The notes under the pieces: generated by a model
Seen by the model: only the letters and a program-made list of their open reading frames with translations
Told to the model about the DNA's origin: nothing
Database searches by the model: none
In this document: positions 1-30,163 of the stretch, one piece after another
Numbering within the stretch: the first letter of the stretch is position 1
Layout of the letters: every line of letters starts with the position of its first letter
Program-made: the position numbers and the translations under genes
Virus record (IMG/VR): IMGVR_UViG_3300034198_010885
Span: 1 to 30,163 of that record
DNA: 30,163 nucleotides
Source of the DNA: a virus
Reading direction: 5' to 3' (one strand)

Positions 1-30
1 AAAATTAAAACCCCCTGTAGAAACAGGGGG
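1..30 (-). terminator. Leftward intrinsic terminator at window edge
   Basis: Positions 11-18 (CCCCCTGT) pair perfectly with 23-30 (ACAGGGGG) around a 4-nt loop. On the minus strand the hairpin is followed by TTTTAATTTT (positions 10 to 1), so it would stop leftward transcription. No leftward gene is visible immediately to its right, so it may end an antisense transcript or act as an attenuator in the leader of a gene lying left of the window. Confidence 0.7.
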
Positions 31-80
31 AGTATGAAATATTAATCCCAGTAAAGGAATAACAAAATTAATTCAAAAAT

Positions 81-109
81 TTGATATTTCCAAATCTTTT
101 GGTTATAAT
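81..109 (+). promoter_or_regulatory. Sigma70-like promoter of the GIY-YIG gene
   Basis: TTGATA (81-86) is separated by exactly 17 nt from TATAAT (104-109), an almost perfect classical -35/-10 pair, with the ATG 27 nt further on. An alternative Bacteroidota reading is TTG at 81-83 and TAATTTAG (106-113, one mismatch to TAnnTTTG). The 10-mer GGTTATAATT containing the -10 box recurs before the next rightward gene. An inverted repeat CCAAA-TCT-TTTGG (90-102) lies in the spacer and could be an operator. Confidence 0.55.
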
Positions 110-136
110 TTAGATATTTATTAGAAATTATAATTT

Positions 137-697
137 ATGGAAAAAGTATGTCAGATGTGTGGTGAGTTAAAATCTTACCAACAATTTTCAATTAACAGAA
201 CCTCTAAAGATGGTTTACAACGTCACTGTAAGATTTGTTCTCAAAAAGAGTCCAAGAAGTTCAGGGAAAAGAATAAAGACTATTATTGGGGAAATAATGG
301 TTATTTTAGACAATTCTACGAGGCCACCAAGAAATACAATCAAAAGTATTACAACGCAATTTACTCGGTTAAAATCTATTGTATTGAACTTCCAGATGGA
401 TTCTATGTTGGTTGTACCAAAACAAGATTAAATGTCCGAATGAAAGATCATTTGGGTGACTATCGTCATTATAAATTGTTCGGTGGTAAAAAGAAGATGC
501 CGATATTTTATGACGCATTGGACCGATACACTTTGGATGAAGTTAAAGATTTTATTCGTAACGTTAAGTTATTGGAAGAATTTGAAGGAACCCATGAAGA
601 AAAAAGAAATAGAGAAACTTATTGGATTCAATTGTTGAAAAAAAGTGGAAAAACTATGTTAAATAAATGGAAGGTAAATTTGGAAAAAACAAAATAA
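137..697 (+). CDS. GIY-YIG family nuclease with N-terminal zinc finger
   Basis: This 186-residue protein looks like a free-standing phage endonuclease of the homing type. Residues 5-34 form a C-x2-C...C-x2-C zinc-finger-like module (C5, C8, C31, C34). Residues 79-180 resemble a GIY-YIG nuclease: KIY at 79-81, YVG at 90-92, a candidate catalytic Arg at 101 in the LNVRMKDH motif, and a candidate metal-binding Glu at 160 in the RETYWI motif, followed by a family-typical LNKW segment near the end. It is read rightward, opposite to the virion genes, from a sigma70-like promoter. The finger resembles the first one in the 176-residue protein at 29333-29863. Cutting specificity cannot be read from the sequence. 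A role in homing or host DNA degradation is inference. Confidence 0.75.
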   Translation: MEKVCQMCGELKSYQQFSINRTSKDGLQRHCKICSQKESKKFREKNKDYYWGNNGYFRQFYEATKKYNQKYYNAIYSVKIYCIELPDGFYVGCTKTRLNVRMKDHLGDYRHYKLFGGKKKMPIFYDALDRYTLDEVKDFIRNVKLLEEFEGTHEEKRNRETYWIQLLKKSGKTMLNKWKVNLEKTK

Positions 698-708
698 AAG
701 GTTATAAT
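680..708 (+). promoter_or_regulatory. Sigma70-like promoter of the 83-residue gene
   Basis: TTGGAA (680-685), 17 nt, then TATAAT (703-708), inside a copy of the 10-mer GGTTATAATT that also precedes the nuclease gene. The ATG lies 20 nt downstream. The -35 box overlaps the end of the upstream coding sequence. The identical spacing to the first promoter argues against chance, although AT-rich DNA produces TATAAT often. Confidence 0.4.
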
Positions 709-728
709 TGTAATATAAAATATAAAAT

Positions 729-980
729 ATGGGATACGATAACACACCGAAAATTGACGTTATACGTCAAAACCAAACTCAAAACGTTAGAGAGTTTTTA
801 AAAGCAAAGGGTTGGATTAATTTATTGACAAGTTATGAATTCATGTCCTACGTGGAACTATGGGTTGATTATTGTATGAATGGTCCAACTGAAAAGAATA
901 AAAAAAGATTCAAACAATTTGACAGTATTATGTCAGATAGAATGAAAGAAGTGGAAGTTGATGGGATTATATTAGAGTAG
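729..980 (+). CDS. Unknown small phage protein
   Basis: An 83-residue soluble protein that I do not recognise. It has no signal peptide or membrane segment. The middle is aromatic-rich (around SYEFMSYVELWVDYCMNG), and the rest is charged with Lys/Arg stretches. It follows the GIY-YIG gene by 31 nt, has its own possible promoter in that gap, and is followed within 25 nt by a strong rightward terminator. It is therefore the last gene of a short rightward unit, probably expressed separately from the late genes. Confidence 0.6.
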   Translation: MGYDNTPKIDVIRQNQTQNVREFLKAKGWINLLTSYEFMSYVELWVDYCMNGPTEKNKKRFKQFDSIMSDRMKEVEVDGIILE

Positions 981-1004
981 CGTTTATATAATATATGTTG
1001 ATGT

Positions 1005-1047
1005 AAACAAGGGGATATGGTGTGGTGACCAGTCCCCTTTGTTTTTT
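1005..1047 (+). terminator. Rightward intrinsic terminator
   Basis: AAGGGGA (1009-1015) pairs with TCCCCTT (1033-1039) across an 17-nt loop. Flanking AAAC and GTTT extend the stem past a single bulge, and T-rich DNA follows at 1042-1047. It sits directly behind the two rightward genes. Confidence 0.75.
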
Positions 1048-1059
1048 GGTTAGAATTGA

Positions 1060-1070
1060 TATATTTAATA
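1060..1070 (+). promoter_or_regulatory. Phage-type promoter motif TATATTTAATA (rightward copy)
   Basis: An exact copy of the 11-mer found upstream of five leftward virion genes, here in rightward orientation. TTTG at 1038-1041 lies 18 nt upstream of the motif, a spacing compatible with a Bacteroidota -33 element. If TATATTTA works as the -10/-7 box, transcription would begin around 1074-1076, exactly where the predicted RNA helix starts. Confidence 0.55.
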
Positions 1071-1073
1071 TTA

Positions 1074-1177
1074 TAGGTGGTAGTATTTCAATATTCGTTC
1101 TGACATAATTTATATTTTTTACTCACTATCATCTGTGGTATTATACAACCGACCCCAGTTTCTACTGGGGTTTTTTG
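1074..1177 (+). ncRNA. Candidate phage small RNA, about 100 nt
   Basis: There is no convincing reading frame here, but the stretch has the three parts of a small RNA gene. First, the phage promoter motif sits at 1060-1070. Second, a closing helix pairs AGGTGGTAGT (1075-1084) with ACTATCATCT (1125-1134), ten consecutive pairs including two G-U. Third, a strong terminator lies at 1152-1177. An upstream terminator at 1005-1047 insulates it from the rightward genes. The inner loop (1085-1124) is AT-rich and could fold further. The function is unknown. An antisense or host-targeting role is only a possibility. Confidence 0.45.
1152..1177 (+). terminator. Strong rightward terminator of the candidate small RNA
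   Basis: ACCCCAGT (1152-1159) pairs with ACTGGGGT (1164-1171) around a TTCT loop, followed by TTTTTT on the plus strand. The leftward gene ending at 1178 abuts it, and the hairpin could also protect that gene's 3' end, but there is no U-tract in the leftward direction. Confidence 0.8.
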
Positions 1178-1627
1178 TTATTTACCAAAAAGTTTATCTA
1201 TTTGTTTTTCGTTCATTGCAGGAATCCAACCTTTTTCAGTAAAAAATGTCACACCATTAATTCCCATATATCTATAACCTTTAATGATTAATAAACTATT
1301 ACCTAACATAACTTCTTTGTTATAGTTTTTTATATCATCAGATTTAAAGACATTTTTTATCATCCCATAAAGAGTTTCTAATGTATTTCCATCCCCTGAA
1401 AATTTGATGATTTCGTAAGAATCTAATGTGGTATATTTACCATTTCTATACTTCCATTCATACACTTTTTCACCATTTGATTGTGTAGTATATGTTAATT
1501 CAGTAATAAAAACATTCATAGGAATAATTGAACCAACTATTGTTGATTTGGGAATATTAATTTCCTGTATCTGTCCATAAGAAACGAACGATGTTAAAAC
1601 CATTGTTATTACTAATAACTTTTTCAT
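1178..1627 (-). CDS. Secreted moron-like protein of unknown function
   Basis: I choose the ATG at 1627, which gives 149 residues starting MKKLLVITMVLTSFVSYGQ, a clear signal peptide of the flavobacterial type with a likely cut near the SYGQ/IQE boundary. An in-frame start 16 codons earlier would place a hydrophobic stretch before it and overlaps the promoter. The mature part (about 128 residues) has alternating polar and hydrophobic stretches and aromatic residues suggestive of a small beta-rich domain, but I do not recognise the family. It stands alone with a host-type promoter, between the rightward unit and the late-region terminator. That is the usual setting of a moron: a gene expressed independently of the phage programme that alters the host envelope or periplasm. 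The function is inference. Confidence 0.65.
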   Translation of the reverse strand: MKKLLVITMVLTSFVSYGQIQEINIPKSTIVGSIIPMNVFITELTYTTQSNGEKVYEWKYRNGKYTTLDSYEIIKFSGDGNTLETLYGMIKNVFKSDDIKNYNKEVMLGNSLLIIKGYRYMGINGVTFFTEKGWIPAMNEKQIDKLFGK

Positions 1628-1648
1628 ATTGATTTTTTTAATGAAGAA

Positions 1649-1679
1649 CAAAGATATGAAGATAATCAATACCAACCAA
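1649..1679 (-). promoter_or_regulatory. Bacteroidota host-type promoter for the secreted gene
   Basis: On the minus strand TATCTTTG (positions 1656 to 1649) matches the Bacteroidota -7 consensus TAnnTTTG exactly. TTG triplets lie 16 nt (1675-1673) and 20 nt (1679-1677) upstream of it as candidate -33 elements. The ATG at 1627 would follow a leader of roughly 15 nt. Confidence 0.7.
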
Positions 1680-1694
1680 ATATTTTTTAAACAA

Positions 1695-1718
1695 AGTTAT
1701 CCACATAGTTATACACAT
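1695..1718 (+). promoter_or_regulatory. Tandem DnaA boxes (possible origin or DnaA-binding site)
   Basis: Two direct 12-bp repeats, AGTTATCCACAT (1695-1706) and AGTTATACACAT (1707-1718), stand head to tail with one difference. Each holds a perfect match to the DnaA box TTATNCACA (1697-1705 and 1709-1717). They lie in the non-coding gap between the secreted gene's promoter and the late terminator, next to a very AT-rich stretch at 1680-1694. The phasing of about one helical turn suits cooperative binding. Confidence 0.5.
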
Positions 1719-1742
1719 AAAAAAACCCCCAATTAAGGGGGT
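1719..1742 (-). terminator. Terminator of the leftward late region
   Basis: On the minus strand, CCCCC (positions 1741-1736 with a flanking GA) pairs with GGGGG (1730-1726) and is followed by TTTTTTT (1725-1719). It lies 37 nt downstream of the last virion-region gene (stop at 1779) and ends the long leftward transcription unit before the secreted gene. Confidence 0.8.
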
Positions 1743-1778
1743 CAATATAGTGCCAAACAAATAATTGATGTTATCACA

Positions 1779-2237
1779 TTATTTTTTTTCAAGTTGAGCG
1801 TAACAGATCGCAAGCGCTTGTTCTTGAGTATCATATTCTGATCCTATTTCTTTCATACATCTACTTACATAATCTTGTTCAGATTCACCTGATTCAGGAG
1901 ATGGAATTGGAAATCCTTGTTTAACAACATCCATCTTTTCTTTTTTAGCTTTAATAGGCACACAATTAGGTGAACCATCATCTTTTAAACCGATCGGTTC
2001 GTAACCTTCCCAACATGGATTTGGTTCAATATTCATTTCTTCTTTACGTCCATACATGGCTTTAATTGCTCCACATACTTTCTTTGCGGTTTCTTCATCA
2101 CCATAACGTTCAGTTTGGTCAGCAACACATTCATCCCAAGGGTAAGCAGCCAAGTCAACAGATTTGGATTCCATTTTTGTAGGTTTAATGTTATTAAACA
2201 TTTCCTTACGTATTTTTACTAATTGGTCTAATTTCAT
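1779..2237 (-). CDS. Cys-motif phage protein, possibly virion-associated
   Basis: This 152-residue protein has three cysteine-pair modules. Near residues 33-58 is YPWDECVADQ...KVCGAIKAMYG. Near residues 73-95 is NPCWEGYEPIG...NCVPI. At the C-terminus is GESEQDYVSRCMKEIGSEYDTQEQALAICYAQLE. From memory, such short modules recur in phage head-region proteins, often at the ends of prohead proteases or next to portals, but their function is not known to me. It is the last gene of the leftward region, two bases after the ferritin-like gene, and is followed by the terminator at 1719-1742. A role as a minor head or decoration component is inferred from position only. Confidence 0.6.
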   Translation of the reverse strand: MKLDQLVKIRKEMFNNIKPTKMESKSVDLAAYPWDECVADQTERYGDEETAKKVCGAIKAMYGRKEEMNIEPNPCWEGYEPIGLKDDGSPNCVPIKAKKEKMDVVKQGFPIPSPESGESEQDYVSRCMKEIGSEYDTQEQALAICYAQLEKK

Positions 2238-2238
2238 T

Positions 2239-2607
2239 TTACATTTTATTTAAATTCAAACGGAAGATTGTTTGAGCAATTAATTCACTTAATTCATCCA
2301 CAATATTTTGTAAAAAACTATCTGTGAACACATTTCTATTTGCTTGTACAAATTGATACAAACCTTTGAAATACAATAAAGTTTCATCTTTGCTAACATA
2401 ATCCTTATAAGCTATTGCTTTATATCCTGTAATTTCACCGTACAAAGCGGTATAAGTTTCCACGATTCTATCAATTAAATCTAACACATCATCATAATAT
2501 CCACCCAAAGCAACGTGCTCAGAATAGATTTGAGTTTGATTATGAAAGATATGAACCTGTGGGGAACTGTTGCGTAATACGCTAATAAATTCTGCTACTG
2601 TAGCCAT
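2239..2607 (-). CDS. Ferritin/Dps-like four-helix phage protein
   Basis: A 122-residue protein predicted to be mainly helical. Residues 16-52 resemble the metal-site helices of Dps and ferritin-like proteins: H19 and H22 in PQVHIFHNQT, H31 in YSEH, then G-G-Y-Y at 35-38, D43/D46 and E50 in LDLIDRIVET. This pattern matches a phage family of unknown function seen in cyanophage-type genomes (DUF5856-like, recalled, not searched). It lies between the connector gene and the Cys-motif gene. If the metal site is real it might bind iron or protect packaged DNA or the host from oxidation, but a purely structural role is equally possible. Confidence 0.5.
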   Translation of the reverse strand: MATVAEFISVLRNSSPQVHIFHNQTQIYSEHVALGGYYDDVLDLIDRIVETYTALYGEITGYKAIAYKDYVSKDETLLYFKGLYQFVQANRNVFTDSFLQNIVDELSELIAQTIFRLNLNKM

Positions 2608-2631
2608 AATATATTTTTTTAATTTTTAATT

Positions 2632-3255
2632 TTAATAACAATCCATACATGGAGGATTTGAATGAGCAAGTTCTGAATAACCTGGATTTAATCCATTATC
2701 CACAGCATTACCTTTTCCATATCCTTTTCTTGTTGTTCTTTGAAGTGATATACCCATTTGATATTTTTGAGTTCTATCAGGAATCATACCATCAATTGTA
2801 GATTGTGTGTTATAAGCAGGGAACTTGTTTTGACCACGACCAATTAATAAATAATCTTGTAGACGAGTCATATAGAAATCAGATCTTTGTTTCTGTATTC
2901 CACGCAAATATTTCATCGTTTCAATATTAACAGGTTCAGCATTCTCCATTTGACCTTGCACAATTGCTCTGTTCATAGAACGATACATTATATGTGGTAT
3001 AGCTTGGAAATAAGCTTGTTGAATCAAAAAAGGAGCTATATAATCATTTACCAAGATTAATTCATCAGCATTAAATGTATTACCACTTGGAGTAACACAA
3101 GTTAATAAATGATTATAAAATTTGGTTCCCAAGATTGTTTGTAAATCAATATCTTGTGCAATTTGGATTTCTGCTTTCAAAACATCCATATCCACATTTT
3201 TATTGATATTTGTGAAACTTTTAAGTTTAACTTCTGATATTAATAATACACCCAT
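2632..3255 (-). CDS. Head-tail connector/adaptor (DUF6712-like)
   Basis: This 207-residue protein begins with a segment typical of Bacteroidota-phage connector proteins. LKSFTNINKNVDMDVLK and then IQIAQDIDLQTILGTKFYNHL (about residues 12-50) resemble the N-terminal helices of gp6-type head-completion proteins that bind below the portal. A helical middle (about 65-140) follows, then a Gly-rich, basic C-terminal tail with CMDC near the end, which might bind metal. It starts five bases after the portal stop codon, a typical portal-adaptor adjacency. Family assignment rests on recalled motifs. Confidence 0.6.
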   Translation of the reverse strand: MGVLLISEVKLKSFTNINKNVDMDVLKAEIQIAQDIDLQTILGTKFYNHLLTCVTPSGNTFNADELILVNDYIAPFLIQQAYFQAIPHIMYRSMNRAIVQGQMENAEPVNIETMKYLRGIQKQRSDFYMTRLQDYLLIGRGQNKFPAYNTQSTIDGMIPDRTQKYQMGISLQRTTRKGYGKGNAVDNGLNPGYSELAHSNPPCMDCY

Positions 3256-3260
3256 ATTGA

Positions 3261-4613
3261 TTAGTTGTTTGTTTCATCTTCACCCAACCATGCAGCACAC
3301 TCTTCTTGAGATAGACCATATCCACTCATTAACATTTGCATTGCTTGTTGTCTTGTTATTTTTTCTTTATTATATTCTCTTACAATTCTTAATAGAGCTT
3401 GATATTCCCTTCCTTTTAATCCTTTGATATTTTCATTAATTGTCATTTCTTGATTTTCAACTTCAACAGGGGATTTTGGTTTATTAACCACAGCAGGGTT
3501 TTCATATATGTTACCAGTTAAGAATAATGATAATGGACGTATTTCAAGAGTTGTTGGTTTTTCAAATTTCAAACTTAATAATTTATTGAAAGTTGGTAAC
3601 AATTCATCTTGATATGGTTTAACAACCGTTATTCTGAAGTACTCAGAATGTTCAACTATCTCAGAACCACTTCCCAATTTACCTGGTGTTGCTACACCAA
3701 ATAACTCAGCTGAACTAACTCTGTGAGCAGATAAAATTGAACGGTTAATATCGTCATATATTTGTTGATAATATGCATCATTTCCACCTGGACTAATTTG
3801 TGTTATTTCAGGTGCAGCATCTTTACTTTCACTAAATGAAATGATTGCTTGACCAGCATTATCACTACCTGAATATTGTTCTTCTAAAGCACGAGTTAAA
3901 ACTCTTTGTTCTTCTTCACCAGGGATACCATTATTAAACGATATGAAAAGTGATGGCATCATTCCTTTTCTTAAATTGTTCTTATGGAAGTTTTTAATTT
4001 CCACATCTATTTCAATTGATGCCAATCCACCTGAATAATCAGGAACCGCATAATATGTTGTATTTGGAGCATATTGTTTATAATACAATATTTGACTTGC
4101 ATCTTTACCATCTTGTCCAAATGGTTCATATTCTTTAGGTGGGAATCTTCTTAAGTTAGCCCAATCAGGACTAAAGAAGTATTTTTCAACTTCATCATCT
4201 TCATTCATCTTTCCCATTCTAATTCTTGATACGTCAATATGATGTATTTCAGCAATAGATTTTCTGTCTCTTGACCAAATAATATTCAAAGCAAAAGCTC
4301 CAAATAAAGTTAAATCCAAAGCACATTTACGAAAAATATCTACCACATTTTCTTTACCATTAAGTAAACTAATCACTGCCATCGGATTATTTAAAGAGTT
4401 CATTCCATCTCCACAAATCTGATTTACTTTACTGGTTATTACCGCTTTATGAATACTACAATTGTTAAATTGTGCAATCAAATAATTGGGCATTAAATTA
4501 GTTTCTCCATAATAAACCCAAGGAAATCTTTGTAAAGGTTCTGAAAAAACAGGTAAAGAAGCCTGTTTGAAACTAATTCGTTCTAATTTATTTTTTACTT
4601 TTTCTTCACTCAT
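3261..4613 (-). CDS. Portal protein
   Basis: The 450-residue product has the length and layout of siphovirus portals, which form the dodecameric ring at the capsid vertex through which DNA enters and leaves. Landmarks are an N-terminal segment WVYYGETNLMPNYLI (about residues 32-46), SIHKAVITSKVNQICGDG (about 53-70), a wing-like beta region to about 210, and the clip/stem region with FHKNNLRKGMMPS and GNDAYYQQIYDDINRSILSAHRVSSAELFG (about 275-305). The C-terminus (about 400-450) is helical and charged. It lies two bases after the upstream gene's stop and just before the connector gene. Unusually, it lies downstream of the capsid genes instead of next to the terminase. Confidence 0.85.
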   Translation of the reverse strand: MSEEKVKNKLERISFKQASLPVFSEPLQRFPWVYYGETNLMPNYLIAQFNNCSIHKAVITSKVNQICGDGMNSLNNPMAVISLLNGKENVVDIFRKCALDLTLFGAFALNIIWSRDRKSIAEIHHIDVSRIRMGKMNEDDEVEKYFFSPDWANLRRFPPKEYEPFGQDGKDASQILYYKQYAPNTTYYAVPDYSGGLASIEIDVEIKNFHKNNLRKGMMPSLFISFNNGIPGEEEQRVLTRALEEQYSGSDNAGQAIISFSESKDAAPEITQISPGGNDAYYQQIYDDINRSILSAHRVSSAELFGVATPGKLGSGSEIVEHSEYFRITVVKPYQDELLPTFNKLLSLKFEKPTTLEIRPLSLFLTGNIYENPAVVNKPKSPVEVENQEMTINENIKGLKGREYQALLRIVREYNKEKITRQQAMQMLMSGYGLSQEECAAWLGEDETNN

Positions 4614-4615
4614 AA

Positions 4616-4987
4616 CTATTCTTGAATATAAATGTAATTTTCATTTGTTTCATTTGGACTGATATATTCTGTAAATGGATGACTTTCCGCCAATCCATCT
4701 AATACCATCATTCCTTTAAAAACATTTTCAGGGTTATTTCCATTTCCACTTCCAACTATGTTTAAAACATATTGTCCTTCGTAATTCAAATCGTCTGTGG
4801 ATAAATCTAATGTGATTGTGCAATATCTAATATTTGAAAAGTATTCAGTTGGATTGTTTAAATCAATCACATAAACTTTTCTTTCTTTAGACATTACATG
4901 GATAAATTCTAATGTATATGTGTCAAAATCTTTTCTTGAGTTATTGTTTATATTAAGGTATAAAACATTAACCACATTTTTGGTCAT
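4616..4987 (-). CDS. Unknown beta-rich structural protein
   Basis: I prefer the ATG at 4987 (MTKNVVNVLYLN, 123 residues). A second ATG three codons upstream at 4996 is also possible. The protein is rich in Tyr, Asn and beta-strand patterns, with YTLEFIHV, YEGQYVLNIVGSGNG and a C-terminal YIYIQE. This resembles small beta-sandwich proteins common in tail and neck modules of Bacteroidota phages, but I cannot name the family. It sits between the tail-tube candidate and the portal. It has its own phage promoter motif at 5011-5021 and follows the terminator at 5051-5074, so it starts a new transcription unit with the portal. Confidence 0.6.
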   Translation of the reverse strand: MTKNVVNVLYLNINNNSRKDFDTYTLEFIHVMSKERKVYVIDLNNPTEYFSNIRYCTITLDLSTDDLNYEGQYVLNIVGSGNGNNPENVFKGMMVLDGLAESHPFTEYISPNETNENYIYIQE

Positions 4988-5010
4988 ATAAATCATATGC
5001 TTCTATATAT

Positions 5011-5021
5011 TATTAAATATA
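5011..5021 (-). promoter_or_regulatory. Phage-type promoter motif before the portal unit
   Basis: An exact minus-strand copy of TATATTTAATA, followed by ATATATAG. It lies between the terminator at 5051-5074 and the ATG at 4987, with 26 nt from the end of the TATATTTA part to that ATG. It would restart transcription for the 4616-4987 gene, the portal and the three genes beyond. Confidence 0.55.
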
Positions 5022-5050
5022 AAAAATATTAATTTGATTTGGTATAATTG

Positions 5051-5074
5051 AAAAAAGGGGACAAAAGTCCCCTT
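5051..5074 (-). terminator. Leftward terminator after the tail-tube candidate
   Basis: AAGGGGAC (5055-5062) pairs perfectly with GTCCCCTT (5067-5074) around a 4-nt loop. On the minus strand it is followed by T at 5056-5051, giving a strong intrinsic terminator 50 nt beyond the stop at 5125. Confidence 0.85.
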
Positions 5075-5124
5075 AATTATAAGATTCAAGATATAATAAA
5101 TCGGAGTTAACTCCTACTCGTATC

Positions 5125-5664
5125 TTAAGCTAAAGTCCAATTACCGGCTGCTGCTAATGCTGATAAAGTACCTGAAATTACATTCGCTGGAACTTTTTCC
5201 ATTCCCTTGAATTCCAAATCAAATCCGTTTTTATCACCAAAGTTTTGTCCAGTTGCTGCACTACCACCTGATAAGTACATTCCATTCTCTTGACCTAATA
5301 AGTATAATACTCCATTTTGGTCTTCAGCGATGATTTGTAATTTATCGTTTTGTGATAATATTTTAACTTCATTTCTTTTTTGTTGATCGTACTTGTAGAA
5401 AACCGCTTTTAAATCTTGGTCAAAGTAGATACTACCTTGCTCATAGTTTTTAGTGATTGTCTGTGTAAGTGACGAAGTGTTTCTTTTTAATTCAAATGTA
5501 TAAAGTGTAGTACCACTTGTAGCAGTAATACCACTGATTGAACCATCAGCAGTATATGTGTATCCACTAAAAGCACCACCACCACCTACGATGTAGATAG
5601 TTTTAATACCACCAATACCATCAGAACATCCTAAAGCAACACCAGAAGATATATAACAAGACAT
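5125..5664 (-). CDS. Putative major tail (tube) protein
   Basis: A 179-residue beta-rich protein. After a Gly-rich start it has strand-like segments (KTIYIVGGGGAFSGYTY, QDLKAVFYKYDQQKRNEVKIL, LQIIAEDQNGVLYLLGQENGMYLSGG) and a late GFDLEFKGMEKVPANVISGTL motif. The pattern of a D/N-G-F/Y-x-L-x-F-x-G-x-E block followed by PA is common in tail-tube-type proteins of Bacteroidota phages. It follows the major capsid gene with a hairpin in between and is closed by a strong terminator. Tail tubes are made in large amounts, which fits this placement. A capsid decoration protein is the main alternative. Confidence 0.5.
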   Translation of the reverse strand: MSCYISSGVALGCSDGIGGIKTIYIVGGGGAFSGYTYTADGSISGITATSGTTLYTFELKRNTSSLTQTITKNYEQGSIYFDQDLKAVFYKYDQQKRNEVKILSQNDKLQIIAEDQNGVLYLLGQENGMYLSGGSAATGQNFGDKNGFDLEFKGMEKVPANVISGTLSALAAAGNWTLA

Positions 5665-5696
5665 ATTGTTTATTTTTTTGTTTTTTGTTTTTTATA

Positions 5697-5715
5697 AAGG
5701 GGACTTTCACCCCTT
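5697..5715 (-). terminator. Hairpin between capsid and tail-tube genes (weak terminator)
   Basis: AAGGGG (5697-5702) pairs with CCCCTT (5710-5715) around a 7-nt loop. On the minus strand it is followed by TTTATAAAA, a poor U-tract. It could give partial termination or act as an RNA-stability element that sets the capsid-to-tail protein ratio. Confidence 0.5.
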
Positions 5716-5740
5716 ATGTTTTTATAATTTGTGTTTACGA

Positions 5741-6718
5741 TTAAGCTAAGTTGTTACAAGCAAAATACTTTGTAGTACCGAATGTAGCGATAGTAACACC
5801 TAAGTTAAAGTTCGCTCTGAAACGTACTTGGTCAAAGTCTTGAGAATACCAAGAAACTAATTTCTCATCATCTGAAGTTAAATCCACACCTTGTACCATA
5901 TATTCAGCTGGTCCGATTACAACTTGATTAGAATTCTCTAAACCAATTGTTGGAACAATCTTGATGTTAGTGTTAGGATGTGTAGCTTCCATGAATGAAG
6001 TTGTATTAGCAGTACCAACGTAATTAGCGAAGTAATTCGCGTTAGTTAAAGCTTGTAAGTACTTTCTGAAGTTAGGATAAGAACAGAATACGATTAAGTC
6101 TTCTCTTGACATAGCATCATCAGATAATGCGTTAATCAATAAGTTGATTTCGTATAATGGGTTACCTGGAGTTGAAGTTGTACCTGTTAAAGTCCAAGCT
6201 GTACCTGAAGTAGTAGCGATAGCTGAAGCATAAGTAGAACCTGTAGAAATCAAAGTTTTGAAACCTTCGAAACAAGTTGTACCAGTTGTTGCTTGCCAGA
6301 TTTGACGCTCAACATATTGTTCTAATTGTTTTACTTTAAGATCCATAATTTGTTGTTCAAACGGAACTGAATCTTGGATTTGACCTGGTTTCATTAACAT
6401 AGATTGGTATGTATCATACAAATCTTGGTAACATAAACTTTCATTATATTTCTTTGCACAAGTTGTAATTGTGTGTTGGCTAAATGTAGTTGTTGTACCT
6501 GCATCTGGATCCCATCCACACACACCGTCTTGTACTACGATGTTTGAGTTTAAAAGGTTCAATGCTTGACGACCTTTAATACCTGTACGTAAATTGATGT
6601 GCTTACTAGTTGTACCACCGATAAGTGCTTTAGCTAATAACTCACCACCTACTTGGTCTACATATGGTTTCAAACTGTCAACCACATAACTAAACTCCTG
6701 TTTTGATAAAATTTTCAT
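5741..6718 (-). CDS. Major capsid protein (HK97-like fold expected)
   Basis: A 325-residue protein directly after the scaffold gene. It starts with a helical N-terminal segment (MKILSKQEFSYVVDSLKPYVD), followed by an E-loop-like region with paired cysteines, then a helical spine (KQLEQYVERQIWQA near residue 135). In the P-domain part the signature-like stretches are SREDLIVFCSYPNFRKYLQAL (about 205-225) and the later VVIGPAEYMVQGVDL...QVRFRANFNLGVTIA. This is the organisation of HK97-fold capsid proteins from Bacteroidota phages. Several Cys residues (GVCGWD, TTCAKKYNESLCYQ, TTCFEG) are notable and might link subunits. Its leader is an A-rich stretch with no Shine-Dalgarno site, as usual in Bacteroidota. 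It has no promoter motif of its own and is probably read from the motif before the scaffold. Confidence 0.85.
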   Translation of the reverse strand: MKILSKQEFSYVVDSLKPYVDQVGGELLAKALIGGTTSKHINLRTGIKGRQALNLLNSNIVVQDGVCGWDPDAGTTTTFSQHTITTCAKKYNESLCYQDLYDTYQSMLMKPGQIQDSVPFEQQIMDLKVKQLEQYVERQIWQATTGTTCFEGFKTLISTGSTYASAIATTSGTAWTLTGTTSTPGNPLYEINLLINALSDDAMSREDLIVFCSYPNFRKYLQALTNANYFANYVGTANTTSFMEATHPNTNIKIVPTIGLENSNQVVIGPAEYMVQGVDLTSDDEKLVSWYSQDFDQVRFRANFNLGVTIATFGTTKYFACNNLA

Positions 6719-6728
6719 AATTATTTTT

Positions 6729-7511
6729 TTATTTTTTATTGTTTTTATTTCTTAATGCCAAGATTGCTGAAACACGGTCTTCAACCCAAGCTTCATCACT
6801 GGCTTTATTAAAATCTGTTTTAGCAGTAGATATTTTCTTACCTGCTGGTTCTTTTCTGAATGTATCAAATTCAGAGTTTAATGCTGAATAGTTTTGTTCC
6901 ATGTCAGCTAATTTTTTGGATACGTTTGCGATAAACTCTTTTAACATATCTACCATTTCATTTGGCATTGGTTTTTGTCCACCAACTGGAACTTCCATTC
7001 CACCTTGTGGAGCTTCTACACCTGGCATTTCACCTGCTACATCTTCAGGACTTTCAACATCTGAAGGGTCAACATGATCTACCATACCACCAACGGTATA
7101 AACGCAACTACCATCTTCTAATTCCCACTGTCCGTCTGGAGCAGGAATCTTTCCTTGGTCAGTTACTACAACAACTTTAGCACCAGGTACAATTGAATCA
7201 CCTTCTACTGAAATTTGTTGTCCATCAAGTGTTTTAGCGTCTACGAAAACTTCTTGAACAGATACGATTTCACTTTCTTTAACTTCAATAACAAAGTTTT
7301 CCTTTAAACGATATGTTCCATCTTCTAAAGGAGTTTCTTCGAAAGCTTCGTTGATTTTAACAATTTTTGAACCCTTCTCTAATTTTGAAGTGTTTAAAAT
7401 TGTATTATCTTCTAACTTGAATGATAAAGGAGTAGTATCATCTGATTTCAAGAATCCAAATTGTACCATAAGATTTTTAATCTCTGATATTGCTTTGTTT
7501 GATTTACTCAT
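6729..7511 (-). CDS. Capsid scaffold protein
   Basis: A 260-residue acidic protein between the protease and the capsid protein, the standard scaffold position. The N-terminal helical segment (to about 20) is followed by two related beta repeats: LEDGTYRLKENFVIEVKESE (about 62-81) and PDGQWELEDGSCVYTVGG (about 124-141). An acidic Pro/Gly/Met linker (about 148-185) comes next, and then a coiled-coil region (about 190-225) ending in FDTFRKEPAGKKIS. The EPAGKK tail recalls capsid-binding C-termini of scaffolds in related phages. It likely guides procapsid assembly and is then removed by the protease encoded upstream. It starts from the phage promoter motif at 7534-7544. Confidence 0.75.
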   Translation of the reverse strand: MSKSNKAISEIKNLMVQFGFLKSDDTTPLSFKLEDNTILNTSKLEKGSKIVKINEAFEETPLEDGTYRLKENFVIEVKESEIVSVQEVFVDAKTLDGQQISVEGDSIVPGAKVVVVTDQGKIPAPDGQWELEDGSCVYTVGGMVDHVDPSDVESPEDVAGEMPGVEAPQGGMEVPVGGQKPMPNEMVDMLKEFIANVSKKLADMEQNYSALNSEFDTFRKEPAGKKISTAKTDFNKASDEAWVEDRVSAILALRNKNNKK

Positions 7512-7533
7512 AATTTTTATTTTATTTCTATAT

Positions 7534-7544
7534 TATTAAATATA
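7534..7544 (-). promoter_or_regulatory. Phage-type promoter motif before scaffold and capsid
   Basis: An exact minus-strand copy of TATATTTAATA, extended as AATAT then AGAA. The TATATTTA part ends 25 nt before the scaffold ATG. It lies in the 59-nt gap after the protease gene and would drive scaffold, capsid and tail-tube genes. Confidence 0.55.
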
Positions 7545-7570
7545 TTTTTTTATATATATTACCACATTTA

Positions 7571-9106
7571 TTAAAATTCTTTCAATATTTCCGCTACTTT
7601 CTGTAAGAATAGTTCTTCTTTGATAAACTTAGATATTTCTTCAAAGTAACCAGAAACGGAAAATCCTGTCAATTTACCTGCTTTAATATCATTCCAAACT
7701 TTTTCATTATTGACTTGCATCGTTACAAACCAAGTTCCCACAGGAGTATCCCCATAACCGAAATCAGTTGATTTATCGTTATTAGATTCTTTAATCCAAC
7801 TTTCAACAACATATACATCAGGTAAAGCTTTACCATCGTGCATCATATCGTTATTATCAATAAACTTATTCTTGAAATATTTGTCAGCTATCATCTGTAT
7901 GGTGGGTGCAGAAAAATAAACATAATAGGGATTACCCAAATCATCTTTACGGAATATCTTCATATCAGGAACCATAGCTGGACCTGTTACACGTCTTTTA
8001 ACATCATCCATTTGTATTTTCATAGCTAATGATGGATGAATAGGTTTTTTCTTAATATCAGGATCAATAAACTTTGGAAGAGAGTTGTCATATCCCATTT
8101 CCTGTTTAGACATTTTTTCTGCTTTCTTAATTTTACTTTCAGCCCAAGATAGAGCTGATTTTCCACCCCAACTATCATACATCAATTTTCCACAACCATC
8201 ACCATAACCTTTTGAACTATCTAAATCCTTTTCATGACGAGAAAGATAACTATACATTCTTTTAACTGTATCTAAACTAATTGACTCACCTTTAGCAAGT
8301 TGGTTAGCTCTTTGTTTTCCCACAGGAGTTCCACAAGAACCCCAACCATTCTTTTCTACCCAATCCAATACTCTTTGAGCATTATGTTTAACACTATCAG
8401 GATAATCAGAATAACTTTCAAAATCTTGTTTTGATAATCCCAAATTTCTAATTGTTGAAGGTGAAGGATTGTCCATCGTTTTATTAGTAACTGTATTTGG
8501 TTGAATCCAATCAGGGGATAATTCAATACCCATTCCCGCATCAAGGATTTTACCGACATTTACGGACGCTTTATTGATTATTGAACCTTTTGCTTTATAA
8601 AAGATTTTAAACCACTGGTGACGACAATTATACCCGCCACGCCATACTTGTGCTGATTGTCCAAAGTCATTTGTTAAACTATCAATATCTTCAGCTCTCC
8701 AAACATAATTTTTATTCAATAAACTTCTACAAAAATCACGTGTGGTTGATATAATCTTATTTTGTTGAATATTTGGATTTAATCCATATTTGTATCTAAC
8801 CCTAATAACTTCATCATCTTCTTCAGATGGTTTATTTGGGTTAAGGGTAAAACTTTCCCTTGCGTCTTCAATTCTGTCTATTTCCCATCCTTGATCCAAC
8901 ATTTCATCTTCATCTTCTGCTTTGGATAATAACATATCTATATACTTTTGGTCCTCACCATCAGGTATATGGAAGTCTTCTTGGGTCTTTTTGAAAGCTA
9001 CCCAACCGATATTGATTGCTGGTTCATCAACCAAAGAAATGGCGTCAACTCCACTTACTTCGTCAAACTCATCAATCTTTAATTCATATATTTTTTCTTT
9101 TTCCAT
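7571..9106 (-). CDS. XkdF-like prohead protease with a large multidomain insertion
   Basis: A 511-residue protein made of distinct parts. The N-terminus (6-38: YELKIDEFDE...ISLVDEPAINIGWVAF) and the C-terminal core (370-490) together match XkdF-like prohead proteases (S78_2 type). The core has GPAMVPDMKIFRK, YYVYFSAPTIQMIADKYF, H423 in MMHDG, S436 in VVESWI, and GTWFVTMQVNN...GFSVSG. H423 and S436 are the likely catalytic pair. Between them are two extra modules. Residues 121-164 (TRDFCRSLL...GGYNCRHQW) look like the C-terminal signature of MuF-type minor head proteins. Residues 235-330 (YPDSVKHNAQR...WGGKSALSWAESK) are a helical domain often seen attached to phage proteases. It likely cuts scaffold and capsid precursors. 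The phage promoter motif lies just before its ATG. Confidence 0.75.
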   Translation of the reverse strand: MEKEKIYELKIDEFDEVSGVDAISLVDEPAINIGWVAFKKTQEDFHIPDGEDQKYIDMLLSKAEDEDEMLDQGWEIDRIEDARESFTLNPNKPSEEDDEVIRVRYKYGLNPNIQQNKIISTTRDFCRSLLNKNYVWRAEDIDSLTNDFGQSAQVWRGGYNCRHQWFKIFYKAKGSIINKASVNVGKILDAGMGIELSPDWIQPNTVTNKTMDNPSPSTIRNLGLSKQDFESYSDYPDSVKHNAQRVLDWVEKNGWGSCGTPVGKQRANQLAKGESISLDTVKRMYSYLSRHEKDLDSSKGYGDGCGKLMYDSWGGKSALSWAESKIKKAEKMSKQEMGYDNSLPKFIDPDIKKKPIHPSLAMKIQMDDVKRRVTGPAMVPDMKIFRKDDLGNPYYVYFSAPTIQMIADKYFKNKFIDNNDMMHDGKALPDVYVVESWIKESNNDKSTDFGYGDTPVGTWFVTMQVNNEKVWNDIKAGKLTGFSVSGYFEEISKFIKEELFLQKVAEILKEF

Positions 9107-9108
9107 AA

Positions 9109-9119
9109 TATTAAATATA
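9109..9119 (-). promoter_or_regulatory. Phage-type promoter motif abutting the protease start
   Basis: An exact minus-strand copy of TATATTTAATA with TTATGG following. The TATATTTA part ends 5 nt before the A of ATG, so a start site about 6 nt downstream would make a leaderless message. A poly-A/T element acting in translation is the alternative. Confidence 0.5.
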
Positions 9120-9128
9120 ATTTTTTCC

Positions 9129-11834
9129 TTACAGAGTTGAAAGATCTTTTAATCTTGCTTGTTTATGTTGAACTGTAGTTAATTCATTTTCAACCACATA
9201 TGTTTTAATTACTTGTGGTTCCATCACATTTCCTTGAGTTCTTGGATTATCATACTTAGCTTGTCCTGCAGCACCTGATGCAAAAGATGTTCCACCACCC
9301 ATTTGATTCAAAGTAGATAATAATGGTGCAAACATGGTTACAGCTCCACGAGTCATGATAGCTTCACCACCTTCAGCATTAATCATTACACCACCAGCCG
9401 CATGTCTCGGACCTTCAATCATACCGCCATCTGCATAACCTTGTTTCAAAGAAGGAGTTGGGGCTGCTGTGGGTGAACCACCAGCATCACCTGATTGACC
9501 ATTTATTTCACTTATGGATTTTGCTGCGGCAGCTATTGTAGCAGCTGTACTTAAAGCTGCCGCTACTGTATTAATTGTAACCCAAGGTTGACCAAATACT
9601 AATGGTGCAGCTGCTACAGCTTTGGCATTAGCCACAGCATTATTAGCCCAAATCTGACCAATTGCTGACGCCTTTTCAATCACAATACCACCAATTGCTA
9701 GTTCTTTATTCTTACCCGCTAATTGTTGAAGTGAAGCTCCAATTCCTGCTACCACTCCATATTTTTGTATTTCAATTTGTTTCTTAGCTTCAAACGCAGC
9801 CAAATCAATATTTTTAAGATTTTGAGCATGTTCAGTATTGATAGCTTCAATTTGTTTAGCATTATCCTTTGCATTGGCCAATTTTATTTCATAAGCCTTA
9901 TTTTCAATTGCAATTGAATTATCCGTATAAGCTTGAGTACCAGCTTGAAGTGTTTTTTGTTGAGCTTCTAATAATGTCAATTCGTCTTGATAACCTTTAA
10001 CCTTGGCATCAAGTTTAATTTTATTAATATCATTTTCAGCTGCGGTTGTTAAATCTTTTAGAATTTGAGTTTTTTCATCTTCTGATTTTTTGATGAATTC
10101 TTTATCTTTTTCAAGATCACTTAAGTCATTTTTAAGTTTATCTTGTCTAACTCTAATTGTTCTTTCAACATCATCTTTTATAGCGGATGTATGAATTTCA
10201 TCTATTTTTTTGTTAAATTCTTGTACAGCTTTCAAAGCTTCATCATCAAACTTCTTATCACTTTCTTGTTTTTTCTTGTCATATATCTTTTTGAGTTCAA
10301 GTAAAGCTTGTTGTCTTAAATCTTCTTTATCTTTTGAAATATTAAGTCCTTCAATTTCCCTTTTATCTTTTTGATATTGAGCTTCTAATTCAGCGTTTGC
10401 ACGTTGTTTTTCACCATCTATTTGAACAGCAGTTAATTGATTTTGGAACTCTTTTTCCTTTTCAATTAATTGTTTGTTCTGATTTTCTTTTACATTTTTA
10501 GTATCTCCTGTATATTTGATTTCAGGAACTTTAATTTTTAATTTGTCCGCTAATTGATTTGCTTTACCTTCCGCATCATTAAAGATAGCCATATAAGCAT
10601 CTTTATCTTTATTCAATTCAGCAACAGCAGCATCTCTATTTACTTCACCTTGTACTCTTAAAGTTTTACTAAAATCCTTACTTTCTAACCAACCTGATAA
10701 ATAATCCTGCCAACCAGCATTAGATGTGGCACTTTCCATACCCTTCTTAAGAGCATCTTTACCTTTTTCTAAAGCCAATTGATATGCGGCTTCAGCTATA
10801 GATTTGGTTTTTAAATATTGAATATAATCAGGACCATCCTTAATCATCTTAGCTTCCAATTCAGCATAAGATTTAACTTTTCCTAATGTGTCCCCTAATT
10901 TGTCATTATAATCATTAACCGCTTGATTTTTTTCTCTTTGGGTTAAAGTACCAGATTTTATTTGTTTTGTTAGTATTTCTAACTGTGTAATTTGTTCACC
11001 ACTTTTTTCTGCAGCCTTTTTACCAGCTTCTTCGTATCTTTTAGTTTCTTCTGTGGCTCCTGTAATAGCATCTTTGATTTTGTCCCAATAAGCAATCAAA
11101 GTAGCAATTGCTGCGATAAATAAACCTATACCAATTGCTTTAAGTGCTGTACCAAAACCTATTGTTGCTACTTCAGCACCTTCTGTTGCGACCGTTTCTA
11201 CTTCTGTTGCAGCGGTTAATTCAGCTTGGGTTGCTGTCAATTTTTGATTAACCAAAACCAGTTCTTCTGCTGCCTTTGCTTCCGCAGCTAAAGCAACAGC
11301 TTGTTCTTCTGCACTAACGGTTGACGCTGCTTGTGCTTCGGCCAATTGTTCTTCTACTGCAGCTAATTGTTCTTTTGCTGCCGCCAATTGTTCCGTTGCT
11401 GAAACTTGTTCTTCAGTTGCAACCACATTTTGTTTTTCAGCAGCATTTAAACCAAGAATATTTTTAATAATTTCACCAGCATCTTTAGTTAATTCTTTGA
11501 ATTGGTTGGATAAATCGGATAATTTAAAACCAGAAAATGTCTTTAATAGATTAATACTACCATCAATTTTACCACCAAATTCACCAACTGGACCAGGTAA
11601 TAAAGAAAGGGTATTAAATAATTCACCAGACTTTGCTTTAACACGTTCCATATTGTCACGTGTTTCATTCAATTTGGCGGATAATAACCTAAATTCTTCG
11701 GTACCTTCTTTGGTTTTGTTAACTTCTTTGGTAAGTTCTCTAACCTGTTGTTTTAAGTTTAAAGTACTTTGGACTGCGACATCAATTGCTTTACCATTAA
11801 TGTCATATATAATTTCAATTTTCTTTGCTGCCAT
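9129..11834 (-). CDS. Tail tape measure protein
   Basis: A 901-residue, strongly helical protein, as expected for the ruler that fixes tail length and may form a channel for DNA ejection. The N-terminal 120 residues form coiled coil (LNLKQQVRELTKEVNKTKEGTEEFRLL). Next comes an Ala/Glu/Gln-rich low-complexity coil (about 130-210), a hydrophobic segment (about 222-250, GTALKAIGIGLFIAAIATLIAYW), long Lys/Glu coiled coils (about 440-690), a second Ala-rich hydrophobic stretch (about 700-780) and a Gly-rich C-terminus with GGMIEGPRHAAGG. At roughly 1.5 angstrom per residue (a general rule) the tail would be about 135 nm. It is preceded by a small gene two bases upstream. The hydrophobic parts fit membrane insertion during ejection. 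Confidence 0.85.
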   Translation of the reverse strand: MAAKKIEIIYDINGKAIDVAVQSTLNLKQQVRELTKEVNKTKEGTEEFRLLSAKLNETRDNMERVKAKSGELFNTLSLLPGPVGEFGGKIDGSINLLKTFSGFKLSDLSNQFKELTKDAGEIIKNILGLNAAEKQNVVATEEQVSATEQLAAAKEQLAAVEEQLAEAQAASTVSAEEQAVALAAEAKAAEELVLVNQKLTATQAELTAATEVETVATEGAEVATIGFGTALKAIGIGLFIAAIATLIAYWDKIKDAITGATEETKRYEEAGKKAAEKSGEQITQLEILTKQIKSGTLTQREKNQAVNDYNDKLGDTLGKVKSYAELEAKMIKDGPDYIQYLKTKSIAEAAYQLALEKGKDALKKGMESATSNAGWQDYLSGWLESKDFSKTLRVQGEVNRDAAVAELNKDKDAYMAIFNDAEGKANQLADKLKIKVPEIKYTGDTKNVKENQNKQLIEKEKEFQNQLTAVQIDGEKQRANAELEAQYQKDKREIEGLNISKDKEDLRQQALLELKKIYDKKKQESDKKFDDEALKAVQEFNKKIDEIHTSAIKDDVERTIRVRQDKLKNDLSDLEKDKEFIKKSEDEKTQILKDLTTAAENDINKIKLDAKVKGYQDELTLLEAQQKTLQAGTQAYTDNSIAIENKAYEIKLANAKDNAKQIEAINTEHAQNLKNIDLAAFEAKKQIEIQKYGVVAGIGASLQQLAGKNKELAIGGIVIEKASAIGQIWANNAVANAKAVAAAPLVFGQPWVTINTVAAALSTAATIAAAAKSISEINGQSGDAGGSPTAAPTPSLKQGYADGGMIEGPRHAAGGVMINAEGGEAIMTRGAVTMFAPLLSTLNQMGGGTSFASGAAGQAKYDNPRTQGNVMEPQVIKTYVVENELTTVQHKQARLKDLSTL

Positions 11835-11836
11835 TT

Positions 11837-12031
11837 TTAGTTGTTGTTTAATTCTTCAGCTAATTGGTTATAAAAAGCTACTTTTAAAACCTTCGGATCT
11901 CCCTGTAATTTATGTATTAAAGAAAAATCTAATTTGTGATTAGAAAATTCTAATTTTTTACTTATAAATTCTAATTTAAAATCAGCAAATAAGCTGTTTT
12001 TTACATCCACGTTTTCAATTTCTATATTCAT
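11837..12031 (-). CDS. Small protein before tape measure (possible tail chaperone)
   Basis: The ATG at 12031 gives 64 residues (MNIEIENVDVKNSLFADFKLEF...). An upstream TTG would overlap the preceding gene. The sequence contains internally similar KLEFISKKLEFSNHKLDFS segments and ends with a basic-to-acidic helix. It lies two bases before the tape measure, where siphoviruses keep their tail assembly chaperones, but it is short and I see no frameshift partner. The assignment is by position only. Confidence 0.45.
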   Translation of the reverse strand: MNIEIENVDVKNSLFADFKLEFISKKLEFSNHKLDFSLIHKLQGDPKVLKVAFYNQLAEELNNN

Positions 12032-12042
12032 ATTATAATTTT

Positions 12043-13215
12043 TTATAATCCACAAGTTCCACTACAGTTAGTTCCTGATGATGCTGAAAAATCTAAATCA
12101 ACATCATACGTTGAAGTACCAGTTCCACTTATTACCAAATACACAAATCCATCACCATTATTATAATAATATCCATTTGTTAATAAAGTTGGAGCTGTAA
12201 CTCTACCAATTAAACCAGTTGTATTAACTGAACAACCTGGACAATTATATCTTGTTATATTGTAATAATTGTAAAGGGATGCGTGAGTTGGAGTATTTGT
12301 AGGAGTTGGTGTAGGCGATGCTACAGGAGCTCCAGAACTTTTAGTTGGTGTATTAGTAGGTGTTGTTGTTGGTGTTGAACTTGGTATCGGTGCACCAGGA
12401 CTTGATGTCATGGTAGGAGTTAATGTTGGAGTTGCACTTGGAGATGGACTTGAACAAGTATAACCTGTATTACAGTTTCCATATCCACCACCTGTTAATG
12501 AACTTGTATCAATACCAGTTGTACTGAAATATTGAACAATTCCATCCGCTCTTTGAATACACAATTTATAGGTAGCCGGTCCAATTATATATGATGTTGT
12601 TGTTAAAACACCAGCACAGTTATTATAACTGATTTCTCCAATTACTTGTCCTTCACCACCAGTTGTTCCTGTTACAATAATATCATAACATCCACAATAA
12701 CCTGGTATTACAGAACTTGCTGTCGGAGTAGGTGTTGGGGTTGGTGTAGTTGGATTTAAATTATTTTCAATACAAATTGGGAAGATTGCTCTTTTACCAA
12801 TCATTCTAACTTCCAAATAATAAGTTCCAACTGTAAATCCTGATGTTCCCATCATAGCTGGTGTAACCGTAGTTGAAAAAGAACCAGTTTTACCTGTGAT
12901 GGTATTATTGGAATCAGAGACAAACCCAACTGTTCTCCAAGGTTTGAAGTACAAATGGGATGGATCCATTAAATGAACTGATAAAATATTCACATAGTTA
13001 TTTTCCGCAATAAATGGTTCTGCACCATTTAAACTCCAAGTATAATTAAATGAAATTGTTAAATTGGTTGATAAGGTTGCAACGAAATTTGAAACTGTTC
13101 CTGAAACACTATTATTGTTTATATCATGTATAATATCAACTCCATATTCCCAAGGGTCATTATTTGGGTATATGAAGTTATTATTCTTATATTCTGGTAT
13201 GTATTTGTTACTCAT
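12043..13215 (-). CDS. Thr/Pro-rich tail appendage protein
   Basis: A 390-residue protein whose family I do not recognise. Residues 1-155 look like an all-beta domain (SGTVSNFVATLSTNLTISFNYTWS...VGTYYLEVRMIGKRAIFPICIE). A short Thr/Pro stalk (about 157-168) follows. A Cys-containing beta domain begins at YCGCYDIIVTG and ends near GYGNCNTGYTC (about 173-255). A second, longer Thr/Pro/Ser stalk follows (about 256-312), and then a C-terminal domain with YNCPGCS and CSGTCGL. Such bead-on-stalk design suggests an exposed tail appendage or capsid fibre that touches the host surface. It sits between the tail-tip protein and the small pre-tape-measure gene and has a phage promoter motif directly before its ATG. 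Confidence 0.6.
   Translation of the reverse strand: MSNKYIPEYKNNNFIYPNNDPWEYGVDIIHDINNNSVSGTVSNFVATLSTNLTISFNYTWSLNGAEPFIAENNYVNILSVHLMDPSHLYFKPWRTVGFVSDSNNTITGKTGSFSTTVTPAMMGTSGFTVGTYYLEVRMIGKRAIFPICIENNLNPTTPTPTPTPTASSVIPGYCGCYDIIVTGTTGGEGQVIGEISYNNCAGVLTTTSYIIGPATYKLCIQRADGIVQYFSTTGIDTSSLTGGGYGNCNTGYTCSSPSPSATPTLTPTMTSSPGAPIPSSTPTTTPTNTPTKSSGAPVASPTPTPTNTPTHASLYNYYNITRYNCPGCSVNTTGLIGRVTAPTLLTNGYYYNNGDGFVYLVISGTGTSTYDVDLDFSASSGTNCSGTCGL
12285..12460 (-). repeat. Thr/Pro-coding repeat stretch in the 390-residue protein
   Basis: Alternating ACN-CCN codons, read on the minus strand, make a degenerate minisatellite encoding TPT-type tripeptides interrupted by SSPGAP and KSSGAPVASP. A shorter copy lies at about 12720-12760. 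The same composition appears in two other proteins of this window. Confidence 0.8.
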
Positions 13216-13217
13216 AT

Positions 13218-13228
13218 TATTAAATATA
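13218..13228 (-). promoter_or_regulatory. Phage-type promoter motif before the 390-residue gene
   Basis: An exact minus-strand copy of TATATTTAATA, followed by ATATG. The TATATTTA part ends 5 nt before ATG, the same spacing as at 9109-9119 and 24765-24775. A TTG lies 21 nt upstream of it on the minus strand, a candidate -33 element. Confidence 0.55.
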
Positions 13229-13235
13229 AATTATT

Positions 13236-16200
13236 TTAAACTACATTATCAATCCAATAAACATCTATCACATCACCAGGATTTACGGTAACTGATATAC
13301 CTTTTTGTTGTGGTAATGGTGAAGTACAAATTGGTGTTGTATTTTGTGTACTTGTAAATGTCCCTTGTTGAACTCCATTTACATAAATCTGATAGGTATA
13401 TTTGAAATTGACAAACGGAGCTTGACTTATACAAACACTTCTTTTAGTTATAAAACCAACTAATTGTGATACATTTGTTGAATAAGTTATTGAACTTAAT
13501 TTAGTCGTACCTGTAAATGGACCAGTGAAGTTTGGTATTGTTACAGTTGGAATACCTGAACTATTAGTTAAACTTATATTAGAATAAGTACCAGTATTCA
13601 CTCCACCATTATTCAACGCAGTTAAATGTAAATTGAGTGTAATTGAACCTGGTGGTGTTTTACTTGGTGTAACTGTTGGAGTCGGAGTTTTAGTTAATGT
13701 TGGGGTTACAGTTAATGTTGGTGTAACAGTCATGGTCGGAGTTAAACTTGGTGTTAAACTCGGAGTTGATGTCATAGTTGGAGTCACAGTTGGACTTGGT
13801 GCTATAGGACTGAATGAACCCCAGAAATTAGGATTTTGATTCCACTTATAGGTATCTGTACTCCAAACATTTTCATTTGGTGGTAATGACGGAGTAACCG
13901 TCATAGTAGGAGTCAAACTCGGAGTAACCGTATTTGTAGGAGTTAAAGTAGGTGTTGGTGTATTTGTACTAGTAACTGTTGGAGTTGGTGTATTTGTTAA
14001 AGTTGGAGTTGGTGTAGGAGTTTTGGTTAAAGTTGGCGTTGGAGTTGGACTTGGACAAATAGGATAATAATTTAATGTGATTGTGATACCACTGTATAAA
14101 TTATAAGTTTGTGGTTTTGGATAATTAACTCCATTTATTGTTATTGATGGTAATGATAAACATTCAATTCCAGTTCCATCAATTCCATTCACAATACTAT
14201 TATTTAATCCCCCATAGAATGTATAAAATGTTCCACCTGTATAAGATGAAGCAACAATATTATAATATTTAATTCCATCAAAGAATTCATAAACTACATA
14301 ATTTTGTCCATTTAATGCAGGACCAGTATAGAAAATATTACTATTATCAACCCATCCATAATTAAATGAACCACCCGTATAAGTTTTAATTCTATAATAT
14401 GTTTCATTTAAAACACAAGGTTGTGTTCCTCCTGAACTTGACACAATAATAAAATCTGTACATATTGTTGGAGTACTAGTTGGAGTAGGTGTAACCGTAG
14501 CTGTTGAAGTCACTGTTGGTGTTACAGTTAATGTTGGTGTTACACTATTAGTTGGGGTTACTGTATGAGTTGGCGTTAATGTTGGTGTTACACTATTAGT
14601 TGGGGTCAAAGTTGGTGTTACAGTATTTGTTGGTGTAATACTTGGAGTCGGAGTTGGAGTTACAGGTATTGCACTTGAAGCATTAATTAAATACTCAAAG
14701 TTATATGAATCAGGTGAAGTTGTTGCAGTAAATGTAACAGTTAAACCTGATACTGTGGTTATATTTGTATCTCTAATTCCATTATCTCCACCTTGGTCAT
14801 CTGTTGTATAATCTCTTCTAACAACTCCAATTGTATTATTATTTGAAGTTGAATGAAGTGTTAATGTAACCACATCACCAGGGTAAATGAAAGTTGTATA
14901 TAAATTGTCAACATCAGAATAAATTGTGTCTCTTAACTGACTATTAACGAACGCTTCAATATAACTTGAATTTGTTCTTCCACCAATTTCACTATAAGCA
15001 ATCATTAATGAACCACGTCTTAATGTTGGAGCTGGTGTATTACTTGGTGTTGGAGTAGGTGTTGGACTTACAGGATTTGAATAACCTGGTGCTGCAGAAA
15101 CTGTAACATGATTGGTTGCACAATAACCGGTAAAGTCTGTATAACCTGAAGCTACGTTAAAAAATGCGTTGGTATATCCTGATATATTTGAATTAACCCA
15201 AATATTTGAGTTTTGTTGGAATCCAAAATTAGGTTTGTTTGGAATATTTGAATCAATAAAATAAAGATAATTGTTATCGTAATATTGGTTAATTCCTGTT
15301 GAATTATAAGTATTTTCTGATACTTCCCACATATTATAAACAAATCTTTGAATATCATATTGTGTAGGAGTAGCTACCGTCCATTTAGGATATGAACTTG
15401 TAATTCCTGAAACATTTCCACCTAAAGTTCCAACCATATAATCGTAAAATAAACTCCAATAAAAATGAGTATCTTTCAAACTCTTTGCATAAAAATCTGT
15501 TTTGAATTTGAATATTGTTCCATCTCCATTTGGATATTGATAAAAGAAATACCTTGTTGGATATATATTAACAGGACTATTGAATTGAATTAATTCAACT
15601 TTGGTCAATTCTCTATTGGTTAAATTATATCCATCAATTTTGTTCCAAGTGAAATACTGGTCTTGGATTTTAATTAAATCATTTGGTTTAAGATTTTTAA
15701 TATCAGACAATTTCAAATAGAAATTACCAGATAAGAATCTTGTTGTTTTATCGTATAAGTTATTTATCCTATTGATATAGAATAAGTTATAAATGTCATT
15801 TTCTGTGTATGTGTTATAAGTTGGATATCCTAATCCTAAATCTTGTGGTCTTTCCGAATTGAACAAATTACATATACTGTCATTATTAATCTTATTTGAA
15901 TCAGGATTACCCATCGGCATAGTATGGGAAATAACAGGATTAGCATAAGATGTTACAGCATATTCTTGACCTAAAGGATTGGTTCCATCAGATTGTTGTG
16001 TTCTAAAGAACATCGTATTAATCCTGAAGTTTAATGAACCAAAGTTATATGATTCACCAACTTGATCTAAGAATGGACTAAAGTTACCCAAATTATAGAA
16101 TAACTTCAATTTAGATTTAAGTCCTTTATATTGATAATCAACAGAATTGTTTTGTGTATTTTGTGAAGAAGAACCCACATAGTTAACAGGTAAAGGAATA

Positions 16201-18242
16201 CCAATATTATTATCCCATTTTCTAATTACTTCAGGACTGAATACGGTCTCAATTTTCTTTTGTTGTGATTTAAAATCAGTTGGATTGAAGACATTATTTT
16301 GTCCATATATTCTATTGTTCTTGTCTTTGAATTGTTTATTACCATCATCACCATCTTCTAAATCTGTAAGGATTATTTCTGATTCTATATAATTCAAAGA
16401 TGGTTCAACTGTAAATCCTTTATCAAATGATATTTTGTTTGTCCAATCATAAACATTACCTGAACCGATGAAATAGGTATAAGGTTCAATTAAAATTTGA
16501 TTTGGAACATTTGGATCAGGAATAAACACCAAATTGAATTTCTTTGCAATAGATGAAAGTAAATCAATCTGTTTATGTAATGGGTCAATTATTTGATTGA
16601 AATTGACAACATCATATTCTTCAATTGGAATAATGGTGTTAGCTTGTGATGGTGTATATTTTAATGAACTATTTGAAATCGGAACACTTGCTGTACTAAG
16701 ATTAGGAATAAAATTCAAACCGGTATTTTCTGTATAACCTGTTGTTCCCGCTTTAACCACTCCATTTATAATATAATTGTAGGGATAATCAGGAAAATTA
16801 GGGTCATTAAATTCAACATGGAAACTTATATCACTTGAACAATAACAAGGAATACCAGTTCCTGCAATAACAGGTATGGCATTAAACTCACCATAAGTTG
16901 GAATATAAAATAAAATATCAACTTGATTTGAACCTAATGTTTGAGTTGGTCCAACATTATAAGAAAATTTTGTTGCGTCAGAACTAAAATATCCATAAAG
17001 ATATAACAATTTGAACCAAGGTGTGTTGAAGAAATCTGATTTGATTGTATAACCATATGTCTTGAAAATCAATTGAATTAATCCATATATGTTTAATGCT
17101 GGTTTTAATTGATTATCAAAAATTGGTTTCTTAGGTGAGTTTACATAAAACTCTTTTCCCCCTGCTGATACAAACGCAGAATAATCTAAATAAGTTCCTA
17201 CATTTGTTGATGTGAATAATCTTGATTGGGATTCTGGTGTTCCACCACTAAAGTTTGGAGTATTTCCTGAATATTGATATCCATTATGAACCACAGGATA
17301 AAAATATAATGGTGCATCAGTTTGTGTTACAACATTATATCTCCAAGCTGCGGTAACATTATACATCGTGAAATAATGATTGAAATGATAATCAATATCA
17401 TTATAATTCAAATCTTTCAACAAATTGTTACCAATATTACCGAACAAATCACCCACTGTTGAATATAAAGTTACATCATATTCAATCTTACTATCTAAAA
17501 CTGATACCTTATTTAATCTCAAATAACCAAAGAAATACCTTTCATCATCAATTAAAACTTCACACGGAACTCTTTTAGTTACATCAAAAAATAAAGTTGC
17601 ACTATCAACATTATAAAAACTTTCGAAGAATTTGTTATTCTTCTTTGAACCAGGTATTTGTAAACCAATTGAATAATCTGAATTTCTTTTCGCTATGTCT
17701 TGTAACTCAGCAAAGGATTTATTAATCTTAATTGGAATATTATTATATAAATCTAAAACATCATATGTTTCTATTTGATTTACATCAACATCTTTTGGAA
17801 CAAAATAGATTTCAACAGTTGTTCCTGACATCACACTATTTTTAGTTAATGCATAAAACTGAGCATCATAATTTGAATCTAAATTAATTTGACCATCAAT
17901 ATTAGATACAGCGTATTCAGTTGATGTTCTTTTGAATAAGGTTCCATTTTTTCTTGTATCCAAAGTGAAGAAATAATCTTCATAAAAATTGATTGAAGAA
18001 CCTGTATATTCACCCAATCTTACTTTATAATATAAAGTTCCTGGTGAACCATTATTAGAAATGGTAATAGTGAAATTGTCAGTACTTCCTGTATGTCGGA
18101 AAAAGAATGGACTATCTTGTGTACCAGTACCACCTGTTAATGACATTTCATATTGTGTATGAGTTACATTAAAGGTACCAGGTACAGTTGCTTTATTCTG
18201 AGCATTAGTTTGAACTCGTAAAACAGTTTGTTGTGTAGACAT
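13236..18242 (-). CDS. Large tail-tip/baseplate protein with Thr/Pro-rich C-terminal stalks
   Basis: At 1668 residues this is the largest protein here. The N-terminal ~900 residues look like a tail-tip or hub protein of Bacteroidota phages: YDVLDLYNNIPIKINKSFAELQDI (near 170), SDYSIGLQIPGSKKNNKFFESF, and FDVTKRVPCEVLIDDERYFFGYLRL (near 240). This type positions the tail at the host surface. The C-terminal ~600 residues alternate beta domains with Thr/Pro stalks. The modules, in order, are a beta domain at RRGSLMIAYSEIGGR, another at CTDFIIVSSSGGTQPC, a short module ENVW...NFWGSFSP, and a terminal beta domain from PGSITLNLHLT to the end. The NFWGSFSP module is shared with the protein at 22825-24762. 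The start is three bases after the upstream gene's stop. The hub role is inferred from motifs recalled from related phages. Confidence 0.65.
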   Translation of the reverse strand: MSTQQTVLRVQTNAQNKATVPGTFNVTHTQYEMSLTGGTGTQDSPFFFRHTGSTDNFTITISNNGSPGTLYYKVRLGEYTGSSINFYEDYFFTLDTRKNGTLFKRTSTEYAVSNIDGQINLDSNYDAQFYALTKNSVMSGTTVEIYFVPKDVDVNQIETYDVLDLYNNIPIKINKSFAELQDIAKRNSDYSIGLQIPGSKKNNKFFESFYNVDSATLFFDVTKRVPCEVLIDDERYFFGYLRLNKVSVLDSKIEYDVTLYSTVGDLFGNIGNNLLKDLNYNDIDYHFNHYFTMYNVTAAWRYNVVTQTDAPLYFYPVVHNGYQYSGNTPNFSGGTPESQSRLFTSTNVGTYLDYSAFVSAGGKEFYVNSPKKPIFDNQLKPALNIYGLIQLIFKTYGYTIKSDFFNTPWFKLLYLYGYFSSDATKFSYNVGPTQTLGSNQVDILFYIPTYGEFNAIPVIAGTGIPCYCSSDISFHVEFNDPNFPDYPYNYIINGVVKAGTTGYTENTGLNFIPNLSTASVPISNSSLKYTPSQANTIIPIEEYDVVNFNQIIDPLHKQIDLLSSIAKKFNLVFIPDPNVPNQILIEPYTYFIGSGNVYDWTNKISFDKGFTVEPSLNYIESEIILTDLEDGDDGNKQFKDKNNRIYGQNNVFNPTDFKSQQKKIETVFSPEVIRKWDNNIGIPLPVNYVGSSSQNTQNNSVDYQYKGLKSKLKLFYNLGNFSPFLDQVGESYNFGSLNFRINTMFFRTQQSDGTNPLGQEYAVTSYANPVISHTMPMGNPDSNKINNDSICNLFNSERPQDLGLGYPTYNTYTENDIYNLFYINRINNLYDKTTRFLSGNFYLKLSDIKNLKPNDLIKIQDQYFTWNKIDGYNLTNRELTKVELIQFNSPVNIYPTRYFFYQYPNGDGTIFKFKTDFYAKSLKDTHFYWSLFYDYMVGTLGGNVSGITSSYPKWTVATPTQYDIQRFVYNMWEVSENTYNSTGINQYYDNNYLYFIDSNIPNKPNFGFQQNSNIWVNSNISGYTNAFFNVASGYTDFTGYCATNHVTVSAAPGYSNPVSPTPTPTPSNTPAPTLRRGSLMIAYSEIGGRTNSSYIEAFVNSQLRDTIYSDVDNLYTTFIYPGDVVTLTLHSTSNNNTIGVVRRDYTTDDQGGDNGIRDTNITTVSGLTVTFTATTSPDSYNFEYLINASSAIPVTPTPTPSITPTNTVTPTLTPTNSVTPTLTPTHTVTPTNSVTPTLTVTPTVTSTATVTPTPTSTPTICTDFIIVSSSGGTQPCVLNETYYRIKTYTGGSFNYGWVDNSNIFYTGPALNGQNYVVYEFFDGIKYYNIVASSYTGGTFYTFYGGLNNSIVNGIDGTGIECLSLPSITINGVNYPKPQTYNLYSGITITLNYYPICPSPTPTPTLTKTPTPTPTLTNTPTPTVTSTNTPTPTLTPTNTVTPSLTPTMTVTPSLPPNENVWSTDTYKWNQNPNFWGSFSPIAPSPTVTPTMTSTPSLTPSLTPTMTVTPTLTVTPTLTKTPTPTVTPSKTPPGSITLNLHLTALNNGGVNTGTYSNISLTNSSGIPTVTIPNFTGPFTGTTKLSSITYSTNVSQLVGFITKRSVCISQAPFVNFKYTYQIYVNGVQQGTFTSTQNTTPICTSPLPQQKGISVTVNPGDVIDVYWIDNVV
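13650..14060 (-). repeat. Thr/Pro-coding minisatellite blocks, tail-tip protein, distal pair
   Basis: Two blocks of ACN-CCN repeats (about 13650-13805 and 13880-14060) flank the short ENVW...NFWGSFSP module. They encode TPTLTPT, TPTMTVTPS and similar units. On the opposite strand they give long Gly/Val-only open frames, which are shadows. Confidence 0.85.
14465..14670 (-). repeat. Thr/Pro-coding minisatellite block, tail-tip protein, middle
   Basis: A third block of degenerate repeats with recurring units encoding TNSVTPTLTPT and TVTPTLT. A nearly identical DNA unit occurs twice at about 14520-14600. A small fourth block lies at about 15025-15075. Confidence 0.85.
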
Positions 18243-18244
18243 AA

Positions 18245-19855
18245 TTAGAATCCTCTATTTGTAAAGTAAGTATTAGCAGTCTTAAATGTAATTCTATACT
18301 TATTCAATTTTTTATGTTTTTTGGTGATGTGGTCAACATCAGTTGATAATATTTGAACAGGAGTTAAATCTTTATATACTTTATCTTGTCTGTCTAAAGG
18401 TGATATAAAGTCTGGTCCCATAATATAAACTTGTGGTGAGTTAAATAACTCTTCCAACCAGTTTGCTACCGGTAAGTTTAAATATTGTGATTCTAATACT
18501 ATTTCTTGACTAATATCTGTTGCAAAAGTTTTTGTAACTCTACCCACGTTTCTGTCGGCAGAAACAATATTGGGACTATAATATCTACTATCATATGTTT
18601 GTCTTGAAATTTTATTTGTGTCTTGTCTATAAGATTGGAATGTATAATAGTCAAATCCACCACGACTATTCAACCAAACCACTCTTGTATTTTCAGGTAA
18701 ACAGTTATTGTATAAGTAAAAATAGAATACTTCTGATACAGGACCTACCGCACCATTTACTGTTCTTCCTGTTGAATTGGTTGGTAATGAATAACCTAAT
18801 TGAACTGTGTAATAAGCAACATCATCCCAAGAACTTGTTAATCCTGAATAGATATTGGATATATCAACAGGACCACAAGGTAAATCAAATATTCTTAATG
18901 TATCTGTAAATCCTGTTGGTGATGCGTATGTTGTTCCACTAAAATTCAATTGTTGTTGGAAACTATCAATTAGTTCATTATTCTTATTATAAAACTGAAA
19001 TATACCGTAATCCGCTTCTATCACTTGTCTATCCCCTGATTGTCCGTTTAGATAATATAATACGTAATTTTCATCAGATTGTATATATTGAATACGTGGA
19101 GCTTCAGTCAAAAATCTTGAGGTTTCTGACATCTCGGGAACCGATGGATAATCCATTAAGAATTGTGACATAGGTGACAATCTTCTATTAACATCAATTG
19201 TATTAACTGTGAATCCAGTCCCTATTACAGTACCAATTTCTTGGTCAAAGTTCTGAAGGATATATCTGTCATCAAATTGGAATTGACCCCCTACATAGTC
19301 AAAATATTGACCTGTATTGGTAAAATCAGATGGGGTGAATCCTGTTGATGTTGCACAGTTTGGAATATCTGAATAATGGTTAAAATTATTAAATGGTTCT
19401 ACATATGTGGTTGTTGGATTATGACTTTGATTTTCATAATATGTTGTTAAACCATTTATGTAGGTGTAGTTATATTTTAGATTAATTTTAATACCATTTG
19501 GATATGGATTGTTCCAGTTAATCTGTTCAGTGGTTGAATACCAATCATTTAACCAATAAAATTGATAGTGTTGACCTTGAACATAATTTGATAAATAATC
19601 ATATGGTCTTATATTGAATCTATAGGTAAAAGTTGAACCAGAAGTTACATTATATGGAACCAAGGTCATTCTTCCAACTTTTGAATCGTTTGAATATAAA
19701 TCCACAACTAATTGCATTGTTGATTCATATGTGTCACCTGTTAATACAACTTCATATGTCCCACCCCTTTGGTAGACCATATCTGAACTTCTTCGAAGTT
19801 GTGTGTTACTATTTATTCCATTTGCGTAGAACGCTGGATATCCAAATGTTGCCAT
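18245..19855 (-). CDS. Tail/baseplate structural protein
   Basis: A 536-residue, Tyr- and Asn-rich, mainly beta protein. The N-terminal part (FYANGINSNTQLRRSSDMVYQRGGTYEVVLTG) looks like a beta domain. The most telling stretch is near residue 405: NTRVVWLNSRGGFDYYTFQSYRQDTNKISR. A W/F-L-N-x-x-G-G/A-F/W-D-x-x-T-F block is common in tail proteins of Bacteroidota phages. A further region at the end (LDRQDKVYKDLTPVQILSTDV...KYRITFKTAN) resembles the closing domain of the same type. It lies directly between the gp10-like protein and the large tail-tip protein with gaps of only two bases, so it probably belongs to the same tail-tip complex. No enzymatic motif is seen. Confidence 0.6.
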   Translation of the reverse strand: MATFGYPAFYANGINSNTQLRRSSDMVYQRGGTYEVVLTGDTYESTMQLVVDLYSNDSKVGRMTLVPYNVTSGSTFTYRFNIRPYDYLSNYVQGQHYQFYWLNDWYSTTEQINWNNPYPNGIKINLKYNYTYINGLTTYYENQSHNPTTTYVEPFNNFNHYSDIPNCATSTGFTPSDFTNTGQYFDYVGGQFQFDDRYILQNFDQEIGTVIGTGFTVNTIDVNRRLSPMSQFLMDYPSVPEMSETSRFLTEAPRIQYIQSDENYVLYYLNGQSGDRQVIEADYGIFQFYNKNNELIDSFQQQLNFSGTTYASPTGFTDTLRIFDLPCGPVDISNIYSGLTSSWDDVAYYTVQLGYSLPTNSTGRTVNGAVGPVSEVFYFYLYNNCLPENTRVVWLNSRGGFDYYTFQSYRQDTNKISRQTYDSRYYSPNIVSADRNVGRVTKTFATDISQEIVLESQYLNLPVANWLEELFNSPQVYIMGPDFISPLDRQDKVYKDLTPVQILSTDVDHITKKHKKLNKYRITFKTANTYFTNRGF

Positions 19856-19857
19856 AA

Positions 19858-20346
19858 TTATATTCCTTCAATTGCGTTTATTAATTCTTCATAACCAGCT
19901 TCCCCTAACAAATCTGTTATTCTCGGATCTTCTAAAACTTTCTCAATTGATACATCAATAAAGTTTGCTGGTCTTATACCATGTTTTTTTATACCGGATT
20001 GGATTGCATAAGCCAAGGATAAATTGGTTATGAATCTTCCTTTTTTATCTCTTCCTTTTAAATTCCTTTCTTTAATCCATAATAATAATGGTTGAATTGG
20101 AACACCCTTCTTTCCTTTTTTTCTTCCTTGTTGTACATATTCGGCGTATTCAATCATTATAACTTGTAATATAGATTGACCATTATTATTATTTTGAACA
20201 TTCACCTGAACACTATCTCTCAATTTTCCTGAAGCAACTTTATTTCCGATACCTTTGTATTTGTCAAAACCAAAAGGATATCGTTTTTCTTCTAACGATT
20301 CCTTTATGATTTGTTCAAGAATTGGAGCTATTTGTTCTAAATCCAT
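19858..20346 (-). CDS. HK97-gp10-like neck/tail completion protein
   Basis: A 162-residue protein with the hallmarks of the gp10-like family that closes the head-tail joint or tail end. It has GKLRDSVQVNV at about residues 40-50, EYAEYVQQGRKKGKKGVPIQP at about 66-86, LAYAIQSGIKKHGIRPANFIDVSIEKV at about 112-138, and a helical acidic C-terminus. It is highly basic in the middle. Its start overlaps the tail fibre stop by one base (TAATG arrangement), which suggests coupled translation. Confidence 0.7.
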   Translation of the reverse strand: MDLEQIAPILEQIIKESLEEKRYPFGFDKYKGIGNKVASGKLRDSVQVNVQNNNNGQSILQVIMIEYAEYVQQGRKKGKKGVPIQPLLLWIKERNLKGRDKKGRFITNLSLAYAIQSGIKKHGIRPANFIDVSIEKVLEDPRITDLLGEAGYEELINAIEGI

Positions 20347-22631
20347 TATCTAACTTGTGTTACTGTTACTATTATTGATGGGATTCCAGGTATATTACCT
20401 GATGATGTTACGTTTATCAATTGAACATTATTATTTGTTGATTGCCATACCAATTCAAAATAGTCATTAGCTGCTGCTTCAACAACATAATTCCAACTAG
20501 ATACTGTTTTTGCTGCTAAAGCACCACCTGTTATTGTTATTGCTCCTGCTGAATTAGTTACATTACTTCCGTTCTTTTTTAACCAAATATATGCAGTGTC
20601 TGTTCCACTACCAGAAACTCTATCAATTTGTGCAGAAAATTGAATATTATATACTCCTGAATTTGCAATCTTTAAATGACTACCACTTTCATATGTAACA
20701 CCTTGTGAATAATCCGTTGCATTATATGTTATTGATTGTGATACATTAGCTGAACCTGATTGTGTTTGATTTGATTGGAAAGCACCCACATTAAATTGTT
20801 TATTACCATTTACAGTTAATGAACCACTTATAGTTAAACCACGAGTCATTACTGGAGCTGGACTATCACCATTGTTTGGTGGGATGAACATAAAGTCTTC
20901 ATAATCAAACGCATTGAAATTGTCAAAGTCTTGTAAATGTGTTCCACCTGTTGATGTAATAATTTGAAATTCATAATCATTTTCAAATGTATCTGGTGTA
21001 TAAACTCCTGCAGCAAAACCTACTGTTGATGTATCATCACCATAAACATTGAAATTACCACCAAATCCTGCAACCGCTGTACTATCAATTCCAACAAAGT
21101 TTCTACCTATTTCAGTTTTAGCATTATCACTACCACTTACAAATAAACGTGGAGTTACACCACCATTATTACCATAGATTGTTAATCTTGAACTTAATTG
21201 TTGTTCTGTTGATAATGAACCTGTTGTAATAACACCCATTGCTGATGCTATTTGTGAATAAGATGCGTATGATACAATATTACTTCCACTTTGTAATGTT
21301 AATATATTTGAACCTGTAGTGTTTGCAATATTACTTCCCACAAAACTTATACCACCTATTGGATAAGTTGTACCACTTACACTTAAACTTCCTGATATGG
21401 TTTGATTACCTTTGAAATTGTTTGAACCAGTTGTTGCTAATGAACTTGTATTAAAAGATGCTGTAATATATGGACTTAAAGCCTGACCAACATTTTGATA
21501 ATTATCATACGCTAAAACTCCATCATTTGTAAATGTACCAATATATGAACCTGTTGTTTCAACTATTCCACCACGACTTACATCTATTTGGTCAGCATAA
21601 AATGTTCCCGTTACTTGTAACCCACGTGTAAATACTGGTGATGGATTTGAACCATCGTTTGCTATTAATGTCATCCAATCAGAATAATCGTTAGTTGCAG
21701 TATTAAAATCTTGGAAATGTACTTGTGATGGTGTTGCATAAATCTGAACTTCGGTATCGTATGTTCCATTTTGAGCATCAACTGAACCTACAGCTAAATA
21801 AGAAGATGTAACACCATATCCAAAAATATAAGAATCTTGTCCTTGTAACCAAAGATATTGTGCTGTATCATATGTATTACCCGCTAATTGTAAGGTATTT
21901 GGATGACTAAAATTGTATGGGTAACTTGCATAAACAGTATTACCATTCAAACCCAACAAACTTCCTGATAAGAAAACTGAACCCGTTGCTTGTAAAGAAA
22001 TAAAATCCCCTGATTGCATATTCACACCACCACTACCCAATAAGTTTAAACTACCGTTATTCACCGCATTCAAAGTAATAGCACCAGAACTTGGTGCTGC
22101 ACCACTGATAAAGTTTTGAATTACAAAGTTACCGTTCGTATTAATGAAATGGTCTGAACCTGTATAATAATGTTGAGTTTGATTGTTTGGTCCTTTACCA
22201 ACATAAGTAATACTTGAACCATATAGATTGGTATTGTTACTATCAAATACAATATTATTAATTAAGTTCAAAGTACCACCTGATGGTGCTGCAAGGGATG
22301 TATTTGCACCATTATTCTGTAATGAAAGGATTTGATTACCATCCATATAGAATGAACCAGAACCTGCATAAATGTGTCTAAATGGTTTTGTTGGAGTTCC
22401 CAAGTCAACTGAGTTAGATACAGCAGGAATAATTGAACTTACTAATGAACCAGTAATGGATACATTACCCACCAATTCAACAGTATTGTTTGAAACGTTT
22501 ATTGGTAAACTTGTACCAAAACCATCGGTTAATGGTTGTAAAGTTGATGTTAAATAAGCACCAGAACCTGTACCAACGTTTACTACTGATTGATAAGATT
22601 GACTGATGTATTGTTGCGCTAAATTACTCAT
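20346..22631 (-). CDS. Tail fibre with internal duplication and C1q-like tip
   Basis: A 761-residue Ser/Gly/Thr/Asn-rich fibre protein, probably a trimer that binds the host. The N-terminus (VNVGTGSGAYLTSTLQPLTDGFG...SVDLGTPTKPFRHIYAGSGSFYMDG) is a pattern seen in fibre shafts of many aquatic phages. The shaft repeats TGS and SGS strands. A domain of about 120 residues occurs twice: HFQDFNTATNDYSDWMTLIANDG...PVFTRGL (about 300-340) and HLQDFDNFNAFDYEDFMFIPPNNG...PVMTRGL (about 560-600). The last 130 residues (GVYNIQFSAQID...TAYIWLKKNGSNV...NDYFELVWQS) resemble a C1q/TNF-like jelly-roll receptor-binding head. No intramolecular chaperone protease is visible. Confidence 0.7.
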   Translation of the reverse strand: MSNLAQQYISQSYQSVVNVGTGSGAYLTSTLQPLTDGFGTSLPINVSNNTVELVGNVSITGSLVSSIIPAVSNSVDLGTPTKPFRHIYAGSGSFYMDGNQILSLQNNGANTSLAAPSGGTLNLINNIVFDSNNTNLYGSSITYVGKGPNNQTQHYYTGSDHFINTNGNFVIQNFISGAAPSSGAITLNAVNNGSLNLLGSGGVNMQSGDFISLQATGSVFLSGSLLGLNGNTVYASYPYNFSHPNTLQLAGNTYDTAQYLWLQGQDSYIFGYGVTSSYLAVGSVDAQNGTYDTEVQIYATPSQVHFQDFNTATNDYSDWMTLIANDGSNPSPVFTRGLQVTGTFYADQIDVSRGGIVETTGSYIGTFTNDGVLAYDNYQNVGQALSPYITASFNTSSLATTGSNNFKGNQTISGSLSVSGTTYPIGGISFVGSNIANTTGSNILTLQSGSNIVSYASYSQIASAMGVITTGSLSTEQQLSSRLTIYGNNGGVTPRLFVSGSDNAKTEIGRNFVGIDSTAVAGFGGNFNVYGDDTSTVGFAAGVYTPDTFENDYEFQIITSTGGTHLQDFDNFNAFDYEDFMFIPPNNGDSPAPVMTRGLTISGSLTVNGNKQFNVGAFQSNQTQSGSANVSQSITYNATDYSQGVTYESGSHLKIANSGVYNIQFSAQIDRVSGSGTDTAYIWLKKNGSNVTNSAGAITITGGALAAKTVSSWNYVVEAAANDYFELVWQSTNNNVQLINVTSSGNIPGIPSIIVTVTQVR

Positions 22632-22648
22632 ATTGTTTTAATATTTTT

Positions 22649-22798
22649 TTATTCTATTGTATAAGATTTAATCTTATCCTTAAACTGAAGTTCCAAACTT
22701 GATATAACCATTTTGATTATTTGTTCTTTATCAGGTAAATTTACTTCTGTTGGTTTATCTTCTGAAGGGTTTTCCCATTCTATTTTTAACTTTTTCAT
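22649..22798 (-). CDS. Small unknown protein (49 residues)
   Basis: An open frame in the gap between the tail fibre and the Thr/Pro-rich protein. It starts MKKLKIEWENPSEDKP, ends with KIKSYTIE and uses codons like its neighbours. It has an amphipathic helical second half and no recognised family. It is in the same direction, 26 nt after the upstream gene and 18 nt before the fibre start. Its 3' end contains a perfect 17-bp palindrome (22661-22677). Likely a real small gene, perhaps a fibre-assembly partner, but that is only a guess. Confidence 0.55.
   Translation of the reverse strand: MKKLKIEWENPSEDKPTEVNLPDKEQIIKMVISSLELQFKDKIKSYTIE
22661..22677. repeat. Perfect 8-bp inverted repeat with 1-nt centre
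   Basis: ATAAGATT-T-AATCTTAT lies inside the end of the 49-residue gene, about 30 nt upstream of the tail fibre start. The single-base centre is too tight for an RNA hairpin loop without opening pairs, so a protein-binding site is as likely as an mRNA structure. Confidence 0.5.
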
Positions 22799-22824
22799 AT
22801 CTATAATTATTTAATTTTATTTTT

Positions 22825-24762
22825 TTAACATCTTCCTAAGAAAATTATATATCCATTATTATCAAGTTGCATCACATTATATCCTGTCGTATTACCTGGC
22901 CAATTGAACTTACTATATTTGTTTGCAACCGTATTAAATATTGTTTGACAGGGTGATGCTGTATAAACCCTAACACCAATTGCTGGTTGTTGATTACTTA
23001 AAGGAACCGTTGCTCCCCTGTTGTTACTTGATGTTGAACCAGTATAAGCACAAGCTCCACTAAATGTTGTAAACCAACTATTACCACCGCCCCCTGATGC
23101 ACCTGTTGTAAATGTTATACAAGTTGTACCAGGATTACTCTTTGATGGAGTTACCGTAGGAGTAGGAGTTAATGTTTTAGTAGGAGTAACAGTCAAAGTC
23201 GGTGTAGGACTTGGAGTTAAACTACTTGTTGGTGTAAAGGTCGGTGTTAAAGTTGGTGTAGGAGTTAAACTACTTGTTGGAGTTGGCGTTGGTGGTACTG
23301 GTGAATAACTTCCCCACGCATTCACATCATTAGCAAACTTAACAGGAACTTGATTCCATATTCCATTATCCGCAATTGTTGGGGTTGGAGTAGGAGTACT
23401 TGTATGTGTTGGAGTATTGGTCGGTGTTATACTTGGAGTATATGTTGGTGTACTCGTTTGAGTTGGAGTATTTGTTGGAGTTATACTTGGAGTATAAGTT
23501 GGCGTACTTGTTTGAGTAGGTGTATTGGTTGGTGTATGTGTAGGCGTACTTGTGTTAGTAGGCGTGTTTGTAGGTGTGATACTTGGTGTATAAGTCGGAG
23601 TTGAAGTATTAGTTGGAGTGTTAGTCGGTGTAATACTTGGAGTTAAACCTGGTGTACTTGCAGGAGTTCCTGTTGGTGTACTTGTAACCGTTGGTGTAAC
23701 TGTATTCGTAGGTGTCGGAGTATTAGTTGGAGTTTCAGTTAATGTAGGAGTAGGAGTTGGACTAGCAACTGGTAATGTTGGAGTAACTGATGGTGTAGGA
23801 GTTGGTGTTGGTTCCAAGAATGACAACATCGGTAATACACATCTATTGAAATCAAATTTCTGTTGAATAGACATATCAAAACTCCAACCAGCAACTGTAG
23901 TTTCTGTTTCTTCCAACCAAGGATTTAAAGATGAATCCCATTCCACATCATAATCAGATAGATGAACTTTAGAATAAAAGTCCTTTGCAATCTCCAAAGT
24001 ATCAGATAAAACTTCTTGTTGATTAGATAAATCTTCTTCAATCTTATCACAAACAATTATAGTCCAAGTTATTTTAAGATAATTGGATTCAATAAATGAT
24101 GTATTCGGAATAAAATATAACCTTGGATATTTTGGTTCTTGTTTGGTTATTAAATCCATCGTCACTTGAGTTGGGTCACCAAATCCCCAACTTTTGATTT
24201 GTTCATGAGCATTCGCAAAGTTTTCCCAATCTGATAGAATTTGTTTATAAGATTCAAATGCTTCATATTGTGGAAATCCATAATCAGGATTCATCGGTAA
24301 ACCACATCTTGAATAATCAAAGGGAATAACCAATTTAATCAACAATGTCCATCCACCAAGAACTGTTTCAAATCTTTCTGTAAATGGTGTCATTTGGGGA
24401 CCTTTATCACCAACCACAATCCAACTGAAATTACCATATTGTTGTCTATATGATTGCCAAAAAACTGTCCAAACATCCATTAAAATCTCTAAGGTATCTG
24501 ACATTACTTCCTGTAAATTGGATAAATCTTCTTCCACCTTATCCATCATTACAACAGAAAAATCCATTTCAATTTGATTTTGTTGTAATAATACGTTTTG
24601 TGGAACCACATACATTCTTGTGTATTTCGGTTCCTGTTTGGTTATAATATCATTTGTGCACTGTTTTAAATCACCGAATCCGAAAGAATTAATCTGTTCG
24701 TGGTGGTCCGCAATTGACTTAAAATATGATATTATTTCCTTATATGTGATGGTATAACCCAT
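22825..24762 (-). CDS. Thr/Pro-rich structural protein with duplicated N-terminal domain
   Basis: A 645-residue protein in four parts. Two related domains (about 1-157 and 168-322) share HEQI-x-S-x-GFGD, ITKQEPKY-x-R, DK-x-EEDLSN-x-QEV-x-SDTLEI and an FD-x-x-RC-x-LPM ending, showing an internal tandem duplication. I do not recognise the family with certainty; by size and position it could be a tail-completion or neck domain. Next is a long Thr/Pro stalk with an 18-residue repeat ([18 protein letters not shown] type), a short module [10 protein letters not shown]...NAWGSYSP shared with the large tail-tip protein, a second Thr/Pro stalk ending [10 protein letters not shown], and a C-terminal Gly/Ser/Cys domain of about 100 residues. 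The phage promoter motif directly precedes the ATG. Confidence 0.65.
23145..23295 (-). repeat. Thr/Pro-coding minisatellite, second block
   Basis: Repeats encoding [19 protein letters not shown] and similar units, between the NAWGSYSP module and the C-terminal domain of the 645-residue protein. Confidence 0.8.
23375..23812 (-). repeat. Thr/Pro-coding minisatellite with a 54-bp unit
   Basis: The longest repeat block of the window. Its left half holds about four tandem copies of a 54-bp unit encoding [15 protein letters not shown](N/Q/H)TS plus one 42-bp partial copy. The right half is less regular. Units are similar but not identical, so they could recombine and change stalk length. Confidence 0.85.
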
Positions 24763-24764
24763 AA

Positions 24765-24775
24765 TATTAAATATA
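24765..24775 (-). promoter_or_regulatory. Phage-type promoter motif before the tail gene block
   Basis: An exact minus-strand copy of TATATTTAATA followed by TTATGGG. The TATATTTA part ends 5 nt before ATG, matching the copies at 9109 and 13218. It would begin the long run of tail genes. Confidence 0.5.
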
Positions 24776-24800
24776 AAATTATTTGTTATGTTATATGAAA

Positions 24801-25618
24801 TTAGAACGATCCCTTAGATTTTTTTAATAATCTCTCTTGTTCTTTGTCATATTCAATTAAAAATTGTAGTTGATTTAGGACTTCTAATATCCCTTTTTTG
24901 AAGATGTATTCAAGGTCTTTGAAATTGTTTCCAACAATTCTGTTTGCGACCAAGTACCATCCGTAGGTTTTTTGAAAAGAATTCTCCATATTAGTTTCCG
25001 GAGTTTCCACGTTATTAACATCTTTTTCCACATCCCAATTTTCGGTGTCAAAGATAACTGGGTAAGAACTGAAAACCTGTTTGCGAATTTGATAAAAAAA
25101 AACTGAGCTCCTAATAAAATGGATACATCTAATTTCTTTTTGAACAATTCCGCCCTGTCATTCATCGTATTGACATCATACTTTTCAATATCAAAGTCAT
25201 GTGTACTTCTTTCTTTGGTTATTGGTCTGTACATAATTGCTGCCAGTATATGTAATAAATCTAATAATTCATTTTCAGGTTTGGTTGATATGGTATCCAA
25301 ATCCACCCATTCACCGAACGATAATCCTTCCCATTTGGGGAAGAACCCATATTGAACACCATCCAATTCAAATCTATCCACAAACTTGGGATTTTCCTTT
25401 GGTATCATTCCCATTATTGCTGCCGCCAAGTAATTCACTTCTTGGTAATGAGCGTTCATTAAATCTTCGACAGGAGCGTCTGTGAAGATATTGATAATCT
25501 TTGCTGCAAACAATTCATCATCAAATAAATCCTTAATTTTATAAACCTTGGAATATTGTCCTATTGTAACATAATCACCAAGAACATATTCTTTATTCTC
25601 AATCTTAAATTTTATCAT
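24801..25618 (-). CDS. Unknown phage protein read through a -1 frameshift at T9
   Basis: The first 175 residues ([25 protein letters not shown]...[15 protein letters not shown]) lie in one frame and the natural-looking continuation lies in the -1 frame ([28 protein letters not shown]... to ...[13 protein letters not shown]), giving 272 residues. The switch falls at nine consecutive T on the minus strand (25102-25094), read CAG TTT TTT TTT ATC. Without a shift the zero frame runs 69 further residues to a stop at 24884, with an unnatural basic tail. Programmed -1 slippage, as in tail assembly chaperones, or a homopolymer sequencing error are both possible. It overlaps the large terminase stop in an ATGA arrangement. 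I do not recognise the family with certainty; a tail or baseplate assembly factor is plausible. Confidence 0.6.
25094..25102 (-). other. T9 slippery run (candidate frameshift site)
   Basis: Nine T in the sense strand, in frame as TTT TTT TTT, allow complete re-pairing after a -1 slip. The frame downstream switches exactly here. Confidence 0.6.
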
Positions 25619-26946
25619 ATGAAGGTCAGGGAATAACGTCCCGTCGTTTTAAATTGTTTTACTACCGGATACATACGCATTGCAAACATATCCGCAAGGT
25701 CAGGTGACCTACCCAAAGTCTTCTTCATTTCATCTTTGGATTGAACACCAATCTTGGTATCTTTATCTAAGTTCTTTAATTTAACACTTAATAACTCTTG
25801 TGTCAACTCATCTATTAACTCAGGTTGTATAATGTTTATTGATATTTGTCCTTCCTTTAACATCTCCGCCACTTTCACATAACACTGTGATTTCAAGTTG
25901 GTGAAGTTTTGATTATGGAACGGTGAAGCATTATTCACAAAGTTGGTTCCACGGATCATATCCGCCACACCGCCACCGACGCCATCGGAGTCTATAATAC
26001 AATTTGTTGGATGAACACCATGGGATTGCATTAATGATTTGATTTCGTTTGCCAGTTCTGTGGTGGATGTTTTTGTATATATATGAACATCCATTAACGC
26101 AAGACCAACCCAAACTCCTATTACCGACCTATCACTACCATATCTGGCCACGTCAATCGTTAGATATTTCTTTTCTGTTACAGATGGTTGGAACTTATAA
26201 ACACACTGTGATATGTCATCAAATGAAGTTATGGCATCACTGGCATCCAAATAATTCCAATCCCCTTCCAATAATCTTCTTCTACTCATTTCAGGTAAGG
26301 TCTTTAACATTTCAATATAAGACTCAGGTAAATGGGGATTATCATATGGGAGAGCTGGTACAAACGCCATATTGTCAGGTAATCTGTCTTCCACATATGG
26401 TTGGTAAAACTCAGACTTAATCCATACTTGTGCTGGGTTACAGGTTAATAAAATCTTTGGAATCAATTTGTATTCATTTAATTTGAAACGAATACGGGAA
26501 CGTAATATGTCATACGCCATTCTTGATACTTCAGAAGCTTCATCAATCATAATAGCGGTCAGTTCATATCCACCCAAACTTGAAAATAATGGATCCGATG
26601 GATAATACGCCAAGTCTTTCAAAATGATGGATGATTTGTTATTGAATGTCAATACGTTAGACTGAGCGTTATAAACAAAGTGTTCGTTTGCTTTCAATCC
26701 CATTCTTTCCAAAGTTTCAAATAAGGTGTTTAATGTGGTCATCTTTAACTGTGCTAACACAGCACGACCAATTAGACATCGGATACCTGGATGTTTCAGA
26801 CATAGAGTTGCAATCCAAAGACATCCAATAAAACTCTTTCCACCACCAGCACTACCACCGTAGGTTACAATATTGGTTTTATCATCCATTAACAATTTCC
26901 AAGCAACCGATTGTTTCTTGGTTAAATTAATATCAATTTGATTCAT
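25615..26946 (-). CDS. terL: Terminase large subunit
   Basis: The 443-residue ATPase-nuclease that pumps DNA into the procapsid and cuts concatemers. ATPase part: Walker A GGSAGGGKS at 30-38, Walker B IMIDE at 132-136 with E136 as the likely catalytic carboxylate, and a coupling motif LTCNP at 167-171. Nuclease part (RNase H-like): D265 in TIDVARYG, D319/D321 in IIDSDGVGGG, and D416/D419 in SPDLADMF, the expected acidic triad. All key residues are present and the length is normal. It overlaps the small basic gene upstream by 14 bases and the frameshifted gene downstream by 4 bases, so the three are probably co-translated. Confidence 0.95.
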   Translation of the reverse strand: MNQIDINLTKKQSVAWKLLMDDKTNIVTYGGSAGGGKSFIGCLWIATLCLKHPGIRCLIGRAVLAQLKMTTLNTLFETLERMGLKANEHFVYNAQSNVLTFNNKSSIILKDLAYYPSDPLFSSLGGYELTAIMIDEASEVSRMAYDILRSRIRFKLNEYKLIPKILLTCNPAQVWIKSEFYQPYVEDRLPDNMAFVPALPYDNPHLPESYIEMLKTLPEMSRRRLLEGDWNYLDASDAITSFDDISQCVYKFQPSVTEKKYLTIDVARYGSDRSVIGVWVGLALMDVHIYTKTSTTELANEIKSLMQSHGVHPTNCIIDSDGVGGGVADMIRGTNFVNNASPFHNQNFTNLKSQCYVKVAEMLKEGQISINIIQPELIDELTQELLSVKLKNLDKDTKIGVQSKDEMKKTLGRSPDLADMFAMRMYPVVKQFKTTGRYSLTFI

Positions 26947-27118
26947 CCTGAACCACAGTATCTTTTAAATTATACTGTATCTTAATTTCTTCCATTATCT
27001 GTTTTATTTCTTCTTCAGACTTTCCCTTGATTCTGTCCATAAACTGTCTGTGAACTTTCAACATCATCTTATGTTTTTGTCTTTCTGCAAATCTTTTTGC
27101 TCTTCTAATTTCTGACAT
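26933..27118 (-). CDS. Small highly charged protein before TerL
   Basis: A 61-residue, probably all-helical protein (MSEIRRAKRFAERQKHKMML...KSEEEIKQIMEEIKIQYNLKD). The first half is strongly basic and the second half acidic. It overlaps the start of the large terminase by 14 bases. I do not recognise the family. The position suggests a packaging accessory or DNA-binding helper, but no evidence beyond context supports this. Confidence 0.6.
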   Translation of the reverse strand: MSEIRRAKRFAERQKHKMMLKVHRQFMDRIKGKSEEEIKQIMEEIKIQYNLKDTVVQDESN

Positions 27119-27119
27119 A

Positions 27120-27656
27120 TTATTTTAATTCATTATATTTTGATAATACCTTGGGTATGTATTTTATATCTGTTGTTTCATTTGATACCAACATAGCAAA
27201 GATTCCATCCGATTGATAAACCTTTAATGGGAACTTATGGTCTTTTACAATCTTTTTATTAACAACAAAAGAACCCACGTCCAAATGTTCTACCATAATC
27301 TTGGAACCAGTTAATCTAAAGATTCCATTCTGTTCCTGACCGAAATGTATAAAATCGTGTTTTAAGTCCTTAATTTCGGACCATAAATCTTGGTGAAGTA
27401 AAGTATCATCATCAAGGAAGAAAATCCAACCACGGTCAACTAAATCCATTCCATAGTTCCTTTGAGCGTTTCCCACCTTACTGTCAGGATGACGATAGAT
27501 ATGTGGTTCACATTTTGGTGGAAGGTTGTCAGTTGGGATATGGTCAGAGTCAAACACCACAATCCATCGGTACATATCTTTTGGGATGTTGATGGATTTA
27601 TAAATCTTAAATAGATTTTCAGGTCTTGAACAAGGGGTTATTATGTTTAGGAACAT
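27120..27656 (-). CDS. GT-A-type glycosyltransferase-like protein
   Basis: I choose the ATG at 27656 (MFLNIITPCSRPENL), giving 178 residues; the earlier in-frame codon is TTG. It has the start of a family 2-like GT-A fold: a first strand FLNIITP with CSRPENLFKIYKSI, a second strand WIVVFDSDH (about 32-40), VGNAQRNYGMDLVDRGWIFFLDDDTLL (about 75-101) containing the D-D-D metal and nucleotide-sugar site, and a later KEF-like QSDGIFAMLVSNETTD. It is short for a complete enzyme (many are 220-300 residues) and lacks a membrane anchor. It lies inside the packaging operon, between small and large terminase. It may glycosylate phage proteins, such as the Thr-rich stalks, or host sugars. The substrate is unknown. 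Confidence 0.65.
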   Translation of the reverse strand: MFLNIITPCSRPENLFKIYKSINIPKDMYRWIVVFDSDHIPTDNLPPKCEPHIYRHPDSKVGNAQRNYGMDLVDRGWIFFLDDDTLLHQDLWSEIKDLKHDFIHFGQEQNGIFRLTGSKIMVEHLDVGSFVVNKKIVKDHKFPLKVYQSDGIFAMLVSNETTDIKYIPKVLSKYNELK

Positions 27657-27693
27657 CAAAAACGAAATTTTAAGGGTGTTAATTTAAAAAAAA

Positions 27694-28083
27694 TTAGTCC
27701 AAGTTTATGTTTATTTGAATTGGCTGACCGTTAGATGTTACATCCACCTTCTTGACCTCCAATTGATGTATCTTCGCAATATCTGCAAGAACTTCTCTTT
27801 CAACACGTTTATTCCTTTCTTCCCTACATCTTTTAAGTAAATCATAGAGTTGATTAAGGTGATTTTCCAATATTTCTTCATGATTCTGTTCATATCTTTC
27901 TTTTAATCTTGTTCTTGCTTCTTTCCAAAGATTTTCTGCTTGTCTTTCGGATATATTAAATTCTTTGGATGCTACTGAAGCAAACTCACGATAGGATAAG
28001 TGATCATATAACATTAGTTCAAATACTCGTGACATTCTTGATTCAAACTCAAGTTCATCTGTTTTTCTTCCTGCTTTGGCCAT
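27694..28083 (-). CDS. terS: Terminase small subunit
   Basis: A 129-residue DNA-recognition component of the packaging motor. After a short basic tail (MAKAGRKTDE) comes a helix-turn-helix-like region (about 18-60: VFELMLYDHLSYREFASVASKEFNISERQAENLWKEA). A central helical oligomerisation part follows (about 62-105, EILENHLNQLYDLLKRCREERNKRVEREVLADIAKIHQLE). The tail is VDVTSNGQPIQININLD, a beta-like C-terminus typical of small terminases that contacts the large subunit. It lies 38 bases upstream of the glycosyltransferase gene and two genes from TerL. Confidence 0.8.
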   Translation of the reverse strand: MAKAGRKTDELEFESRMSRVFELMLYDHLSYREFASVASKEFNISERQAENLWKEARTRLKERYEQNHEEILENHLNQLYDLLKRCREERNKRVEREVLADIAKIHQLEVKKVDVTSNGQPIQININLD

Positions 28084-28084
28084 A

Positions 28085-28402
28085 TTATTCTGGTAATAGT
28101 TTAAGGACGTAACGCATATGATTGGTAAACTTAATTACTTGAGATGATACACAACTTTTACATTTCCAGTTAAAGTCTTCATCAAATAGGAATTTGAATA
28201 CCTTATCAATAGGTTCTTTATTATTTTCTTTAACTCCACCCATACTGATTAAATTGAAGTATGCATCCCTAATTTCATCTACTGTTGGGACATATAATTC
28301 ATCATCTTCTACTGGTGGTAGTTTGGTAATCGGTTTATTTTTCTTTTTACATTCGTGACAGGTTTCTTTTTTCTGTCTTGGTTTCTTAACTTTTTCTTCC
28401 AT
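28085..28402 (-). CDS. Small protein with zinc-ribbon-like cysteines
   Basis: The ATG at 28402 gives 105 residues (MEEKVKKPRQKKETCHECKKKNK...). An earlier TTG would overlap the upstream gene. Two CxxC pairs, CHEC at about 15-18 and CKSC at about 81-84, could bind one zinc ion across the chain. Between them is an acidic helical part (DELYVPTVDEIRDAYFNLI). I do not recognise the family. It stops one base before the small terminase start and may be a DNA-binding packaging or transcription factor. Confidence 0.65.
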   Translation of the reverse strand: MEEKVKKPRQKKETCHECKKKNKPITKLPPVEDDELYVPTVDEIRDAYFNLISMGGVKENNKEPIDKVFKFLFDEDFNWKCKSCVSSQVIKFTNHMRYVLKLLPE

Positions 28403-28403
28403 A

Positions 28404-28571
28404 TTAATCTTCAATTAAGGGATAATTAAAATCGGGTTTATCCAATTCATCTATCACAGGTTCTGATATTGATGGTTGATTAAATTCATTTATTTTTTCT
28501 TCCAAATGTTGTTTTACGTCTTTTGGTACCGGTGTTGGTTCGGGTTTTTTTTCTTTACATCCACATCCCAT
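28404..28571 (-). CDS. Small MGCGCK protein (55 residues)
   Basis: This open frame fills the gap between the sigma-like gene and the 105-residue gene. It begins MGCGCKEKKPEPTPVPKD, a CGC-K start followed by a Pro-rich linker, and ends DFNYPLIED. Short proteins that start with a Cys-Gly-Cys motif are frequent in Bacteroidota and cyanophage-type genomes, with unknown roles. The start lies one base after the upstream gene's stop and the stop two bases before the next start, so translation is tightly packed. Confidence 0.65.
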   Translation of the reverse strand: MGCGCKEKKPEPTPVPKDVKQHLEEKINEFNQPSISEPVIDELDKPDFNYPLIED

Positions 28572-28572
28572 G

Positions 28573-29085
28573 TTAATTCATTTTTTTAAATACGTTATGT
28601 TTTATATCTGCTTTGGCGGTGTTTACATATCTTGCAATTGATGTTAATGGGATTGAAGTGGTTTTGCTTACTTTCTTTAAACTTCCCAATAACATATAAC
28701 GTTCAAATACGACTTTTCTAAACCAGTCCAAATCCGCCCAACATTCTTCCATTATCTGTAAAAACTCGTGTTTATTGAAATCGGAATCTGAATCGTGTAT
28801 TTCTAAATTTACACTTAATTCGTTATATAATAAACTTTCCCTTTTTACTTTATAGAAAAATGGACTTGTCTTTGAAAACCAGTTTATTTTCATTATTCCT
28901 ATGATGTAATATTTTATTGAATTGTCATCATAACTTCTTAGTTTAATGTCTTGTTTTTCATATAGTTGAAGTAAAACGTCATTTAATAAATCCCCTGCGA
29001 ACGAATCGTTCTTGGTCATTCTGTTTGATATTTCTAATAATTGATAGTAATGTTTGACGATGTAATTGTTGATTTCAGGCTTCAT
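28573..29085 (-). CDS. Sigma-70-like RNA polymerase factor
   Basis: This 170-residue protein has the length and two-part layout of small group-4-like sigma factors. Residues about 10-85 resemble region 2 (YYQLLEISNRMTKNDSFAGDLLNDVLLQLYEK...SIKYYIIGIMKINWF, with the D-x-L-x-D-V-L-L-Q/F pattern of core-binding helices and an aromatic basic end). Residues about 118-168 resemble region 4 with a helix-turn-helix (FRKVVFERYMLLGSLKKVSKTTSIPLTSIARYVNTAKADIK). The linker (90-115) is acidic. It would redirect host RNA polymerase to phage promoters, and the six TATATTTAATA sites are the obvious targets. A plain HTH regulator is the alternative. It overlaps the upstream gene by 11 bases. Confidence 0.65.
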   Translation of the reverse strand: MKPEINNYIVKHYYQLLEISNRMTKNDSFAGDLLNDVLLQLYEKQDIKLRSYDDNSIKYYIIGIMKINWFSKTSPFFYKVKRESLLYNELSVNLEIHDSDSDFNKHEFLQIMEECWADLDWFRKVVFERYMLLGSLKKVSKTTSIPLTSIARYVNTAKADIKHNVFKKMN

Positions 29086-29332
29086 TCAGTCTATTTAGTG
29101 AATCGTATATTACCGAACAGACTTCGTAATTTTCATGTTCTTCGTTGGTCTCTAATGAACTTTCCAATACTTCTTTTAAAAATGTAACCCTATTAATATG
29201 TTCCGGTAATTCCTTATCTATGCTAATTAATAATCTTTCAATTAATAAATCACAGATATTATTTTTTATTTTAATACTCAATTTGTTGTAATTCTTTGGG
29301 ATGTCAATATAACCTAACTGTATGTGCTCCAT
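29075..29332 (-). CDS. Unknown small acidic helical protein
   Basis: An 85-residue protein, mostly helical (KLSIKIKNNICDLLIERLLISID...INRVTFLKEVLESSLETNEEHENYEVCSVIYDSLNRLNEA), without a recognised family. It starts directly after the zinc-finger gene's stop and overlaps the start of the sigma-like gene by 11 bases. Such overlap suggests coupled synthesis, so a partner or antagonist of the sigma-like factor is possible but unproven. Confidence 0.65.
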   Translation of the reverse strand: MEHIQLGYIDIPKNYNKLSIKIKNNICDLLIERLLISIDKELPEHINRVTFLKEVLESSLETNEEHENYEVCSVIYDSLNRLNEA

Positions 29333-29863
29333 CTACTTTGATTTAACTTTAACCCAATTTTTATCTTTATTTTTGATACCAGGTTTGGACCATACCCCAT
29401 TATCGTTGAATGTCCATCCCATACTTTCCATTAACATAAATAGTGTATTTCTTTGTAAATCATTCATATAGGTATTTGGTTGCTTAAGAACTCGTTCTCC
29501 ACCCATCTTTTCTTCTATATATTTCATGCGTTCTTCTTCACCCTTTTCCTTTCTGCATACATCACAATAGGAATATTTGTGTTTACCATTCTTGGTATAG
29601 AATTTTTCTTTTAAGTTTTTCCAAATTTTACAATTACCGCACATTTTATAATCAGGATGGTTTTCAAATGGGTCTGGTTGGGGTTCTGGGATGACTGGTT
29701 GAATGATTTTATTTAACTTGACCATTTCCCTATATTTTTTCTTTTGGATGGAAATACAAGTTCTACATATCCTTCTGGTACGAATTTTCCCTTGGGTTGA
29801 GTGCCAATATTTTTCATATTGATCTTCTGGTTTAGATATGTTACATTTGGTACATATATTCAT
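29333..29863 (-). CDS. Double zinc-finger protein, possible endonuclease relative
   Basis: A 176-residue protein with two C-x2-C...C-x2-C modules, C4/C7/C33/C36 and C75/C78/C100/C103, joined by a Pro-rich linker (VIPEPQPDPFENHPDYK). The first module has the same spacing style as the finger in the GIY-YIG protein at 137-697 (C-x2-C, about 22-25 residues, C-x2-C then a basic helix). The C-terminus (MNDLQRNTLFMLMESMGWTFNDNGVWSKPG) is a separate small domain with a Trp-rich end. No nuclease signature is visible, so it may be a DNA-binding or recombination factor. It is the first gene of the leftward run after the terminator at 29880-29921. Confidence 0.65.
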   Translation of the reverse strand: MNICTKCNISKPEDQYEKYWHSTQGKIRTRRICRTCISIQKKKYREMVKLNKIIQPVIPEPQPDPFENHPDYKMCGNCKIWKNLKEKFYTKNGKHKYSYCDVCRKEKGEEERMKYIEEKMGGERVLKQPNTYMNDLQRNTLFMLMESMGWTFNDNGVWSKPGIKNKDKNWVKVKSK

Positions 29864-29868
29864 AAATA

Positions 29869-29880
29869 GTTGAGTTCAAC
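29869..29880. promoter_or_regulatory. Inverted repeat before the first leftward gene
   Basis: GTTGA-GT-TCAAC is a perfect 5-bp inverted repeat with a 2-nt centre, 5 nt upstream of the zinc-finger gene's ATG and just after the terminator. It could be an operator for this operon or simply the base of an mRNA hairpin. No clear promoter could be assigned here. Confidence 0.3.
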
Positions 29881-29921
29881 AAAAAATCCGGTATTAATCA
29901 ATTTCTATCATAACACCGGAT
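29880..29921 (-). terminator. Leftward terminator of the gene cut by the right edge
   Basis: ATCCGGT (29886-29892) pairs with ACCGGAT (29915-29921) around a 22-nt loop. On the minus strand it is followed by TTTTTTG. It stops transcription from the gene at 29967-30163, or lets part of it pass to the genes to the left. Confidence 0.7.
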
Positions 29922-29966
29922 CAATATAAAATATGGAACTATATTAATTTAATAATACATAAAATT

Positions 29967-30163
29967 CTATTCAATATCAAGATATTTGTCGGAATTATTT
30001 TTATAACTTTGATGTCTTTGATATTGAGTTAAAATAACTTTTTCAAAAGTGGAACGATCTTCTTCTTTCAGTTGAAGGATATTCATCACATAACTGTGCT
30101 GGTACGCTTCATTCATATAACTAAATTGACCTGGTGTCTTTTCACCTGGTTTACTTTTCCAAA
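29967..30163 (-). CDS. C-terminal end of an unknown protein (partial)
   Basis: A leftward frame is open from the right edge (first full codon at 30161) to a TAG at 29967-29969, giving at least 64 residues. The sequence WKSKPGEKTPGQFSYMNEAYQ...EEDRSTFEKVILTQYQRHQSYKNNSDKYLDIE is charged and Gln/Tyr-rich, probably helical, with no recognised family. The terminator at 29880-29921 follows at a natural distance, supporting it as a real gene end. Confidence 0.6.
   Translation of the reverse strand, partial: WKSKPGEKTPGQFSYMNEAYQHSYVMNILQLKEEDRSTFEKVILTQYQRHQSYKNNSDKYLDIE

Follow-up and report, generated by a model that had tools for sequence, protein, structure and literature searches.

About 50 uncultured phage contigs from lakes and the sea, of a type associated with Bacteroidota hosts, carry a small RNA unit directly after the gene of a small protein, p74. 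Computation establishes the unit together with its strand, helix and conserved place, and the pattern of sequence change leaves little room for doubt that it specifies a conserved, independently encoded RNA. The family is undescribed in Rfam and in the literature searched. What the RNA does is a more evenly balanced question: the co-variation of its loop with the start of p74, which is supported by statistics, gives roughly even chances that it is an antisense repressor of that gene.

The copy that led to the family lies in a virus record of 30,163 bases, all of which was analysed and which we call the window. Its virion and packaging genes are on the minus strand, and at its left end is a small plus-strand block made up of an endonuclease-like gene (137-697), an 83-aa gene (729-980) and the RNA unit:

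717 to 731, plus strand: candidate loop-binding site, the p74 leader and AUG, complementary at 14 of 15 positions to loop 1104-1118 (own-versus-swapped test at the level of the family)
729 to 980, plus strand: p74-family gene (83 aa), directly upstream of the RNA unit and its candidate target; relatives have homologues at this position
1009 to 1047, plus strand: upstream intrinsic terminator, stem 1009-1015/1033-1039 plus T-tract (fold and sequence; relatives' terminators in the same place)
1038 to 1041, plus strand: -33 element TTTG, within the terminator T-tract, with a spacing of 18 to the -7 box (consensus from PMC6847099)
1060 to 1070, plus strand: -7 box TATATTTA inside the 11-mer TATATTTAATA (sequence and motif counts)
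1072 to 1177, plus strand: predicted RNA transcript of about 106 nt (start from the -7 box spacing, end from the terminator; fold z -4.3)
1073 to 1084, plus strand: 5' arm of the closing helix (fold, shuffles, arm-swap test; covariation in relatives)
1085 to 1124, plus strand: 40-nt loop, with ATATTC at 1091-1096 and the core TGACAT at 1101-1106 (family core TGCCAT)
1125 to 1136, plus strand: 3' arm of the closing helix (fold, shuffles)
1151 to 1177, plus strand: the RNA's own intrinsic terminator, stem 1151-1172 plus T-tract (terminator scan)

Most of this anatomy had been proposed in the initial annotation, and it holds up well. The 11-mer is found exactly where a plus-strand promoter motif had been reported. 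The helix described as 1075-1084 paired with 1125-1134 is real, its 10 pairs including 2 G-U, and it extends to 12 bp. The strong terminator said to end at 1177 was confirmed, and the supposed lack of a protein frame was borne out, in that any ORF starting within the stretch is shorter than 22 aa. The upstream terminator that was thought to insulate the unit, and which ends the 83-aa gene, was missed by the terminator scanner because its loop is greater than 8, but it is visible in both sequence and fold. Only the start needs revision: it had been placed near 1075, but the published spacing of the -7 box (which spans -12 to -5; PMC6847099) puts +1 at about 1072, so that the 12-bp helix begins at +2. 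An equally good helix at such a distance from the box was absent from all 2000 shuffles, and 14 of 20,030 positions of the window have one. Fourteen bases separate its 3' arm from the terminator. The unit as a whole folds with -28.3 kcal/mol, while the hairpin alone has a z of only -0.8, owing to the AU-rich loop.

Searches with the single proteins encoded by the two genes flanking the RNA found no relatives. The portal protein led to 36 viral contigs, a conserved gene beside the RNA slot (window 1779-2237, alignment A1) to 80 loci, and p74 itself to 45 loci, on contigs that partly overlap the other sets. Nearly all p74-bearing contigs have, downstream of p74 and usually right after its terminator, a TATATTTA-like box followed by a hairpin of 7-17 bp. 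The hairpin begins 9-17 (mostly 12-13) bases after the first T of the box and encloses a loop of 24-61 nt, mostly 40-55. The sole clear absence of the unit in the first set of p74 contigs was L008. With a covariance model (R1), eleven records of 32-45 kb gave a single copy each and three gave no match; two of the three (G002 and G007) hold divergent copies. Another record, G015 (57,002 bases, the source of L136), has two copies about 32 kb apart; perhaps two phage genomes were joined there in assembly. Between the RNA and the conserved gene, the window encodes on its minus strand (1178-1675) a 165-aa protein that seems specific to this phage, with no homologue in the relatives and only a weak match to PHROG 36143.

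A search by DNA pattern gave mostly chance matches plus two close relatives, a collection of annotated phages held no near relative of either the region or p74, and contigs of bacterial genomes yielded no relative. Nonlabens phage P12024S and Flavobacterium phage 11b are only distantly related, and the parts of them that were searched hold no convincing copy.

The helix is kept while its letters change. Conservation in relatives had been named beforehand as an observation on which the RNA would stand or fall, and the outcome favors RNA. Since a MAFFT alignment of all members misaligned the arms of the helix, a subset of 18 was used to seed the model. In the MAFFT alignment of these 18 relatives, all 11 helix positions show compensatory changes on both sides and 99.5% of the cells are paired; the covariation score is 0.839, as against 0.265 after shuffling, and sliding the partners gives no more than 0.212. 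When 39 relatives are fitted to the model, the score is 0.783 (0.239 shuffled). The helices differ outright in sequence: AGGTGGTAGT in the window, GGTGGAGG in L014, GAGGGGAGTCC in L025, GGAAGGACGA in L003 and TGCTACCGGC in L036. The same conclusion comes from swapping arms among candidates that were chosen by promoter and loop word alone, with no helix criterion. A 5' arm forms a much better helix with the 3' arm of the same candidate than with those of others, and for the window, none of 39 foreign arms was as good as its own. On the promoter strand, there are 22 G-U cells and 1 A-C cell, which marks this strand as the one under selection.

No family of Rfam release 15 matched at or above its gathering threshold. 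Matches of low score to MicF, MicC, Spot 42 and FopS were set aside as chance. Nor was a description of this RNA family found in the literature searched, the coverage of which was partial. The surmise that the window holds an undescribed phage regulatory RNA is strongly supported by the compensatory changes as to a structured RNA outside Rfam, while "regulatory" is a role suggested by the co-variation of loop and target considered below.

The 11-mer TATATTTAATA occurs six times in the window (0.2 expected). The five copies besides that of the RNA are on the minus strand (5021, 7544, 9119, 13228 and 24775), where they shortly precede the starts of late genes, at most a few tens of bases away and often about 13 before the ATG. 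From sequence, this placement suggests late mRNAs with short leaders or none, made from a phage-specific late promoter that dispenses with a -33 element. A sigma-factor-like protein is encoded at 28573-29085 (minus strand; PHROG 1740, E 2.4e-5) and kept in relatives (L014 6748-7266, L025 13842-14366); it could be what reads the late copies.

The promoter of the RNA has, in addition, a host-type -33 element. In Bacteroidota, the consensus is TTTG at -33 and TANNTTTG at -7, about 19 bp apart (PMC6847099; see also PMC9723704). TTTG stands exactly 18-20 bases before the TATATTTA box in 22 of 40 relatives, and TTG in 28; at other distances, there is almost none. With a spacing of 18 in the window, and TTTG-N18-20-TATATTTA in general, the RNA promoters agree with the Bacteroidota primary-sigma type, differing at the last base of the -7 box (A instead of G). 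In most members, the predicted +1 falls on the helix or one base before it. The idea that the RNA is under the same control as virion genes therefore survives only in part. The 11-mer is indeed common to both within the window, but the five late copies lack the -33 TTTG, so a common box is no proof of common control, and most relatives' RNA promoters carry TATATTTAT rather than TATATTTAATA.

The window's own copy is very probably a divergent member of the family, a judgment from sequence that rests on position and anatomy and not on covariance-model score. Against models built without it, it scores 9.6-12.5 bits, which is not significant over the whole window (E 0.5 at 12.5 bits), and with model R2, it is not listed there at E up to 3; a search limited to 980-1180 gives an E of 0.023. 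Its loop shares ATATTC with the family and departs from the family core by one mismatch (TGACAT for TGCCAT). The case for membership is the slot after p74 and its terminator, the promoter, the helix at +1, the long loop and the separate terminator.

Outside the core, the letters of the loop are weakly conserved, but the core, (T)TGCCAT, is nearly invariant (among 40 members: T35, G37, C40, C40, A40, T39). Its complement, AUGGCA, consists of a start codon and then an alanine codon, and a search for this complement pointed to p74, the gene just upstream, as the candidate target. With starts as chosen automatically, p74 begins with ATGGC in 8 of 13 genomes, as against 11% over all gene families. 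Proteins of the p74 family are 74-90 aa long. An AlphaFold model of the homologue in L014 is a confident three-helix bundle (pLDDT 89) with no match in the PDB and nothing below E 0.001 in the fold search; lacking the look of a membrane peptide, p74 does not resemble a small hydrophobic toxin.

Does the pairing extend beyond the core? Across 26 lineages, loops fit their own p74 starts better than swapped loops do (p=0.00045), also when only ATGGC starts are considered (p=0.0013). The 14 lineages fetched after the idea was formed give p=0.027 and the combined 37 lineages p=0.00005; in the ten of the later lineages that resemble none of the earlier ones, the effect is weak (p=0.10). The initial annotation had advised a target search among phage mRNAs, and over 28 gene families in 12 genomes, it was p74 that had the lowest p and by far the highest pairing score. 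That p (0.0057, uncorrected) does not by itself survive correction for 28 families, but the other families have evenly distributed values, which means that the signal is not due to relatedness alone. The tape-measure gene, which starts with ATGGC in 12 of 13 genomes, was rejected as a target, as it shows no co-variation (p 0.90).

Individual lineages show what lies behind these figures. Where p74 starts with ATGGCG (L003 and L036), the loop reads CGCCAT. L129 has acaATGGCAA at the start and TTGCCATTGT in the loop, so that acaATGG faces CCATTGT. L220 pairs ACAAAATGGCAC with GTGCCATTTTGT, a perfect match of 12 nt, and L101 has one of 13 nt (ATAAAATGGCAAA). Other examples are L069 (taacaatATGGC with GCCATATTGTTA), L191 (ATGGCACAA with TTGTGCCAT) and L219, with an 11-nt site just before the start codon. 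On the other side, about a third of the lineages have little or no match to p74 beyond the core. Their p74 starts include ATGTCA (L092, L098, L132), ATGAGC (L091) and some with ATGGAA (L080, L077 and L114 also fail to fit), and the loop core is unchanged in them. Moreover, leaders rich in A match U-rich loops easily. In the window, the start of a late gene (7511, minus strand) fits loop 1104-1118 as well as p74 does, which makes the target ambiguous from the window alone. When the best complementarity to all gene starts was compared with that of flank-shuffled loops, the result was marginal (Fisher p 0.04), in a test that missed one 20-nt match because the start in question is at a contig end. 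That match, seen in L146 (G002, minus strand, about 15879) and L145, is a perfect complement of the loop across the leader and start codon of a gene (MAKYYKQNNDAKFDFDLSQ...) belonging to the relative behind L036.

The main rival to p74 antisense is that the conserved loop of this structured small RNA binds, through its fixed core, a phage or host protein or a host RNA instead. This reading has an appreciable, though distinctly smaller, probability. An invariant CCA (40 of 40; CCAU in 39 of 40), whatever the start context of p74, suits a fixed partner, as does retention of the core in lineages with ATGTCA or ATGGAA starts; against it, the flanks of the loop co-vary with p74 starts in many lineages. 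Alternatively, the unit might act in cis, as the leader or long-loop attenuator of a downstream gene for a small membrane protein. Eight distinct relatives (L009, L061, L085, L088, L093, L101, L137 and L142) have a mini-ORF for a membrane protein of 36-45 aa (such as MKKFLIEFVEVLITLIGMCVGIF) just after the 3' arm, and in these the arm usually ends in a T-tract. Most members, however, have no such ORF and would have to be relics, the window among them, yet they keep the promoter, the helix, the loop core and a separate terminator, and a relic would not retain compensatory changes. Because the ORF is missing from most members, we consider a leader less likely than a protein or host-RNA partner.

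Two other accounts are less probable still. The structure might merely protect or terminate the transcript, its loop having no partner, as a stabilizing 5' hairpin or an inert by-product. The position of the helix exactly at +1 is like that of RNA-stabilizing hairpins, and weak conservation over most of the loop would be natural, but the nearly invariant core, the constant genomic place and the co-variation of loop and target make this quite improbable. That the inverted repeat, situated as it is between convergent gene blocks, is a DNA element (a cruciform, an origin or a bidirectional terminator) is scarcely credible, given the excess of G-U over A-C cells on one strand and a promoter and terminator that have direction.

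According to the antisense model, the phage encodes a small RNA, some 65-110 nt long and closed by its terminator, which the host polymerase would transcribe from the RNA's own Bacteroidota-type promoter. A helix of 8-16 bp would lock the 5' end and present an AU-rich loop of 40-50 nt with an anti-start-codon core, (U)UGCCAU. The loop would pair with the mRNA of the upstream p74 gene over its leader and start codon, and possibly with mRNAs of other phage genes. Pairing would block the initiation of translation, making the RNA an antisense repressor that is linked to its target and acts in trans. What we infer here is that the RNA is transcribed, pairs in the cell and represses.

Many of these phages have a second conserved RNA-like element nearby (RNA2), on the strand opposite the first RNA, with its own TATATTTA box and upstream of the next gene. 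It has hairpins GTCC/GGAC and ACTG/CAGT inside a long terminator-like stem, and there is co-variation between the hairpin loops (e.g., CTTCTCAC and GTGAGAAG). RNA2 is present in L009, L010, L025, L074, L079, L088, L092, L095 (+ 3640-3760), L097, L098, L113, L122, L128, L137, L155 and L169; it has no match in Rfam, and a regular expression search did not find it in the window. A more far-reaching model, and a speculative one that we think improbable as it stands, is that of a switch used throughout the lineage: an anti-AUGGC loop, its flanks tuned in each lineage, would silence several mRNAs beginning with AUGGC, from the phage and perhaps from the host, p74 and the one gene of G002 among them, and together with RNA2 would time early expression.

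Few regulatory RNAs of Bacteroidota phages have been described. This family can be tested directly, since it combines strong covariation and a fixed place with an explicit prediction of base pairing, and it provides an RNA marker for a group of uncultured aquatic phages, with a second conserved RNA beside it. Since mRNAs of Bacteroidota lack Shine-Dalgarno sites (PMC6847099), an RNA aimed at the start codon would be a natural means to control translation. Other non-coding RNAs are likewise linked to Bacteroidota, namely 6S-flavo (RF01685), Flavo-1 (RF01705) and BTncRNA_FopS (RF04319), but none matches at gathering score, and the overlap of FopS, at chance level, is with the upstream terminator. 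DicF (PMC5069750) and the Pas sRNAs (PMC13192938) are likewise phage-derived RNAs for which base pairing is the proposed mode of action, but they reside in enterobacterial prophages, whereas this RNA occurs in uncultured phages and has no match in the bacterial genomes searched. The c4 antisense RNA of P1/P4/P7-like phages (RF01695; PMC2864571) is a structured antisense RNA encoded by a phage and controlling a linked phage gene, as is predicted here. It differs in its phages and its architecture, and Rfam scans show no match to it in sequence or structure.

There remains the comparison with the antisense RNAs of type I toxin-antitoxin systems, such as IstR-1/tisB, OrzO/zorO and OhsC/shoB. Like them, the phage RNA has its own promoter and adjoins, without overlap, a gene whose leader or start region it could pair with. 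Unlike them, it is encoded downstream and on the same strand, and in place of a short membrane toxin, the presumed target is a protein of 74-90 aa that, according to the model, looks soluble and three-helical. The complementarity of the phage RNA is 7-13 nt, centered on the AUG.
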